A stretch of 64,000 nt of DNA from Reyranella humidisoli (GTDB taxonomy: Bacteria > Pseudomonadota > Alphaproteobacteria > Reyranellales > Reyranellaceae): positions 496,001 through 560,000 of the forward strand of contig NZ_JAHOPB010000001.1 in NCBI RefSeq assembly GCF_019039055.1, in the 5' to 3' direction. Positions 1 through 64,000 of this stretch are shown piece by piece. A program made the position numbers and the translations under genes. Within the stretch, counting starts at the first letter, position 1. Every line of letters starts with the position of its first letter. The notes beneath the pieces are model-generated. The model made no database searches and was not told where the DNA came from. It saw only the letters and a list, made by a program, of their open reading frames with translations.

Positions 1-410
1 TCCATGATCTCGTAGCGCTCTTCCTTGCCCCACTTGATGCCTTCGGAGGCGCTCTCGGCCTCGCTCTGACCGGCGATCAGGTTGATGCAGATGCGGCCGC
101 CCGAGAGCTGGTCGAAGGCCGTGATCATCTTGGCCAGAAGCACGGGATTGATGTAGCTCGGCCGCGCCGCCACCAGCATGCGCATCGACTTCGAGCGCGC
201 CACCATCATGGCGCTGGAGATCCAGGCTTCCCAGCACGCGGTCTGCACCGGCACCAGCATGTATTCGAAGCCTGCCGCCTCGGCCGCGCCCACGATCTTG
301 TCGAACAGCTCCAGCGACGGCGCCACCTGGGCGCTCGGCAATCCATAGGCGGTGGTGTCGCCCGCGGTGGGCAGGAACCAGCCGAATTCGAGGCGCTTCG
401 GATCAGCCAT
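1..410 (-). CDS. LLM-class flavin-dependent monooxygenase, SsuD-like (N-terminal part; C-terminus beyond window)
   Basis: The gene starts at the ATG at 410-408 and runs off the left edge, leaving about 136 N-terminal residues. They begin MADPKRLEFGWFLPTAGDTT and include ARPSYINPVLLAKM and ITAFDQLSGGRICINLIAGQ, which match the first part of the bacterial luciferase-like TIM barrel of alkanesulfonate or dimethylsulfone monooxygenases. Such enzymes use FMNH2 and O2 to release sulfite from sulfonates or to oxidise related compounds in the cytoplasm. Only two bases separate the stop of the upstream Bug receptor gene from this start, so the two are probably cotranscribed. The substrate cannot be read from the fragment; sulfonate or sulfone oxidation is the family expectation. 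Confidence 0.85.
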   Translation of the reverse strand, partial: MADPKRLEFGWFLPTAGDTTAYGLPSAQVAPSLELFDKIVGAAEAAGFEYMLVPVQTACWEAWISSAMMVARSKSMRMLVAARPSYINPVLLAKMITAFDQLSGGRICINLIAGQSEAESASEGIKWGKEERYEIM

Positions 411-412
411 CG

Positions 413-1381
413 TCATTCCTTTTCGATGCCGGCGGCCTTGGCGAGCCGGCCCCACTTCTCGATCTCCGACTTGATGAACGGCCGGACGTCTTCCGGCGCC
501 TTGCGCTGCGGCTCGAACGAGATGCCGCGCAGGCGCTTGATCACTTCCGGATCGGTCACGACCTCCTGCACCGCCTTGTCGATGCGCGCCACGATCTCGG
601 GCGGCGTCTTCGACGGCGCCATGATCACGAACCAGGCGTCGAGCGCGAACTGGCCGAGCCCGGCCTGCTGGAAGGTGGGCACTTCGGGAAGCAGAGGCGA
701 GCGCGAATCCGAGGCCATCACCAGCGCCTTCAACTTGCCTGCCTTCACCTGCGGCACGGCGATGGCCACGTCGGCGAAGGTCATGTCGATCTGGCCCGAC
801 AGGAGATCGGCCAGCGCCTGCGGCGCGGACTTGTAGGGCACGTAGGTGATGTCGGTGCCGATCCGCTCGGCCAGCGTCGCCGTGATCACGCGGGCCGAGG
901 GCGTTCCGGCGCCCGAGGTGAGCGGCGGCTTGGCCTTGGCGCGCTTGATGAAGTCGGCCAGCGTGTCCATGCCGGCATCGGCGCGCACCAGCAGGACGAA
1001 CTGGATGAATCCGTAGAAGCCGGCCGGCGCGAAATCGACCAGCGAATCGTAGGGCAACGACTTCATCAGGTTGGGATTGCCGGCATGCGTCGCCGCCGTC
1101 GCGATCATCAGCGTGTAGCCGTCGGGCGGCGCTTTCGCGACGAAGGTGCCGGCGATCGAACCGTTGCCGCCACCCTTGTTGTCGACGATCACCGGCTGGC
1201 CGAGCTTCGGCGCCAGTTGCTCCGCCATCAGGCGCGCCAGCGTGTCGGTCGCGCTGCCGGCGGCATAGGGCACGACGATGGTGAGCGGCTTCGCGGGCCA
1301 AGTCGTCTGCGCCCGTGCGGGGGCTGCCACCGCCGAAGCGGCCCCGAGAATCGTCAGTGCCTTGCGTCTGCTAATGCTCAT
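413..1381 (-). CDS. Bug-family tripartite tricarboxylate receptor (periplasmic binding protein)
   Basis: This 322-residue exported receptor belongs to the Bug/TctC family, which binds carboxylates and other small organic solutes in the periplasm. I chose the ATG at 1381 because it starts directly at a twin-arginine-type signal (MSISRRKALTILG, then a cleavage-like APARA-QTTW); an in-frame ATG further upstream would bury the signal. Family hallmarks are TIVVPYAAGSATDTLARL near the mature N-terminus, QPVIVDNKGGGNGSIAG, and SGAGTPSARV in the middle. No TctA or TctB membrane partner lies nearby, as is usual for Bug proteins. It sits directly upstream of the flavin monooxygenase gene, suggesting related substrates, which is inference. 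Confidence 0.92.
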   Translation of the reverse strand: MSISRRKALTILGAASAVAAPARAQTTWPAKPLTIVVPYAAGSATDTLARLMAEQLAPKLGQPVIVDNKGGGNGSIAGTFVAKAPPDGYTLMIATAATHAGNPNLMKSLPYDSLVDFAPAGFYGFIQFVLLVRADAGMDTLADFIKRAKAKPPLTSGAGTPSARVITATLAERIGTDITYVPYKSAPQALADLLSGQIDMTFADVAIAVPQVKAGKLKALVMASDSRSPLLPEVPTFQQAGLGQFALDAWFVIMAPSKTPPEIVARIDKAVQEVVTDPEVIKRLRGISFEPQRKAPEDVRPFIKSEIEKWGRLAKAAGIEKE

Positions 1382-1476
1382 ACCGGTCTTTATGCAAGCC
1401 GTGGCACCGATGCGCAATTGGCGCTGGTCGAAGCGCGAAAGAGGCGGCACGATCCGGCCGCCTCAAGGGAGAACTC

Positions 1477-3090
1477 ATGCTGCAGCACGGCAAGCGTCCG
1501 ACAATCGCATCGCGGCACGGCATGGTGGCCGCCGCTCATCCGCTGGCCGCGGCCGCGGGCGCCCGCATCCTGGCCAACGGCGGCAATGCCTTCGACGCGG
1601 CGGTCGCGACTGCAGCAGCACTGAACGTCGTCGAACCTTACATGTCGGGCCTCGCCGGCCGCGGTGTCGCGACCTGCTACATCGCCAGCGAGAAGCGCGT
1701 CCGCACGCTCGACTTCGTCGGCCCGATCTCGAAGAACTTCCCGGTCGACAAGCTCAGCAACCGTTCGCAATTGCAGCGCGGCGCCCTTGCCGTCGGCGCA
1801 CCGGGCAATCTCGCCGGCTGGTGCGAGCTGAACAGCGCCCACGGCAAGAAGAAGCTGCCGGAACTCTTCGCGCCCGCGATCGCCATCGCGCGCGACGGCT
1901 TCCAGCTCATCGAATTCAACATCGAGGAAATCCAGGGCGTCGCCGGCGAACTGGCCGGACACAAGGCGCTCCATCCCGAATGGTCGCGCGTCTACACGGC
2001 CGGCGCGGGCAACGTGAAGCCTGGCTTCGTGCTGAAGCAGCCCGATCTCGCCCGCACGCTCGAGGCGCTGGCGACCGAAGGTCCCGGCCTGCTCTATGGC
2101 GGCGCGCTGGGAAAGAAGATCCTCGACCGGCTGACCGAGCTCGGCGGCTGCATGGTCATGGACGACCTGATGGCCGCCAAGGCGACCTGGCGCGATCCGG
2201 TCTCCGTCACGTATCGCGGCCGCACCGTCCACGTGCCGCCGCCGCCCTGCGAGGGCTTCCAGTTCCTGCTGACCCTGCGCATCCTCGAAGGCTTCGACCT
2301 CGCAAAGATGAAGCGCAACTCGACGGAGCATGTCGACACGGTGCTGCGCGCCGTCCGTCTCGCCGCCGGCGTGCGCATCGCGACGGGCGTGCCGGCGCCG
2401 CAGAAGCTGGCCGAAATCCTGTCGGACGCCCATGTCGAGACGCTGCGCGCCCGGGTGCGCGACGGCAAGCCGGTGATCGGCCCGACCGAGCAGTGGACGC
2501 CGCCGCAGGAGCCCGTCTCGGCGACCGACGAGAGCCACACGACGTCGTTCTCGATCGCCGACAACGAAGGCAACCTGATCTGCCTGACGCAGAGCCTGGG
2601 CAGCGTGTTCGGCTCGGGCATCGTGGTGCCCGGCACGGGCCTCTGCCTCAACAACTTCCTCTACTGGGCCGACGTCAATCCGCAGAGCCCGAACCGCGTG
2701 AAGCCGGGCGACCAGTTGCCGATGTGCATGGCGCCCTCGATTTCCACCAAGGATGGCAACCCGATCCTCGCGCTGGGCACGCCGGGCAGCTACGGCATCC
2801 TGCAGACCCAGCCGCAGGCGATGGTCCAGCACGTCGATTTCGGCCTGCCGCTGCAGCAGGCGATCGAGGCGCCGCGCGGCCGCCTGACCGACGGTGCCGA
2901 GGTGTTCCTGGAATCGCGCCTGCCGCCGGACGTCCACGCCGACCTGCGCAAGCGCGGCCACAACGTCACGACCGGCCCGGAATGGACCATGAAGGTCGGC
3001 GGCATGCAGGGCGTCGCGGTCGATCCGGAAACCGGCATCTTCACCGGCGGCTGCGACCCGCGCCGCGACGGCTACTGCGTTCCGGCGTAG
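1477..3090 (+). CDS. gamma-glutamyltransferase-family protein (Ntn hydrolase)
   Basis: This 537-residue protein has the gamma-glutamyltranspeptidase fold: GMVAAAHPLAAAAG and ILANGGNAFDAAVA at the N-terminus, then ESHTTSFSI at about 352-360, where T355 aligns with the autocatalytic, nucleophilic threonine of GGT. Family members cleave gamma-glutamyl bonds of glutathione and related peptides, although several act on other amides. There is no signal peptide, unlike periplasmic E. coli GGT, so a cytoplasmic enzyme is predicted. A GGGAGA ribosome-binding site lies about five bases before the ATG. It is immediately followed by a dipeptide-type ABC importer on the same strand, suggesting that it processes an imported peptide or amide. 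The exact substrate is unknown. Confidence 0.9.
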   Translation: MLQHGKRPTIASRHGMVAAAHPLAAAAGARILANGGNAFDAAVATAAALNVVEPYMSGLAGRGVATCYIASEKRVRTLDFVGPISKNFPVDKLSNRSQLQRGALAVGAPGNLAGWCELNSAHGKKKLPELFAPAIAIARDGFQLIEFNIEEIQGVAGELAGHKALHPEWSRVYTAGAGNVKPGFVLKQPDLARTLEALATEGPGLLYGGALGKKILDRLTELGGCMVMDDLMAAKATWRDPVSVTYRGRTVHVPPPPCEGFQFLLTLRILEGFDLAKMKRNSTEHVDTVLRAVRLAAGVRIATGVPAPQKLAEILSDAHVETLRARVRDGKPVIGPTEQWTPPQEPVSATDESHTTSFSIADNEGNLICLTQSLGSVFGSGIVVPGTGLCLNNFLYWADVNPQSPNRVKPGDQLPMCMAPSISTKDGNPILALGTPGSYGILQTQPQAMVQHVDFGLPLQQAIEAPRGRLTDGAEVFLESRLPPDVHADLRKRGHNVTTGPEWTMKVGGMQGVAVDPETGIFTGGCDPRRDGYCVPA

Positions 3091-3092
3091 GT

Positions 3093-3165
3093 GATTCGCT
3101 CTCCTCCCCATTCAAATGGGAAGGTGTCGCGTCTTACGCGACGGAGGGGTCAAGCGTGATCGCTC
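3093..3165. repeat. Palindromic intergenic repeat, family A (partial copy)
   Basis: The segment starts GATTCGCTCTCCTCCCCATT and continues through a CATTCAAATGGG palindrome, a GTCGCG/CGCGAC stem and GGAGGGGTC. It matches the reverse complement of the right half of the element at 25631-25766 in order and spacing. The remaining spacer up to 3319 holds two more short hairpins (GACATTG/CAATGTC at about 3182-3200 and GGCCGAG/CTCGGCC at about 3218-3236), which may belong to the same composite element. Confidence 0.7.
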
Positions 3166-3319
3166 GTTCTTCGACGCTCCCGGACATTGCTGCGCAATGT
3201 CCTGCCGCTCAAACGGCCGAGCTCTGCTCGGCCGACGACCATTCGGCATTCCTCTTGCACTGGGACACAAGGCAAGATGGAATGCGTTCCAAGCAGAATG
3301 TTCAGGAGGGGGATGGTTG

Positions 3320-4915
3320 ATGCGTAAACTGGCATGGCTCGCGGTCGCCGCGATTGCCGTCATCGGCGCCGGGGCGGCGAATGCCCAGCAGACGCCGCGC
3401 AAGGGCGGCACGCTGCGCATGACGGCGCCCTACGCCGCGAGCTTCGGCAGCCTCGATCCGCACGTCACGCCGCGCGCCCAGGACGACATCGTTGGCAAGG
3501 CGCTGCAGCGCTCGCTCTACAACTGGGACACCGCGGCCAACAAGCTCACGCTCGAACTCGCCAAGTCCGTCACCGCGTCCGCCGACGGCCTCACCTACAC
3601 CTTCAAGCTGCGCGACGACGCCTTCTTCCATAACGGCCGCAAGATGACGGCCGACGACGTGATCTTCTCGTTCACCCGCATCATGGACGGCAGCAAGGGC
3701 TATCCCGGCGCCCGCTACGTTCGTCTGATCAAGGGCGCGGTCGATGTCGAGAAGGGCGCGGCCAAGGAAATTTCCGGCCTGAAGAAGATCGACGACTACA
3801 CGCTGGAGATGACGATCACCGACCGCGTCGACCCCGGCTACTACTTCTTCGGCGGCTCGACCGCGATCCTGCCCAAGGAGGAAGTCGAGAAGGGCAACTA
3901 CGCCTCCAATCCGGTCGGCCTGGGCCCGTTCAAGTTCAAGGAACACATTCCGGGCTCGCGCGTCGTGATGGACCGCTTCGACAAATTCTACAAGACGGGT
4001 CAGCCCTACCTCGACAAACTCGAAGTGCTGATCATGGCGGAAGCCGCCGCCCGCGACGTCGCCTTCCGCAACAAGGAGATCGACACCTCGATCCTGGGCC
4101 CGGCGCAGTACGTCGCCTATCGCGCCGATCCGCAGCTCTCCAAGGGCATCCTGGAAGTGGCCGAGATGTTCACGCGCTCGACGCACATCAACCTGAACTC
4201 GATCAAGCCGTTCCAGGACAAGCGGGTGCGCCAGGCGATCAACTATGCGATCGACTCCAACCTGATCATCTCGCGCCTGGTCAAGGACAAGGCCTATCGT
4301 GCGACGAGCTGGCTGCCGCCCTCCTCCGCGGCCTTCGACAAGACTATGAAGCCCTACCCGTACGATCCGGAGAAGGCCAAGAAGCTGCTGGCCGAGGCGG
4401 GCTATCCCAACGGCTTCGAGTTCGAGTGGACGACCAGCCAGAACGAAAGCTGGGGCCTGCCGATCGTCGAGGCGGTGATCCCGATGCTGGCGAGGGTCGG
4501 GATCAAGGCCAAGCCCAAGTTGGTCGAGGTCACGGTGCTGACCGAGATCCTGATGAAGGGCGACCACCAGACGCTCATCGCCTCCAGCCTGACCGGCCCG
4601 GACTCGCTCGCCACCCTGCGCTGCTATTATTCCAGGACGCCGCGCACCGCCTGCAACTATACCGGCTTCAACAACGCCGATTTCGACAAGCTGCTCGACG
4701 ATGCCGCCCAGGAAGGCGACATGGCCAAGCGCGACGAGATCCTGAAGAAGGCCAACAACCTGCTCTACGAAGAAGCGCCGGTCTGGTTCTTCAACTACAA
4801 CAAGGCGGTTCTGGCGTTCCAGCCGTGGGTCCACGGCCTGCAGCCCAACCCGACCGAGATCACGCACCAGTACCCGGAGAACATCTGGGTCGACGCCAGC
4901 TCGCCGGCCAAATAG
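3320..4915 (+). CDS. ABC transporter substrate-binding protein, family 5 (peptide/opine/nickel type)
   Basis: This 531-residue periplasmic protein is the ligand-capture subunit of the importer that follows. The start at 3320 has an AGGAGGG Shine-Dalgarno sequence about nine bases upstream and gives a clean Sec signal (MRKLAWLAVAAIAVIGAGA, cleaved near ANA-QQ); longer in-frame starts read through the upstream repeat. Typical SBP_bac_5 segments are KGGTLRM at the mature N-terminus, LTYTFKLRDDAFFHNGRKMT and RVRQAINYAID. It is separated from its permease genes by a palindromic repeat (4934-4998). The adjacent gamma-glutamyltransferase-like gene suggests peptides or gamma-glutamyl compounds as ligand, which is inference. 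Confidence 0.93.
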   Translation: MRKLAWLAVAAIAVIGAGAANAQQTPRKGGTLRMTAPYAASFGSLDPHVTPRAQDDIVGKALQRSLYNWDTAANKLTLELAKSVTASADGLTYTFKLRDDAFFHNGRKMTADDVIFSFTRIMDGSKGYPGARYVRLIKGAVDVEKGAAKEISGLKKIDDYTLEMTITDRVDPGYYFFGGSTAILPKEEVEKGNYASNPVGLGPFKFKEHIPGSRVVMDRFDKFYKTGQPYLDKLEVLIMAEAAARDVAFRNKEIDTSILGPAQYVAYRADPQLSKGILEVAEMFTRSTHINLNSIKPFQDKRVRQAINYAIDSNLIISRLVKDKAYRATSWLPPSSAAFDKTMKPYPYDPEKAKKLLAEAGYPNGFEFEWTTSQNESWGLPIVEAVIPMLARVGIKAKPKLVEVTVLTEILMKGDHQTLIASSLTGPDSLATLRCYYSRTPRTACNYTGFNNADFDKLLDDAAQEGDMAKRDEILKKANNLLYEEAPVWFFNYNKAVLAFQPWVHGLQPNPTEITHQYPENIWVDASSPAK

Positions 4916-4933
4916 CGTCGGACAAAGAAAGTT

Positions 4934-4998
4934 AAGGGTCCCTCGCTGCGCTCGGGATGACAGCACCTTTGTCATCCCGAGCGCCAGCGAGGGACCTT
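4934..4998. repeat. Palindromic intergenic repeat, family B, inside an ABC operon
   Basis: Two arms of about 28 bases, starting GGGTCCCTCGCTGCGCTCGG and ending with its near reverse complement CGAGCGCCAGCGAGGGACC, flank a loop of under ten bases (4962-4969). Transcribed, it would form a long stable hairpin between the binding-protein gene and the first permease gene. A second family member with the same GGGATGACA/TGTCATCCC core lies at 51632-51731. There is no U-run, so it is not a standard terminator. Confidence 0.85.
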
Positions 4999-5011
4999 TA
5001 GAATCCCAGCA

Positions 5012-5947
5012 ATGCTCATCGTCCTCGGCCGCCGCCTCGCCAACGTCATCCCGACGCTGCTCGCCGTCGTGGCACTCGTGTTCCTGCTGTTCTCCGTCCT
5101 GCCGGGCAGCTTCATCTCAGGCATGAACGAGGACGGGCGCTCGACCATCGACCCCGCGGTCATGGAGCGCATGCGCAAGGAGATGGGCCTCGACGATCCG
5201 CTGGTCGAGCGATTCGCCAAATACGTCGCGGCCACGGCGACCGGCGATCTCGGCATCTCCTTCCGAACGCGCGAGCCCGTCACCAAGATGCTGGCGGTCC
5301 GCATCTGGCCGTCGCTGAAGCTGGTCCTCGCGGCCATGACGTTCGCCATCCTGGTGGGCGTCACGCTGGGTTTCCTCGCCGCGCTGAAGCCCGGCAGCCT
5401 GATCGATACCGCCGCCATGGTGGGCGCCATCTCCGGCCTCTCGCTCAGCCAGTTCTGGTTCGGCCTGATGCTGATGTACCTGTTTGCGTTGAAGCTCCAG
5501 TGGCTGCCGAGCTTCGGCTACGGCGACGGCGGCCTGCGCAACCTGATTCTGCCGGCGATCGCGCTGGGCGTCGGACCGATGGCCCTGCTCGCCCGCACCA
5601 CGCGCGCCGCGGTGCTCGACGTGCTCAACGCCGATTTCGTCCGCACCGCGCGCAGCAAGGGCATGAGCGAGCGCCGCGTAGTCGAATGGCACGTGCTGCG
5701 CAACGCGCTGGTCCTGGTCATCACCATCGTCGGCCTGCAGTTCGGCTCGCTGATGGGCCAGGCGGTCGTCGTCGAGAAGCTGTTCGCCTGGCCGGGCGTC
5801 GGCTCGCTGATGGTCGACTCGGTGTTCCAGCGCGACATGCCGACGGTCCAGGGCTGCATCCTGATGATCGTGCTGTTCTTCCTCGTCATCAACACGCTGG
5901 TCGACATCGCCTATGTCGTGATCGACCCCCGGATCCGGTACCGATGA
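5012..5947 (+). CDS. ABC transporter permease, DppB/OppB type
   Basis: This 311-residue inner-membrane protein is the first permease of the dipeptide/oligopeptide importer. It begins MLIVLGRRLANVIPTLLAVV, a typical DppB N-terminal membrane segment, and has about six membrane helices. The binding-protein-dependent transport motif is in the C-terminal third (HVLRNALVLVITIVGLQFG followed by EKLFAWPGVGSL). Its stop overlaps the start of the second permease in an ATGA arrangement, which indicates translational coupling. Confidence 0.95.
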   Translation: MLIVLGRRLANVIPTLLAVVALVFLLFSVLPGSFISGMNEDGRSTIDPAVMERMRKEMGLDDPLVERFAKYVAATATGDLGISFRTREPVTKMLAVRIWPSLKLVLAAMTFAILVGVTLGFLAALKPGSLIDTAAMVGAISGLSLSQFWFGLMLMYLFALKLQWLPSFGYGDGGLRNLILPAIALGVGPMALLARTTRAAVLDVLNADFVRTARSKGMSERRVVEWHVLRNALVLVITIVGLQFGSLMGQAVVVEKLFAWPGVGSLMVDSVFQRDMPTVQGCILMIVLFFLVINTLVDIAYVVIDPRIRYR

Positions 5948-6798
5948 GCCTCGCCCTGAAGATTCCCCGCCTGCGGCTGAAGGGCGGCTCCTCCCTCTGG
6001 GTGGGCGGCGGCCTGGTCGCCATCGCCATCTCCTCGGCCGTCCTCGCGCCGTGGATCGCGCTCACCGATCCGGTGCTCGACGCCAACCTGATGAATGCCG
6101 AGATCGCGCCCTGCTGGGAGTTCCCCTTCGGTACCGACGCGCAGGGCCGCGACATCTATTCCCGCATCGTCTGGGGCGCGCGCGTCTCGCTGAGCGTCGG
6201 CATCATCAGCCAGATCTGCAACAGCCTGATCGGCGTCACGCTCGGCCTCACCGCAGGCTACTGGGGCGGCTGGTGGGACGATCTGGTGAGCGGCCTCACC
6301 AACCTGATGCTGGCGATCCCCTCGCTGGTCTTCGCGCTCGCCATCATGGCGATCCTCGGGCCGGGCCTCGTCAGCCTCGTCATCGCGCTCGGCCTCACCA
6401 GCTGGTCCTATTCCTGCCGCATCGCCCGCGCCCAGGTCCTGTCGCTGAAGAGCCAGGGCTACATCCAGGCCGCGCGCATCCTGGGCTATGGCGACCTGCG
6501 CATCATGTTCACGCAGGTCCTGCCCAACATCCTGGGGCCGCTGATCGTGATCGCGACCCTGGGCATGGGCGGCGCCATCCTTTCCGAAGCGGCGCTCTCG
6601 TTCCTCGGCCTCGGCATCCGCCCGCCCTTCCCGAGCTGGGGCAGCATGCTGTCGGAGGCGCGCGACCAGATCACGACCGCGCCATGGCTGTCGGTGTTCC
6701 CGGGCCTCGCCATCTTCTTCACCGTGCTCGGCCTCAACCTGCTGGGCGACGGCCTGCGCGACTATCTCGACCCGCAATCGACGACACGGCGGGGATGA
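5944..6798 (+). CDS. ABC transporter permease, DppC/OppC type
   Basis: This 284-residue second permease starts at the ATG at 5944, which overlaps the stop of the DppB-type gene by four bases. It shows the DppC pattern: one N-terminal membrane helix, then FPFGTDAQGRDIYSRIVWGA, and an EAA-type loop (ARILGYGDLRIMFTQVLPN) that contacts the ATPases. The C-terminus LGLNLLGDGLRDYLDP is typical of the family. It forms the membrane channel together with the preceding permease. Confidence 0.95.
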   Translation: MSLALKIPRLRLKGGSSLWVGGGLVAIAISSAVLAPWIALTDPVLDANLMNAEIAPCWEFPFGTDAQGRDIYSRIVWGARVSLSVGIISQICNSLIGVTLGLTAGYWGGWWDDLVSGLTNLMLAIPSLVFALAIMAILGPGLVSLVIALGLTSWSYSCRIARAQVLSLKSQGYIQAARILGYGDLRIMFTQVLPNILGPLIVIATLGMGGAILSEAALSFLGLGIRPPFPSWGSMLSEARDQITTAPWLSVFPGLAIFFTVLGLNLLGDGLRDYLDPQSTTRRG

Positions 6799-6808
6799 GG
6801 GCACGCGC

Positions 6809-7786
6809 ATGACCACGCCCCTCCTCAAGGTCGATAGCCTGCGCATCGCGCTGGCCGGAGACGACGTCACCTACAACGCGGTCGAGAACGTCTCGTTCGA
6901 GATCGGCCGCGGCGAGGCCTTCGGGCTGGTGGGCGAATCGGGCTGCGGCAAGAGCATTACCGCGCTGTCGGTGATGGGCCTGCTGCGCCGGCCGCTGTCG
7001 CTGGCCGGCGGCAGGATCGTGCTCGACGGACAGGAGATCCAGAACGTCTCGGCCGCCGAGATGCGGCGTCTGCGCGGTAAGCGCATCGCCATGATCTTCC
7101 AGGAGCCGATGACGGCGCTCAATCCGCTGTCGCCGGTCGGCAAGCAGATCGCCGAGATGTTCGTGCTGCACCAGGGCGCCAACTGGAGCGAGGCGATGGA
7201 TCGCGCCGAGGAGGCGCTGCGCCAGGTCCGGGTTCCCTCGCCCGAGCGCCGCATCAAGGATTATCCGCACCAGCTTTCCGGCGGCATGCGCCAGCGGGTG
7301 ATGATCGCCATTGCGCTGGCCTGCGGCCCCGACCTGCTGGTGGCCGACGAGCCGACCACGGCGCTCGACGTCACGGTGCAGGCCGAGATCATCGACCTGA
7401 TGGCCGAACTCTGCGCCGCCAAGGGCACGGCCATCCTGATGATCAGCCACGATCTCGGCCTGGTCGCCAACATGTGCAAGCGCGTCGCGGTCATGTATGC
7501 CGGCCGCATCGTCGAGAGCCAGGTGGCCGATTCGATCTTCGCGCGACCCAGCCATCCCTATACGCAGGGCCTGATCGATTCCCTGCCGCGACTCGGCGAG
7601 CGCGCGCGGCGCGGCCGCCAGAAGCTGCGCGAGATTTCTGGCGTCGTGCCCTCGATCGCCAACTATCCGGCGGGCTGCCGCTTCAATCCGCGTTGCTCGG
7701 CCGTCACCGATGTCTGCCGCACGGTCGTACCCGAGGCCACGCCGCTGCCCGCCGAGGGCGTCGTGAGGTGCCATCATCATGGCTGA
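6809..7786 (+). CDS. ABC transporter ATP-binding protein, DppD/OppD type
   Basis: This 325-residue ATPase drives the peptide-type importer. Walker A is GESGCGKS at 43-50, the signature is LSGGMRQRV, and Walker B is [12 protein letters not shown], followed by ISHDLGLV with the switch histidine. The C-terminal oligopeptide-transporter extension has the usual cysteines ([14 protein letters not shown]). Its last eight bases overlap the next ATPase gene, so the two nucleotide-binding subunits are probably made in equal amounts. Confidence 0.95.
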
Positions 7787-8756
7787 CGCCCTGCTTTCGC
7801 TCGACGACCTCGCCGTCCACTTCAAGGTCGGCAATTCGTTTGCCGGCGGCATCAAGACCCTGAAGGCGGTCGACGGCGTCACGCTGGACGTGAAGCCTGG
7901 CGAGTGCCTGGGCCTGGTCGGCGAATCGGGCTGCGGCAAGTCCACGCTCGCCTTGGCCATCATGGGCCTGCTGTCGCCGACGCGCGGCACGATGAACGTC
8001 GACGGCCAGCAGATCTCGGGCAGTACGCCCCCCGACCGCATGAAGATGGCGCGCACGGTCCAGATGGTCTTCCAGGACCCCTACGCCTCGCTCAACCCGC
8101 GGCAGACGGTGCGCCGGACGCTGGCCGATCCGCTGCGCCTGCACGGCGTCACCGACAAGGCCGAGGTCGAGGCGCGCGTCATCGAAATGATGGCCAAGGT
8201 CGGTCTCCGCCCGGAGCAGGCCGACCGCTACCCGCATGAATTCTCCGGCGGCCAGCGCCAGCGCATCGGCATCGCCCGCGCGCTGATCCTGAAGCCGAAG
8301 CTGGTCCTCTGCGACGAGCCGGTCTCGGCACTCGACGTCTCGATCCGCGCCCAGATCATCAATCTCCTGCTCGAACTCAAGGATGAGATGGGGCTGGCCT
8401 ACATCATGATCAGCCACGATCTCGGCGTGGTCGAGCATGTGAGCGACCGCGTGGCGGTGATGTATCTCGGTCGCATCGTCGAACAGGGCGGTTGGCAGGA
8501 GATCTTCGAGAACCCGCGCCATCCCTACACGCGCGCCCTGATCGCGGCGATCCCCGACCCGTTCCACCGCGCCGCCATCAGCGCCGATGCCAAGGCGCGT
8601 GGCGAGATCGCCAGCGCGCTCAACCCTCCGCCGGGCTGTCATTTCAATCCCCGCTGTCCGCTCAAGGCCGATGTCTGCACAGCCGAGTATCCGGCCTTCG
8701 GTGAGGTCGCGCCGGGACATCGCGCGGCTTGTCATTTCCGCGACCGCATGGGCTGA
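7779..8756 (+). CDS. ABC transporter ATP-binding protein, DppF/OppF type
   Basis: This 325-residue second ATPase has Walker [10 protein letters not shown], signature [15 protein letters not shown], Walker [15 protein letters not shown] and the C-terminal [14 protein letters not shown] extension of the OppF/DppF group. It starts inside the end of the preceding ATPase gene. It completes the importer: one binding protein, two permeases and two ATPases in canonical order. The cyclase gene follows after 15 bases. Confidence 0.95.
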
Positions 8757-8771
8757 TGGGGCAACAGCCCC

Positions 8772-9989
8772 ATGACACCACTCGATACCGATATCCTTCT
8801 CGACTGGATTGTCCGCCGCGGTCTCGATGGCGTGGACGAGGCCCAGCTCCTGCGCGAATTCTGCGAGAAGTGCCGCGAAGCGGGCCTCATGCTCTCGCGG
8901 GCGCTGTCCTTCGTCGACACGCTTCATCCCGTGCACGAGGGCCGTATCTATCGCTGGCGCGACGATTCCGTCGAGGAGGAGGCCGCCACCGACTATGCGC
9001 GCACCGACCAGGGCGGTCCCGCCGCGGAGTCCTGGCAACGCAGCCCCTTCTTCCACCTGCTGCAGACCGGCGGCGATGAACTCAGACGGCGCATCGGCTT
9101 CGGCGACGCGATCGACTTCACCGTCGTGCAGGAGATGAAGGACGCCGGGTACACCGACTACGTCGTCTTCATCCATCGTTTCGCCGGCGATACCAAGATC
9201 GGCGACATGGACGGCGTCTATTCGGCCTGGTCGACGCGGCATTCCGAGGGCTTCAGCGACGCCAACATGGCGGCGCTGCGCCGACTGGTGCCGGCGCTGG
9301 CGCTCGCAATCAAGAGCGCGGCGCTGGCGCGCATCGCCGACACCCTGGTCCAGGTCTATCTCGGTCGCGACGCCGGACGGCGCGTGCTGGAGGGCAGCAT
9401 CCAGCGCGGCGTCGCCGACCGCATCGAGGCGGCGCTCTGGTTCTCCGACCTGCGCAGCTTCACCGCCATCACCGACACCGCCAAGCCCAGCGAGATCATC
9501 CCGCTGCTGAACGACTATGCCGAAGCGGTGATCACCGCGATCCACGAGGCCGGTGGCGACGTGCTGAAGCTGATCGGCGACGGCACGCTGGCGGTCTTCC
9601 GCGCCGACGATCCGGCCGAAGCCTGCCGCCGCGCGCTACGTGCCGAGGAAAACCTGCGGGCCCGCATGAAGGCGCTGAACGAACGGCGCCTTGCCGGCGA
9701 GCAGCCGATCACCACGGCCTATATCGGCCTGCATGTCGGCGAGGTCTTCTACGGCAATATCGGCAGCGTCGATCGCCTCGACTTCACGGTCGTGGGACCG
9801 GCCGTCAACGAGACCAGCCGCATCGCCTCGATGTGCCGCTCGGTCGACCGTCCGCTTCTCGTCTCGTCCACTTTTGCCGAGGCCCTTCCCACGGCCGAAC
9901 GCGACCGCCTGGTTTCCGTCGGCCGCTTCGCGCTGCGCGGCGTCGGCAAGGCGCAGGATCTCTTCACGATCGATCCCGCGTTGCTGTAG
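8772..9989 (+). CDS. Class III adenylate/guanylate cyclase with a novel-looking N-terminal region
   Basis: This 405-residue cytoplasmic protein carries a class III nucleotidyl cyclase domain at about 220-400. Both metal-binding aspartates are present (D226 in FSDLRSFT and D270 in GDGTLAVF). The purine-binding pair K266/D337 (LDFTVVG) and the transition-state pair N346/R350 (NETSRI) are also present, so an active adenylate cyclase is predicted. The first 200 residues lack membrane helices; they may be a sensory or dimerisation region, but I do not recognise a named domain. The gene starts 15 bases after the last ABC transporter gene and is probably in the same transcript, which could link cAMP to peptide uptake. 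Confidence 0.9.
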   Translation: MTPLDTDILLDWIVRRGLDGVDEAQLLREFCEKCREAGLMLSRALSFVDTLHPVHEGRIYRWRDDSVEEEAATDYARTDQGGPAAESWQRSPFFHLLQTGGDELRRRIGFGDAIDFTVVQEMKDAGYTDYVVFIHRFAGDTKIGDMDGVYSAWSTRHSEGFSDANMAALRRLVPALALAIKSAALARIADTLVQVYLGRDAGRRVLEGSIQRGVADRIEAALWFSDLRSFTAITDTAKPSEIIPLLNDYAEAVITAIHEAGGDVLKLIGDGTLAVFRADDPAEACRRALRAEENLRARMKALNERRLAGEQPITTAYIGLHVGEVFYGNIGSVDRLDFTVVGPAVNETSRIASMCRSVDRPLLVSSTFAEALPTAERDRLVSVGRFALRGVGKAQDLFTIDPALL

Positions 9990-10143
9990 TCGGTTAACTT
10001 ACAACCGAACCGGGATTCGACTGGCGAGATTTCATATCGCCCATAAAAATTCCGGATACCGGCTTGCGCCGGCTCCTTCCAAGTGCCTACGATGAAGGCA
10101 ATCACAAGCCGTCCAACGAGGCGGCCGTCCTTGGGAGGACAAC

Positions 10144-11463
10144 ATGGCCAAGACGAAGCGTCGTAGCGTGCTTAAGCTTGCCGGCGGTGCTGCCGCCGCT
10201 TCCATGGGCGGCATGGCCGCCATCCTTGCAACCGGCCGCATGCCCGCCTTCGCCCAGCAGAGAACGGTCCACTGGCTGAAGTGGGTCGATTTCGTGCCGG
10301 CCTCGGACACGCTGCTTCGCAGGGAGATGCTGCCCGAAGCCGAAAAGGCGCTGGGCGTGAAGATCAACCTCGAGACGGTCAACGGCAACGATCTGCAACC
10401 GCGGGTGACCGCCGGGATTCAGTCGGGCGCCGGTCCCGACCTGATCATGGCCTTCAACAACCAGACCTATCTCTACGCCAACAGCGTCGTCGATCTGACC
10501 GAGATCGCCGAGGCCGTCGGCAAGGAGCAGGGCGGCATGTACAAGTACGCCCGTGCCGTCTGCAGCGACGGCAAGATGTTCATGGGCATGCCCTGGGCGG
10601 TGATCGGCGGCATGATCGCCTATCGCAAGTCATGGTTCGAAGAGGCCGGCGCCACCAAGTTCCCCGAGACGTGGGAGCAGTACCGCGAAGTCGGCAAGAA
10701 GCTGAAGGCCAAGGGCCGGCCGATCGGCCAGACTCTGGGCCATACGTTCGGCGACGCGCCGGGCTTCACCTATCCCTACCTTTGGTCGTGGGGCGGCATG
10801 GAGGTCGATCCCTCCGGCAAGGTGATCATGAACAGCAAGGAGACGCTGGAATCGGTGAAGTTCATGCAGGGCTTCTGGAAGGACGCCCATGACGAGGGCG
10901 GGCTCGCCTGGGACGACACCAACAACAACCGCGCCTTCCTGTCCCAGACCATCTCGGCCACGCTGAACGGCGCGTCGATCTACATCGAAACGCTGCGCAA
11001 GCCCGACCAGTACAAGACCGAGAAGGGCGCGCCGATGCACACCGACATCCTGCATTCGCCGCTGCCCAAGGGACCGGCCGGACAGTTCGGGTTCCATCTT
11101 CTGCAGTCGCACATGCTCATGAAGTACTCGAAGAACCAGGCTCCCGCGAAGGAGTTCCTGAAGTGGATCCACACCGAGAAGAACTTCGAGAAATGGTTCG
11201 TCTCGCAGAAAGGCTTTGCCACGCCCTGCACGGAGAAGTGGGAGGGCCACAAGGTCTGGACCGACGATCCGGTCATGGCGCCCTTCAAGGTGGCGGCGAG
11301 GCTCGGCCAGGCGCCCGGCCATGCCGGACCGCCGAATGCCAAGGCCGCGGAGTCCCTGTCGAAGTACATCGTCACCGACATGTACGCCAAGGCGGTGCAG
11401 GGCATGCCCGCAGAGGATGCGGTGAAGTGGGCCGACGGCGAACTCAAGAAGATTTACGTCTGA
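10144..11463 (+). CDS. ABC transporter substrate-binding protein, family 1 (sugar/polyol type), Tat-exported
   Basis: This 439-residue periplasmic binding protein has a twin-arginine signal (KRRSVLKLAGG followed by a hydrophobic stretch and AFAQQ). The mature part has family 1 features such as VTAGIQSGAGPDLIMAFN near the N-terminus and an Asp/Trp-rich C-terminal lobe. A GGGAGGAC ribosome-binding site precedes the ATG. It heads a four-gene importer of the maltose/glycerol-3-phosphate class with two permeases and a MalK/UgpC-like ATPase. No catabolic gene adjoins it, so the ligand cannot be assigned. The 154-base gap before it contains short inverted repeats but no clear promoter. Confidence 0.93.
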   Translation: MAKTKRRSVLKLAGGAAAASMGGMAAILATGRMPAFAQQRTVHWLKWVDFVPASDTLLRREMLPEAEKALGVKINLETVNGNDLQPRVTAGIQSGAGPDLIMAFNNQTYLYANSVVDLTEIAEAVGKEQGGMYKYARAVCSDGKMFMGMPWAVIGGMIAYRKSWFEEAGATKFPETWEQYREVGKKLKAKGRPIGQTLGHTFGDAPGFTYPYLWSWGGMEVDPSGKVIMNSKETLESVKFMQGFWKDAHDEGGLAWDDTNNNRAFLSQTISATLNGASIYIETLRKPDQYKTEKGAPMHTDILHSPLPKGPAGQFGFHLLQSHMLMKYSKNQAPAKEFLKWIHTEKNFEKWFVSQKGFATPCTEKWEGHKVWTDDPVMAPFKVAARLGQAPGHAGPPNAKAAESLSKYIVTDMYAKAVQGMPAEDAVKWADGELKKIYV

Positions 11464-11491
11464 CCCCGGCCCGCTGACCGGCGCCCGGATC

Positions 11492-12421
11492 ATGGCTGCA
11501 AACGCAGTCGCGACAGCGGAGGGCAAGCGCCCCTCGCCTCGGTTGCGACGCCTCGAGGACGAGCGCTGGCTGGCGCTCGCCCTCCTCACGCCGACGGCGG
11601 TGCTGCTCGGCCTGTTCATCGCCTACCCATTCGTCGAGGGCGTGCTCCTGTCGCTCAGCAGCACCCGCGTCGGCCATCCCGGCGAATTCGTCGGGCTGAA
11701 GAACTTCCACAAGATCTGGAACGACAGCATCTTCCACACGACCATGTGGAACACGTTCTGGTACACGGGCGTGACGACGGTGTTCAAGCTGGCGCTGGGC
11801 CTGTGGCTGGCGCTCCTGCTCAACCGGCATTTCAGGGGCAAGGCGATCATCCGCGCCTTCATTCTGCTGCCCTTCATCATCCCGACGGTGCTGTCGACCT
11901 TCGCCTGGAAGTGGATGTTCGACCCGACCTTCAGCGTCATCAACTGGACGCTGTTCCAGTTGGGCCTGATCACCACCCGAATCAACTGGCTGGGCGATCC
12001 CGACCTCGCCATGACGTCGATCATCGTGATCAACGTCTGGCGCGGCGTGCCCTTCTTCGCCATCACCCTGCTGGCCGGCCTGCAGACCATCAGCCCCGAA
12101 CTCCACGAGGCCGCGGCCATCGACGGCGCCCGGCCCTGGTCGCGGTTCTGGCACGTGACCTGGCCATTGCTCATGCCTGTAACGTTGGTCGTGGTGCTGT
12201 TTTCGGTCATCCAGACTTTCGCCGATTTCCAGCTCGTCTACGTCATGACCGGCGGCGGCCCCGCCAACGCCACCCACCTCTTCGCCACCTATGCCTACCA
12301 GCTCGGTATCGGAACCGGCCTGCTGGCGGAGGGCGCCGCGATCTCGCTCGCGATGTTCCCGTTCCTCTTCATCATCGTGGTGGTGCAGCTCCTGTACATC
12401 CGCCGCGTGGAGACCCGCTGA
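11492..12421 (+). CDS. ABC transporter permease, MalF/UgpA type
   Basis: This 309-residue inner-membrane permease has six predicted helices. An N-terminal region begins at the DERWLALALLTPTAVLLGLF helix, and the EAA loop is ELHEAAAIDGARPWSRFWHV, the docking site for the ATPase. The stop overlaps the next start by one base (TGATG). It is the first permease of the family 1 sugar-type importer. Confidence 0.94.
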   Translation: MAANAVATAEGKRPSPRLRRLEDERWLALALLTPTAVLLGLFIAYPFVEGVLLSLSSTRVGHPGEFVGLKNFHKIWNDSIFHTTMWNTFWYTGVTTVFKLALGLWLALLLNRHFRGKAIIRAFILLPFIIPTVLSTFAWKWMFDPTFSVINWTLFQLGLITTRINWLGDPDLAMTSIIVINVWRGVPFFAITLLAGLQTISPELHEAAAIDGARPWSRFWHVTWPLLMPVTLVVVLFSVIQTFADFQLVYVMTGGGPANATHLFATYAYQLGIGTGLLAEGAAISLAMFPFLFIIVVVQLLYIRRVETR

Positions 12422-13272
12422 TGATCGAAGGCGCGCTCTGGCGGCGTTGGGTCTTCTACAACATCCCGCTGATCCTGTTCGTGTTCGTCCTGCTCTTCCC
12501 GTTCTACTGGATGATCATCACGACCTTCAGGCCCGACGGCGAGCTGTACCGGCCGTGGAACGCCGTCAACTACATGCCGTTCTGGACCAACAATCCGACC
12601 CTCGAACACATCTTCTATCTGTTCGAGGAGACCAACTTCATGCGCTGGATGTTCAACACGATGTTCATCGCGCTCGTGTCGACGGTGATCTCGCTGTTCT
12701 GCGGCGTGCTGGCCGGCTACGCGCTGGCCCGCCTCAACTTCCCCTATGCCGGCGGCCTCGGCACCGCGATCTTCATCACCTACCTGGTGCCGCAGACGCT
12801 GCTGTTCATCCCGCTGGCGGAGATCATCCGCAACTTCCAGCTGGGCGACACGCCGTGGTCGCTGATCCTGACCTATCCGACCTTCCTGATCCCCTTCTGC
12901 ACCTGGCTGATGATGGGCTACTTCAAGGCCATCCCGAAGGAGCTGGAGGAATGCGCGCGGATCGACGGCGCCTCGCGCTGGAAGGCGATGGTCTACATCG
13001 TCATCCCCGTCGCGGTGCCCGGCATCCTGTCGTCGGGCATCATCGCCTTCACGCTCTCGTGGAACGAATTCATCTACGCCCTCGTCTTCCTGTCCTCGCC
13101 GGACCAGAAGACGGTGCCCGTCGGCGTCACCTCGGAGCTGATCCGCGGCGATGTCTTCTTCTGGGGGCCGCTGATGGCCGGCGCCCTGCTGGGCTCGATC
13201 CCCGTCGCCATCGTCTACTCGTTCTTCGTCGAACACTATGTCTCGGGCCTCACGGGCTCGGTCAAGGGATAG
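12421..13272 (+). CDS. ABC transporter permease, MalG/UgpE type
   Basis: This 283-residue second permease starts at the ATG at 12421, which shares its first base with the stop of the previous gene. It has six membrane helices. Its EAA loop is ELEECARIDGASRWKAMVYI, and it ends with VEHYVSGLTGSVKG, typical of MalG-like proteins. It forms the translocation pore with the MalF-like subunit. Confidence 0.94.
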   Translation: MIEGALWRRWVFYNIPLILFVFVLLFPFYWMIITTFRPDGELYRPWNAVNYMPFWTNNPTLEHIFYLFEETNFMRWMFNTMFIALVSTVISLFCGVLAGYALARLNFPYAGGLGTAIFITYLVPQTLLFIPLAEIIRNFQLGDTPWSLILTYPTFLIPFCTWLMMGYFKAIPKELEECARIDGASRWKAMVYIVIPVAVPGILSSGIIAFTLSWNEFIYALVFLSSPDQKTVPVGVTSELIRGDVFFWGPLMAGALLGSIPVAIVYSFFVEHYVSGLTGSVKG

Positions 13273-13278
13273 CGCATC

Positions 13279-14370
<1,092 letters not shown>

Positions 14371-14407
14371 ACGAAACGAAACACCCCGACGTTTCGACCG
14401 GAGCGCG

Positions 14408-15262
14408 CTACGGCGCCGGCCCGGTCCACGCCTCCAGCACGTCCCACTTGGCCTTGCGCTGCTCGTCGCGCGACTTCTTGAAGTCGTGACCGAACGGGGC
14501 AGTGTCGAACGAGCCGTAGGTCGGGTTGGCGAGCATCAGCCATTGCCGGCCCCAGTAGGGCTGGCCGGCCTCGAAGGCCTTCATGCGATCGGCCTCGCTG
14601 GTGCGATAGCGGTCGTCGAAGTCGCCGAAATTGTCGCCGATGTTCAGCAGGACGCGGTAGTCCTTCGCGATGACGGCGCGGCGCGTGCCCTTGGCGCCGG
14701 TCCAGTCAGGCTTCTCGCCCTGCATCAGGAAGGTGTCGACGTTCCCGCCCATGGGAAAGCCGAGCTTCTGCATGTTCTCGCGCGTGTCCTTCTCGGTCTC
14801 CACGCCGCGGTTGGTGACGTAGAAGACCTTCACGCCCTTCGAGTCGGCATACTTGGTGAACTCCACCGCGCCCGGGATCGCGGTCGAGACCTGCGCGGCG
14901 CAGAACTGGTTCCAGCTCCTGGTGCTGAAGCTCTGGTTCGCCCGCATCATCCAGACCTGGTACTTCGAATTGTCGAGCAGCGTCTCGTCGACATCGATTA
15001 CCACCGCGGGCGGCAGGTTCGCGAAATCGCCCGTCTGCTCCGCCGGCGCCGCCGTCCAGCCCTTGTCGGCCAGCGCCTCGTCGAGCCGGACGCGCGCGAG
15101 GGCGAACACCGTGAGCGCGTTGGCCTTGTACTCGACGGCGCGCTGCGTCCACAAAGTCGCCAGCAGCATGTCACTTGCGACCGGCGCGTCCTGGGCACGT
15201 ATGGTCCCGCCCGTCAGGGACGCGAGCAGGAGACCGAGGATCAGGGTCTTGTGCATTCTCAT
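14408..15262 (-). CDS. Exported HAD-superfamily acid phosphatase (subfamily IIIB, e(P4)-like)
   Basis: This 284-residue protein has a Sec signal (MRMHKTLILGLLLASLTGG, cleaved near IRA-QD) and no lipobox, so it is probably periplasmic and soluble. The HAD motif I is VIDVDETLLDN with D90 and D92. Motif IV is NIGDNFGDFDD, preceded by the lysine of VIAKDYRVLL. Relatives dephosphorylate nucleoside monophosphates and other phosphomonoesters outside the cytoplasm. Its ATG overlaps the stop of the adenosine deaminase gene by four bases, making it the last gene of the nucleoside operon. The inferred role is to release nucleosides from nucleotides for the BMP-type importer. Confidence 0.9.
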   Translation of the reverse strand: MRMHKTLILGLLLASLTGGTIRAQDAPVASDMLLATLWTQRAVEYKANALTVFALARVRLDEALADKGWTAAPAEQTGDFANLPPAVVIDVDETLLDNSKYQVWMMRANQSFSTRSWNQFCAAQVSTAIPGAVEFTKYADSKGVKVFYVTNRGVETEKDTRENMQKLGFPMGGNVDTFLMQGEKPDWTGAKGTRRAVIAKDYRVLLNIGDNFGDFDDRYRTSEADRMKAFEAGQPYWGRQWLMLANPTYGSFDTAPFGHDFKKSRDEQRKAKWDVLEAWTGPAP

Positions 15263-16218
15263 GGTGTCACCTCCTCCAGCAAACGCCGTTTCGTTGCTTC
15301 ATCGGCGAAAGATGCCTCGATCGTCGTGCGAGCAATGGCCCGCAGATGCCGCTCGTCGAGCCCGGAGAGATCGTATTCGGTTCCGAGCGTGGTGTGGAAA
15401 AAGGGCGGATCGTCGGAGTTCAGCGTGACGCGCACACCCGCCGCGATCAGGCGATGCAGCGGATGCGAGGCCCGGTCGGGATAGAGACCCAGCGCGATGT
15501 TGCTGCCGGGGCAGACTTCGAGGACGATCCCGCGCCGCGCCAGCTCCTCCATCAGCGCCGGATCGTCGGCCGAACGCACGCCATGTCCGATGCGCGTCAC
15601 CGGCAGGTCGCGGATCGAGGCCCAGACGCTGTCAGGCCCCAGCACCTCGCCGGCATGCACGGTGCAGCCATAGCCGCTCTCGTGCGCGTGCTGGTAGGCC
15701 GGCGCGAAATCGATGGGGGCGAACTTGGCCTCGTCGCCGCCCATGCCGAAGCCCACCACATAGGGATGCGGTTCGGCGATCATCGCCTGGACCATCGCGT
15801 CGGCGCGCTCCGGCCCGAGATGGCGGATGCAGATGATGATGATGCGGCCGACGATCCCGAAGTCCCGCTCGGCATCGTCGATGCCCTCGACCAGCGCGGC
15901 CAGCCAGGCGGCATAGGGGATGCCGAGCGCGGCCGGCCTCTCGGGCGAGCAGAACATCTCGACATAGACCGCGCCCTCGCCCGCCGCGCCGGCCAGGTAG
16001 GTGTAGATCACGTCACGAAAGTCGCGCGCCGTCTTCAGGGCCGTGCAGACGCGGTCGTAGGACTGGAGGAAGCTCCAGAAATCCGTCCAGGCGTAGTGGC
16101 CCTTCTCGTCGAACAGGTTCGGCGGCAAGACGAGCCCGTTGCGTTCGGCCAGCGCGACGGCGAGCTTCGGCGGGATCGACCCTTCGAGATGGCAGTGGAT
16201 TTCGGCCTTGGGAATCAC
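15259..16218 (-). CDS. add: Adenosine deaminase
   Basis: This 319-residue enzyme is predicted to hydrolyse adenosine (and deoxyadenosine) to inosine plus ammonia. Zinc ligands are visible in EIHCHLEGS (H8, H10), CTVHAGE, RIGHGVRS and LNSDDPPFF near the C-terminus. The start is a GTG at 16218, which overlaps the stop of the dioxygenase gene as GTGA; it puts the first zinc motif seven residues from the N-terminus, as usual for the family. Its product inosine is a substrate for the purine nucleoside phosphorylase of the same operon. Adenine deaminase is a related alternative that sequence alone does not fully exclude. Confidence 0.88.
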   Translation of the reverse strand: MIPKAEIHCHLEGSIPPKLAVALAERNGLVLPPNLFDEKGHYAWTDFWSFLQSYDRVCTALKTARDFRDVIYTYLAGAAGEGAVYVEMFCSPERPAALGIPYAAWLAALVEGIDDAERDFGIVGRIIIICIRHLGPERADAMVQAMIAEPHPYVVGFGMGGDEAKFAPIDFAPAYQHAHESGYGCTVHAGEVLGPDSVWASIRDLPVTRIGHGVRSADDPALMEELARRGIVLEVCPGSNIALGLYPDRASHPLHRLIAAGVRVTLNSDDPPFFHTTLGTEYDLSGLDERHLRAIARTTIEASFADEATKRRLLEEVTP

Positions 16219-17006
16219 GCAAATCCTCGGAGCGGCAGGTCGGGTCGTTGCAGCCAGTTGTCGTCGGGATAATCGGCCCGACCGTCGATCAGGTGCAAGC
16301 TGTAGGCGTGGCGCGGCCGCGGCGAGCGGTTGGCGGTGCTGGCATGGGGCAGCAGCCCGTGCAGGACGATGAGAGCGCCGCGCCGGACTTCGAGCGCTAC
16401 CGGTTCGACGGCCGGCCACGGCGTTGCATCGAGCGTCCGGGTGACGAGGTCGCCGTCCTGGTAGCCGAACCACTGCCACAGCGGACCGCGATGGGCGCCC
16501 GGCAGGGCGGTCAGGCAACCATTGTCCCGGTCCGCGTCGTCGAGGGCGATCCAGAAGCCGGTCACGCTCGGCGGATCGGTCCGCAGGAACGTGGCATCCT
16601 GATGCCAGCCGACTTCGGCGCCGACATGCGGCTGCTTGAAGAGATACATCGACTGAAGCAACAGCGGCGCTTTCAGGCCGAGTTCACCCGCCAGGGCGGC
16701 CAAACGCGGCTGGCGTGAGAAGCGGTCGAACACCGGATCGAGATCGTGCAGGGCGTGGCCGATCTTGTTCAGCTGGCTGGCTGCCTTCTCCTCGACGAAG
16801 AAGCGGATGGCGCCGCCGGACTCCCGGAAATAGCGATCCCGGGCATGGGCCTGATCCAGCGTCGAGAAGGCGGTAGGCGCGGCGCCGGGTTGGAATCCGG
16901 CGACCATTTCGGCGGCGCGCGCCTTGAGCGCCTCGCACTCGGCGGCCGTCGCGAAATCCGGCAGTACTGCGAAGCCGTCGCGCGCATAGGCGGCGAGGTC
17001 GATCAC
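16215..17006 (-). CDS. PHYHD1-like Fe(II)/2-oxoglutarate dioxygenase within the nucleoside operon
   Basis: This 263-residue protein belongs to the phytanoyl-CoA dioxygenase superfamily. The iron facial triad is H135/D137 (GWHQDATF) and H221 (LHGLLPHAS), and R232 in [13 protein letters not shown] is a likely 2-oxoglutarate anchor. Segments such as [15 protein letters not shown] and [14 protein letters not shown] resemble animal PHYHD1, an orphan member, more than lipid-acting PhyH; this comparison is from memory. It starts with a GTG overlapping the deoA stop, and its own stop overlaps the add start, so it is translated as part of the nucleoside operon. A substrate among nucleosides, nucleobases or their sugar moieties is inference; no direct evidence of substrate is visible. 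Confidence 0.88.
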
Positions 17007-18331
17007 AAAGCCACCCGCTCCATGATCGCCGGCCGGGGCGGCGGCGGACGGTCATCGATACGAACCGCTTGCCGTATCAGGGCGATCGCCTCGTCGGCCT
17101 CGGCGTCGCTGGCGGCATGGACGAGGCAGAGCGGCTCGCCGCTGCGGATCTCCTGGCCGACGGCTGCGAACCCACTGAGGCCGACCGACGTATCGATGGC
17201 GTCGTCGGCATGACGGCGCCCGCCCCCCAGCGCCACGACGGCGATGCCGACCTCGCGAGCATTCATGCCGACGACATGGCCGGATTGCTCGGCCGTGCAG
17301 GGCTTCACGACGGCTGCGTGGCCGAGGTAGCGGGAACTGTGTTCCAGGAAGTCGTCGGGACCGCCCAGTGCCGAGACCATGCGGGCAAAGGTCTCCGCCG
17401 CGCGGCCGTCGGCCAGCGCCGCGTCGGCCTTCACCCGGCCCTCTCCTACATCGGCCGCCAGCTTGCCCAGGAACAGCATCTCGGCCGCCAGAGCCATCGT
17501 CACCTCGTGCAGGCGTGGCTCGCGCGGGCCATCGCCGGTGAGATAGGCCACCGTTTCGGCGACCTCGAGCGCGTTGCCAACCTCGCGGCCCAGCACGCAA
17601 TCCATGTCGGTGATCAGCGCGACCGTCGGCAGCCCGGCCCGGTTCGCCACGTCGACGATGCTGCGCGCGAGATCGCGTGCCATCGGCTCGGTATCGCAGA
17701 AGGCGCCGGATCCGCACTTCACGTCCATCACCAACCCGTCGAGCCCTTCGGCGACCTTCTTGCTGAGGATCGAACTCACCAGCAGCGGGATCGATTCGAC
17801 GCTGCCGGTGACGTCGCGCGTCGCATAGAGGCGCCGGTCGGCCGGCGCCAGATCGTCGGTCTGGCCGATCACGGCACAGCCGACCTCGCGCACGACGCTA
17901 CGGAACGTGTCGATGTCGGGTTGGGTCTGGTAGCCCGAGATGGCGGAGAGCTTGTCGAGCGTGCCGCCGGTATGGCCGAGGCCGCGGCCGGAAATCATCG
18001 GCACGAAACCGCCGCAGGCCGCCACGATGGGCGCCAGCATCAGGCTCACCTTGTCGCCGACCCCGCCGCTCGAATGCTTGTCGAGCACCGGCCCGGGCAG
18101 GTCGAGGTCGCGCCAGTCGAGCATCAGGCCCGAGCGCGCGAGGCCCAGGGTCAGCGCGACGCGCTCGGGCACCGTCATGCCGCGGAAGAACACGGTCATC
18201 GCAAAGGCGGCGACCTGGCCCTCAGTCAGGCTGCCGTCGTGGATGCCGCGCACGACGAAGGCGATCTCCTCCGCGCTGAGTTCGTGGCCGTCGCGCTTGC
18301 GGCGGATGATTTCCTGCGGCAGCAGGCTCAT
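17003..18331 (-). CDS. deoA: Thymidine phosphorylase
   Basis: This 442-residue enzyme splits thymidine and deoxyuridine with phosphate into a base and deoxyribose 1-phosphate. It begins [19 protein letters not shown], the typical N-terminus. It has the pyrimidine phosphorylase signature region around [20 protein letters not shown] and the [10 protein letters not shown] loop. Length is close to the usual 440. The ATG overlaps the stop of the purine nucleoside phosphorylase gene (ATGA), and its own stop overlaps the dioxygenase start. With cytidine deaminase and the phosphorylase upstream it covers pyrimidine and purine nucleoside breakdown. Confidence 0.96.
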
Positions 18332-19119
18332 GCGTATCGCTCCAGGAAGGTCCGCAGCAGCAGGCGCACCTTGCCGGCCGCCGCGGCCGCGACCGACAGG
18401 GTCTGTTCGTGAGCCAGCACGCCCGGCACCAGGCCCGCGGCATAGTTGGTCATCAGCGACAGCGCCGCCACCTTCAGCCCGGCGTGGCGCGCCAGGATGG
18501 TCTCGGGGGCCGTCGACATGCCCACGGCATCGGCGCCCAACACGCGGGCGGCGCGGATCTCGGCGGGGGTCTCGAAGCTCGGCCCGCTGAAGAAGATATA
18601 GACGCCCTCGTGGCACACGACGTTCGCCGCCTTGGCCGCCTCCAGCAGCCTGCTGCGCAGTGCGGGATCGTAGGCATCCACCATGTCGACGAAGCGGCTG
18701 TCGCCCGGCCCGACGCCGAACAGCGGATTGATGCCGGCAAAATTGATGTGATCGCCGATCGCCATCACCGAGCCCGGCGGCATGTCGAGCCGAAGGCTGC
18801 CGGCGGCATTGGTCTGCAGCAGGGTCTCGCAGCCGAGCTTCGCGACGGCATCGATGGCGCCCCGCATCTCGTCGGCCTTGCCGCGCTCGTAGTAATGCGC
18901 GCGGCCCTGCATCACCGCGACGGGAGTCGGGCCGACATGGCCCAGCACCAGGCGGCCGGCATGACCACCGACTGTAGGCTGCGGAAAGCCCGGCAGGTCG
19001 GCATAGGGAATGGTGGCGATCTCCGTCACCTCCTCGACGAAGCTGCCAAGCCCGGAGCCGAGGATGAGGGCGACCTTTGGCCGGAAGCCCGGCGCCGCGC
19101 GTTCGAGAACGTCGTTCAT
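18328..19119 (-). CDS. Purine nucleoside phosphorylase (trimeric, class I)
   Basis: This 263-residue enzyme cleaves inosine and guanosine with phosphate to the free purine and ribose 1-phosphate. Characteristic segments are [10 protein letters not shown] at the phosphate site, [30 protein letters not shown] and VGMSTAPE. The asparagine in LMTNYAAG is expected to read the 6-oxo group, indicating inosine/guanosine preference. The start at 19119 overlaps the cdd stop by four bases. It follows adenosine deaminase in the reaction order, although not in gene order. Confidence 0.94.
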
Positions 19120-19511
19120 GGCCTGGCGACGTGATGAGGGCCGAAGGACATCGGCAGGAGTTGCCCCAGCGTCACCGTGCGATGCAGCCCGTCGGGGCCG
19201 CAGAGATGGATGGGCACATCGTCGGCCGCGAACTCGCGCAGCTTCTGCCGGCAGCCCCCGCAGGGCGTGATGACTTCCGGTCCGGGGCCGACCACGACGC
19301 ATTCGAGGATGCGCCTGTGGCCCGACGCGACCAGCGACGCGATGGCGCCCGCCTCGGCGCAAAGCCCCTGCGGATAGGCCGCGTTCTCGACGTTGCAGCC
19401 ACCGTGGATCGAACCGTCCTCGGCGCGCAGGGCGGCGCCGACATGGAACTTCGAATAGGGCGCATGGGCCCGCAGCATCATGCGCTGCGCCAGACGGAGA
19501 AGGTCGTCCAT
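19116..19511 (-). CDS. cdd: Cytidine deaminase
   Basis: This 131-residue enzyme converts cytidine and deoxycytidine to uridine and deoxyuridine. It is of the short tetrameric type. [10 protein letters not shown] lies in the N-terminal part, the catalytic [15 protein letters not shown] segment carries the first zinc cysteine and the general-acid glutamate, and PCGGCRQKL supplies the other two zinc cysteines. One base separates it from the upstream permease gene, and it overlaps the phosphorylase gene by four bases downstream. Confidence 0.96.
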
Positions 19512-19512
19512 C

Positions 19513-20433
19513 TCAATGCTCCTTCTCGTAGGGCACGCCGGCCGCCTTCGGCGCGACGGTGCGGCCGATGAACCCGGCCAGCAGGAACAGGGTGAGAAGA
19601 TAGGGCATGGCCTGGATCAGTTGCACCGGAACTTCGCCGATGCCCGGCAGCTTCACGCCCTGCAGGCGGATGGCGATCGAATCGAGCAGGCCGAAGGCGA
19701 GGCAGGCGCCGAAAGCGGGAAACGGCCGCCAGCGCCCGAAGATGATGGCGGCCAGGGCGATAAACCCCTGCCCCGCCGTCATGTCGCGGCTGAAGCCGGC
19801 GTTCTGGGCGATCGAGAGATAGGCGCCCGCCAGCCCGGCGAACAGGCCGCACAGCAGCACCGCGCGGTAGCGCAGCCAGGAAACGGAAATGCCGGCAGCA
19901 TCGACCGCCAGCGGCATCTCGCCCACGGCGCGCAGCCGGAGACCGAAGCGCGTGCGCTCGATCAGCCACCATGTGAAGGGTACCGAGAGCAGTGCGGCGT
20001 AGACGATCACGTTGTCGCCCGCGACGGGGAAGAAGATCGGATTGAGCCGCTCGTTCCCGCTCAGGGGTGGCGTCTGCCCGCCGCGCGCGAACCACGCGGT
20101 GCCCAGAACCACGGTGAGACCCATCGCCAGGATGTTGAGCGCGATGCCGCTCACGACCTGGTTGCCGCGATGGGTGATGCAGGCGAAGCCGTGCAGCAGG
20201 GCCAGCGCCTCGGCGGCGAGGATCGCGGCGCCGACGCCCATCCAGGCCGAATCGGTGACCGCCGCGGTGGCGGCTCCGAAGAAGGCCGCCATCAGCATCT
20301 TGCCCTCGAGACCGACATCGATGATGCCGCTCTTCTCCGAGAACAGCCCGCCCATGGCGCAGAGCACCAGCGGCGTCGCCACGCGCAATGTCGCGGCAAG
20401 CGTCGCGATGACGAGGGTGAGCGCCTCTTCCAT
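19513..20433 (-). CDS. Nucleoside ABC transporter permease (BmpA-type system, NupQ-like)
   Basis: This 306-residue, highly hydrophobic membrane protein belongs to the branched-chain/ribose permease family. SEKSGIIDVGLEGKMLMAAF is the hallmark of the second permease of BMP-type nucleoside importers, and FGLRLRAVGE is the ATPase-contact loop. One base separates it from the first permease gene. It is predicted to form the nucleoside channel together with the gene at 20435-21532. Confidence 0.93.
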   Translation of the reverse strand: MEEALTLVIATLAATLRVATPLVLCAMGGLFSEKSGIIDVGLEGKMLMAAFFGAATAAVTDSAWMGVGAAILAAEALALLHGFACITHRGNQVVSGIALNILAMGLTVVLGTAWFARGGQTPPLSGNERLNPIFFPVAGDNVIVYAALLSVPFTWWLIERTRFGLRLRAVGEMPLAVDAAGISVSWLRYRAVLLCGLFAGLAGAYLSIAQNAGFSRDMTAGQGFIALAAIIFGRWRPFPAFGACLAFGLLDSIAIRLQGVKLPGIGEVPVQLIQAMPYLLTLFLLAGFIGRTVAPKAAGVPYEKEH

Positions 20434-20434
20434 C

Positions 20435-21532
20435 TCAGCCTTTTCGCGCGAACAGCGCCTGCAGCCAGGGCCGCGGCAGATGGACGAGCGCGCCCGAGAA
20501 CAGGATCACCAGCCCCTGGATCACCACCACCATCTCGCGGGTGATCGCCGGGACTTCGAAGGCGAGTTCCGCGCCGCCCTGCTGCAAGGCGCCGAACAAT
20601 AGCGCCGCCAGCACGATGCCCAGCGGATGGCCGCGTCCCATGAGCGCGACCGCGATCCCGGTGAAGCCGTAGCCGGCCGCGAAGTCGAGCACGAGCCTGT
20701 GATGCACGCCCAGCAGCTCGTTCACCGCCACGCCGCCCGCCAGCGCGCCGGACAGGCACATGGCGAGCATCGTCATGCGCTTGAGATTGGTCCCGGCATA
20801 GAGGGCGGCTTCCGGATTGTGCCCCATGGTGCGCAGCCCGTAGCCCCAGGGCGTGTGCCACAGGAAGATCCAGACACCCGCGCAGCAGAGCAGCGCCAGC
20901 AGGAGCGACAGGTTGAGCGCCGATGGGGCGACGGCGATACCCACCCATTGCAGGGCCGCCTGCATCGACGGCACCGCGGCCGAGGCCGCGAAGCCGCGGC
21001 TCTGCGGCGTCATCGAGCCCGGCGCGATCAGCACGTTGACCATCATGTAGACCATCAGGGCCGAGGCCACGAAGTTGAACATGATGGTGGTGATAACGAT
21101 GTGGCTGCCGCGCCAGGCCTGCATCCAGGCCGGAATGGCCGCCCACGCCGCGCCGAAGGCCGCCGATGCGAGGATGGCCAGCGGGATCATCAGCAGGCCC
21201 GGCAGGTAGCGATCCAGCGCCAGCACGGCCAGCCCGCAGCCCAGCCCGCCGATATAGGCCTGACCCTCGCCGCCGATGTTGAACAGGCCGGCATGAAAGG
21301 CGACCGCGACGGCGAGCCCGGTGAAGATGAAGTTGGTGGCGTAATAGAGCGTGTAGCCGATCGATTCCGACGAGCCCACGGCCCCCAGCACCAGCAGCTT
21401 CAGGGCCTGCAGCGGATCCGCCCCGATGACCTTCACGATGAGCCCGACGAGGAGGAAGGCCATCGCGACATTGGCGAGCGGCAGCAGGCCGATCTCGACC
21501 CAGCCGGGCAGCGGGCGGCGGGCCGTGCTCAT
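20435..21532 (-). CDS. Nucleoside ABC transporter permease (BmpA-type system, NupP-like)
   Basis: This 365-residue membrane protein is the first permease of the BMP-type importer. It includes FHAGLFNIGGEGQAYIGGLG, the conserved loop equivalent to that in its partner, and YGLRTMGHNPEAALYAG, typical of the family. Its start overlaps the stop of the ATPase gene by four bases. The following permease begins after a single base. Confidence 0.93.
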   Translation of the reverse strand: MSTARRPLPGWVEIGLLPLANVAMAFLLVGLIVKVIGADPLQALKLLVLGAVGSSESIGYTLYYATNFIFTGLAVAVAFHAGLFNIGGEGQAYIGGLGCGLAVLALDRYLPGLLMIPLAILASAAFGAAWAAIPAWMQAWRGSHIVITTIMFNFVASALMVYMMVNVLIAPGSMTPQSRGFAASAAVPSMQAALQWVGIAVAPSALNLSLLLALLCCAGVWIFLWHTPWGYGLRTMGHNPEAALYAGTNLKRMTMLAMCLSGALAGGVAVNELLGVHHRLVLDFAAGYGFTGIAVALMGRGHPLGIVLAALLFGALQQGGAELAFEVPAITREMVVVIQGLVILFSGALVHLPRPWLQALFARKG

Positions 21533-23064
21533 GCCGCGCGCGCGCCCGTCATCATCAGGCCCAGGGTGCGCTCATCGGCGTCGGCCGCGGCGACCTCGCC
21601 CACGATCCGTCCGCCGGACATCACCAGGATGCGGTCGGCCAGCGACAGTATTTCCTCGAGCTCAACCGACACGACCAGCACCGCGCAGCCCGCGTCGCGG
21701 CTGGCGATCAACTCGCGGCGGATGAATTCGATGGCGCCGATGTCGACGCCGCGCGTTGGCTGGCCGACCAGCAGCAGCCGGGGATGGCGCGCCATCTCGC
21801 GCGCCAGGATCAGCTTCTGCTGGTTGCCGCCTGAGAAACTCGATGACAGCAGGCCCGGCGTGCGCGGCCGCACGTCGAACCGCTCCATCAGTTCGGCGCA
21901 ATGCTTGCCGACCGCCGGTCCGTCGAGCAGGTAATTGTGACAGAAGGGTTCGCGATCCTGGTAGCCCAGGATCGAGGTCTCGGACGCGAGGAACGCCGGC
22001 ACCAGCCCCTGCCGCAGCCGGTCCTCCGGCACATGCGCCACACCCAGCTCGCGCATCTCGGCCGGGTCCGCGGGATGGTCGGCGTCGACCCTGCGGCCAC
22101 AGACTTCCAGCGTGCCGCCCGTCGGCCGGCGAATACCCGACAGGACCTGGAGAAGCTCGGTCTGGCCGTTGCCCGAGACGCCGGCGACGCCGACAATCTC
22201 GCCGGCACGAACCTCGAACGAGATGTCGTCGAGCACCCGGACGCGACGGCCGTCGACCAGCGACAGTCCGCGCGCCACCAGCCGCGGCTCGCCGGCGCGG
22301 ACCGGCGCCTTGTCGAAGGAGAAGCGCACCTTGCGACCGACCATCAGCTCGGCGAGTTCCTCGGCGCTGGTCTTCGAGGTCGCCCGCTCGGCCACGACCT
22401 CGCCGCGGCGCATCACGATCACCGTGTCGGTCACGCTCAGAATCTCGCGAAGCTTGTGCGTGATCAGCACGACGGTCACACCGCGGTCGCGCAGCACGCG
22501 CAGGATCTGCAGCAGACGGTCGGTCTCCTGCGGCGTCAGCACGGCGCTGGGTTCGTCGAGGATCAGGATTCGGGCGCCGCGAAACAGGACCTTGAGGATC
22601 TCGACCCTCTGCTGCTCGCCCACGGAGAGATCGGCGACGCGCGCGTCGGGATCGACGGCGAGGCCATATTCGTGTGCCAGCCGCGCCAGTTCAGTCCGCG
22701 CCGCCGCCAACCCGCCGGCAAGGAGCGGCCCGCCTTCGGCGCCCAGGATCAGGTTCTCCAGCACGGTGAAGCTGTCGACCAGCATGAAATGCTGGTGGAC
22801 CATCCCGATACCCTGCCCGATCGCGTCGCGCGGCGAGGTCATCTCGACCGGACGCCCCTCGACCCGGATCTCGCCCGCGTCCGCGCGATAGAGCCCGTAG
22901 AGGATGCTCATCAAAGTCGATTTGCCGGCGCCGTTCTCGCCCACGATGCCGGTGATGCTGCCATGCTCGATGCGCAGCGACACGCCGCGCACCGCCTGCA
23001 CGCTGCCGAACGACTTGTCGATTCCCCGAAGCTCGATGGCAGCGTGGGACGTCAGCTCTTGCAC
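21529..23064 (-). CDS. Nucleoside ABC transporter ATP-binding protein, tandem domains (NupO-like)
   Basis: This 511-residue ATPase has two fused ABC domains, as in the RbsA/YufO group. The first has Walker A GENGAGKST near residue 40, signature LSVGEQQRVEIL and Walker B ILILDEPSAVLT. The second has a degenerate GVSGNGQTE P-loop and SSSFSGGNQQKLILARE followed by LLLVGQPTRGVD. I set the start at the GTG at 23064, which overlaps the end of the binding-protein gene by 13 bases; no in-frame ATG is available before the first domain. It powers the nucleoside importer. Confidence 0.92.
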   Translation of the reverse strand: MQELTSHAAIELRGIDKSFGSVQAVRGVSLRIEHGSITGIVGENGAGKSTLMSILYGLYRADAGEIRVEGRPVEMTSPRDAIGQGIGMVHQHFMLVDSFTVLENLILGAEGGPLLAGGLAAARTELARLAHEYGLAVDPDARVADLSVGEQQRVEILKVLFRGARILILDEPSAVLTPQETDRLLQILRVLRDRGVTVVLITHKLREILSVTDTVIVMRRGEVVAERATSKTSAEELAELMVGRKVRFSFDKAPVRAGEPRLVARGLSLVDGRRVRVLDDISFEVRAGEIVGVAGVSGNGQTELLQVLSGIRRPTGGTLEVCGRRVDADHPADPAEMRELGVAHVPEDRLRQGLVPAFLASETSILGYQDREPFCHNYLLDGPAVGKHCAELMERFDVRPRTPGLLSSSFSGGNQQKLILAREMARHPRLLLVGQPTRGVDIGAIEFIRRELIASRDAGCAVLVVSVELEEILSLADRILVMSGGRIVGEVAAADADERTLGLMMTGARAA

Positions 23065-24071
23065 GAATTGTTGCTCATATAGTCGTGGACGACGATCTGG
23101 CCCGAGATGATGGCGGCCTTCGCAGCATCGACCTTGACCTTCATCTCCGGGGTGATGAGCTTCTCGTTGTCCTTGTCGAGCGCCCAGTCGACGCCGCCTT
23201 CCTTGAGGCCGAGCACCTGCACGCCGCCCTTCCATTGATTGGCCTGCGCGGTCTTGAAACTGTCGTAAGCCGCGAGGTCCACCCGCTTCAGCATCGAGGT
23301 CAGCATGTTGCCGGGATGGAGGTGGTTCTGGTTGGAATCGACGCCGATGCCCAGCTTGCCGCGATCCTTGGTGGCCTGGAGGATGCCGAGCCCGGTGCTG
23401 CCGGCGGCGGCATAGACGACATCGACGCCGCGGTCGAACTGGCCCTTGGCCAGCTCCGCGCCGCGGCCGGGATCGTTCCAGGCGGCCGGCGTGGTGCCGG
23501 TCATGTTGGTGATCAGCTCGGCATTGGGATTGGCGTACTTGATGCCCTGCTCGAACCCGCACTGGAAGCGGCGCACCAGCGGGATGTCCATGCCGCCCAC
23601 GAAGCCGATCTTGCCGGTCTTCGAGGCCATGGCCGCCAGCATGCCCACGAGGAAGGAACCTTCCTGTTCCTTGAACACCACCGACTGGACGTTGGGGAGA
23701 TTCACCACGCTGTCGATGATGGTGAAATGGATGTTGGGAAATTCCTTGGCGACCTTCTCGAGCGCGACGGCCTGCGCGAAGCCGACGGCGATGATCGGAT
23801 CCTGGCCGCGTTGCGCGAAGCGCCGCAGCGCCTGCTCGAACTGGGTTTCGTTGCTCGGCTCGAACTCGGCGACGGGGATGTTCGCCTCTTTCTTGAAGCG
23901 CTCGGCCCCCTGCCAGACGCCCTCGTTGAAGGACTTGTCGAACTTGCCGCCGGTGCTGAAGACGACGGCCGGCTTGATGGGCGCGGTCTGCGCCAATGCG
24001 ACGGCAGAGAGACCGGCGGCAGCCAGCACGGAAAGCAGCGGTCCAACCCAGCGATTCATTGCGATTCCCAT
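23052..24071 (-). CDS. BMP-family nucleoside-binding periplasmic protein
   Basis: This 339-residue exported protein is of the BmpA/PnrA family, which binds purine and pyrimidine nucleosides. A Sec signal runs through NRWVGPLLSVLAAAGLSAVA with cleavage near ALA-QT. STGGKFDKSFNEG is the typical ligand-loop segment at the mature N-terminus, and VDVVYAAAGSTGLGILQA lies centrally. The start could be the ATG at 24071 or, four codons later, the ATG at 24059. It is the first gene of the ten-gene nucleoside operon, whose promoter should lie in the 114-base divergent gap before the dihydropyrimidinase gene. It lacks an obvious lipobox. Confidence 0.93.
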   Translation of the reverse strand: MGIAMNRWVGPLLSVLAAAGLSAVALAQTAPIKPAVVFSTGGKFDKSFNEGVWQGAERFKKEANIPVAEFEPSNETQFEQALRRFAQRGQDPIIAVGFAQAVALEKVAKEFPNIHFTIIDSVVNLPNVQSVVFKEQEGSFLVGMLAAMASKTGKIGFVGGMDIPLVRRFQCGFEQGIKYANPNAELITNMTGTTPAAWNDPGRGAELAKGQFDRGVDVVYAAAGSTGLGILQATKDRGKLGIGVDSNQNHLHPGNMLTSMLKRVDLAAYDSFKTAQANQWKGGVQVLGLKEGGVDWALDKDNEKLITPEMKVKVDAAKAAIISGQIVVHDYMSNNSCKS

Positions 24072-24147
24072 GTTGCTGGCCTGAGTTTGGACCGGGCCGC
24101 GTCCCGGGTCTAGGCGAAGAGGCGCCGGGATGGGTGGGCACGGGACT

Positions 24148-24156
24148 TGCTATACT
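24148..24156 (+). promoter_or_regulatory. Candidate extended -10 promoter for the dihydropyrimidinase gene
   Basis: TGCTATACT fits a TGn extended -10 hexamer (TATACT at 24151-24156), 29 bases upstream of the ATG at 24186, with no good -35 at 17 bases. It lies in the divergent gap between the nucleoside operon and the dihydropyrimidinase gene. A single promoter-like match of this length can arise by chance. Confidence 0.4.
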
Positions 24157-24185
24157 TCCGGCAAATCAGCCGTCCGGGAGGATCA

Positions 24186-25631
24186 ATGGCCGAGTACGAT
24201 CTCGTCATCCGCAACACCACGATTGCCACGGCTTCGGACGTCGTGAAGGGCGATATCGGCATCGCGGGCGGGCGGGTCGTCGCCCTCGGCGAGCGGCTCG
24301 ACAAGGGCCATCGCGAAGTCGACGGAACCGGCCGGATCGCCGTTCCGGGCGGCATCGACGCCCATGTCCATTTCGACCAGGACACGGCCGACGGCTCGGT
24401 CTTCTGCGACGATTTCGAGAGCGGCAGCCGCGCCGCCGCGGCCGGCGGCACCACGACCATCATTCCCTTTGCCTACCAGAACAAGGACCAGCCGCTGCGC
24501 GACGCGGTGAACAAGTATCACGCGCGCGCCGAGGGCAAGTCGCTGATCGACTATGCATTCCATGTGATCCTGTCGGACGCCAGCGAGAAGATCATGGGCC
24601 AGGATTTCACCGCCCTGGTCGCCGACGGCTACACCTCGTTCAAGGTCTATATGACCTACGACGACGTGAAGCTCACCGACCGCGAGATGCTCGACGCGCT
24701 GGCCGCGGCGCGGCGCGAGCAGGCCATGCTCATGATCCATGCCGAGAACTCCGACTGCATCACCTGGCTGACCGAGCGGCTGGAGCTGAAGGGCATGACG
24801 GCCGCGAAATTCCACGCCACGTCCCGTCCCTTCGTGGTCGAGCGCGAGGCCACGCATCGTGCCATCTCGCTGGCCGAGTTGCTCGACGTGCCGATGCTGC
24901 TGGTCCATGTCTCCGCCAAGGAAGCCATGCACGAGATCCAGCGTGCGCAGGCACGTGGCCTCAGGGTCTACGGCGAAACCTGCCCGCAATACCTGTTCCT
25001 GAGCGAGGAGGATTTCGAGAAGCCTGGTGACGAAGGCGCCAAGTGCGTCTGCTCGCCGCCGCCGCGCGGCACCGACAACCAGGAGCATATCTGGACCGGC
25101 CTGTCGGCAAACACCTTCCAGGTCCTGTCGTCCGACCATGCCGCCTTCAGGTTCGACGACGTGCGCGGCAAGAAGCTGCCGGGCGCGCGCGAGAGCTTCC
25201 GCAAGATCCCCAACGGCGTGCCGGGCGTCGAGACGCGCCTGCCGCTACTCTTCTCCGAAGGCGTCAACAAGGGCCGCATCAGCCTGCAGCAATTCGTGGC
25301 GCTGAGTTCGACCAACGCCGCGAAGATCTACGGCCTGCATCCGCGCAAAGGCACGATCGCCGTCGGCTCGGACGCCGACATCGTGCTGTGGGATCCCGAG
25401 CGCAAGGTGAGCCTCACCAACTCGATCCTCCACCACAATTGCGACTACACGCCCTACGAGGGTCGCGAACTCACCGGCTATCCGGTGATGACCCTGTCGC
25501 GCGGCGAAGTGGTGATGGACGAAGGCCGCATGAGCGGTTCGGCCGGCCGCGGCCAGTTCCAGAAATGCGACCGCCCCGAAGCCGCCCGCCCGCGCGGCCG
25601 GCCGCTGATCGATCCCTCAATATTTAATTAG
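24186..25631 (+). CDS. Dihydropyrimidinase / D-hydantoinase
   Basis: This 481-residue cyclic amidohydrolase opens the ring of dihydropyrimidines or 5-substituted hydantoins in the cytoplasm. The binuclear metal site is clear: H60/H62 in IDAHVHFDQ, carboxylated-lysine candidate K153 in TSFKVYMTY, H185 in MIHAENSD, H241 in LVHVSAKE and D317 in SSDHAAF. The ATG at 24186 has a GGAGG ribosome-binding site directly upstream. It is transcribed away from the nucleoside operon, so bases released by the phosphorylases could, after reduction, be its substrates. No dihydropyrimidine dehydrogenase or beta-ureidopropionase gene is in the window. Confidence 0.93.
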   Translation: MAEYDLVIRNTTIATASDVVKGDIGIAGGRVVALGERLDKGHREVDGTGRIAVPGGIDAHVHFDQDTADGSVFCDDFESGSRAAAAGGTTTIIPFAYQNKDQPLRDAVNKYHARAEGKSLIDYAFHVILSDASEKIMGQDFTALVADGYTSFKVYMTYDDVKLTDREMLDALAAARREQAMLMIHAENSDCITWLTERLELKGMTAAKFHATSRPFVVEREATHRAISLAELLDVPMLLVHVSAKEAMHEIQRAQARGLRVYGETCPQYLFLSEEDFEKPGDEGAKCVCSPPPRGTDNQEHIWTGLSANTFQVLSSDHAAFRFDDVRGKKLPGARESFRKIPNGVPGVETRLPLLFSEGVNKGRISLQQFVALSSTNAAKIYGLHPRKGTIAVGSDADIVLWDPERKVSLTNSILHHNCDYTPYEGRELTGYPVMTLSRGEVVMDEGRMSGSAGRGQFQKCDRPEAARPRGRPLIDPSIFN

Positions 25632-25766
25632 AATCTCTTCACTTCCCCATTCAAATGGGGACGTGCCCCGTCATAGGGGGCGATGGGGTCATGGGCATCG
25701 CAAAGCTTACGACCCCTCCGGCGCGACGCGCCAACTCCCCATTTGAATGGGGAGGAGATCGATTCT
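25631..25766. repeat. MITE-like palindromic element, family A (full-length copy)
   Basis: A 136-base intergenic element is bounded by inverted ends: GAATC...TTCCCCATTCAAATGGGG on the left and CCCCATTTGAATGGGG...GATTC on the right. Internal GGGGTC/GACCCC and CCCCGTCATAGGGG stems are also present. The right half matches the element at 3093-3165 in reverse orientation. It fills nearly the whole gap between two convergent genes and ends at the stop codon of the downstream minus-strand gene. Confidence 0.8.
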
Positions 25767-26436
25767 AAAGCGGCTTATAGCTCTCCAGAAAATCAACCAC
25801 CTCGGCGACCGGCAGGACATCGGCATATTTGGCGGCCATGTCGTAGAGGTTGGCGAAGTGCGGGCTCTCGTGCTTGTCGGCGACGCATTCCTCCGGAACG
25901 ATCGTGCGAAAACCGCGCGAGAGGCTATCGACCACGGTGGCGCGCACGCAGCCCGACGTGGAGCCGCCGGTGACGATCACGGTATCGACCTTGTGGAAGG
26001 TGAACAGCGATCCCAGGTTGGTCTCGAAGAAGGCCGAGGCCATGCGCTTGTTCATCACGATATCGCGGTCGCGGTCGATATCGCAGCGATCGTCGAGCTG
26101 GGCCTGCCGGCTATCGGCCTTGATGCTCTTCAGTGAAGCCGACATGTCGGCGCGCGTCCCCCAGACACCGCAATCCTCGCCCGACCCGAGATAGGCGACA
26201 TAGGTCCAGATCACTGGACAACCCTGCGCGCGCAACAGAATCGCCAGCTTGTTCACATGCTCGATCTGGCGCGGATCGGTCTCGTAGGCCGTCGCGAATT
26301 CGGCCGGCCGCGTATAGGCATTCTGGAGATCGACGTTGACCAGCGCCGGCTTGCGCCCGAATCCGAAGCGACGGCGGCGCGGATCGGCCCTCAGTGCCTC
26401 GTAGAGCTCACGCGCCGTCTTCGTCGAGGATTCCAT
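25765..26436 (-). CDS. Isochorismatase-family cysteine hydrolase (N-carbamoylsarcosine amidase-like)
   Basis: This 223-residue cytoplasmic amidohydrolase has the full catalytic triad: D36 in ALVNVDLQNAY, K130 in IVMNKRMASAF and C163 in GGSTSGCVRATVVD. Such enzymes hydrolyse N-carbamoyl compounds, maleamate, ureidoacrylate or isochorismate. It is convergent with the dihydropyrimidinase gene; hydrolysis of an N-carbamoyl product of hydantoin opening is a plausible link but unproven. It lies 23 bases downstream of the frameshifted amidohydrolase, probably in the same transcript. Confidence 0.9.
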   Translation of the reverse strand: MESSTKTARELYEALRADPRRRRFGFGRKPALVNVDLQNAYTRPAEFATAYETDPRQIEHVNKLAILLRAQGCPVIWTYVAYLGSGEDCGVWGTRADMSASLKSIKADSRQAQLDDRCDIDRDRDIVMNKRMASAFFETNLGSLFTFHKVDTVIVTGGSTSGCVRATVVDSLSRGFRTIVPEECVADKHESPHFANLYDMAAKYADVLPVAEVVDFLESYKPL

Positions 26437-26459
26437 GCGGGTCGATCCGGCGCGGCAGG

Positions 26460-27957
26460 TCAGCCCGGCACCACGAACCCGTAACGCAGGTTCGACGGCT
26501 CGCGGCCGGCGCGTTCATAGTCCGACTTGATCGCGGCGAAGCGGTCGTCGCGCCAGGCGGCTTTCTTGATGTCGTACTTGTACATCTTCGCCGAATTCTC
26601 GCCGAAGATCGCGCGCTTCACCGGACCGTCCGCGCTGCCGAGCGGGGCGAAGCCGAACTTCCTCTGCATGTCCTCGGGAATCTCCAGGCGGCAGCGCCTC
26701 GATCTGCCATTGCGGTGCGCCGGTCCATACGGCGTCGGTGCCCCACACGACATGGTCCGCGCCCATGCCCTTGATCAGCATGCCCATCAGGGCGGCGCAC
26801 AGGCGCGGCTCGGTCACGGTCGTCTGCGCGAAGATCTGGCCGAGGTCGGCGTAGACGTTGCTGACGCCATATTTCCCGGGAATCTCCGCGAGGTCCGAGG
26901 TCCAGTCGACGCGACCAGTCTTCTCGAACTGCTCGTAACCACCGGCCGAGGCGCCCGGCGCACCGGTCCAGCGGAAGGCCGAGTGGTAGACGACGAAGCG
27001 GATCTGCGGCCAGTCCTTCGCGGCCTTGCCGACATCGTCGACCGTCGCGTACGGCGTGAGATGCGGCCAGCGCTGCGACACCGACGGCGGATAGAGCCCC
27101 TTGTGGACGCAGACGATATCGTAGCCCGCCTTCACGATCTTCTCGTAGAAGGGATAGACCAGCTTCTCGTCGTCCATACGCCAGGGATGACGCGCCAGGT
27201 CCTTGTTGGTGTTGTCGCCGACCGTGTAACCCTTCCAGGAATCGGGTTTCAGCGTCGCGATGCACTTGTCCACCTCGTCCATCCAGCCGTCGTAGCCCGG
27301 CGTGAAGATGGCGTGCGACAGGCAGCGCTTGGAGCCGGCCGCCTTGTTCACCTTCTCACGCGCCTCGGCCTTCATCTCGTTGGTGAGGAACCAGTCGCGC
27401 GGATCCTCCGAGGCCGAGCCGCTGAGCAGCGCCACCTTGGTGTCGCTGTCGAGATAGATCTCCTTGAACCAGTTCGGATACTTCAGGTCGTCGAGAGTCT
27501 GCGGCTTGCCGACGAGGCCGGGATTCCAGCCGGCCTTGCCGACCGCCTCGCGAGCGCGCACGAAGCCTCCGAGCCGCGTATCGTCGCGCAGGAAGTGCGT
27601 GTGCACGTCCATCACGAACTGGTCCTTCAAGCCATCGGCGCGTGCCTGGGCGAGATCGACGCTCTTCGCCTCGGCGGGCGCCGCGCCATAGAGCGGACCA
27701 TAGATCTCGTTCATCGCGACGAAGGCCGTCGCCATGCCGGCGGCGGTCTGGAAGAAGCGGCGGCGCGACAGACCGTTCTTCTTGCCGAACTCGTCGCCGA
27801 GCGCATTCATGCGCGCTTCGACCTTCTTCTGCTGCTCGGTCTGCGGCACCGGCAGGAACTCGTCGCTGGAAATGACCTGCGTCGGCACAGGTGTCGCCTT
27901 GCCGGCCAGACGGGCCGGCAGGAGCCCGCCATGTTCCTCGTCGCTCAACATGCCCAT
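26460..27957 (-). pseudogene. TIM-barrel amidohydrolase with an apparent frameshift
   Basis: Reading from the ATG at 27957, the frame gives about 420 residues of a metal-dependent amidohydrolase: a twin-arginine-like segment LSRRRFFQTAAGMA near residue 65, then the zinc motif FVMDVHTHFL. After TGAPQWQIEAL, at about 26697-26700, the frame becomes unrelated sequence. The expected continuation (RLEIPEDMQRKFGFAPLG to the stop at 26460) is in another frame. One inserted or two missing bases explain it; two missing bases would restore a two-residue spacing between IEAL and LEIPED. It may be a real broken gene or a sequence error. The rest of the gene shows no other decay. Confidence 0.8.
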
Positions 27958-28073
27958 GGCGGTCCTCGTCGGGGGAGCTCGGGGTCTAACGGAAGCGCGG
28001 CGCCATATGCGGCCCACTCTGCTGCAGGCCTAGCAAGAAGGTTGCCGCTTCCACTGTCAATGTCGGTCGCCCT

Positions 28074-28856
28074 CTACTTCGACTTCGGTGTCGCGGCGAC
28101 TCCCGGCACATGGTTGAGGACCGAATGGACGAGGCCGCCATCGACCAGCAGCGATTGCCCGGTGATGTAGCTCGCCTGCGGTCCCAGCAGGAAGGCGATG
28201 GCGTCGGCGATGTCGCTGGGCTTGGCGACCCGGCCGAGCGGCACCAGCTTCGCGCGGCCGCGCGCCAGCGCGGGCTTGGAGTATATCGCGTCGGTCATCG
28301 AGGTGTGGACGAAGCCGGGACAGACGGCGTTGGCGCGGATGCCGTCGGGCGCCCATTCCTGCGCCATCATCTCGGTGAGCATGATCAGCGCCGCCTTGGT
28401 CGGGCTGTAGGCGCCGGTCGGAAGCTGCGGCACGACGCCGGCCATCGAAGCCAGCATCACGATCGCGCCCCTGGAGCGCTTGAGATGCGGGTGCGCCGCC
28501 TTGGCCAGCAGCCAGTTGGCCCGCAGGTTGATGTCGAACACGCGGTTCCAGGTCGCGAGGTCGAGGTCGACTAGCTTGGAGGGCGCGGTGATTCCGGCAT
28601 TGCCGACCAGCGCGTCGATGCCGCCCATGAATTTCACGGCCGCAGCGATCACCTTGGCGGGCTCCGCCGGCTTGGCCATGTCGGCCTTGAGCGTGCGGAC
28701 CTTGCAGCCCGAGGTGCGCAGGTTGGCGGCCAGCGTCTCCAGCTCGTCGAGATAGGCGATGTCGCAGAGGGTCATCGCCTCCGCGCCGTCCGCCGCCAGT
28801 TTCAGCGCGGTCGCACGTCCTATGCCACGGCTCGCGCCGGTAATGACGACCCGCAT
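28074..28856 (-). CDS. Short-chain dehydrogenase/reductase (SDR)
   Basis: This 260-residue classical SDR has the cofactor motif TGASRGIGRA at 7-16, NAGI near 90, a catalytic serine in MLASMAGV and the YSPTKAAL active-site tetrad segment. The later PGFVHTSMTD loop and the C-terminal YITGQSLLVDGG are typical. It would oxidise or reduce an alcohol/ketone with NAD(P). It lies between the amidase and the amidohydrolase genes on the same strand; its substrate is not identifiable. Confidence 0.93.
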   Translation of the reverse strand: MRVVITGASRGIGRATALKLAADGAEAMTLCDIAYLDELETLAANLRTSGCKVRTLKADMAKPAEPAKVIAAAVKFMGGIDALVGNAGITAPSKLVDLDLATWNRVFDINLRANWLLAKAAHPHLKRSRGAIVMLASMAGVVPQLPTGAYSPTKAALIMLTEMMAQEWAPDGIRANAVCPGFVHTSMTDAIYSKPALARGRAKLVPLGRVAKPSDIADAIAFLLGPQASYITGQSLLVDGGLVHSVLNHVPGVAATPKSK

Positions 28857-28871
28857 CGTTTCCTCCCCCTT

Positions 28872-30323
28872 TTATAGGGAAGATGGTGGCACGGTTCCCG
28901 GCCTGGGGTCGATGGGGAGGAGTTGATCGAAGCCGACCAATTTCTCGTAAAGGGCGGCGGCCTGGAGCAGCGCCGCCTCGCCGCGCGGCTTGCCCACGAG
29001 CTGCAGGCCCACCGGCCGGCCGAAACTATCGAAGCCGCAGGGCACGGCGATCGCGGGGCTGCCGGTCACCGTGATGGCCGAGTTCAGCGTCGAGCCCGAC
29101 ATGTAGTTGTCGAGCTTCTTGCCGGCGATGGTGGCGGGCGCGCGCAGGTTCACGTCGAAGGCCGCCGTCGGCGCCCCCGGAGTCACCAGCAGGTCGTAGG
29201 TCTGGAAGAAGGTGAACATCCGGCGGTACAGCGCCGCTCGTTCCCGTTCGGCCCAGGCGAGCTGGCTGGTCGTCTGCTTGAGGCCCAGTTCGGTGTTCCA
29301 GATGATGTCGGGCTTGAACTTGTCGCGATGCTGCTGGATCTGCAGCTCGCGATCGACGACGAACTGCTGGCTGCGCATCGCCATGAAGACCTCGTCGACC
29401 GGCCCGAAGTCCGGCGACACTTCCTCGACGATGCAGCCCAGCTCCTCGAAGCGCTGCGCCATCTTCGTGCAGATCTCGCGGATCTCGCGGTCCACCTCGA
29501 ACCGGCCGCCGAAGTCGATGGTGAAGGCAACGCGCTTCGGCAGAACCGGATTGGCCACGGCCGCGCTGAACGAGACGGCGGGTGCGTCGAAGGTCATGGC
29601 GTCCTGCGGGCAGAAGCCCGACATGGTGTCGAGGAAAAGCGCCAGGTCGGCGACGTTGCGGGCCATCGGGCCCTGCACCGATTGCGGTGAATAGAGATTG
29701 TTCGAGGTGCCGCGCGTGACGCGACCGGCCGAGGGTCGCAGGCCCACGGTCGAACAATAGGTGCCGGGCCGCCGCAGCGAGCCGCCATGATCCGAACCGT
29801 GCGCCAGCCAGACCTCGCCGGTGGCGACCGAGACCGAACCCCCGCCGGTCGAGCCGCCGCAGGTCAGCGAGGTGTTCCAGGGGTTGCGCGTGCGGCCGAA
29901 GACCTCGTTGAAGGTGCTGCCGCCCGCGCCGAACTCCGGCGTGTTCGACTTGCCCATGACAATGCCGCCCTTGCGCTCGATGCGCTCGACCAGCGGATGC
30001 GACTTCTCCGGCACATGGTTGGCGAAGATCGGCGAGCCGTAGGTCGTGCGCACGCCGCCCACGTCGGTCAGGTCCTTGATCGAAACCGGCAGGCCGGCCA
30101 GCCAGCCCGCCTCGCCTTCGGCCTCGTTGGCCTGGCCCGCCATGATCTTCTTCGCATGGTCGCGCGCACGATCGAGGCAGAGCGTCGGCATGGCGTTCAC
30201 CGCCGGCTCGACCTCTTCCATGCGCCGGGCCGACGCCTCGACCAGGTCGAGCGGGGTGATCTCCTTCGTTCTGAGACGCGAAACGGCCTCGACCGCGGTG
30301 AGACGCCAAAGTTCGTTGCTCAT
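28872..30323 (-). CDS. Amidase (amidase-signature family)
   Basis: This 483-residue enzyme has the Ser-cisSer-Lys triad regions of the amidase signature: lysine in PVSIKDLTDV, GGSTGGGS for the cis-serine and GSDHGGSLRRP for the nucleophile. I placed the start at the ATG at 30323 (MSNELWRLTAVEAVSRL), which gives the usual N-terminal helix. It hydrolyses an amide to acid and ammonia. The gene precedes the SDR gene by 15 bases, so cotranscription is likely. Glutamyl-tRNA amidotransferase subunit A is unlikely, because no gatB or gatC is nearby. Confidence 0.93.
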   Translation of the reverse strand: MSNELWRLTAVEAVSRLRTKEITPLDLVEASARRMEEVEPAVNAMPTLCLDRARDHAKKIMAGQANEAEGEAGWLAGLPVSIKDLTDVGGVRTTYGSPIFANHVPEKSHPLVERIERKGGIVMGKSNTPEFGAGGSTFNEVFGRTRNPWNTSLTCGGSTGGGSVSVATGEVWLAHGSDHGGSLRRPGTYCSTVGLRPSAGRVTRGTSNNLYSPQSVQGPMARNVADLALFLDTMSGFCPQDAMTFDAPAVSFSAAVANPVLPKRVAFTIDFGGRFEVDREIREICTKMAQRFEELGCIVEEVSPDFGPVDEVFMAMRSQQFVVDRELQIQQHRDKFKPDIIWNTELGLKQTTSQLAWAERERAALYRRMFTFFQTYDLLVTPGAPTAAFDVNLRAPATIAGKKLDNYMSGSTLNSAITVTGSPAIAVPCGFDSFGRPVGLQLVGKPRGEAALLQAAALYEKLVGFDQLLPIDPRPGTVPPSSL

Positions 30324-30460
30324 GCAATGCCTCCGGCGTCCAGTGTGCCAGCCTTCATCGGCCCCTGTCTGCCATCCATGTCCCGCAAACCGAGCGGGCT
30401 GGCTTGACCGTTCCGCATGCGTGCGGTCATTCCTGCATCTGCACATCGAGGAAGCGCCGC

Positions 30461-31675
30461 ATGAAGAACAACGAACGACAGCCTGCCGGCCCCCTGAAGG
30501 GCCTGCGCATCGTCGACATCTCGACCGTCGTGGCGGGGCCCTTCGCCGCCGGCTTGCTGGGCGACTATGGCGCGGAGATCGTGAAGGTCGAGATGCCGGG
30601 CGTGGGCGATTCGCTGCGCGCGCTGGCGCCTCACAAGGACGGCGTGCCGTTGTGGTGGAAGGTCACCAACCGCAACAAGAAGGGCGTCACCCTCGACCTG
30701 CGCCTGCCCGAGGGCCGCGACCTGTTCGCCAGGCTGGTGGCCGATGCCGACGTGCTGGTCGAGAATTTCCGGCCGGGCACCCTCGACGGCTGGGGCATCA
30801 CCCGCGCCTGGCTGCAGGGTCTCAATCCCCGTCTCACGATCCTGAGGGTCACCGGCTTCGGCCAGGATGGGCCCTATGCCGGTCGTCCGGGCTTCGCGCG
30901 CATCTTCGAGGCGATGAGCGGTTTCACGCAGATCTGCGGCGAGGAGGGTGGACGGCCGCTTCATCTCGGCTATCCGATCTCCGATGCCGTCGCCGGCCTC
31001 TTCGGCGCGCTGGGCATCCTCGCGGCCCTGCACGACCTCGCACGCAACCCCGAGCGGCGGGGACAGGAGATCGACTGCTCGGCGACCGAGGCGATGATGC
31101 GCACGCTGGAATTCCTCGCGATCGAATACGACCAGCTCGGCGCCGTGCGCACGCGGTCGGGTAATCGCAGCCAGTACGCCGCACCCGGCAACGTCTATCG
31201 CACCGCCGACGACAAGTGGGCCTCGATCGCGGCCTCGACGCAGAGCATCTTCGTGCGCCTCTGCGCGGCGCTCGACCTGAAGCACCTGCTGGAGGATCCG
31301 CGCTTCGCGCTCAACCCGGCGCGCGTGAAGAATTATCTCGAGCTGGACGAGATCGTCGGCGCCGCCATCGGCAAGCTGACCCTGGCCGAACTGCGCGAAA
31401 CCTTCACCCGCCACGAGGTGGGCTTCTCGCCGATCTACGACATCGCCGACGTCTTCGCCGATCCGCAATTCGCCGCGCGCGAGGCGATCGTGCGGGTGCC
31501 CGACGGCGAGCTGGGATCGGTCCGCATGCAGGGCGTGGTGCCCCGCTTCTCCGAGACGCCCGGCGCCGTGCGACACGCCGGCCCGGCGATGGGCCAGCAC
31601 AATGAAGAAGTCTATGGCGGCCTGGGCCTGTCCGCGACGGAGATCGCGGCGCTCCGGGCGCGCAAGGTCATCTAG
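30461..31675 (+). CDS. CaiB/BaiF family (class III) CoA transferase
   Basis: This 404-residue enzyme moves CoA between carboxylic acids. It begins LKGLRIVDISTVVAGPFA, the family N-terminus. The predicted nucleophilic aspartate is in GYPISDAVAGLFGAL, and GQEIDCSATEAMM follows. The ATG at 30461 has GAGGAA upstream; a longer in-frame start would add a non-conserved extension. It is followed by a Bug receptor gene after 11 bases, suggesting that the receptor captures the acid that this enzyme activates. Confidence 0.93.
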   Translation: MKNNERQPAGPLKGLRIVDISTVVAGPFAAGLLGDYGAEIVKVEMPGVGDSLRALAPHKDGVPLWWKVTNRNKKGVTLDLRLPEGRDLFARLVADADVLVENFRPGTLDGWGITRAWLQGLNPRLTILRVTGFGQDGPYAGRPGFARIFEAMSGFTQICGEEGGRPLHLGYPISDAVAGLFGALGILAALHDLARNPERRGQEIDCSATEAMMRTLEFLAIEYDQLGAVRTRSGNRSQYAAPGNVYRTADDKWASIAASTQSIFVRLCAALDLKHLLEDPRFALNPARVKNYLELDEIVGAAIGKLTLAELRETFTRHEVGFSPIYDIADVFADPQFAAREAIVRVPDGELGSVRMQGVVPRFSETPGAVRHAGPAMGQHNEEVYGGLGLSATEIAALRARKVI

Positions 31676-31686
31676 GGAGGATCGAC

Positions 31687-32646
31687 ATGTTACGACGCAC
31701 GTTCGGCGCACTTTCACTCGCCGCCCTCGGCGCACCCGCAGCCCATGCGCAGGGCGACAAGGTTGCGAAGATGGTCGTCGGCTTCCCGGCCGGACAGGCC
31801 ACCGACATCATTGCCCGCCTGCTCGCCGAGGCCCTGAAGGCCGAGCTGGGCGAGACCGTGATCGTCGACAACAAGCCCGGCCAGGGCGGCAGCATCGCGC
31901 TCGGCCTGGTCGCCCGTGCAGTGCCCGACGGCAGCACCTTCGTCCTGTCGCCGCTGGCCGCGCTGGCGATCAATCCGCACCTCTACAAGAACGTCGCCTA
32001 CCAGAGCCTCACGAGTTTCGAGCCGGTGGCGCGCGTCTGCGATCTGCCGCTGGTGCTGGTGGTGCACCCGTCGCTGCCGGTGAAGACGCTGCCGGAACTC
32101 ATCGCCTACGCGAAGGCCAACCCGGACAAGCTCAGCCATCCCTCGTCGGGCAACGGCACGTTGAGCCACGTCGCCATGGAGGAGCTGAAGGCCAAGGCCG
32201 GGATCCGGATTCTTCACGTGCCCTATCAGGGCAGCCCGCCGGCCATGAACGACCTGGTCGCCGGCACGGTGCAGGTCGCCCTGGATACCGTCACCGTCAC
32301 CAAACCTCATATCGACGCGGGCCGGTTGCGCCTGATCGCCGTCAGCACCCTCGAGCGACTGTCGTTCTTTCCCGATACGCCGACCATCGCCGAGCAGGGC
32401 TTTCCCGGCCTCGAGGCCAGCGCCTGGCTGGCGGTCCTGCTGCCGGCGCAGACACCGGCCGATAAGGTGAAACGCCTGTCGGATGCCGTGGTGAAGGTGG
32501 TCGGCATGCCCGAGATCCAGAAGAAGTTCCTCGCAGCCGGTGCGATTCCCCACGCCATGGATGCCGCCCGGTTCGCCGCGTTCCTCAGGAGCGAGGATCA
32601 GCGCTGGAGCAAGGTGATCGCCCAGTCGGGCATCAAGGCAGACTGA
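31687..32646 (+). CDS. Bug-family tripartite tricarboxylate receptor
   Basis: This 319-residue periplasmic receptor has a Sec signal (MLRRTFGALSLAALGAPAAHA, cleaved before QGDK). Family segments are VVGFPAGQATDIIARLLAE, VIVDNKPGQGGSIA and SSGNGTLSHVA. It probably binds a carboxylate for the adjacent CoA transferase, which is inference from the 11-base spacing. Its last 14 bases overlap the end of the convergent MFS gene. Confidence 0.92.
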   Translation: MLRRTFGALSLAALGAPAAHAQGDKVAKMVVGFPAGQATDIIARLLAEALKAELGETVIVDNKPGQGGSIALGLVARAVPDGSTFVLSPLAALAINPHLYKNVAYQSLTSFEPVARVCDLPLVLVVHPSLPVKTLPELIAYAKANPDKLSHPSSGNGTLSHVAMEELKAKAGIRILHVPYQGSPPAMNDLVAGTVQVALDTVTVTKPHIDAGRLRLIAVSTLERLSFFPDTPTIAEQGFPGLEASAWLAVLLPAQTPADKVKRLSDAVVKVVGMPEIQKKFLAAGAIPHAMDAARFAAFLRSEDQRWSKVIAQSGIKAD

Positions 32647-33853
32647 CCATGGGGCGGCGGCGCTGGGCCATGTAGAGGATGCCCAGCAGCATCAGGTTGA
32701 GCAGGTTGAAGGCCAGCGCCGACTTGAACGCGGACATATAGGAGAGCGTGGCGTCGAAGATGAAGCCGCCCAGCCAGCCGCCGGCGGCCATGCCGGCCAT
32801 GGCGAACAGCATGACGATGCCCAGGCGCCAGCCGGCGATCGTCGGGCCATAGAGGAAGCGCAGGTTCAGCGCGTAGCCCTGCACGATGGCGATGAACGGT
32901 ATGCCGTGCAGCAGCGACAGCGCATAGATGCCGTTGATGTCGCGCACGTAGAGGAAGCCGACCAGCGAGCCGATCTGGATCACCGAGCAGAGCAGGCTGA
33001 CCGGCAGCGGTCCGATGCGCTGGGCGAGGCGCGCCATGGCGAAGGTGGCGACGATGGCCGACACCAGCACCAGCGACACCGCTTCGGTGCCGCGCGCGGC
33101 GGGATAGCCCAGGTCGCCGCAGAAGGCGACCATGTGCACGAAGGGGATCGCCATCGCCGCGCAGCAGCAGAAGCCGGCCGCCGACAGCAGCAGCATGATC
33201 GTCGAGGAGGGCAGCGGCAGGTGCACCTTCTCCTCGCGCCGCCGCCCGCCGGGTCCTCGCAGTGTCGGCGCCGCGCGGACATAAAGAGCGCCCAGCAGCA
33301 GCAGCGCACCCGACACGAGGCCATAGACGAGCAGCGTGTCGCGCCAGCCGATCTCCGGCAGCAGCAGGCGATAGACCTGCGGCCAGACCGAACCGGCCAC
33401 CGCGGGCCCGATCGAGATGAGCGCGACGGCCATGTTGCGCCGCTTCTCGAACCAGCCCTGCACGTTGTTCATCGCCGGCGTGAAAGTGCCGGCATTACCG
33501 AAGAAGCCCAGCAGCATCGCGTAGCCCGCGTAGAGCGCGAACTCCCCGCCGCGCGAGGCGACCCAGCCGCCGAGCGCGATCGAGATGCCGGCGATCAGCA
33601 GCGGCACCCTTGGGCTGGTGCGATCCGCCAGCCAGCCCATGAAGACGCCGCCCACGCCCATGCCGAAGAAGCCCACCATGTAGGCGAAGGACGGCACGGC
33701 GCGCTGGTCGCCGAAGTCGGCCGCCATCTCCTTGAGGCCGACCATGGGCAGGTAGATGCCACCGCCGCCCAGCGCCACGCAGGCCATCGAGACCAGCGCC
33801 AGCCGCCAGGCATAAGCGCTGTCGATGCCCCTCCCCTGGCGGGTGTCGCTCAC
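32633..33853 (-). CDS. MFS transporter (oxalate/formate-antiporter-like subgroup)
   Basis: This 406-residue membrane protein with about 12 helices starts at a GTG at 33853 that overlaps the arylsulfatase stop (GTGA). Recognisable MFS features are the loop 2-3 motif GVFMGWLADRTSPRVPL and the IGPAVAGSVWP region in the middle. The substrate group is uncertain; monocarboxylate-type transporters look similar. Its coupling to an arylsulfatase gene suggests transport of a sulfate ester or its product. It ends convergently with the Bug receptor gene. Confidence 0.88.
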   Translation of the reverse strand: MSDTRQGRGIDSAYAWRLALVSMACVALGGGGIYLPMVGLKEMAADFGDQRAVPSFAYMVGFFGMGVGGVFMGWLADRTSPRVPLLIAGISIALGGWVASRGGEFALYAGYAMLLGFFGNAGTFTPAMNNVQGWFEKRRNMAVALISIGPAVAGSVWPQVYRLLLPEIGWRDTLLVYGLVSGALLLLGALYVRAAPTLRGPGGRRREEKVHLPLPSSTIMLLLSAAGFCCCAAMAIPFVHMVAFCGDLGYPAARGTEAVSLVLVSAIVATFAMARLAQRIGPLPVSLLCSVIQIGSLVGFLYVRDINGIYALSLLHGIPFIAIVQGYALNLRFLYGPTIAGWRLGIVMLFAMAGMAAGGWLGGFIFDATLSYMSAFKSALAFNLLNLMLLGILYMAQRRRPMVSLP

Positions 33854-36090
33854 TCGCGCGCCAGCGCCGCCGCCGCCGCCTTCTCGGCGTCGAGAACCTG
33901 GTCGTCGTCCATCAGCACGGTGACCTTGTGCAGCTTGCCGGTGAAGGCGAACGGCGCCTCGTAGTGCGAGACCGGGCTCGATCGGTCGCGGCCGATGTCG
34001 AGGCCCGACCAGGAGATGAAGCTCACGAAGCCGTTCTGGGTATCGAAGCTGCCGGCCGGCTCGCCGTCGATCAGCAGGGTGGCGATGTTGCGGCCCTGGT
34101 TCCGGCGCATGCGGACGCCGAGCTTGCGGTTGCCCGCCGGCACCGGACGATCGGAGACGATCAGGTGATGCTCGCCGCCGATGTTCATGTCGTAGGCGAG
34201 CTTGCCGTCCTTCATGTAGAGCGAGTAGCCGGTCGTCATATCGCCATGCGCGATCAGCACGCCCTCGGTCATCGGCCCGTCGACATGGGCGTCGGCCTCG
34301 ATTGTGTAGGTCCGGTTTCGCACGTCGGGCGCCACGTCGGTCGGCACATGGCCCATGCCGGCGTGGAACACGAAGCGGTTGCGCGGACCGTGGAAGCGCT
34401 TGGCATTGTCGGCGAAGCGCGGCGCGAAGCGGTCGTCGAGCGGCAGCACCTTGCTCGCCTCGGCCTGCCGCCACCATTCGTCGATCATCGCCTTCAGCCG
34501 TTCCGGCTCCTTCTCGGCGAGGTCGTTGGTTTCGTTGAAGTCCTGATCGAGGTGGTAGAGTTCCCACTTGTCCTTGGTGAAGTCGCCGCCCGGCGGATGG
34601 AACGAGACCGCCTTCCAGCCGTCCTGCACCAGGCCGCGATGACCGAACATCTCGAAATACTGCGCCTTGGCCTTCGACCTGGCCTTCTTGTTCTTGAGGC
34701 TCTTGGCGAAGCTGGTGCCTTCGAGTGGCATCTGCTTCACGCCGTTGATCACCTTCGGCGGCTTGATGCCGACCACGTCGAGCAGCGTCGGCACGAGATC
34801 GCTGGCGTGGCAGAACTGGTGACGCAGCTCGCCGCGCGCGGCGATCCCCTTGTCCCAGGCCATGACCAGCGGATCGCGGATGCCGCCGCCGTGGGTGTTC
34901 TGCTTGTAGCGACGCAGCGGCGTGTTGGCCGCCATCGCCCAGCCCCACGGGAAGTTGGAGTGCGTGTCGGGCCCGCCAATGTCCTCGATGCGCGCGATCT
35001 TCTCGTCCAGCGATTCGCGGCGCAGATTGTAGGGACCCATGGCGTTGATCATGCCGAATGGGCCGCCTTCCTGGCTGGCGCCGTTGTCGGACATCACGAT
35101 GACCAAGGTGTCGTCGAGCTGGCCGGCGCTTTCGAGGAAGGCCATCAGGCGGCCGATATGCTGGTCGGCATGGTCGAGCATGGCGGCGTAGGCGGCCTGC
35201 AGCCGCGTGAACATGCGGCGCTCCGGTTCCGCGACCTCCGCCCACGCCCGAACGGAATCGTTGCGCGGCGGGAGCTGCGTGCCCTTGGGCACGATGCCCA
35301 TCTCGATCTGGCGGGCGAGGCGACGCTCGCGCTCGGCGTCCCAGCCCTCGGCGAAGACTGAATCGTACTTGGAGATCAGGTTGAACGGCGCCTGGTGCGG
35401 CGCGTGGCAGGCGCCGAAGGCCAGCCAGGTGAGCCACGGCGTCTCCGCATTGTCGGCGACATGGTCGGCGAGATAGCGGATCGCCTGGTCGACCAGGTCC
35501 GACGTCAGGTGATAGCCGGTGGCGAAGGTGCCCGGCGGATCGACCGGCGTGTTGTCGCGCACGAGTTCCGGCGCGTACTGGTCGGTCTCGGCGTCCATGA
35601 AGCCGTAATAGCGGTCGAAGCCGCGGCCCAGCGGCCAGCCGTCGAACGGGCCGGTCGCACCGGACTCGGTAAGTGGCGTCACGTGCCACTTGCCCAGCAT
35701 GTAGTTGCGATAGCCGTGCGGACGCAGCATCTCGGCGATGGTACCCGCCTCGCGGCTGATCTTGCCGCGATAGCCTGGATAGCCCGAATCGAAGTTGGCG
35801 AGGCAGCCGACGCCGACCGAATGATGGTTGCGACCGGTCAGGAGTGCCGCGCGCGTGGTCGAGCACATGGCCGTCGTGTGGAAGCCGGTATAGCGCAGGC
35901 CGCGCTTGGACAGGGCGTCGATGGCAGGCGTCTCGATCGGCGACCCGTAGCAGCCGAAATCGGAGAAACCGACATCGTCGAACAGGATGACGAGGATGTT
36001 CGGCGCACCCTTCGGGCGCTTCGGCGTCTCGGGCCAGTAGGGCAGGGAATCCTGGACCGTCTTGCCGATCTTGCCGCCATGTTCCGTCAT
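33850..36090 (-). CDS. Arylsulfatase-family sulfatase with an atypical formylglycine motif
   Basis: This 746-residue protein is of the large bacterial arylsulfatase group. The first metal residues are D38/D39 (VILFDDVGFSDFG), and later metal residues are in MSDNGASQEGG. The cysteine normally converted to formylglycine is C76, but the motif reads C-S-T-T-R instead of the usual C-x-P-x-R, so the proline is replaced by threonine. There is no signal peptide, so it is predicted to act in the cytoplasm. The stop overlaps the MFS transporter start. Alkyl, aryl or choline sulfate esters are possible substrates. Confidence 0.9.
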   Translation of the reverse strand: MTEHGGKIGKTVQDSLPYWPETPKRPKGAPNILVILFDDVGFSDFGCYGSPIETPAIDALSKRGLRYTGFHTTAMCSTTRAALLTGRNHHSVGVGCLANFDSGYPGYRGKISREAGTIAEMLRPHGYRNYMLGKWHVTPLTESGATGPFDGWPLGRGFDRYYGFMDAETDQYAPELVRDNTPVDPPGTFATGYHLTSDLVDQAIRYLADHVADNAETPWLTWLAFGACHAPHQAPFNLISKYDSVFAEGWDAERERRLARQIEMGIVPKGTQLPPRNDSVRAWAEVAEPERRMFTRLQAAYAAMLDHADQHIGRLMAFLESAGQLDDTLVIVMSDNGASQEGGPFGMINAMGPYNLRRESLDEKIARIEDIGGPDTHSNFPWGWAMAANTPLRRYKQNTHGGGIRDPLVMAWDKGIAARGELRHQFCHASDLVPTLLDVVGIKPPKVINGVKQMPLEGTSFAKSLKNKKARSKAKAQYFEMFGHRGLVQDGWKAVSFHPPGGDFTKDKWELYHLDQDFNETNDLAEKEPERLKAMIDEWWRQAEASKVLPLDDRFAPRFADNAKRFHGPRNRFVFHAGMGHVPTDVAPDVRNRTYTIEADAHVDGPMTEGVLIAHGDMTTGYSLYMKDGKLAYDMNIGGEHHLIVSDRPVPAGNRKLGVRMRRNQGRNIATLLIDGEPAGSFDTQNGFVSFISWSGLDIGRDRSSPVSHYEAPFAFTGKLHKVTVLMDDDQVLDAEKAAAAALARE

Positions 36091-36178
36091 GCGTTTCCCC
36101 TTCGTTGCCCGCGGTTGTCCGACACTTGGGCAATACGATCAACCTTGTCGCAATTCATGGCGCTTGTTAGGGAAAGTC

Positions 36179-36943
36179 ATGGCTCATTTCACGTCCGACG
36201 GGCTCGACCTCGCCTACGATGAATTCGGTCCCGCCGATGGCCGCAAGGCGATCGTGCTGGTGCATGGCTTCTCCGCGAACCGCTACGAGAACTGGAAGCG
36301 TATGGGCTGGTACGACGCCATCGCCGCCAAGGGCTTGCGCGGCTTCGCGCTCGACAATCGCGGCCATGGTGAGAGCGCCAAGCCGCACGATCCCGCCCAG
36401 TACGACCGCGAGGCGATGGCCCGCGATGTATTAGCATTGATGGACCATGCCGGCGTCGAGCGCGCGCATGTGCTGGGCTTTTCGATGGGCGCGCACATCG
36501 CACTGACGGCGGCCCTGGTCGATCCTGGCCGCATCGATCATCTCGTGGTGGCCGGCGTCGGCGCCAGAATGTTCGACCCGCCGCGCGCGGAAGGGGCCAT
36601 GGCCGAGGCCATGGAAGCCGCCAGCCCCGACGAGATCGCCGACCCGATGCTGAAAAGCTTCCGGCACTTTGCCGATGAACAGAAGGAAGACCGGCTGGCG
36701 TTGGCCGCCTGTTCGCGCGGCGCCCGCGTGCCGCTTACCCGCGACTCGCTGATGGCGATCCGCCGCCCGACCGCGGTCGTCGCCGGCGCCCGCGACCAGC
36801 TCGCGGGGCCGCCGCAGGGACTCGCGGAGGCCATCCCCGGCGCCAAGGCCGTCACGCTGCCGGGCTGCGATCACTTCTCCTGCATCGGCCATCCGATGTT
36901 CAAGGCGACGGTGTTCGACTTCTTCGACGGCTGGCTCGAGTAG
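36179..36943 (+). CDS. Alpha/beta hydrolase
   Basis: This 254-residue enzyme has the canonical fold: oxyanion segment VLVHGFSAN, DNRGHGES, nucleophile S102 in LGFSMGAH and the terminal histidine in GCDHFSC. The ATG at 36179 gives MAHFTSDGLDLAYDEFG, typical for this family. It starts 88 bases from the divergent arylsulfatase gene and leads a plus-strand run of six genes. The ester or lactone substrate is unknown. Confidence 0.92.
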   Translation: MAHFTSDGLDLAYDEFGPADGRKAIVLVHGFSANRYENWKRMGWYDAIAAKGLRGFALDNRGHGESAKPHDPAQYDREAMARDVLALMDHAGVERAHVLGFSMGAHIALTAALVDPGRIDHLVVAGVGARMFDPPRAEGAMAEAMEAASPDEIADPMLKSFRHFADEQKEDRLALAACSRGARVPLTRDSLMAIRRPTAVVAGARDQLAGPPQGLAEAIPGAKAVTLPGCDHFSCIGHPMFKATVFDFFDGWLE

Positions 36944-36948
36944 AGAAC

Positions 36949-37668
36949 GTGGCACGCGTCTCCTTCAAGTCGATCCAGGCGCGCGCCGCCCGGCGCAAGG
37001 GCGGCGAGAAGGCGCTGGCGTCGCTGATGCCGAAGAAGCGCGACAACAAGGCTTTGGCGAAGCTCAGCGACGACCGCGTGCTGGCGGAGATGGCGCGCCG
37101 CGTCTTCTGTGCCGGCTTCGTGTGGAGCGTCATCGACAAGAAGTGGCCGGGCTTCGAGGAAGCCTTCCTGGGCTTCAATCCCAAGCGGCTCCTGTTCCAG
37201 CCGGCCGAGTTCTGGGAGAAGCTGACCCAGGACACGCGCATCGTGCGCAACCCCACCAGCATCCGGTCGGTGCGCGACAATGCGAAGTTCGTGACCGATA
37301 TCGCCGCCGAACATGGCAGCTTCGGCAAGTTCCTGGCCGCCTGGCCCGCCGACGACCAGATCGGCCTGCTGGAAGTCTTCGCCAAACGCGGCTCCCGCCT
37401 CGGCGGCTTCTCGGGCCAGTACCTGCTGCGCTTCCTCGGCCGCGACTCCTTCATCCTGACCGGCGACCTGATGATGTGCCTGCGCGATGCGGGCGTGCCG
37501 ATCAGCGAGAAGGGCACGTCGAAGAAGGACCAGAGGCTCGCTCAGGCGCAGATCAACGAATGGGCCAGGGAGAGCGGCCTGCCCCTCACCCACATCTCGC
37601 GCATCTGCTCGATGTCGATCGGCGAGAATCACGATGCCGCGCGCCTCGCGGAAAACATGCGGACGTGA
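36949..37668 (+). CDS. DNA-3-methyladenine glycosylase I-like protein
   Basis: This 239-residue protein resembles the adenine glycosylase (TAG) family. RRVFCAGFVWSVIDKKWPGF at about 50-69 aligns with the helix carrying the base-binding aromatic residues, and IVRNPTSIRSVRDNA and GFSGQYLLRFLGRDSF follow. Members excise alkylated adenine from DNA, but this sequence is divergent and I cannot confirm activity. It starts with a GTG five bases after the hydrolase stop. A DNA repair gene in a catabolic run is unusual; the link may be positional only. Confidence 0.75.
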   Translation: MARVSFKSIQARAARRKGGEKALASLMPKKRDNKALAKLSDDRVLAEMARRVFCAGFVWSVIDKKWPGFEEAFLGFNPKRLLFQPAEFWEKLTQDTRIVRNPTSIRSVRDNAKFVTDIAAEHGSFGKFLAAWPADDQIGLLEVFAKRGSRLGGFSGQYLLRFLGRDSFILTGDLMMCLRDAGVPISEKGTSKKDQRLAQAQINEWARESGLPLTHISRICSMSIGENHDAARLAENMRT

Positions 37669-37670
37669 CC

Positions 37671-38417
37671 ATGACCAACATCCTGCTGATCAATCCCAAC
37701 ACGACGAAATCGATCACCGATCTCGTCCTCAGGACCGCGAAGGGCTTTGCCTCGAAGGGCACGCGCCTGCGCGCGCTCACCGGTTCGTTCGGCCCCCGCT
37801 ACATCGCCTCGCGCGCCTCCTACGCCATCGCGAGCCACGCCGCGCTCGATGCCTATGCCAACGATCGCGGAGCGAAGGATGTGGTGGTCCTCGCCTGCTT
37901 TGGCGATCCCGGCCTCGCCGCACTGAAGGAGGTCAGTCCGGTCCCGGTCGTGGGCATGGCTGATGCGTCGATCCTGCAAGCCTGCGCCATCGGCAATCGC
38001 TTCTCCATCGTCACCGGTGGCGAGCGCTGGAAGTCGATGCTCGAGGAATTCGTGGCGAGCCACGGCCTGACGTCTCGGCTGGCCTCGGTGCGCACCGTCG
38101 CGCCGACCGGTGCCGACATCGCACGTAACCCCAAAGCCGCCATGGAATTGCTAGCAAAAGGCTGCTCCGCCTGCGTTCGAGAGGATGGCGCCGACGTCGT
38201 GATCCTAGGCGGCGCGGGCCTCGCGGGCCTCGCCGCGAAGCTGAAGCCGATGGTCGATGCGCCTCTGCTCGACGGCGTCGCCTGCGCCATCTCGATGGCC
38301 GAAGGCCTCGCGCTCCAGGAGCCGGCGAAAGCCACGCATGGTGCACTTGCGAAGCCGGGCGCCGTCGACAGCATCAAGCTCTCCAAGGGACTTTCGAAGC
38401 TGCTGCAATCGCCCTAG
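37671..38417 (+). CDS. Asp/Glu racemase-superfamily protein (hydantoin racemase-like) lacking the second cysteine
   Basis: This 248-residue protein begins ILLINPNTTKSITD, the N-terminal signature of hydantoin/aspartate racemases. C76 in VVLACFGDPGL is the first catalytic cysteine. The second would fall in VVILGGAGLAGL at about 176-187, where G180/G181 replaces it, so a normal two-base racemase mechanism is not expected. It may be a decarboxylase-, isomerase- or lyase-type variant. It begins three bases after the glycosylase-like gene stop. Relation to the dihydropyrimidinase 12 kb away is speculative. Confidence 0.85.
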   Translation: MTNILLINPNTTKSITDLVLRTAKGFASKGTRLRALTGSFGPRYIASRASYAIASHAALDAYANDRGAKDVVVLACFGDPGLAALKEVSPVPVVGMADASILQACAIGNRFSIVTGGERWKSMLEEFVASHGLTSRLASVRTVAPTGADIARNPKAAMELLAKGCSACVREDGADVVILGGAGLAGLAAKLKPMVDAPLLDGVACAISMAEGLALQEPAKATHGALAKPGAVDSIKLSKGLSKLLQSP

Positions 38418-38428
38418 GGTCCGTCCCC

Positions 38429-39271
38429 ATGCGGTTGGTCAGCTTTCGCCATGCGGGCGCGAACAAATTCGGCGCGGCCGTCGAGGACGGCATCGTCGAT
38501 CTGTCGGCGCGCACGAAGGGGCGCTGGTCGAGTTTGCGCGAGGTCATCGCGGCGAACGCGCTCGACGAACTCCGCACGATGACGAAGGCAGCGTCGGCTG
38601 ATGTCGAGCTTGAAGACGTCGAACTGCTGCCGGTCATTCCCGATCCGGGGAAGATCCTCTGCGTCGGCCTCAATTATGCGAGCCATGTCGGCGAGGTCGG
38701 CCGCCAGATGCCGACCGTGCCCAGCGTCTTCTCGCGTCTCCACAACACGCTGGTGCCGCACGGCGGCGACATCGTCCGGCCGCGCGCCTCGATCGACTTC
38801 GACTACGAGGGCGAGCTCGCCATCGTGATCGGCGAGCGCTGCCGCCACGTCTCGCGCGCCAGCGCCCTCTCGGTGATCGCGGGCTACACCTGCTTCATCG
38901 ACGGCAGCGTGCGCGACTTCCAGAAACACTCCGTCTTTGCCGGCAAGAACTTCCCGGCGACCGGACCGCTCGGACCGTGGATGGTCACGTCGGACGTGAT
39001 CGCCGATCCGCAGCGACTCGAACTCACGACCCGGCTGAACGGCACCGTGGTGCAGCACGACACGACCGATCACATGATCTTCGATGTCGCCACCATCATC
39101 GAATATCTCTCGACCGTGACCTGGCTGGAGCCGGGAGACGTCATCGCGACCGGCACGCCCGACGGCGTCGGCGCCGGCCGCAAGCCGCCGCTCTGGATGA
39201 AGGGCGGCGACAGGCTGGAGGTCGAGATTTCAGGCATAGGGACCTTGGGCGTCAATGTCGTCGACGAGTAA
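38429..39271 (+). CDS. Fumarylacetoacetate hydrolase-family protein
   Basis: This 280-residue cytoplasmic enzyme has the FAH fold: ILCVGLNYASHVGEVG around 77-92, acidic metal residues in DFDYEGELAIVIG (E127/E129), FIDGSVRDFQKH and GTPDGVGAG near the C-terminus. Members cleave C-C bonds of acylpyruvates, decarboxylate oxaloacetate or hydrate enoic acids. It overlaps the following MFS gene by 17 bases and follows the racemase-like gene by 11. The pathway is not clear. Confidence 0.92.
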   Translation: MRLVSFRHAGANKFGAAVEDGIVDLSARTKGRWSSLREVIAANALDELRTMTKAASADVELEDVELLPVIPDPGKILCVGLNYASHVGEVGRQMPTVPSVFSRLHNTLVPHGGDIVRPRASIDFDYEGELAIVIGERCRHVSRASALSVIAGYTCFIDGSVRDFQKHSVFAGKNFPATGPLGPWMVTSDVIADPQRLELTTRLNGTVVQHDTTDHMIFDVATIIEYLSTVTWLEPGDVIATGTPDGVGAGRKPPLWMKGGDRLEVEISGIGTLGVNVVDE

Positions 39272-40502
39272 CTCCTTCGACCTGCCGGCGAGCGACGCCG
39301 GCACCGACAGCAAGAAGGCACGCGAATTCAAGGTGATCGCGCTGATCGCCGTGGCGCATTTCGTGAGCCACGTGCACATCATGCTGTTGCCGCCGCTGTT
39401 CGGGGAAGTCCGCGAGGCGTTCGGCGTCAGCTATGTCGAGATCGGCTTCGCGCTGACGGCTTTCAACGCCGCCTCGGCGCTGCTGCAGACGCCAGCCGGC
39501 TTCCTGGTCGACCGGGTCGGTCCGCGCGCCATGCTGACCGGCGGGTTGATCCTGGGCGGCCTCGCCGTCGCGGCCGCCGCGCTGCTGCCCGGCTACTGGT
39601 TCTTCGTCATCGCCTACGCCTTCCTCGGCCTCGCCAACACCGTCTATCACCCGGCCGACTACTCGATCCTCTCCGCCACCATCGACCACAAGCGGATCGG
39701 CAAGGCCTTCTCGATCCATACCTTCGCGGGCTATCTCGGCTCGGGCGTCACGCCGGCGCTGGCGCTCGCCTGCGCGGCAATGTGGGGCTGGCGCGGCGCC
39801 TTCCTGTTCGTCGCCGGCCTGTCGATCGCGACTGCCTTCCTGCTGATCGTGGCCGGCAGCATCCTGCCGCGCATCGTTCACAAGCCCGGCCAGGAAGCGG
39901 CCAAAGGGAGTGGCCAGAAGGTCGGCCTCGACCTGCTGCTGAGCGCGCCGATCCTGCGCAACCTGCTGTTCTTCTTCTGCCTCGCCATGGCCAATGGCGG
40001 CATCCAGACCTTCACCGTCGTCGGCATGGCCCAGATCCACGGCACGCCCTTCTCGGTCGCCAGCGTGGCGCTGTCGGGCTTCCTGCTGTGCAGCGCCGGC
40101 GGCGTGCTTCTGGGCGGCATCATCGCCGACCGCACGCCGCATCACGAGCGCGTGGCGGCCGTCGGCTTCGCCTGCACCTCGACCATGGCGATCCTGATGG
40201 CGTGGGTGAACATGCCGGGCGCCGTACTGATCGCGCTGATGTCCGTCGGCGGCCTGCTGAACGGCATCATCCAGCCGTCGCGCGACATGATGGTGCGCGC
40301 CGTCACGCCGCCGGGCTCCTTCGGCAAGGTGTTCGGCTTTGTCAGCACCGGCTTCAACCTCGGCGGCATGATCGCGCCGCTGCTCTACGGCTGGCTGATG
40401 GACCATGGCGAGCCGCGCGCCATCTTCATGATCGTCACCGGTTTCATTTTCCTGGCGCTGGTCACCGCAATGACCCGCCGCAAACCCGAGAGTATTGCCT
40501 GA
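39255..40502 (+). CDS. MFS transporter
   Basis: This 415-residue membrane protein has about 12 helices. Motifs include GFLVDRVGPRAMLTGGLILG at loop 2-3 and GFLLCSAGGVLLGGIIADRT in the second half. It is probably an importer or exporter of the compound handled by the neighbouring FAH-family and nitroreductase genes. Its start lies inside the FAH gene, and its stop shares bases with the nitroreductase start, so all three are translationally coupled. Confidence 0.9.
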   Translation: MSSTSNSFDLPASDAGTDSKKAREFKVIALIAVAHFVSHVHIMLLPPLFGEVREAFGVSYVEIGFALTAFNAASALLQTPAGFLVDRVGPRAMLTGGLILGGLAVAAAALLPGYWFFVIAYAFLGLANTVYHPADYSILSATIDHKRIGKAFSIHTFAGYLGSGVTPALALACAAMWGWRGAFLFVAGLSIATAFLLIVAGSILPRIVHKPGQEAAKGSGQKVGLDLLLSAPILRNLLFFFCLAMANGGIQTFTVVGMAQIHGTPFSVASVALSGFLLCSAGGVLLGGIIADRTPHHERVAAVGFACTSTMAILMAWVNMPGAVLIALMSVGGLLNGIIQPSRDMMVRAVTPPGSFGKVFGFVSTGFNLGGMIAPLLYGWLMDHGEPRAIFMIVTGFIFLALVTAMTRRKPESIA

Positions 40503-41341
40503 TGGATTCCCTGACGCCCGCCACGCCCGCCAAGACCGAAGCCCTCGCGCGCCGCTACGGCGCCGATGCCGTACCGGCCGCCGGCCCATGGAACGAGACG
40601 ATCGCGACCATGCTCGATCACCGTTCGGTGCGCGGCTACAAGCCCGATCCGGTGCCGGCCGGCGCACTCGAGAGCATGATCGCCGCCGCCCAGTCGGCGG
40701 CCACCAGCTCCAACATGCAATGGTGGTCGGCCGTCGCGGTCACCGATCCCGCCAAGAAGAAGATTCTCGCCGAGATCGCCGGCGGCCAGAAGCATATCGA
40801 GCAGTGCCCGCTGTTCATCGCCTGGGTTGCCGACATGTCGCGCAACCAGCGCATCTCGGACTCGATCAAGACCGAGTTCGAGACCATGCCCTGGCTCGAA
40901 ACCTTCATGGTGGCCTCGATCGACGCAGCACTTGCCGCCCAGAACGCCGTGGTCGCCGCGGAATCGATGGGCCTGCGCACCGTCTATATCGGCGCCATGC
41001 GGAACAACCCGATCAAGGTCGCCGAGCTTCTCGGCCTGCCGCCGCAGGCGGTCGTCGTCTTCGGCCTCTGCGTCGGCTACTCGACGGAGAAGGGCGAGGG
41101 CGAGGTGAAGCCGCGCCTGCCGCAGTCGGTCGTGCTCCATACCGAGCGCTACGACGCGAGCAAGGAAGAGGCCCTGCGCGCCGCCTACGACGCCGAAATG
41201 AGCAAGTTCTCGGCCCGGCACGAGTTGCAGGCCGCGACCTGGACGCAGCGGGTGCTGAACCGCCTCGGTCCGATCAAGGCGATGAACGGCCGCGAGACGT
41301 TGCGCGCCGCACTCGCCCGGATGGGCTTCGAGATCCGGTAG
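40502..41341 (+). CDS. Nitroreductase-family oxidoreductase (NfsA-like)
   Basis: This 279-residue flavoprotein has an FMN-binding start MLDHRSVRGYKPDPVP at about 35-50, then AAAQSAATSSNMQWWSAVAV and, later, AAESMGLRTVYIGAMRNNP, as in oxygen-insensitive NADPH nitroreductases. Family members reduce nitroaromatics, quinones or flavins. The start overlaps the MFS stop (TGATGG). It is the last gene of the plus-strand run. The natural substrate is unknown. Confidence 0.92.
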   Translation: MDSLTPATPAKTEALARRYGADAVPAAGPWNETIATMLDHRSVRGYKPDPVPAGALESMIAAAQSAATSSNMQWWSAVAVTDPAKKKILAEIAGGQKHIEQCPLFIAWVADMSRNQRISDSIKTEFETMPWLETFMVASIDAALAAQNAVVAAESMGLRTVYIGAMRNNPIKVAELLGLPPQAVVVFGLCVGYSTEKGEGEVKPRLPQSVVLHTERYDASKEEALRAAYDAEMSKFSARHELQAATWTQRVLNRLGPIKAMNGRETLRAALARMGFEIR

Positions 41342-41350
41342 AAGCGTCCG

Positions 41351-42001
41351 TCAGTCGAACTTGCCGGACTTCAACCGGCCGACCATCGGATTCGCAACCG
41401 GCGCCGCGACCCGGCGCAGCGTGTTCGTGTCGCGGTGGTTGAAGGCCGGCGTCTTGCCGCGCACCGCGAGGTCCGTGCGCGTCACATAGGACCAGGTATC
41501 GTCATCGTTGAAAGTGATGTCGATGCGGTAATAGTCGGTCCGGAACGCCTGCTCGAGGAAGGTGGTCGAGCAGATGCCGAAGCGGGTGTCTCCTCGTTTG
41601 GCTTCCACCGAGATCGTCTTGTCGCCGGGCTTCGCGGTGCCGCCCGCCAGCACGACCTGGCCGCGCGGAATGGCGATGGACTGCATGATGAGGCCAGTCG
41701 CCGGCTCCCAAAGCCAGTAGCCGATCTGATCGTGGAAGGTGATGGCTTCGTCGGTGTTGATGTGGATGTGATAGCGCAGCCCGTAGAGAAGCTGTGGCCC
41801 GTTGGGCTGCGGGTCGATCGGCTCCATCCGGATATGTTCCCGGAAGCCGCGCTGCTCGGGCCCTTCGGCCTTCGGCGCGATGTCCAGCCCCTTGTCGGAT
41901 TCCCATTCGCCGGCGAGACGGGCCAGCGGCCCTAGATTGGCCAGCGTGTCCGGCGAAAAATCTTCCGGCTCGGTAAAGACGTCATCGGGAATGCTCGACA
42001 T
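41351..42001 (-). CDS. Heme-binding beta-barrel (nitrobindin/FABP-like) protein
   Basis: This 216-residue protein begins MSSIPDDVFTEPEDFSPDTL, followed by LGPLARLAGEWESDKGLD, typical of nitrobindin-like proteins that bind heme in a ten-strand barrel. HDQIGYWLWEPATGLIMQS and DDDTWSYVTRTDLAV are barrel strands. No signal peptide is present. It is the third gene downstream of a YqjI-like metal-responsive regulator, on the same strand but after a gap of about 70 bases. A role in heme or nitric oxide handling is inference; binding is not shown. Confidence 0.75.
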   Translation of the reverse strand: MSSIPDDVFTEPEDFSPDTLANLGPLARLAGEWESDKGLDIAPKAEGPEQRGFREHIRMEPIDPQPNGPQLLYGLRYHIHINTDEAITFHDQIGYWLWEPATGLIMQSIAIPRGQVVLAGGTAKPGDKTISVEAKRGDTRFGICSTTFLEQAFRTDYYRIDITFNDDDTWSYVTRTDLAVRGKTPAFNHRDTNTLRRVAAPVANPMVGRLKSGKFD

Positions 42002-42070
42002 GGATCCTCGCGGGGCTGAACGCGCCGCGAATGTGCAGTCCCGAACGGAGCAGGACAAGCGCGCGGCTTG

Positions 42071-42391
42071 TCACGCGTCGCGCCAGTCGAAGGCGAGTGG
42101 CGCCTCGCGAAAGGCGAAGCGGTCGATGTGGCTGGCGACGGCGCCCTTCAGCGCCTCGAGCTGACCCGCGGCGCTCGCTTCGAGACGGCACGCCAGCGCG
42201 TCGGCCTGCGCCTCCAGCAAAAGCGTCGCATCGCCCGGCCAGTCCGCGCCGCGGGCGTTGCGCGGGAACACGACCCTGCCCTTTTCCGGCGTGAACTCGA
42301 CTTCGAGATTGTGGCTCCAGTGCTTGCAGAGCTGCTGGAGGTAGCGGCTGCCGTTGGCGGTCGGCACGCGCGCGGTACTGTGCGCGCTCAC
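42071..42391 (-). CDS. DUF2218-family protein
   Basis: This 106-residue cytoplasmic protein matches DUF2218: ARVPTANGSRYLQQLCKHWS at the N-terminus, FTPEKGRVVFP and a C-terminal ASHIDRFAFREAPLAFDW. In other bacteria this domain is often next to, or fused with, siderophore-interacting ferric reductases. Here its start overlaps the stop of the YqjI-like regulator by four bases, but no reductase gene accompanies it. A role in iron or metal handling is inferred from context. Confidence 0.85.
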   Translation of the reverse strand: MSAHSTARVPTANGSRYLQQLCKHWSHNLEVEFTPEKGRVVFPRNARGADWPGDATLLLEAQADALACRLEASAAGQLEALKGAVASHIDRFAFREAPLAFDWRDA

Positions 42392-42981
42392 AGGCGTTCG
42401 ATCCTCTGCGCGGCCTCGTCGATGATCGCGACCGCGTCATGGACCGTCTGCTTCTGTACGCCCTCGCGCCCGAGGCGATGGATCAGCACCTCGCGCAGGT
42501 TGTTCATCGCCCGGCGGACCGGCGCCGCATCGGTGCGCTCCTGCAGGCTGGCCAGTTCGGCCAGTCGTGCGAACAGCGCGTCGACCTCGGCCTTGCGCTC
42601 GAGCAGATGGATGGTGCCGTCCGGCGTGACCGTGAAGGCCTTGCGCGCGCCGTCCGACTTCACCTCGGCAACATGGCCCATCTCGTCGAGCATGGTCAGG
42701 GTCGGATAGACCATGCCGGGACTGGGCACGTAGCTGCCGCCGGTCAGTTCCTCGATCGCGCGGATGAGTTCGTAGCCGTGGCGCGGCTGGTCGGCGATCA
42801 GCTTGAGCAGGACGAGCCGCAGTTCGCCCGAATCGAAGACCCGACGGCGGCCGCGGCCGCCGCGGCCCTCGCCCGAGTCGCCGTGCCAGCCGTGACCGGG
42901 CCGGCCAAAGCCGCGCCGGCCGAAATGATGCTTGTGGCTGTCCTCGCCGCGATGATGAGGATCATGGTGAAAAGATCGCAT
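42388..42981 (-). CDS. PadR-family regulator with His-rich N-terminus (YqjI-like)
   Basis: This 197-residue transcription factor has nine histidines within the first 33 residues (for example FHHDPHHRG and HKHHFGRRG), a likely metal-binding tail as in E. coli YqjI, which responds to nickel and iron. The PadR winged helix follows: ELRLVLLKLIADQPRHGYEL, then YVPSPGMVYPTLTMLDEMGH. I chose the ATG at 42981; earlier in-frame ATGs at 43008 and 43014 would lie inside the palindromic operator at 43001-43034. It is cotranscribed with the DUF2218 gene and probably represses its own operon until metal is bound. Confidence 0.9.
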   Translation of the reverse strand: MRSFHHDPHHRGEDSHKHHFGRRGFGRPGHGWHGDSGEGRGGRGRRRVFDSGELRLVLLKLIADQPRHGYELIRAIEELTGGSYVPSPGMVYPTLTMLDEMGHVAEVKSDGARKAFTVTPDGTIHLLERKAEVDALFARLAELASLQERTDAAPVRRAMNNLREVLIHRLGREGVQKQTVHDAVAIIDEAAQRIERL

Positions 42982-43000
42982 GGAAGCTGTCTCTTTATGT

Positions 43001-43034
43001 TTGAACATATTCAAGATATATCTTGAATGTTCAA
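43001..43034. promoter_or_regulatory. Palindromic operator of the YqjI-like PadR regulator
   Basis: A perfect 20-base inverted repeat, ATTCAAGATA/TATCTTGAAT at 43009-43028, sits inside a larger pattern of alternating TTGAA and TTCAA boxes from 43001 to 43034. It is AT-rich in a GC-rich genome and lies just upstream of the regulator start. It resembles PadR operators in symmetry and position, so autoregulation is likely. Confidence 0.8.
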
Positions 43035-43042
43035 AAGCGCAA
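43015..43042 (-). promoter_or_regulatory. Candidate promoter of the padR-DUF2218 unit
   Basis: On the minus strand TTGCGC (43042-43037) is followed after 16 bases by TATATC (43020-43015), a plausible -35/-10 pair. The -10 lies in the centre of the palindrome, so repressor binding would block RNA polymerase directly. Confidence 0.45.
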
Positions 43043-43109
43043 GACGCCCGCTTCAGCGAATTTTCAGTTACCTTTTGTGACTATCTGTAGAGCAGGCGCC
43101 GTCGACCGG

Positions 43110-43409
43110 TTAGTGACGCCCGGCGCGATTGACCGGGCCTCCGCGATTCACCGCACCATCCACGCCCTCTCTCGGCGCCACGCCGGCACCGGGAGCCCCG
43201 ACGCCGACGCCAGGCGCAACGCCGACTCCGGGCGCTCCCGCCCCAACGCCCGGCGCCACGCCGACACCCGGCGCGCCGACGCCCACGCCGGCGCGCGGCG
43301 CCCAGACGCACCCGTGCGGCACGCCTTCGGCCCGGCAGTAGACCTGCGCTTCGGCCGATGTGCCGATCAACGCCAGACCAAGCGACAGACCTACGATTGT
43401 CCGAACCAT
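43110..43409 (-). CDS. Small secreted protein with Gly/Val/Ala/Pro repeats
   Basis: This 99-residue protein has a Sec signal ([21 protein letters not shown]) followed by [15 protein letters not shown] with two cysteines. Residues 38-80 repeat the pattern [17 protein letters not shown], an elastin-like low-complexity stretch. It has the layout of a small exported alphaproteobacterial protein of unknown function. The opposite strand is also open there because the repeat codons have no stops, but the signal peptide supports the minus strand. The 107-base gap upstream holds no clear promoter. Confidence 0.75.
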
Positions 43410-43516
43410 GACTTCCTCGCCATCCCGGGATGATGCTGATCCCGCCGACAGTCCCTACCACGTCGACCGCAAGCACGCCCGGCCTGCGGGAGGCGCAGCG
43501 AAATCCCGCGATGCCC

Positions 43517-44707
43517 CTATTGCGTGACGACGTAGCTCTTGGGCGGGTGCCGGCGCATCGCCGCTTCGTTCGGCTCGACGCCCCAGCCCGGCCCCTTCGG
43601 CAGGATATAGTCGCCATTCTCGAAGACCGGTGGGTTGTCGACGATCTCGTCGCGCCACGGTACGCCGTCGATGTCGATCTCCATAATCCGGAAGTTCGGC
43701 ACGGCGGCGCAGAAATGCGCCGAGATGGCGCTGGCGAGATGGCCGTAGAAATTGTGCGGCGCCACGTTGACCTCGTAGACGTCGGCCAGCGACGCGATCT
43801 TCAGTGACTCGGCGAAGCCGTTCCAGATCACGTCGACGATGGCGGTGTCGAAGGCATAGGCCTCGAGGTAGGGGCGGAAGTCGCGGCGCTCCAGCAGGGT
43901 CTCGCCGGAGGCGATGGGGCACGGTGCGTGTTCGCGAATCATCGCGATCGACCTGGGGTCGTGGATGTCGAGCTCGAGCCAGGTGAGGCCAGTAGGCCCG
44001 ACGGCGTCGGCGATGCGCTTGAAGCCCTCGGTACGGAAATGGAAGTTGGTGTCGAGCATGATGCCGACATCGGGCCCGACGCCGGCGCGGAACGCCTCGA
44101 CGGTCTTTGCGGCACTGCGCGCGATGAAGGCGTCCCAGTTGCGCTCGGGGAAGCCCTTGCCGACGACGAAGCCGGGACGATAGGCGCGCAGCTTGCCGTC
44201 GACTTCCATGGCGATGTTGGTCTTGCAAGCGGTGAAGCCCTTCTTGCGCACCTCCTCGCCGGTCCGCATGAAATCGTCGTAGGAACGCACCGCCGGTGTT
44301 CCGCAGAGGTCGGGATTGCGCATCCGGTAGGAGCCGCAATGCGACCAGTAGACGGGGATGCGATCGCGCAGCTTGCCGCCGAACAGCTGATAGACCGGCA
44401 CGCCCAGCGCCTTGCCCTTGATGTCGAGCAGCGCGTTCTCGATGGCGGCGATCGCCTGCCGCACCACGCCGCCGCGCGACTGCGTCGACTTGGTCGCGAG
44501 CACGGCGTTCACCAGCTCGATGTCCATCGGGTCCATGCCGACCACACTCGGCATCAGCGCCTCGATGACGCCCGAGAGGCCCGGGCTGCCGAAGCTCTCA
44601 TTGTACTCCGACCAGCCGACCGGACCGGTGTCGGTCACGAGCTTGAGGAACGAGAAGAGACGCCAGCCGGCGTCGCACCGGAAAATCTCGTAGCTCTTGA
44701 TCTTCAT
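43517..44707 (-). CDS. Mandelate racemase/enolase-superfamily dehydratase (sugar-acid type)
   Basis: This 396-residue enzyme has the enolase-superfamily barrel: metal ligands in GIMLDTNFHFR (D), TWLELDIHDP (E) and IASGETLLERRDF (E), plus the catalytic histidine in NVAPHNFYGHLAS. The N-terminal capping domain begins MKIKSYEIFRCDAGWRLFSF. Context with dgoA- and dgoK-like genes points to galactonate or another aldonate dehydratase, forming the 2-keto-3-deoxy acid. It is 22 bases downstream of the aldolase gene. Exact sugar acid specificity is not readable. Confidence 0.85.
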   Translation of the reverse strand: MKIKSYEIFRCDAGWRLFSFLKLVTDTGPVGWSEYNESFGSPGLSGVIEALMPSVVGMDPMDIELVNAVLATKSTQSRGGVVRQAIAAIENALLDIKGKALGVPVYQLFGGKLRDRIPVYWSHCGSYRMRNPDLCGTPAVRSYDDFMRTGEEVRKKGFTACKTNIAMEVDGKLRAYRPGFVVGKGFPERNWDAFIARSAAKTVEAFRAGVGPDVGIMLDTNFHFRTEGFKRIADAVGPTGLTWLELDIHDPRSIAMIREHAPCPIASGETLLERRDFRPYLEAYAFDTAIVDVIWNGFAESLKIASLADVYEVNVAPHNFYGHLASAISAHFCAAVPNFRIMEIDIDGVPWRDEIVDNPPVFENGDYILPKGPGWGVEPNEAAMRRHPPKSYVVTQ

Positions 44708-44729
44708 GTTTCCTCTCCCGCGTTTTCTT

Positions 44730-45356
44730 CTATTTGCGCCAGGCGCCCACGATGGAAGCCGCCTTGACGCGGACCGTGGCCGCGTCGTCGCCCGGCTTGT
44801 AGAGCGAGGAGCCGAGGCCGAAGCCTGCGGCGCCGGCCGAGCGCCAGGCATCCATATTGTCCGCGCCGATGCCGCCGACCGGGATCAGCGGCGTGCCCTT
44901 GGGCAGCACCGCCAGCAGGGCTTTCACCACAGCAGGCGAGGCGATCTCGGCGGGAAACAGTTTCAGCCCGTGCGCGCCGGCCTTGAGGGAGGCGAAGGCT
45001 TCCGTCGGCGTCAGGATGCCGGGCAGGCTCGTCATGCCGAGTCGCACCGTCTCCTCGACGACCTCGCGATCGAAGTTCGGCGCGACGACCAGCTCGCCGC
45101 CGGCCGACGCGACGTCGCGCGCCTCGGCGGCCGTCAGCACCGTGCCGGCGCCGATCACGGCGTCGGGGAAGCGCTTGCGCAGGGCCGCGATGCTGTCCAG
45201 CGGCCGTGGCGAGTTGAGCGGCACTTCGATCAGGCGAAAGCCCGCCTCGACCAGAACGTCACCGATCGCCGGCGCCTCCTCGGGTTTCAGCCCGCGCAGG
45301 ATGGCGACGAGCGGCAGCTCGCCCATCGCGGCCTTGAATCGTTCGACGCTCGTCAT
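44730..45356 (-). CDS. dgoA: 2-dehydro-3-deoxy-6-phosphogalactonate aldolase
   Basis: This 208-residue class I aldolase splits KDPGal into pyruvate and glyceraldehyde 3-phosphate. LVAILRGLKPEEAPAIGDVL and FRLIEVPLNSPRPLDSI are typical of DgoA. GAGTVLTAAEA follows, and the Schiff-base lysine is in HGLKLFPAEI. The product of the kinase gene, whose stop overlaps this start (ATGA), is its substrate. KDPG aldolase is the closest alternative; kinase context favours the galactonate type. Confidence 0.92.
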   Translation of the reverse strand: MTSVERFKAAMGELPLVAILRGLKPEEAPAIGDVLVEAGFRLIEVPLNSPRPLDSIAALRKRFPDAVIGAGTVLTAAEARDVASAGGELVVAPNFDREVVEETVRLGMTSLPGILTPTEAFASLKAGAHGLKLFPAEIASPAVVKALLAVLPKGTPLIPVGGIGADNMDAWRSAGAAGFGLGSSLYKPGDDAATVRVKAASIVGAWRK

Positions 45357-46222
45357 CCCTGCAAGGCCCTCATGCCCGCCCATGTCGCTTCGCCGCCGAA
45401 GCAGCGCACGGTGACACCTCTCGTCTTCAAGGCGAGAGCATAGCGCGCCGTGAGCGCCGGTGCGCCGATTGCGATCACGTCGCGGGCGGCCGGGGCTTCG
45501 TGGCGCAGTTCTTCCCCGATCAGCAGGCCCGACAGGTAACTCGCCGACTGTGCTGGCGACAGCCGGTCGAACAAAGCGAGCGCCCGCACGCCGAAGGCGT
45601 TGTGCAGCAGCCCCTCGCCGTTGCCGGCGCGGGTCACGCCACGCAGGAACATCGCCTCGTCGAGTGCTGCGTCGGCCGCGAGCGTACGCGCCAGGATCGA
45701 ATGCTGGCTGAGCAGGCCGTAGAACTCGCCCGTCATGCAGGTGCGAAAGCCGATGATGCGGCCCTCGCGCACCGTGGCCCATTTGCTGTGCGTGCCGGGC
45801 AGGACGAACAGCCCGTCTGAAAGGCCCGCGAGCCGCAGCGCACCGAAGATCTGTACCTCCTCGCCGCGCATCACGTCGGGCACCTCGCCCTGCTCGACGC
45901 TGAGGCCGGGCACCAGCGCGATGCGTCCCGGCTCGATCCAGTGCAGGTGCTGCTTGAGGTCTTCAGGCCCGGCGGGACAGGCGACGTAAGGTGCTTCGAC
46001 CCAGCCCTGTCGACTGCCCGCCATGCCGGAGATCAGGCAGACGCTGCCGGGCGGCTTCATCCACTCCGAGAACAGCGAGGCGAAGACGCCGGCGAAATCG
46101 CCGTCGGGTACGTTGAGGATCCCGAGCGGCGCGCTCTTCTCCTCCAGCACGTTGCCGTTCGCATCGAGGCGGGCGCCGCGAAGGGAACTCGTGCCCCAGT
46201 CGACCGCGATCAGGTGCGACAC
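45353..46222 (-). CDS. dgoK: 2-dehydro-3-deoxygalactonokinase
   Basis: This 289-residue kinase phosphorylates 2-keto-3-deoxygalactonate with ATP. It begins LIAVDWGTSSLRGARLDANG, the DgoK phosphate-1 motif, and contains LISGMAGSRQGWVEAPYV and VLPGTHSKWA. It overlaps the aldolase gene by four bases and the upstream hydrolase gene by 13. Together dehydratase, kinase and aldolase form the De Ley-Doudoroff route. Confidence 0.94.
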   Translation of the reverse strand: MSHLIAVDWGTSSLRGARLDANGNVLEEKSAPLGILNVPDGDFAGVFASLFSEWMKPPGSVCLISGMAGSRQGWVEAPYVACPAGPEDLKQHLHWIEPGRIALVPGLSVEQGEVPDVMRGEEVQIFGALRLAGLSDGLFVLPGTHSKWATVREGRIIGFRTCMTGEFYGLLSQHSILARTLAADAALDEAMFLRGVTRAGNGEGLLHNAFGVRALALFDRLSPAQSASYLSGLLIGEELRHEAPAARDVIAIGAPALTARYALALKTRGVTVRCFGGEATWAGMRALQG

Positions 46223-47103
46223 GGCTTCGGCCCCAGTTCACGGGCGGCGATTGCGAACAGCTCGTCGGCCGAACCGACCGCCACGAAATGCCCCGCCCCT
46301 TCGACGGCATGCCATACCGCGCCCGGCATCCGGTCGGCGACGGTCCGGTTGATGAAAGCCGGCACGAGCCGGTCATCCGTGCCTTGCCAGAGATGGACCT
46401 TCCGCTCGATCGCCCTCACGTCGAAAGCCCAGCGGCGATAGAGAAGTTCACTGTCCCGGCGCAGGCCGTCGCTGCCGCGAGCAAAGCATTCGGCGGACAT
46501 TTCGCGGAAGATCGCGTCGACGTCCGGTTGAAGCAGGATCTTTCGATCGTGGTCATTCACGGCTTTCCGCACTTGCTCGACGAAGGTCGCACGGAAGAAT
46601 TTGGCGGTCACGCCAAGACTCGCATACATGAGCCGGAAGCCGGGCGGGAAGCGCAGCGCCAGAAATCCGCCCAGCGCGTCCGCCTTCGAAAGATGATCCG
46701 CCGCCCAGTTGTCGCCGAAGGCGCCGTAGCTGCCGCCCGCGATGCTGCTGACATGGCGCAGCCGAAGGGGATCGACGTAGGCGGCCGCCGCCAGCGCCCA
46801 GGGCCCACCTTCCGACCAGCCCGTCACGCCGAACTCGCGATATCCCAGCGCGTCGGCGATGGCCGTCAGGTCATCGGCCCAGCCGGCGTAGGTGCGCAGT
46901 CTCTGGGGCGTCGACCGTCCGATGCCCGGCCGGTCCACGCAGATCAGCCGCAACCGGTTCTTCGATGCCGACTTCGCGAAGAGGCGGGCCTCGAGCCGGC
47001 AACTGGGTCCACCATGATTGTGGATGACCAGCGGTCCCTGCGGATCCCCGACCTCAAGATAGCTGAGCGTGCGGCCGTCCCGGGTTGCGATCGTGCCCGT
47101 CAT
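46210..47103 (-). CDS. Alpha/beta hydrolase
   Basis: This 297-residue hydrolase has HNHGGPSCRLEARLF near the oxyanion site, CVDRPGIGRS, nucleophile motif GWSEGGPWAL and a C-terminal VEGAGHFVAVG histidine. It overlaps the dgoK start by 13 bases and so is part of the galactonate operon. A role as aldonolactonase is possible but the family is broad. No signal peptide is present. Confidence 0.9.
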   Translation of the reverse strand: MTGTIATRDGRTLSYLEVGDPQGPLVIHNHGGPSCRLEARLFAKSASKNRLRLICVDRPGIGRSTPQRLRTYAGWADDLTAIADALGYREFGVTGWSEGGPWALAAAAYVDPLRLRHVSSIAGGSYGAFGDNWAADHLSKADALGGFLALRFPPGFRLMYASLGVTAKFFRATFVEQVRKAVNDHDRKILLQPDVDAIFREMSAECFARGSDGLRRDSELLYRRWAFDVRAIERKVHLWQGTDDRLVPAFINRTVADRMPGAVWHAVEGAGHFVAVGSADELFAIAARELGPKPCRT

Positions 47104-47140
47104 GGAGGGGAGAGTCTTTTCTCCGCACCCGCCTCCAGGC

Positions 47141-48310
47141 CTAGTCCCGGCAGGACCACTCGAGCATGCGCTTCATGAACTCCTCGCCGGCGTCGATCTG
47201 CGAGGCCAGGATGAATTCGTTGGGCTGATGCGCCTGGGCGATGTCACCCGGGCCGCACACGACCGTCGGCACGCCCAACACCTTGCGGAAGATGCCGGCC
47301 TCGGTGGCATAGACCACCGCGCCCACCGTGTTGGAGCCCGACCAGCTTCCGGCCAGCGCCTTTGCATCGTCGTTGCCCTCGGGCGAGAAGGCAGGCGTCG
47401 AGGCGCGCAGCTCGGTCTCGATCCCGGCGGCGGGATGCTTGGCCTTCATCTTCGGCAGCAGCTCTTCCTTCAGCCACTTCTTGGCGCGCTCGCCCAGCTC
47501 CTCGATCGGCCGGGTCGGTAGCTCGCGATAGCCCCACAGGACCTCGCACTCACGCGCCAGGATGTTGCCCGCGGTGCCGCCGATGATGGTGCCGACGTTG
47601 AAGGTCGCGGCGGCCGGCATGAACTCGCTGTTCTTCGGCGCGGCGGCCTCGAGCTCCTCCTGGACCGTGTTGAGGTAGTGGATGAACTCGCCGGCGAAAT
47701 GGATCGCGCTGACGCCGAGATGGGTCATCGAGGAATGCGCCTCGAAGCCGGTGAACTTGGTGACGTAGCTCTGGCTGCCCTTGTGAGCGTGCACCACGGT
47801 CATCATGGTCGGCTCGCCGATGATGATGACGCGCGGCTTCGGCACTTCGCTCGCCATGCGGGCGGCCAGCGAATGGGCGCCGAAGCAGCCGATCTCCTCG
47901 TCGTAGGACAGTGCGAAGTGGATCGGCTTCCTGAGCGGCGCCTTCAGGAATTCCGGCAGCATCGCGAGGCCGATGGCGTAGAACGCCTTCATGTCGCAGG
48001 TGCCGCGGCCGTAATACTTGCCGTCCTTGAGGGTCAGCGTCCACGGGTCGGTCACCCACGGCTGGCCGTCGACCGGCACGACGTCGGTATGGCCCGACAG
48101 CACCACGCCGCCCGGCACGTTGGGGCCGATGGTGGCGAACAGATTGGCCTTCGAACCGTCCTCGTTGGGCACCAGCTTCGAGTCGATCCCGTGCCCCTTG
48201 AGATAGGCCTGCACGTACTCGATCAGCGCGAGGTTGGAGTTGCGCGAGGTGGTGTCGAACGCCACGAGCTTGCGCAGCATTTCGATGGAACTGACGATCT
48301 CTCCGGCCAT
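47141..48310 (-). CDS. argE: Acetylornithine deacetylase
   Basis: This 389-residue M20-family metallopeptidase releases ornithine from N-acetylornithine. The di-zinc residues are in VVLSGHTDVVPVDG, YGRGTCDMKAF and SYDEEIGCFG, followed by IIGEPTMM and HKGSQSYVTKFTGFEAHSSM of the dimerisation domain. The Asp/Glu pair typical of ArgE is intact. No other arginine gene is nearby. A repeat element follows on its upstream side (48336-48445). Confidence 0.88.
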   Translation of the reverse strand: MAGEIVSSIEMLRKLVAFDTTSRNSNLALIEYVQAYLKGHGIDSKLVPNEDGSKANLFATIGPNVPGGVVLSGHTDVVPVDGQPWVTDPWTLTLKDGKYYGRGTCDMKAFYAIGLAMLPEFLKAPLRKPIHFALSYDEEIGCFGAHSLAARMASEVPKPRVIIIGEPTMMTVVHAHKGSQSYVTKFTGFEAHSSMTHLGVSAIHFAGEFIHYLNTVQEELEAAAPKNSEFMPAAATFNVGTIIGGTAGNILARECEVLWGYRELPTRPIEELGERAKKWLKEELLPKMKAKHPAAGIETELRASTPAFSPEGNDDAKALAGSWSGSNTVGAVVYATEAGIFRKVLGVPTVVCGPGDIAQAHQPNEFILASQIDAGEEFMKRMLEWSCRD

Positions 48311-48335
48311 GATGTCCTTTGCTCACTCAATTCCG

Positions 48336-48445
48336 ACCTCACCCTGAGGAGCCGCACGGCGTGCGGCGTCTCGAAGGGTGGGCGACAGCCCTGTTGTGTC
48401 CCATCCTTCGAGACGCACGCCTGCGGCGTGCTCCTCAGGATGAAG
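48336..48445. repeat. Palindromic intergenic repeat, family C
   Basis: Two arms of about 40 bases form an inverted repeat: left arm CCTGAGGAGCCGCACGGCGT followed by CGTCTCGAAGG, and right arm CCTTCGAGACGCACGCCTGC followed by GGCGTGCTCCTCAGG. A spacer of about 25 bases separates them. It fills the gap between argE and folE. The CTCCTCAGG and CCTTCGAGACGC blocks resemble elements common in alphaproteobacterial genomes. Confidence 0.8.
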
Positions 48446-48450
48446 TTAAC

Positions 48451-49083
48451 TCAAATCGACGTGCGCCCGATCATGGACAGGAATTCGCGCCGTGTCTCGC
48501 CATTGTCGCGGAAGGCACCCAGCATGCGGCTGGTCACCATGGTGACGTCCGACTTGTGGACGCCGCGCGTGGTCATGCACTGGTGCGCCGCCTCGATGAC
48601 GACCGCCACGCCGCGCGGCTGCAGCACTTCCTGGAGCGTGTTGGCGATCTGCGCCGTCAGCTTCTCCTGGATCTGCAGGCGATGGGCGAAGGCATCGACC
48701 ACGCGGGCGAGCTTGCTGATGCCGACCACGCGCTTGTCGGGCAGGTAGCCGACATGGACCTTGCCGATGATCGGCACCATGTGGTGCTCGCAGTGCGATT
48801 CGAGCCGGATGTCGCGCAGCGCCACGACCTCGTCGTAGCCCTCGACCTCTTCGAAGGTCCGCTGCAGCATGTCGCGCGGATCGCGGTCGTAGCCCGCGAA
48901 GAATTCCTCGTAGGAGCGGACGACGCGGTCGGGCGTGCCCGCCAGCCCCTCGCGGCCGGGATCGTCGCCGGCCCAGCGGATCAGGGTGCGCACGGCGGCC
49001 TCGGCCTCCTCGCGCGACGGGCGGGCCAGCCCGGTGGCGAGCGACATGGCTTCGCCCGGCTTCACCATCTTGTTCATCTGCAT
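48451..49083 (-). CDS. folE: GTP cyclohydrolase I
   Basis: This 210-residue enzyme makes 7,8-dihydroneopterin triphosphate for folate and pterin synthesis. Zinc and active-site residues are in [20 protein letters not shown] and TARGVH-like [12 protein letters not shown]. The N-terminal region has [20 protein letters not shown], as in bacterial enzymes. It follows apaG by 19 bases on the same strand. Confidence 0.96.
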
Positions 49084-49102
49084 TCTCCTCGATCCGCGTC
49101 GC

Positions 49103-49495
49103 CTAGTTGAGGCTGCGCTGTGCCGTCGGCGTATCCAGCGAAAAAGTCGGGATATCGACGTCGAACTTCACACCCGCCTCGTCAACCATCTGGTACGTGC
49201 CGGCCATGATTCCGGATGGCGTGGAAAGCGGCGTGCCCGACGTGTACTCGAACCTCTCGCCGGGACGCAGCAGGGGCGTCTTGCCCACGACCCCGGGGCC
49301 CCTGACCTCCTGCAGCCGGCCGAGCCCGTCGGTGATCTTCCAATGACGGCTGCGCAACTGCACCGCGACATCGCCGTGGTTCTCGATCCGCACGGTGTAC
49401 GACCAGACGAACTGCGACTTCGCCGGCTCGGACTGGTCGGGCAGATATTGCGGTTGAACCGTCACCAGAATGGCACGGGTTGTGGCTTTATACAT
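49103..49495 (-). CDS. apaG: ApaG-family protein
   Basis: This 130-residue protein is a single fibronectin-like beta-sandwich of the ApaG family: [40 protein letters not shown] and [20 protein letters not shown]. Members are linked to cobalt/magnesium resistance and diadenosine tetraphosphate levels in Salmonella and E. coli, but the molecular role is not settled. It lies between a CDF transporter gene and folE. Confidence 0.94.
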
Positions 49496-49556
49496 GCTGG
49501 GGCGAGTTCCTCATGGCCTCTGACATGGGAGTTTCGACCCAAAAGGTCAAATGCGT

Positions 49557-50465
49557 CTACAGCCACTTCGGATCGGCGGTGAAGTCGATGGTGAGCCAGC
49601 GATGCGGGCCCTCGCCGCCGATCGCCTCGGAAATCTCGCGACGCAGGGCATCGGCTGTGCCGACACTGTCGATCGACGACTCCGGCGGCACGGCGACATG
49701 GATCTCGATGAACCGGGCACGACCCACCTTGGCGACGTAGCTGGTGTAGGTCTTGAAGCCGTGGCGGGCGATCACGCCATCCATCACTTCGCGCACCCGT
49801 GCATCGAGTTCGGGCGGCGTGATCAGCAGAATTTCCTGCAGCGCCTTGCGCACCGCCTGGATGGGCACGAACACCAGGACCATCGTCAGCAGCGCCAGGA
49901 CCGCCGGGTCGGCATAGGGCGCGAGATGAGCGTATGCCGTTCCCTTCAACGAAGCGCCGATGACGAAGGCCACCAGCAGGGCCAAAGTGATGGAGCCGGC
50001 CATCAGCCAGCCCTGCGTGTCGAGCCGGATGAAATCGGAGCCGATCGCGCGATTGAGGCGGCGTTCGTAGAAGAACATGCTGAAGCAGGCCACGCACACC
50101 AGGACGGCATAGGCCATCGCCCAGTCGAAATCGAGCTGCCGGCCGCCGATCAGCAGGCTGTCGACCGCATTCAGGAAGGCATAGAAGCAGAGCAGCATCA
50201 GCGTGCCGCCGTTGAAGGCCAGCACCATCGGCTCGATGTGCCAGTAGCCGAACTGGAACCGCCGGTTCTCGGCGACGCGGGTGACGAGGCGCGAGACGAA
50301 CAATGCCAGGCCCGACATGGCGGCATCGATGGCGGAGAAGACGCCGTCGAACAGGATCGACATCGATCCGGACAGCAGGCCGAACAGCACGCCGAAGGAC
50401 GCCACCCCGATGGTGACGGCGATGGAGATTTTCAGGAGTCTTTGTTCGGCGGACGCGGTCGGCAT
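49557..50465 (-). CDS. Cation diffusion facilitator (CDF) family transporter
   Basis: This 302-residue protein has an N-terminal membrane domain with about six helices and a C-terminal cytoplasmic domain. The first metal site resembles the DxxxD pattern (ILFDGVFSAIDAAMS). In the fifth helix, RLDTQGWLMAGSIT does not show the usual HxxxD, so selectivity or activity may differ. It lies upstream of apaG on the same strand with a gap of about 60 bases. The metal is unknown (Zn, Fe, Co or Mn are family options). Confidence 0.88.
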   Translation of the reverse strand: MPTASAEQRLLKISIAVTIGVASFGVLFGLLSGSMSILFDGVFSAIDAAMSGLALFVSRLVTRVAENRRFQFGYWHIEPMVLAFNGGTLMLLCFYAFLNAVDSLLIGGRQLDFDWAMAYAVLVCVACFSMFFYERRLNRAIGSDFIRLDTQGWLMAGSITLALLVAFVIGASLKGTAYAHLAPYADPAVLALLTMVLVFVPIQAVRKALQEILLITPPELDARVREVMDGVIARHGFKTYTSYVAKVGRARFIEIHVAVPPESSIDSVGTADALRREISEAIGGEGPHRWLTIDFTADPKWL

Positions 50466-50485
50466 GGGATGGACTAGACATCATG

Positions 50486-50582
50486 CTCCTCTCCCCCGCT
50501 AGGGGGAGAGGTTGGGTGAGGGGGTTGCCGACACCGATCGAGGCCCCCTCACCTAGCCACTCCCCCTAGCGGAGGAGAGGAA
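50486..50582. repeat. Palindromic intergenic repeat, family D
   Basis: The left arm CTCCTCTCCCCCGCTAGGGG continues GAGAGGTTGGGTGAGGGGG. The right arm CCCCCTCACCTAGCCACTCC continues CCCTAGCGGAGGAGAGG and is complementary to it around a short spacer. Each arm also has its own small hairpin (CCCCCGCTAGGGGG). It fills the gap between the CDF and thioesterase genes. Confidence 0.8.
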
Positions 50583-50590
50583 TGTAAATG

Positions 50591-51064
50591 TCAGATCGGG
50601 AAAATGAGGCAGGTGGTCGTGCCGTGCGCCAGCAGCTTGCCGGATGCGTCGGTCAGGCGCCCTTCCGAGGTGGCGATGCGCGAGCCGACGTTGATGACCT
50701 TGCCCTCGGCGCGGACCGGGCCGGTCCTGTCGGTCATGGCGCGCACGTAGTTCACCTTGATCTCGACCGTCGTGTAGCCGCTGCCGGCCTTCAGCCTGGT
50801 GTGGATGCAGCAGCCCATCACCGAATCCAGCAGCGTGGCGGCGACGCCGCCATGCACCGAGCCCAGCGGGTTGTAATGGTCGAACACCGGCGTATAGCCG
50901 AAGACAACACGGCCGTCTTCGACCTCGATGAGGCTGAAGCCCAGGGCCTTGGTGATCGGCGGCGCCGGATAGCGCCCCTCCAGCACGCCCCTGAAGAGAT
51001 CCAGCCCGTCCAGCGTGCGCGCCACCTCGATCGGCACCACGCCAAATCCTGCTTCTCCAGCCAT
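50591..51064 (-). CDS. PaaI-family hotdog thioesterase
   Basis: This 157-residue hotdog protein has the PaaI/YdiI core NPLGSVHGGVAATLLDSVMG with the HGG loop and catalytic aspartate, followed by TVEIKVNYVRAMTDRTGPVR. It hydrolyses acyl-CoA thioesters, probably short or aromatic. It is divergent from a MarR regulator gene across a 78-base gap containing a palindrome, so it is a likely target of that regulator. Confidence 0.92.
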   Translation of the reverse strand: MAGEAGFGVVPIEVARTLDGLDLFRGVLEGRYPAPPITKALGFSLIEVEDGRVVFGYTPVFDHYNPLGSVHGGVAATLLDSVMGCCIHTRLKAGSGYTTVEIKVNYVRAMTDRTGPVRAEGKVINVGSRIATSEGRLTDASGKLLAHGTTTCLIFPI

Positions 51065-51086
51065 GCCCGTCTCCGTGCAAAATTAA

Positions 51087-51098
51087 GTGCATATACAC
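51087..51098. promoter_or_regulatory. Candidate MarR operator palindrome
   Basis: GTGCATATACAC is a near-perfect palindrome (two mismatches in the middle region when compared with its complement) in an AT-rich stretch within the divergent gap between the thioesterase and marR genes. Its centre is about 50 bases from the marR start. Confidence 0.45.
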
Positions 51099-51142
51099 AT
51101 TGAGGCTTTGCCGGCGCAAGAAGCGGCGATAGTCTCAGTCCC

Positions 51143-51592
51143 ATGACAGCCGTCCCGCCCCCGTTCCGCCTGTCGCCGGCCGAATGCACCTGCTTTCGCG
51201 TACGCAGCGCGGCGCGCCGCGTCACCCAGATCTACAGCCGCCACCTCGCGCCGACCGGCCTGCGCATCTCGCAATTCTCGCTGCTCGGCCACGTGATGGC
51301 GCGCGGCCCCCTCAGCATCTCCGAACTGTCCGACCGGCTGGCGACCGACCGCACGACGCTCACGCGCAACCTGCGCCCGCTGCTGGCCTCGGGCGTGATC
51401 GAACGCGCGGCCGCGGGCGACAAGCGCCGGCACGAGCTGGTCGCGACGGTTGCGGGCCGCGCCCTCTTCAAGCGCGCCCTGCCGATGTGGGCCGCCGCCG
51501 AGCAGGAAGTGCGCGACGCGATGGGCACGAAGCTCACCGCCGACCTGCACGGCGCCCTCGACCGCTCGATGGAAAAGCTGGCGCCGCTTTAG
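51143..51592 (+). CDS. MarR-family transcriptional regulator
   Basis: This 149-residue winged-helix regulator has LRISQFSLLGHVMARGPLSI and a DNA-reading segment SDRLATDRTTLTRNLRPL, followed by the wing AAGDKRRHELVATVAG. It begins near a CTCFRVRSAARRVTQ region with one cysteine. It is divergent from the thioesterase gene, and the palindrome between them is the probable operator. The ligand is unknown. Confidence 0.93.
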   Translation: MTAVPPPFRLSPAECTCFRVRSAARRVTQIYSRHLAPTGLRISQFSLLGHVMARGPLSISELSDRLATDRTTLTRNLRPLLASGVIERAAAGDKRRHELVATVAGRALFKRALPMWAAAEQEVRDAMGTKLTADLHGALDRSMEKLAPL

Positions 51593-51631
51593 TCACGGCG
51601 TCCTGGACATCAGAGCAATCGCCCATGAAAC

Positions 51632-51731
51632 AAGGATCCCTCACTTCGTTCGGGATGACACCGGTTCTTTAGAGCGGCGCACTGCGCTCATCCCCCCAAT
51701 AGTGTCATCCCGAACGAAGTGAGGGATCCTT
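51632..51731. repeat. Palindromic intergenic repeat, family B (long copy)
   Basis: Arms of 28-29 bases (AAGGATCCCTCACTTCGTTC continuing GGGATGACA, and its reverse complement TGTCATCCCGAACGAAGTGA continuing GGGATCCTT) flank a spacer of about 40 bases that itself contains GCGGCGCACTGCGC. The core matches the repeat at 4934-4998. It lies between the marR gene and the convergent tenA gene. Confidence 0.85.
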
Positions 51732-51768
51732 CGCTTCCCCTCATAACGCGGGAAGCAATGGCTCCGCC

Positions 51769-52380
51769 CTAAACGTTGGCGGCGAAGAAGCCGAGTTCGA
51801 GTTCCATGGCGCGGCGGTAGTTGGCGCGCACTGCTTCCGTGTCCTCGGCATGCTGGTCGAGCAATGACTCGAGCTGGACGGCCAGTTCCTCAAAGCCCGG
51901 ATCGGCGTAGGTCTTCACCCATTCCGAATAGAGTGGCGCCGCGTTGTTGGCTGCCAGCGTCCGGCCGAGATAGGCGTAGAGGCGCATGCAGGGCGTCATG
52001 GCGGCGATCGTCTCGCCGAGATTGCCGCGCCCCGCCGTCTCCAGGAGGAAATCGACATAGGCCCGCGTCGCCTCGACCGGCGTGACACCCGTGAGATCGA
52101 CCTGCCAGCGGTCGGCGTAGCTCCTGTGCAGCTTCAGCTCCTGCAGGACGCCGGCGATGAGGCCGGCGAAACCGTAGAGGTCCTCCCGCGACCGTGAGTT
52201 AGCGAGGCAGAAGGCATAGGCGCGTGCGAACGCCTCGAGGAAATAGGCGTCCTGCGCGACGTAGCCCTTGAAGTTCTGCACGGGTAGCGACCCGTCCCGC
52301 AGCCCGCGCACGAAGCCGTGCGCGAGGATGCGTTTGGCGAGGTCGGCATTCGCCGCCCACAGGTCGGCCGACAGCGGCAC
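51769..52380 (-). CDS. TenA-family thiaminase II
   Basis: This 203-residue helical protein matches TenA, which hydrolyses degraded thiamine products to recover the pyrimidine moiety (aminopyrimidine aminohydrolase). The catalytic cysteine is in AAMTPCMRLYAYLG, and YVAQDAYFLEAFARAYAF and ELEL near the C-terminus are typical. The likely start is a GTG at 52380 with GGAG about nine bases upstream, giving VPLSADLWAANADL. It lies 22 bases downstream of metZ and should be cotranscribed with it under the SAM-II riboswitch. No TPP riboswitch was seen. Confidence 0.85.
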   Translation of the reverse strand: MPLSADLWAANADLAKRILAHGFVRGLRDGSLPVQNFKGYVAQDAYFLEAFARAYAFCLANSRSREDLYGFAGLIAGVLQELKLHRSYADRWQVDLTGVTPVEATRAYVDFLLETAGRGNLGETIAAMTPCMRLYAYLGRTLAANNAAPLYSEWVKTYADPGFEELAVQLESLLDQHAEDTEAVRANYRRAMELELGFFAANV

Positions 52381-52402
52381 GCTTGTACTCCAGCCCGATG
52401 CG

Positions 52403-53614
52403 TCAGCCGCCCAGCGCCTGGACGAGATCGCCGATGATGTCCTCGACATCCTCGAGGCCGACCGAGATGCGCACCGTGCCGTCGGTGATGCCGAGCTTGG
52501 CGCGCTCCTCGGCGCCGATGCGCATGTGCGTCGTGGTCGCCGGATGGGTGACGAGACTCTTGGCGTCGCCTAGGTTGTTGGAGATGTCGACGATCTGCAG
52601 GCGGTTCAGCGTCTCGAAGGCGGCCCACTTGCCGGCCTTGAGATCGAACGTCACCACGCCGCCGAAGTCGGACATCTGCTTCGCCGCCAGCGCATGCTGC
52701 GGATGGTCGGGACGCCCCGGATAGAGCACGCGGCCGATCGCGGGATGCGCGGCCAGCGCATCGGCGACGCGGCGGGCATTGGCACAATGGCGCTCGACGC
52801 GCAGGCCGAGCGTCTCCAGACCCTTCACCAGCACCCAGGCATTGAACGGGCTGAGCGCCGGGCCTGTGTTGCGGATGATCGGCTGCAGCTTGTCGAGGAT
52901 GAACTCCTTCGAGCCCAGCACGGCACCGCCCAGGGTGCGGCCCTGGCCGTCGATGTACTTGGTGGCGGAGTGAACGACGATGTCAGCGCCGAACTCGAGC
53001 GGGCGCTGCAGGATCGGCGTGGCGAAGGCATTGTCGAGGACGACCTTGGCGCCGGCCTTGTGCGCGAGATCGCATACCGCCTTGACGTCGACGATGTCGA
53101 GCATGGGGTTGGACGGCGATTCGAACAGCACCGCCTGCGTCGGCTTCGAAAGCGCCTTCTCCCACTGCGCGAGATCGCCGCCGTCGACCAGCTCGCTCTG
53201 GATGCCGTACTTCGGCAGCAGCTCGGCCACGATGTAGTGGCAGGAGCCGAACAGCTGGCGGGCCGCGACGATGCGATCGCCGGCCTTGAGCAGCGCCAGC
53301 AGCGCGAAGAACACCGCCGACATGCCGGTCGAGGTGGCGCGACAGGCCTCGGCGCCTTCCAGTGCGGCCAGCCGGTTCTCGAACATGGTGACGGTCGGAT
53401 TGCCGAAGCGCGAATACTGGTAGTGGTTGCTCTCGCCCTTGAAGGTGGCCTCGGCCTCCTCGGCGCTCGAATAGGCGTAGCCCGAGGTCAGGAACAGCGC
53501 CTCCGACGTCTCGTCGAAATTGCTGCGGATCTGCCCGCCGCGCACGGCGCGGGTCTGGGTCCGCCACTTCGAGGTATCGGCTTCGGCCTTCTTCTTCGGA
53601 ATCGATCCGTCCAT
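52403..53614 (-). CDS. metZ: O-succinylhomoserine sulfhydrylase
   Basis: This 403-residue PLP enzyme makes homocysteine from O-succinylhomoserine and sulfide. SGYAYSSAEEAEATFKG is typical of the N-terminal region. The PLP lysine is in VVHSATKYIDGQGR, with FESPSNPMLDIVDVKAV and TGMSAVFFALLALLKAGD further N-terminal. The start at 53614 has an AGGAGAAGTGAG ribosome-binding region. A SAM-II riboswitch and terminator precede it, consistent with repression by S-adenosylmethionine. Cystathionine gamma-lyase/synthase is the main alternative; riboswitch and context favour MetZ. Confidence 0.92.
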   Translation of the reverse strand: MDGSIPKKKAEADTSKWRTQTRAVRGGQIRSNFDETSEALFLTSGYAYSSAEEAEATFKGESNHYQYSRFGNPTVTMFENRLAALEGAEACRATSTGMSAVFFALLALLKAGDRIVAARQLFGSCHYIVAELLPKYGIQSELVDGGDLAQWEKALSKPTQAVLFESPSNPMLDIVDVKAVCDLAHKAGAKVVLDNAFATPILQRPLEFGADIVVHSATKYIDGQGRTLGGAVLGSKEFILDKLQPIIRNTGPALSPFNAWVLVKGLETLGLRVERHCANARRVADALAAHPAIGRVLYPGRPDHPQHALAAKQMSDFGGVVTFDLKAGKWAAFETLNRLQIVDISNNLGDAKSLVTHPATTTHMRIGAEERAKLGITDGTVRISVGLEDVEDIIGDLVQALGG

Positions 53615-53659
53615 CTCACTTCTCCTCTCGCCGCGCGTCCTTTCCCGACGACGCAAACG

Positions 53660-53692
53660 AAAAACCCCCGACCTGGAAGGACGGGGGTTTTG
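53660..53692 (-). terminator. Rho-independent terminator between SAM-II riboswitch and metZ
   Basis: On the minus strand AAAACCCCCG and CGGGGGTTTTT form a stem of nine to ten pairs, including A-T pairs, with a loop of about 11 bases followed by a U-run. It lies between the aptamer and the metZ start and so probably acts as the expression platform. Confidence 0.8.
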
Positions 53693-53700
53693 CGTAACCT

Positions 53701-53758
53701 CCGACCTTTTAGCGATGTTTAACGTGGTCGCAAGCCGGTCGGCTCAAATCTCCACGGC
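53701..53758 (-). promoter_or_regulatory. SAM-II riboswitch upstream of metZ
   Basis: The minus-strand leader contains the SAM-II core: CGTGG (53756-53752), then GAGATTTGAGCCGACC, GCTTGCGACCACG and GTTAAACATCGCTAAAAGG. CGTGG pairs with CCACG to form P1. The loop CCGACC pairs with the 3' GGTCGG to form the pseudoknot. The conserved TTAAA and GCTAAAA bases match the family. It should bind S-adenosylmethionine and shut down metZ, and probably tenA, by termination at the next hairpin. Confidence 0.88.
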
Positions 53759-53796
53759 CGCCTCTATAAGGGCGGCGGTCGCCCGACGCAAGCCCG

Positions 53797-54777
53797 TCAA
53801 TCGGGCTTCACGGCGGCCGCCCGGGCGACTTCGGTCCACTTCTTCAGCTCGGCGGCCGTATGCGCGGCCAGCTCCGCGGGCGTCGACGAGGCGATCTCGT
53901 AGCCGAGATCGGAGATCTTCTTCGCGACCTCCGGATCCTTCAGCGCCTTCAGCAGCTCCGTGTTCAGGCGCTGCACGATCGGCGCCGGCGTGCCGTGGGG
54001 CGCATAGAGACCGGCCCAGGTATAGGCCTCGACACCGGCCACACCCTGCTCGCCGATCGTCTTGAGATCGGGCAGCGCGGGCGAGCGCTTGGCCATCGCG
54101 AGGCCCAGCGCGCGCAGCTTGCCCGCCTGGATCTGGCCCATTGCCGGCGCCAGCGCGTCGAACACCACGTCGATCTCGCCGGCGAGCAGCGCCTGCTGGG
54201 CCGGCGCCGAGCCCTTGTAGGGAATGTGCTGCATCTTCACGCCGGTGCGCAGCCGGAACAGCTCGGCGGTGAGATGCAGGATCGAGCCGTTGCCCGAGGA
54301 GCCGTAGTCGAACTTGGGGCTGCGCTGGATGAGCGCGATCAGCCCCGGAATGTCCCGGGCCGGCGAATCGGGCCGCACCAGCACCACCATCGGCACGATG
54401 GCGGCGAGGCCGATCGCGGCGAAGCTCGTCGGATCGTATTTCAGCGACGGATTGACCGCCGGCACGATCGCCATCGTGGAGACCGTGCCCGTCAACAGCG
54501 TGTAGCCGTCGGGCGGCGCCTGGGCGAGAAGCTGCCCCGCCAGTCCGCCACCCGCGCCCGGCTTGTTGTCGATGACGAAGGACTGACCCAGCCCCTCGGC
54601 CATCTTCGGCGTGACGATGCGCGCGATGATGTCGGGCACGCCGCCCGGCGCGAAGGGGATGAGCACCTTGATCGGCTGGCCCTTCGGCCATTCCGCCTGG
54701 GCCCGCGCCGGAACGGCCAGCGCGGCCAGCGACGCCGCACTCAACGCACCGAGTGCAGCGCGACGTGTGATGCTCAT
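53797..54777 (-). CDS. Bug-family tripartite tricarboxylate receptor
   Basis: This 326-residue periplasmic receptor has a twin-arginine-type signal (MSITRRAALGALSAASLAAL, cleaved near ARA-QA). Family segments are VLIPFAPGGVPDIIARIV, SFVIDNKPGAGGGLAG and DYGSSGNGSILHLTAELF. Its ligand is probably a carboxylate, perhaps related to the ThDP enzyme encoded upstream on the same strand, about 106 bases away across a palindromic repeat. Confidence 0.92.
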   Translation of the reverse strand: MSITRRAALGALSAASLAALAVPARAQAEWPKGQPIKVLIPFAPGGVPDIIARIVTPKMAEGLGQSFVIDNKPGAGGGLAGQLLAQAPPDGYTLLTGTVSTMAIVPAVNPSLKYDPTSFAAIGLAAIVPMVVLVRPDSPARDIPGLIALIQRSPKFDYGSSGNGSILHLTAELFRLRTGVKMQHIPYKGSAPAQQALLAGEIDVVFDALAPAMGQIQAGKLRALGLAMAKRSPALPDLKTIGEQGVAGVEAYTWAGLYAPHGTPAPIVQRLNTELLKALKDPEVAKKISDLGYEIASSTPAELAAHTAAELKKWTEVARAAAVKPD

Positions 54778-54837
54778 CGTTTCCCCCTTCGTTTCTGTTT
54801 CTTCTCTATCGGAAGTCCGACATGCCCTCGCTCTTCA

Positions 54838-54863
54838 ACCTCCCCCGTTTGACGGGGGGAGGC
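54838..54863. repeat. Short palindromic repeat resembling family A ends
   Basis: ACCTCCCCCGTTTGACGGGG continues GGAGGCT, a 10-base stem with a five-base loop. It has the same CCTCCCC..TTTGA..GGGGAGG layout as the ends of the elements near 3.1 and 25.7 kb but a diverged loop. It lies between the Bug receptor and ThDP enzyme genes. There is no U-run on the minus strand after the stem, so it is not a clear terminator for those genes. Confidence 0.6.
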
Positions 54864-54883
54864 TTTTATCGGATCGGCGCGCT

Positions 54884-56572
54884 CTAGTGCTTCTGCTTGG
54901 CCAGCGCCTGCTCGCGAAGCTTGGTCATCGTGATGCGCGAGGTGATGGCCTCGGCATCGGTCTTCACATGGATGATCGAAGGCTTGCCGGCGCCGAGCGC
55001 ACGCTCGAACGCCGCCTCGAAATCCGCCGTGCGCTCGACCGTCTCGCCGTGGCCGCCGAAGGCGCGGGCGTAGGCCGCGAAGTCGGGGTTCTTGAGTTCG
55101 GTGCCATGGACGCGCGTGGGATACTCACGCTCCTGGTGCATGCGGATCGTGCCGTACATGCCGTTGTCGACCACGATGAACACCACATTCGCGCCGTGCT
55201 GGACGGCGGTGGCGAACTCCTGCCCGTTCATCAGGAAGCAGCCATCGCCGCTGAACGACACGACGGTGCGGCCGGGCGCTGCGATCTTCGCCGCAACGGC
55301 CGACGGCACGCCGTAGCCCATCGAGCCGTTGGTCGGCGCGAGCTGGGTGCGGAAGCCGCGATACTGGAAGAAGCGATGCACGAAACCGGCATAGTTGCCG
55401 GCGCCATTGGTGACGATCACGTCGTCGGGCAGGCGCTTGTTCAGCCAACCCACGATCTCCGCGAGATTGGCGGAACCGGGCTGCGGCGTCGGCTCGATGT
55501 TCTTCAGGTAGTCGGCGCGCGCCGCGGGCACGGCCGCTTTCCACGCCGAGGCATCGACCGGCTTCATCGCCTTCGCCGCGGCGGCGAACTGCGCCATGCC
55601 CGAGTTGATCGGCAGGGTCGCCTGATAGACGCGGCCCAGTTCCTCGGCGCCGGCATGCACGTGCACCATCTTCTGCGCCGGCACGGGCAGGTCGAACATG
55701 GTGTAGCCGCCGGTGGTGGCCTCGCCGAGGCGCGGACCGATCGCGATGATCAGGTCGCTCTCCTTGATGCGCTTGCCGAGCGGCGGGTTCACGCCGAGGC
55801 CGAGATCGCCGACGAAATTGTCGTGGCGGTTGTCGATCAGGTCCTGGTTGCGAAAGGCGGTCGTCACCGGCAGGTGGTTGGCCTCGACGAACGCCCGGAT
55901 GTCGTCGCAGGCCTTCGCGTCCCAGCCGCCGCCGCCCAGGATGACCAGCGGCTGCTTCGCCGCGGCGAGCAGTTCGCGGAAGGTCGCCATGTCTTCCGGC
56001 GCCGGCGCGCCGCGCGCGACCTTGTAGGGTCCGGTATCTGCGACCTCGACTTCGTCGACCAGCATGTCTTCCGGCAGCGCGATGACCACCGGACCGGGCC
56101 GGCCGTTCATCGCGCGATGGAAGGCCTGGCTCACGATCTCGGGGATGCGGCGGGCATCCTCGATCTGGGTCACCCACTTGGCCATCTGGCCGTACATCCG
56201 GCGATAGTCGATCTCCTGGAACGCCTCGCGCTCGGCCTGCTCGCGGGCGACCTGCCCGACCAGCAGGATCATGGGCGTCGAATCCTGGAAGCCGGTATGC
56301 ATTCCGACGCTGGCATTGGTGGCGCCCGGCCCGCGCGTGACGAAACACACGCCAGGCTTGCCGGTCAGCTTGCCGTAGGCCTCGGCCATGTAGGCCGCTC
56401 CGCCTTCCTGCCGGCAGATCACGTAGCGGATGGAATTGCGCTGGGCATAGAGCGCGTCGAGGGCGGCCAGATAGCTTTCGCCGGGCACGCCGAAGATCGT
56501 GTCGGTGCCGTGGATACGCAGTTGGTCGATCAGAACCTGCGCGCCGCTGCGGCGCGGGTATGCGGTAGCCAT
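54884..56572 (-). CDS. Thiamine-diphosphate-dependent enzyme (acetolactate synthase-like)
   Basis: This 562-residue protein has the three domains of the POX/ALS family. The N-terminal catalytic glutamate is in CRQEGGAAYMAEAYG, with FVTRGPGATNASVGMH after it. The ThDP motif is SFSGDGCFLMNGQEFATAV continuing to DNGMYGTIRMHQ. It is a decarboxylase or lyase rather than a clear biosynthetic ALS, because no small regulatory subunit is adjacent. It follows a NIPSNAP gene by 16 bases. Benzoylformate, oxalyl or sulfopyruvate-type substrates are possible; I cannot choose. Confidence 0.88.
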   Translation of the reverse strand: MATAYPRRSGAQVLIDQLRIHGTDTIFGVPGESYLAALDALYAQRNSIRYVICRQEGGAAYMAEAYGKLTGKPGVCFVTRGPGATNASVGMHTGFQDSTPMILLVGQVAREQAEREAFQEIDYRRMYGQMAKWVTQIEDARRIPEIVSQAFHRAMNGRPGPVVIALPEDMLVDEVEVADTGPYKVARGAPAPEDMATFRELLAAAKQPLVILGGGGWDAKACDDIRAFVEANHLPVTTAFRNQDLIDNRHDNFVGDLGLGVNPPLGKRIKESDLIIAIGPRLGEATTGGYTMFDLPVPAQKMVHVHAGAEELGRVYQATLPINSGMAQFAAAAKAMKPVDASAWKAAVPAARADYLKNIEPTPQPGSANLAEIVGWLNKRLPDDVIVTNGAGNYAGFVHRFFQYRGFRTQLAPTNGSMGYGVPSAVAAKIAAPGRTVVSFSGDGCFLMNGQEFATAVQHGANVVFIVVDNGMYGTIRMHQEREYPTRVHGTELKNPDFAAYARAFGGHGETVERTADFEAAFERALGAGKPSIIHVKTDAEAITSRITMTKLREQALAKQKH

Positions 56573-56588
56573 TTTCGAGGTCTTTCCC

Positions 56589-56903
56589 TTACTTCGTGGG
56601 TGAGAAGGTGGTGGGCACCAATATCTTGTTATTCATGTGCTTCATATATTCTCGGCTTTTCTGCAAATAGGCCTGCCAGGCGGGATCGGCGGCCATCGCC
56701 GCACGGCGCTTCGTGCGGTCGGCGAGATCCTCGTAGCCCCAGATGTGAACGATCTCGTTCACGTTGCCGACCTCGGTCGTATAGTAGCCGACCAGATTGC
56801 CGAGATGCTTCAGCTGGACCGGCAGGCCCTCTTTTTCGTAGAGCGCGAGGAAGTCGCGCAGCCGGCCCGGCTGCAGTTCATAGGTTCGATGGTCGACGAT
56901 CAT
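56589..56903 (-). CDS. NIPSNAP-family protein
   Basis: This 104-residue ferredoxin-like alpha/beta protein has the NIPSNAP pattern: VDHRTYELQPGRLRDFLALY at the N-terminus, LVGYYTTEVGNVNEIVHIWG and a basic helix TKRRAAMAADPAWQAYLQKS. Members occur as helper or stress proteins in catabolic operons. It is the first gene of the unit with the ThDP enzyme, 16 bases apart. Function unknown. The 288-base gap upstream, shared with the divergent RNA-binding gene, holds a TGGACG/CGTCCA stem at about 57123 and nothing else I can name. Confidence 0.85.
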   Translation of the reverse strand: MIVDHRTYELQPGRLRDFLALYEKEGLPVQLKHLGNLVGYYTTEVGNVNEIVHIWGYEDLADRTKRRAAMAADPAWQAYLQKSREYMKHMNNKILVPTTFSPTK

Positions 56904-57191
56904 TTTCCAATCCCTCCCGGATCCGGGACGATTGTGTGCCGTGCTTCGTTGCGCCTCAACCCCGCCGCAGCGGTGGACTCATGATGGGAATCGGCGCATA
57001 AGTGCTGCATTGCGACACTAGCCGACGAGCATCATCATGAGTCTCGGCACAGTCGCGGAGCGCGATACCGGTCAACGTCTTCCCGTGAGCTACTTGGTCA
57101 TCTGTCAAAGGTCATCGAAACGCTTGGACGCAATCGTCCAGCAAGCGCGCGCCGGACTCCGCTCGATTCTTCCTCCAGCCAAGAGCCTTGA

Positions 57192-57977
57192 ATGAGTCGC
57201 AAATTGTTTGTGGGCAACCTGCCCTATTCGGTCACGTCTGAGCGTCTGCAAGAAGCCTTCTCTCAGTTCGGCACCGTTACAACCTCGAAAGTGATCGTGG
57301 ATCGCGAGACCGGCCGCAGCCGCGGCTTCGCGTTCCTCGAGATGGAAACCGATGACCAGGGCGCCTCGGCCATGCAGGCCATGAACGGCGCGTTGTTGGA
57401 TGGCCGCTCGATCGCGGTCCGTGAAGCGGTCGAGCGTCAGCCCGGTGGTGGCGGCGGCGGCGGTGGCTACGGTGGCGGTGGTGGTGGCGGCGGCCGTGAT
57501 GGCGGTGGCTTCCGTCCGCGCGGCCCGCGTCCGCCCTACGGCGGTGGCGGCGGTGGTGGCTACGGCGGCGGCGGTGGTGGCGGCGGCTACGGTGGTGGCG
57601 GTCGTGACGGCGGCGGCGGTGGTGGTTATCGCGGCGGCGGTGGCGGCGGCTACGGTGGCGGCGGTCGCGAAGGCGGCGGCGGTGGCTACGGTGGTGGCGG
57701 TCGCGAAGGCGGCGGCGGTGGCTACGGTGGCGGCGGCGGCGGTTACCGCGGTGCCGGTCCTGGTGCCAGCGACGGCGGCCCGATGCGCGATCGTCGTGCC
57801 GACTTCTCCGGCGCGCCCCCGCAGGGTGGCGGCTACGACAATAGCGGAGCGGCTCCCCCCGCTGGTGGCGACTTCGGCAAGCCGCCGCGTCGTCACGGCG
57901 GCGGCGGTGCTCCGGACCGTCCGCGCCGCGAGCGCGACTACGAGCCCCGCAAGCGTGGCTTCGACGACGACCAGTAG
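57192..57977 (+). CDS. RNA-binding protein with one RRM and a long glycine-rich tail
   Basis: This 261-residue protein begins with one RRM: RNP2 LFVGNL at 5-10 and RNP1 RGFAFLEM at 44-51. From about residue 85 to 195 it is Gly-rich, built from GGGGGYGGGG and GGGGREGGGG units with tyrosine and arginine, and it ends in a basic Arg/Pro stretch. The layout matches glycine-rich (cold-inducible) RNA-binding proteins. It probably acts on RNA in the cytoplasm, and the tail may drive condensation. It is a single gene with its own terminator at 58008-58039. Confidence 0.93.
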   Translation: MSRKLFVGNLPYSVTSERLQEAFSQFGTVTTSKVIVDRETGRSRGFAFLEMETDDQGASAMQAMNGALLDGRSIAVREAVERQPGGGGGGGGYGGGGGGGGRDGGGFRPRGPRPPYGGGGGGGYGGGGGGGGYGGGGRDGGGGGGYRGGGGGGYGGGGREGGGGGYGGGGREGGGGGYGGGGGGYRGAGPGASDGGPMRDRRADFSGAPPQGGGYDNSGAAPPAGGDFGKPPRRHGGGGAPDRPRRERDYEPRKRGFDDDQ

Positions 57978-58007
57978 AAATCGGACTGACCTGTCAGTCG
58001 ACGAGAG

Positions 58008-58039
58008 CGCCGGAGGGAAACCTCCGGCGTTTTTCTTTG
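58008..58039 (+). terminator. Rho-independent terminator of the RRM protein gene
   Basis: CGCCGGAGG, a GAAA tetraloop and CCTCCGGCG form a perfect nine-pair stem followed by TTTTTCTTT. It lies 30 bases after the stop codon. A smaller GACTGAC/GTCAGTC stem at about 57984-57999 lies just before it. Confidence 0.9.
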
Positions 58040-58085
58040 AGTCGGGCATTACGGTGTTATGCTTCCGTTATCGACGGAGGTGGGC

Positions 58086-58811
58086 ATGAAGCGACGATCG
58101 GCGCTCGTAGGCTCCTTGGCGGCGCTGGCGGCGGGAACGCCGGCCCGCGCCCAGACACCGGTCGACCTGCAACTCGTCCTGGCCGTCGACGTCTCCCGTT
58201 CCATCGACGAGATTGAGGCCGAGCTTCAGCGGCGCGGCTATATCGAGGCCCTGACCAACGATCGCGTCATCGACGCCATCCTGTCGGGCGAGCACAAGCG
58301 CATTGCCGTCTGCTACACGGAATGGGCCGGCACGCACTATCAGGTCGTCGTCCTGGACTGGACCGTGATCGACACGCCGGGTGCCGCGCGGCGCTTCGCC
58401 GAGAAGCTCGCGGAGGCGCCGCGCGCGTCGCAGAGCTGGACCGCCGTCGGCGCCGCCCTCGCCCATGCCGGCCAGCGCTTCGAGAATTCGCCTTTCGTCG
58501 CCAAGCGCCGCGTCATCGACGTGTCCGGCGACGGCCGCACCAACGACGGCCCGCCGGCGGAAATCGTCCGTGACAAGCTGGTATCGCAGGGCATTGTCGT
58601 GAACGGCCTGCCGGTGATGATGAACCGCACCAACTTCGGCCGCCCGCCCGACCTCACGCTCGACAGGTATTACGAGGAGAGCGTCATCGGCGGGCCGGGA
58701 TCGTTCATCATCGTCGCCGACAATTTCGACCATTTCGGCCGCGCGGTCCGCACCAAGCTGGTGCGCGAGATTTCGGCGACCGGCGGGCCGGTTCGCTCCT
58801 CGCCGGCCTGA
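58086..58811 (+). CDS. Exported DUF1194 protein (VWA-like)
   Basis: This 241-residue protein has a signal peptide (MKRRSALVGSLAALAAGTPA, cleaved near ARA-QT) and a DUF1194 von Willebrand A-like domain. The MIDAS-type motif is D35-V-S-R-S39, and VIDVSGDGRTNDGPPAE provides later metal-site residues. Function is unknown; members are periplasmic in alphaproteobacteria. The start at 58086 is preferred to upstream in-frame codons because it opens the signal directly. Confidence 0.9.
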   Translation: MKRRSALVGSLAALAAGTPARAQTPVDLQLVLAVDVSRSIDEIEAELQRRGYIEALTNDRVIDAILSGEHKRIAVCYTEWAGTHYQVVVLDWTVIDTPGAARRFAEKLAEAPRASQSWTAVGAALAHAGQRFENSPFVAKRRVIDVSGDGRTNDGPPAEIVRDKLVSQGIVVNGLPVMMNRTNFGRPPDLTLDRYYEESVIGGPGSFIIVADNFDHFGRAVRTKLVREISATGGPVRSSPA

Positions 58812-58878
58812 TCGCTCCAATTTTCCTTGGCCCCGATTGCAGGAAGCCGCATCATCGGCGCTGCAACGGCCGTCGAAG

Positions 58879-59649
58879 ATGGAGCTCCCCAAGATGCTGG
58901 CGAACGACCCGGTCACCCAGGCGCGGATCGACCTGACCACCGCGCTGCGAGCGGCGGCACGGCACGGACTGAACGAAGGGGTGTGCAATCACTTCAGCAT
59001 GACCGTGCCCGGCCGCGAGGACCTGTTCCTGGTCAATCCGCAAGGGCTGCACTGGTCGGAGATCACGCCGTCCGACATCGTGATGGCCGACGGCGAGGGC
59101 AACATCGTCGAGGGCAAGTACGAGGTCGAGCCGACCGCCTTCTACATCCATGCCCGCATCCATGCCGGCAACCCGCGGGCCAAGGTCGTTCTGCACACCC
59201 ACATGCCCTATGCGACGGCCCTGACCTCGATCCGCGACGGCCGCATCGAGATGTGCACCCAGAACGCCTTCCGCTACTGGGGCCGCATCGCCTACGACGA
59301 GAAGTACGGCGGCGTGGCGCTGTCCAACGACGAGGGCGAGCGGATGTGTCGGGCAATGGGCGACAAGGACATCCTGTTCCTGCGCAACCACGGCGTCATC
59401 GTCTCGGGCCCGACCGTTGCCCAAGCCTACGACGACCTTTATTACCTCGAACGTGCGGCGATGGTGCAGGTGCTGGCGATGCAGACCGGCCGGGAACTGC
59501 ACAATATCGACGAGGCGATGGCCGAGCATACGGCCAGGCAGATCGCGGGCGAGGCGCAGCAGGCCTTCCTGCATTTCGAATCGCTGAAGCGCATGCTCGA
59601 CCGGGATGAAGCCGGCTGGAGCAGGCTGACGGCGGTCGAGGGACGTTAG
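58879..59649 (+). CDS. Class II aldolase/adducin-family protein
   Basis: This 256-residue protein is of the fuculose-1-phosphate aldolase family. Zinc histidines are in HARIHAGNPRAKVVLHTHMP (HTH) and LRNHGVIVSGPT, and NHFSMTVPGREDLFLVNP is the phosphate-loop region. I set the start at the ATG at 58879; a TTG 42 bases earlier is also possible. It begins about 67 bases after the DUF1194 gene. It may cleave a hydroxy-keto phosphate or act as a decarboxylase; the substrate is unknown. Confidence 0.88.
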   Translation: MELPKMLANDPVTQARIDLTTALRAAARHGLNEGVCNHFSMTVPGREDLFLVNPQGLHWSEITPSDIVMADGEGNIVEGKYEVEPTAFYIHARIHAGNPRAKVVLHTHMPYATALTSIRDGRIEMCTQNAFRYWGRIAYDEKYGGVALSNDEGERMCRAMGDKDILFLRNHGVIVSGPTVAQAYDDLYYLERAAMVQVLAMQTGRELHNIDEAMAEHTARQIAGEAQQAFLHFESLKRMLDRDEAGWSRLTAVEGR

Positions 59650-59660
59650 GGGAAAGACGC

Positions 59661-60251
59661 ATGCGCATTGCCGCCACTCTTGTCGCGCTCTCGGCACTCT
59701 GCTTCGCCGCGCCGGTCTCGGCGCAGGGCTACGGGCTGGGATCCGGGCCGAAGCTCGGCCAAATCGAAATCAAGGCCTACCAGAAGATTCCCAAGGTCAA
59801 GATCGCCGTCCAGCTCACCTCCGACACGCATCTCGCGCGCGAGCTGCGCCGCCAGGTCATGGTCCGCCTCGGCCAGCGCGGCAACCAGGTCGGCTTCAGC
59901 GGCGGCAACATCATGCGCATGGACGTGAGCTACTTCGACCTGTCCGGCGGCGCCGACCGCGATATGCCGATGATGCAGAGTCAGGACTACGAGACCGGCG
60001 CCAATCCGCGCCTCATGCTGCCCGCCAATCCGATCGGCCGGCGCGACACCATCCCGGCGGCGCCTTCGGGCGCGACGCTGCGCGTCTCGCTCACGCTCTA
60101 CGAAGCCAGCGGCGGCAAGGTGCTCTGGACGGCGACCGGCTCCTGCAGCGTCCGTTCGAGCCAGGCCATGGCGGGCGGTCTGTCGATCGTGAACCATATC
60201 TTCGACAATGCCGATGCCAACCGCGTCGCCGACGCCGGCTGCCCGCTCTAG
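59661..60251 (+). CDS. Exported protein of unknown family
   Basis: This 196-residue protein has a signal peptide (MRIAATLVALSALCFAAPVSA, cleaved before QGYG). The mature part has IKAYQKIPKVKIAVQLTSDT, RMDVSYFDLSGG and a final ATGSCSVRSSQAMAGGLS region with two cysteines at the end. I do not recognise a family; the layout suggests a periplasmic lipid- or envelope-related protein. It begins 11 bases after the aldolase gene, so cotranscription is likely. Confidence 0.8.
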   Translation: MRIAATLVALSALCFAAPVSAQGYGLGSGPKLGQIEIKAYQKIPKVKIAVQLTSDTHLARELRRQVMVRLGQRGNQVGFSGGNIMRMDVSYFDLSGGADRDMPMMQSQDYETGANPRLMLPANPIGRRDTIPAAPSGATLRVSLTLYEASGGKVLWTATGSCSVRSSQAMAGGLSIVNHIFDNADANRVADAGCPL

Positions 60252-60284
60252 AAATCACCGAAAATCGACAACAAAGGAAACGTC

Positions 60285-60833
60285 ATGCCGCGTCTGGCTC
60301 CGCTCGACCTGAACAAACTCGCTCCCGAACAGAAGAAGGTCGCCGATGCGATCATGACCGGTCCGCGCGGCGGCCTGCGCGGGCCGTTCGAGCCGTGGCT
60401 GCGCAGCCCGGTGCTGGCCGACCGCGCCCAGAAGCTCGGCGAATACTGCCGCTTCCACAACACGCTGCCGCGCGACCTCTCGGAACTCGCGATCTGCCTG
60501 GTCGGCCGTCACTTCAAGGCGCAGTTCGAGTTCTACGCCCATGCGCGGCTGGCCAGGGAAGCCGGCCTCTCTGAAGACATCATCGAGGCAGTCCGCCTGC
60601 GCGCCACGCCGCCGTTCAAGCGCGACGTCGAGAAGGTCGTCTACGACTTCGTCACCGAGTATCTCGAAACCAACCGCGTCGCGCCGGCCAACTACAAACG
60701 CGCCATCGACGCGTTCGGCGAACAGGGCGTCGTCGATCTGGTCGGCGTTTGCGGCTACTACATGCTGGTCTCGATGACGCTCAACGTCTTCGAAGTGCCG
60801 CTGCCGCCGGGCGAACCCGACCCGCTGCCGTAA
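60285..60833 (+). CDS. Carboxymuconolactone decarboxylase-family protein
   Basis: This 182-residue protein is helical and matches the CMD/AhpD-like family: LNKLAPEQKKVADAI, then LSELAICLVGRHFKAQFEFY with AHARLAREAGLSEDIIEAVR. The CxxC thiol pair of AhpD is absent, so it is more like gamma-carboxymuconolactone decarboxylase or a related hydrolase. It ends seven bases before the LysE gene. Function is unassigned. Confidence 0.9.
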   Translation: MPRLAPLDLNKLAPEQKKVADAIMTGPRGGLRGPFEPWLRSPVLADRAQKLGEYCRFHNTLPRDLSELAICLVGRHFKAQFEFYAHARLAREAGLSEDIIEAVRLRATPPFKRDVEKVVYDFVTEYLETNRVAPANYKRAIDAFGEQGVVDLVGVCGYYMLVSMTLNVFEVPLPPGEPDPLP

Positions 60834-60839
60834 GCGGCG

Positions 60840-61472
60840 ATGGATCTCGCGAACCTCGCACTCTTTTCGGCTGCGGCCCTGGCGATCGCCGTATCGCCGG
60901 GCCCGGGCATCTTCTACGTCGCGGCACGCACGCTGGCCGGTGGCCGCGGCGAAGGCCTGGCCTCCAGCTTCGGCACGGGGCTGGGCGGGTTGGTCCATGT
61001 CGCAGCGGGCGCCGTCGGCGTGTCCGCGCTGGTGATGGCAAGCGCCGAGGCCTTCACGATCCTGAAGCTCGCCGGCGCACTCTATCTCGTCTGGATCGGC
61101 ATCAAGGCAATCCGCGAGGCGCGCCAGCCGTTCGAGGCTAAAGTGACGACGACCGGCGCGGCCAGGGCCTTTCGCGAAGGCATCCTCGTCGAGGCGCTCA
61201 ATCCCAAGACCGCTGCCTTCTTCCTGGCCTTCCTCCCCCAATTCGTCGATCCGTCGGCCGGTCCCGTCTGGCTGCAGTTCCTGCTGCTGGGCCTGATCTC
61301 CGTGGTGCTCAACACCGCCGTCGACGTCGTGGTCGCGATACTGGCGTCGCGAGCCCGCTCGATCGCCGTCGGACGACCCACGCTGCTGCGCCGTCTGCGA
61401 ACGGGCGCGGGCGGTGCGATCGCAGCACTCGGCGTGGCGCTCCTGTTCGCGCGCCGGCCAGCCTCTCTTTAG
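60840..61472 (+). CDS. LysE/RhtB-family translocator
   Basis: This 210-residue membrane protein with about six helices has the family start AIAVSPGPGIFYVAARTLAG and ASSFGTGLGGLVHVAAG, followed by FREGILVEALNPKTAAFFLA. It probably exports amino acids or similar small metabolites. It follows the CMD-family gene by six bases and meets the convergent cyclase-family gene with no gap. Confidence 0.92.
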   Translation: MDLANLALFSAAALAIAVSPGPGIFYVAARTLAGGRGEGLASSFGTGLGGLVHVAAGAVGVSALVMASAEAFTILKLAGALYLVWIGIKAIREARQPFEAKVTTTGAARAFREGILVEALNPKTAAFFLAFLPQFVDPSAGPVWLQFLLLGLISVVLNTAVDVVVAILASRARSIAVGRPTLLRRLRTGAGGAIAALGVALLFARRPASL

Positions 61473-62249
61473 CTATTCTTCAAATATCGCGACGGCACGG
61501 GTCCAGCCTGCCGAAGCGCCACGGATCTTGTGCGGGAAGCAGGCGATGGTGAAGCCGTCGCCGGGCAGCGATTCGAGATTGTGCAGCTTCTCGAGATGGC
61601 AGTAGCCGATGTCGCGACCGGCCTTGTGGCCTTCCCAGATGATCGACGGGTCGTGGTCCTTGGCCCATTTCTGGGCGGTGAAGTAGAACGGCGCATCCCA
61701 GCTCCAGGCGTCGGTGCCCGTCAGGCGCACGCCCTTCTCCAGCAGAAAGATCGTGGCGTCGTAGCCCATGCCGCAGCCGGAATTGACGTAGTCGTCGTTG
61801 CCATAGCGCGAGCCGGCGCGCGTGTTGACCACGACGATCTCCAGAGGCTTCAGCTCGTGTCCGATCCGCTTCAGCTCCGCCTCGACCTCGGCGGCGGTGA
61901 TGACATGGCCGTCGGGCTTGTCGCGGAAGTCGAGCTTCACGCCGGGCTGGAAGCACCATTCGAGAGGCACCTCGTCGATGGTGATGGCGCGCTCGCCCTT
62001 GTTCATCGTCGGATGGAAGTGATAGGGCGCGTCGAGATGGGTGCCATTGTGGGTCGAGAGGTTGACGTTCTCGACCGCCCAGCCGGCGCCGTCGGGCAGG
62101 TCTTCCTTCTTGAGGCCCGGAAAGAAGCCGGCGATCTGGCCCGCCGTGTCGGCATGCTTGTGATACTGGATCTTCGGCCCGAACGGAGGCGGATCGGAGA
62201 TCACGTCATTCTCGAGATAGATCGACAGGTCGACGAAACGGCGGGGCAT
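61473..62249 (-). CDS. Cyclase-family (kynurenine formamidase-like) hydrolase
   Basis: This 258-residue metal-dependent hydrolase has the motif [13 protein letters not shown] at 67-79, the zinc signature of bacterial formamidases and isatin hydrolases. It begins [16 protein letters not shown], and [20 protein letters not shown] follows later. It cleaves an amide or ester. It ends adjacent to the LysE gene and is followed upstream by the SGNH hydrolase. Substrate (formylkynurenine, isatin or similar) is uncertain. Confidence 0.92.
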
Positions 62250-62265
62250 GGAGCGTCTTCTTGTT

Positions 62266-63018
62266 TCAGGGACCGGTGAGCGCACCGAGGATCGAGCGGG
62301 TCAGGAGCCGGCCGATGCACTTCTGGCCGAAATCGTTGAGGTGCAACCCGTCGAGCTGCACGAACTGGGCGTAGGGCATGCCGTCGTCGTACCAGCTGCG
62401 CATGATGTCGTAGCGCCGGAACAGCCCGGCGGAAAAATCCTTGGCCGCGCCGGCCATGGCCTTCTCGTAGGCTTCCTTGTCGGGCGCGGCGACCACCGCC
62501 GGCACGTATTGCAGGTTCATCAGCACGAAGTCCGCTCCCAGCGACGTGCCGAGCTTGAGGCCCGCGCGCAGGGTCGAATCGAACTTCTCGATCGGCATCT
62601 GGCGGATGGCCGCGTTGGTCCCGGTCTGCCAGATGACGAGGGAAGCCGGATTGCCTTCCATCTCGGTGCGCATGCGGGCGGCCATCTCCTCGACGTCCTG
62701 CCCGCCGATGCCGCGGTTGATCACCTCGATGTCGATGCCGGGCAGCGCCTTCTCCAGGCCGATGCGGAGCTGGGTGGGGAAAGCATAGGCCGGGTTGGAG
62801 ACGCCGTAGCCGGCCGTCGTCGACGAGCCCAGCGCGATGATCCGCAGCACCTTCTTCTCGGCCATCGCCTTGCGCGAGATCGGCAGGGTGGTGCCGAGTT
62901 CGAGCAGGGCGGGCTTGGCGCGGCAGAGCGTCATCGACTGGGCAAAGGCCGGACCGGCTGCCGCAGTTGCCAGGACAAGCCCGAAGGCCGCGGCCAGCAG
63001 GGCGAAGGCACGCTTCAT
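62266..63018 (-). CDS. Exported SGNH/GDSL-family hydrolase
   Basis: This 250-residue protein has a signal peptide ([20 protein letters not shown], cleaved near AFA-QS). SGNH blocks are visible: [13 protein letters not shown] (serine), [12 protein letters not shown] (glycine), WQTGTNAAI (asparagine) and [11 protein letters not shown] (Asp-x-x-His). Such enzymes are esterases or acetyl/acyl transferases acting in the envelope. The ATG overlaps the stop of the OpgC gene (ATGA), linking it to periplasmic glucan modification. Confidence 0.88.
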
Positions 63019-64000
63019 CGGGAGGCCCCGGCGAGGGCGGGCAGACGCGGCGGCATACGCGTTCCTCCACCCTTGAACCAGGCGGCGATATAGGCGGCCA
63101 GGCACATGATCCCGATGCCCACAATGCTCACAAGAATCTGCGACAAGATCGAATCTTCATAATGGCCAACGATCACCTGGCCACTCAGCGCCAGGAAGGT
63201 CCCGATGCAGAATATAAGCAAGGACGCCTCCCCGCATCTGCGAAGTGGCTGCCAGATCGGCCATTTCAGGGCGGGCGCGTCCATCGGCACGGCGATCCGG
63301 ACCAGCCAGGCGACGGCCAGAAAGTGCAGGAATCTCAGGACGTCGATGTTGGTCTTGTCGATCGGATAGATGACCCGCACCACCCAGGTCGGGATCAGCC
63401 GTTCCAGCGGATTGTACTGCCAGGACAGGGCGATCAGGGCCGCGAAGAGCACGAAAGCGACGGCGAGGATCGTCAGGGGCGTGCGGTATCGGTCTAGTCG
63501 GGACAGTCCGGGCCCGAACACGGCACACGCCGCCCCGACATGGAACACGACCTGCCAGGCCATGGGGTTGAAATACCAGACCTTTTCGTCGGGATAGGCC
63601 GGCAGGCTCCAGTTGTAGCGGCAGGTCACGACATAGAGCACGACCGAGACGGCGATCACCGCCCACGGCCAGCGCACCAGCACGGGCAGGACCCAGGGGA
63701 AGGCCGCGAGCAGCACGATGTAGAGCGGCAGCACGTCGAGGTTCACCGGCCGGAACTTCAGCAGCGCAGCCTCGAGAATCGCGCGGTAGGGGTTCTGGCC
63801 CAGGCCGAGCAATTCCATTTCCTCGATCAGCGCGGGGGCATCGCGCGCGATCGAGACCCAGGCGATCTGGGCGGTGAAGGCCACGAACAGCAGGATGTGC
63901 GCGACGTAGAGCTGCCAGACCCGGCGGTAGATTCGCGCCGCGGTGCGCGGCCAGCCCTCCTTGTCCAGCATCCGGCCATAGGCGATGACCGCGGTGTAGC
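63015..64000 (-). CDS. OpgC-domain acyltransferase-like membrane protein (N-terminus beyond window)
   Basis: The visible C-terminal part, about 328 residues, is a multi-pass membrane protein of the OpgC/acyltransferase family. It continues in frame past the right edge, reading YTAVIAYGRMLDKEGWP at the start of the visible part, with WQLYVAHILLFVAFTAQIAW and YNPMAWQVVFHVGA-like WYFNPMAWQVVFHVG after it. OpgC succinylates osmoregulated periplasmic glucans. No opgG/opgH gene is visible, so glucan modification is inferred from family only. It overlaps the SGNH hydrolase gene by four bases. Confidence 0.88.
   Translation of the reverse strand, partial: YTAVIAYGRMLDKEGWPRTAARIYRRVWQLYVAHILLFVAFTAQIAWVSIARDAPALIEEMELLGLGQNPYRAILEAALLKFRPVNLDVLPLYIVLLAAFPWVLPVLVRWPWAVIAVSVVLYVVTCRYNWSLPAYPDEKVWYFNPMAWQVVFHVGAACAVFGPGLSRLDRYRTPLTILAVAFVLFAALIALSWQYNPLERLIPTWVVRVIYPIDKTNIDVLRFLHFLAVAWLVRIAVPMDAPALKWPIWQPLRRCGEASLLIFCIGTFLALSGQVIVGHYEDSILSQILVSIVGIGIMCLAAYIAAWFKGGGTRMPPRLPALAGASR

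Follow-up and report, generated by a model that had tools for sequence, protein, structure and literature searches.

What does a dioxygenase of the PhyH family do among genes for the breakdown of nucleosides? The question is raised by a gene of Reyranella humidisoli, which we studied within a window of 64,000 nucleotides, the whole stretch of DNA analysed here (assembly GCF_019039055.1, contig NZ_JAHOPB010000001.1, forward-strand positions 496,001 to 560,000). All coordinates below are positions in this window.

A dioxygenase gene in a run of nucleoside genes

The dioxygenase gene lies at 16215-17006, where the first-pass annotation had placed it. It is read from the minus strand, from a GTG at 17006 to a stop that ends at 16215, and the plus-strand frame over the same positions is interrupted by a stop. 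It belongs to a run of ten genes that all point in the same direction, from the gene of a BMP binding protein (starting at 24071) to that of a phosphatase (ending at 14408):

23052..24071, minus strand: BMP/PnrA-type binding protein of the importer (PF02608, 229.2 bits)
21529..23064, minus strand: ABC ATPase with two ABC_tran stretches, start codon approximate (Pfam)
20435..21532, minus strand: ABC permease, BPD_transp_2 (Pfam)
19513..20433, minus strand: ABC permease, BPD_transp_2 (Pfam)
19116..19511, minus strand: cdd, cytidine deaminase, 131 aa (TIGR01354, 134.7; cut-off 113.65)
18328..19119, minus strand: purine-nucleoside phosphorylase, punA type, 263 aa (TIGR01698, 310.1; cut-off 302.6)
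17003..18331, minus strand: deoA, thymidine/pyrimidine-nucleoside phosphorylase, 442 aa (TIGR02643, 644.8 bits; cut-off 570.7); the Pfam scan used a slightly later start codon
16215..17006, minus strand: PHYHD1-type Fe(II)/2OG dioxygenase, predicted 2'-O-methyl-nucleoside demethylase, 263 aa, GTG start
15259..16218, minus strand: add, adenosine deaminase, 319 aa, GTG start (TIGR01430, 317.1; cut-off 216.55)
14408..15262, minus strand: class IIIB acid phosphatase, e(P4)-like 5'-nucleotidase, the run's last gene (PF03767, 136 bits)

Adjacent genes overlap by 4 to about 13 bases or are separated by one-base gaps. Given these junctions and the shared direction, the ten genes very probably form one operon. 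The dioxygenase gene itself overlaps its neighbours by four nucleotides at both ends, GTGA in each case, with the deoA stop at 17003-17006 and with the add start at 16215-16218, which confirms an earlier observation. We call the phosphatase e(P4)-like only, because its score against the e(P4) model TIGR01533 (194.1 bits) is under the cut-off of 216.05; its first 25 or so residues, judged by eye, look like a signal peptide. A promoter scan of the operon found no sigma-70-like site. Terminator-like sites numbered six against 4.0 (sd 2.0) expected, two of them at 14377-14406, right after the last gene; as evidence the scan is too weak for use.

In its tight succession of cdd, punA, deoA, add and importer genes, the run resembles a deo-type nucleoside catabolism operon with a BMP/PnrA-type ABC importer. 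Unlike such an operon, it adds the dioxygenase and the e(P4)-like phosphatase. The genes deoB and deoC are absent from the window run and present in the runs of other genera. On the opposite strand, 114 bases from the operon's first gene, a divergent dihydropyrimidinase gene occupies 24186-25631, and beyond it lie genes for an isochorismatase-domain protein (25765-26436) and an amidase (28872-30446); these three perhaps represent more pyrimidine breakdown.

Kinship with PHYHD1 and its published activity

The dioxygenase matches all 213 positions of the Pfam PhyH profile (PF05721; positions 1-213, 143.9 bits, cut-off 22), and no NCBIfam model matched it at E 1e-5. The iron triad H135, D137 and H221 and the 2OG-binding R232, residues already pointed out by the first-pass annotation, are invariant in the 47 alignment rows and align with H156, D158, H246 and R257 of human PHYHD1. 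The protein is therefore a predicted Fe(II)/2OG oxygenase. The resemblance to PHYHD1 proposed at the same time also held. Human PHYHD1 (2opw/3obz) is the top PDB sequence match at E 5.5e-49 (170.2 bits), against E 1.6e-12 (50.6 bits) for EvdO2, the next distinct sequence. The alignment of the window protein with 46 relatives (47 sequences) yielded an AlphaFold2 model with a mean pLDDT of 93.1 and a pTM of 0.92, and the model's double-stranded beta helix with the HxD...H triad matches 3OBZ. Foldseek ranks 3OBZ first (1.4e-26) and 2OPW second (2.0e-25), with the third entry at 5.2e-14. VIA-align gives the two PHYHD1 entries Z scores of 34.8 (2OPW; 254 residues, 1.9 A, 40% identity) and 34.6; the next entry reaches 25.0 and human PHYH 23.8.

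We found 17 PhyH-family matches in the organism's own 5.5-Mb genome; the dioxygenase is the best of them, and the other 16 are distant from it. With the dioxygenase as query at E 1e-20, 67 of 75 family genomes (its own counted) contain a match, one in each, and it is therefore not a chance open reading frame. Our tree holds 59 proteins: the window protein, 46 relatives, human PHYHD1 and 11 of the 16 own-genome paralogues, the five paralogues without a locus being outside both the tree and the residue counts. One relative with a truncated start, L156, is outside the alignment and tree and inside the residue counts. Human PHYHD1 and the bacterial proteins form one clade, separate from the 11 paralogues, with support of 100/99, and within it human PHYHD1 falls in a group of 45 rows (100/100) that excludes three bacterial rows. 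The tree program cautions that the paralogues and this clade are joined through long branches; the exact place of human PHYHD1 is unsure because of these branches, including its own of 1.45. Together, sequence, fold and tree support the placement of the window protein in the PHYHD1 group of Fe(II)/2OG oxygenases.

The first-pass annotation had treated PHYHD1 as an orphan of open function. That status no longer applies. Stonkus et al. (NAR, Dec 2025; PMC12709175) report that PHYHD1 and bacterial relatives demethylate free 2'-O-methylated nucleosides, an activity described for human, other animal, fungal, plant and viral relatives and for four bacterial ones: FJS, a metagenomic enzyme found by selection on 2'-O-methylcytidine, and the enzymes of Sphingomonas, Poribacteria and Acidisoma. 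In this 2OG/Fe(II)-dependent reaction, a 2'-O-methyl nucleoside yields the plain nucleoside and formaldehyde, whose release was shown for FJS; the authors propose that the reaction passes through an unstable intermediate formed when the methyl group is oxidised. As described there, FJS and human PHYHD1 both tolerate many bases in their action at the 2'-O position; neither accepts nucleotides or 3'-O-modified nucleosides, and the 2'-O-methylated RNAs tested gave no activity. Human PHYHD1 isoform C is given as inactive. The legend of their Fig. 2 lists one tested PhyH-family enzyme as active on 2'-O-methylguanosine only, with others inactive. Knockout of phyhd1 in zebrafish is reported to raise free 2'-O-methylated nucleosides and to leave the level of the modification in RNA unchanged. 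The authors place FJS in one clade with PHYHD1. The window protein resembles FJS and the other three bacterial enzymes, known here by their published description, in being a bacterial PhyH-family protein.

We compared the active sites by aligning the window protein to residues 9-280 of human PHYHD1. M141 and W174 of the human enzyme, which we take to line the active site, correspond to M120 and W152, both kept in 47 of 47 relatives (window protein excluded, truncated L156 included). In the published docking to human PHYHD1, the ribose is contacted by K102, H105, Q139 and W277 and the base stacks on F161 (PMC12709175); the corresponding residues of the window protein are K81, H84, Q118, W251 and F140. 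Among the same 47 relatives, the lysine is kept in 47, the histidine in 46, the glutamine in 47 and the tryptophan at W251 in 46. The 11 own-genome paralogues all keep the iron triad and arginine, and they share the lysine in no case, the histidine in none, the glutamine in two and the tryptophan in one. This pattern, present in the relatives and nearly absent from the paralogues, thus marks a subgroup and not the whole PhyH family. One relative (L140:8006-8851), which branches near the base of the clade, keeps the lysine, glutamine, methionine and tryptophan and has alanine for the ribose-contact histidine; it might be a specificity variant.

The window protein is therefore like human PHYHD1 isoform A (2OPW, 3OBZ) in fold, iron ligands, arginine, ribose contacts, stacking phenylalanine and clade. 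It differs from the human protein in its place in a bacterial salvage operon, in G133 for S154, a residue said to aid purine binding (PMC12709175), and in having about 11 residues fewer before NKIGHA and four fewer in the alpha-4 region, where model helices 52-56 and 58-65, with the four-residue deletion, fall at the position aligned with the extra human helix near the cavity opening (Q56-L71). Because of G133 and the shortened loops, the rim of its pocket differs from that of the human enzyme. It also differs from the bacterial demethylases as described in PMC12709175, which have tyrosine at the F161 position; in the 47 relatives this position is Phe in 31, Tyr in 15 and Trp in one.

These comparisons bear on what the substrate may be. 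The gene's place in a nucleoside operon would suit a hydroxylase of nucleosides or nucleobases, one that 2'-hydroxylates 2'-deoxynucleosides or 7-hydroxylates thymine, as the first-pass annotation had suggested, and a 2OG nucleoside 2'-hydroxylase, PDN2'H of Neurospora crassa, is mentioned in PMC12709175. However, comparison with the PDB, human PHYHD1 and the paralogues shows close kinship to proven 2'-O-methyl-nucleoside demethylases and retention of the docked ribose contacts, and we judge hydroxylation very unlikely. The enzyme could also be an oxidative demethylase or dealkylase that in nature acts chiefly on some other modified nucleoside, such as a 2'-O-methyl nucleoside with a modified base. 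This would accord with the altered pocket rim and with the published preferences of FJS, which was most active on 2'-O-methyl-5-methylcytidine and accepted 2'-O-allyluridine (PMC12709175). Against this stands the action of FJS and human PHYHD1 at 2'-O across many bases and not at 3'-O, and we likewise assign this substrate a very small probability. The lead toward a nucleoside was right and is supported here; the reactions originally named are probably wrong, since the published activity is 2'-O-demethylation.

Recurrence of the salvage neighbourhood

We asked how far the operon setting extends, using all 40 matches outside the window's genus: 34 from a search of the class (38 of 385 genomes positive at E 1e-30) and six more from a search of the phylum (9 of 398 positive at E 1e-20). 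Both searches scored at most six first-look candidates per genome, so misses are possible. A search at order level, which covered the family set plus one genome, added no match. Where the contig allowed, we searched about 8 kb on each side with tblastn (E 1e-8); the queries were the window's proteins and the deoB and deoC products of one relative, L129, and an ATPase match counted at 40% identity or more. Neighbour counts rest on tblastn; a simple gene caller overlooked the dioxygenase in 10 of 44 loci.

Conservation of the neighbourhood, whose absence the first-pass annotation had taken as evidence against its reading, extends beyond the genus. At least two of cdd, punA, deoA, deoB, deoC and add lie near 17 of the 40 relatives, which by a tally of genus labels are spread over 12 of 32 genera, and at least three importer genes also lie near 17 of 40. 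Salvage or importer neighbours occur in 18 and neither in 22; no salvage gene lies near 23 of the 40, some of them on short contigs. Two sets of other PhyH genes served as controls: 15 stretches around the 16 others of the own genome scored 0 of 15 on the salvage and importer measures, and the best other PhyH gene in each of the 18 salvage- or importer-positive genomes scored 0 of 18 on both. None of the six salvage genes was found in any of these control stretches. The dioxygenase recurs in bacterial nucleoside-salvage operons without being universal in them.

These results weigh on the view that the protein is a phytanoyl-CoA-like or other unrelated hydroxylase that sits in the operon by chance. 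The family name favours it, and PhyH proteins are many and diverse, as the 17 matches in this genome illustrate. Yet salvage neighbours accompany 17 of 40 non-genus relatives versus 0 of 33 control stretches, the fold is closer to PHYHD1 (Z 34.8) than to human PHYH (Z 23.8), and human PHYH is described as inactive on 2'-O-methyl nucleosides and FJS as having no more than trace activity on phytanoyl-CoA (PMC12709175). We consider such a chance association extremely improbable.

Gene order varies among the operons. The dioxygenase lies between deoB and add in four loci (L129, L130, L142 and L143), between deoA and the phosphatase in L145, and first, before the BMP gene, in another four (L138, L144, L146 and L158). 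The phosphatase gene is near one of the 40 non-genus relatives; the phosphatase step is local. Among 49 named loci, mostly from Reyranella and its kin and hence not independent, and several clipped by contig ends, the dioxygenase is found in 48 (absent from L099), deoA in 45, add and punA in 44 each, cdd in 42 and the phosphatase in 41. Of two loci from Acidimicrobiia, one (L098) carries importer genes of 31-45% identity just upstream of the dioxygenase and on its strand, with little sequence available downstream; in the other (L096), an add-like gene (28% identity) follows the dioxygenase at 1.6 kb, and importer genes (31-47%) are found on the opposite strand at a distance of 5.6 to 9.5 kb.

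To map the operon label (24 rows, hand-labelled) onto the tree takes eight changes, at least five of them forced by well-supported branches, and the link between dioxygenase and operon was therefore gained or lost several times. A deoA search (E 1e-60) limited to the eight family genomes that lack the dioxygenase found no match in six, two of which are less than 90% complete. In the other two, no add match lies within 1.5 kb downstream of deoA (G071, locus L199) or the contig ends (G028); thus, among these genomes, no clean deoA-add junction lacking the dioxygenase was seen.

Two relatives occur in other settings. A protein of 43% identity (L157:8028-8927) is encoded beside genes for an 8-oxoguanine deaminase and a xanthine permease on the opposite strand, another nucleobase setting, which is outside our salvage count. 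On a mobilizable plasmid of Azospirillum ramasamyi (NZ_CP029836.1; L180:7947-8798), the gene of a PHYHD1-like protein, 49% identical, lies downstream of two SAM methyltransferase genes and genes for a TauD-family dioxygenase and a large hypothetical protein. This cluster looks biosynthetic rather than salvage-related. In the protein, R replaces H84 and Q replaces M120, and it may therefore act on a different substrate.

A predicted step in nucleoside salvage

Because of its kinship with the tested enzymes (PMC12709175), and by analogy with them, we consider it highly likely that the window dioxygenase is a 2'-O-methyl-nucleoside demethylase that feeds nucleoside salvage. In the pathway that we propose, 2'-O-methylated nucleosides would originate from broken-down RNA. 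The e(P4)-like phosphatase would free nucleosides from nucleotides outside the cytoplasm, and the BMP-type ABC transporter would import them. The dioxygenase would then strip the 2'-O-methyl group from imported 2'-O-methyl nucleosides, making them usable by the neighbouring enzymes, and Cdd, Add, PunA and DeoA would deaminate and phosphorolyse the products. In keeping with this mechanism, E. coli DH10B delta-pyrFEC, which has ordinary nucleoside salvage, is reported to leave 2'-O-methylcytidine unmetabolised (PMC12709175).

The activity itself is already known; the operon setting is the genomic contribution made here. The main text of PMC12709175 makes no mention of genomic neighbourhood, thymidine phosphorylase or adenosine deaminase and names an operon once, for pyr genes; it recalls an earlier suggested cluster in which the gene of a 2'-O-methyluridine hydrolase (RK9NH) lies beside that of a deoC-like aldolase. 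Our search of titles and abstract openings, with preprints outside its scope and subscription journals thinly covered, found no published account of the dioxygenase in a nucleoside-salvage operon.

The recurrent operons lend independent genomic support to a nucleoside substrate and suggest a reason, salvage, for which bacteria maintain the enzyme; their carriers include cultured species (Reyranella strains). They also suggest a rule for annotation: the name phytanoyl-CoA dioxygenase should be withheld from PhyH proteins with the pattern K/H...QxM...HxD...W, above all where they neighbour BMP importers and deo genes. We give even weight for and against a broader reading, in which Alphaproteobacteria and some Actinomycetota would have a dedicated pathway for feeding on the ribose-methylated fraction of RNA, with a PHYHD1-type demethylase that recurs in uptake and deo operons and was inserted there more than once, and in which the animal enzyme would descend from, or share a common origin with, a bacterial salvage enzyme.
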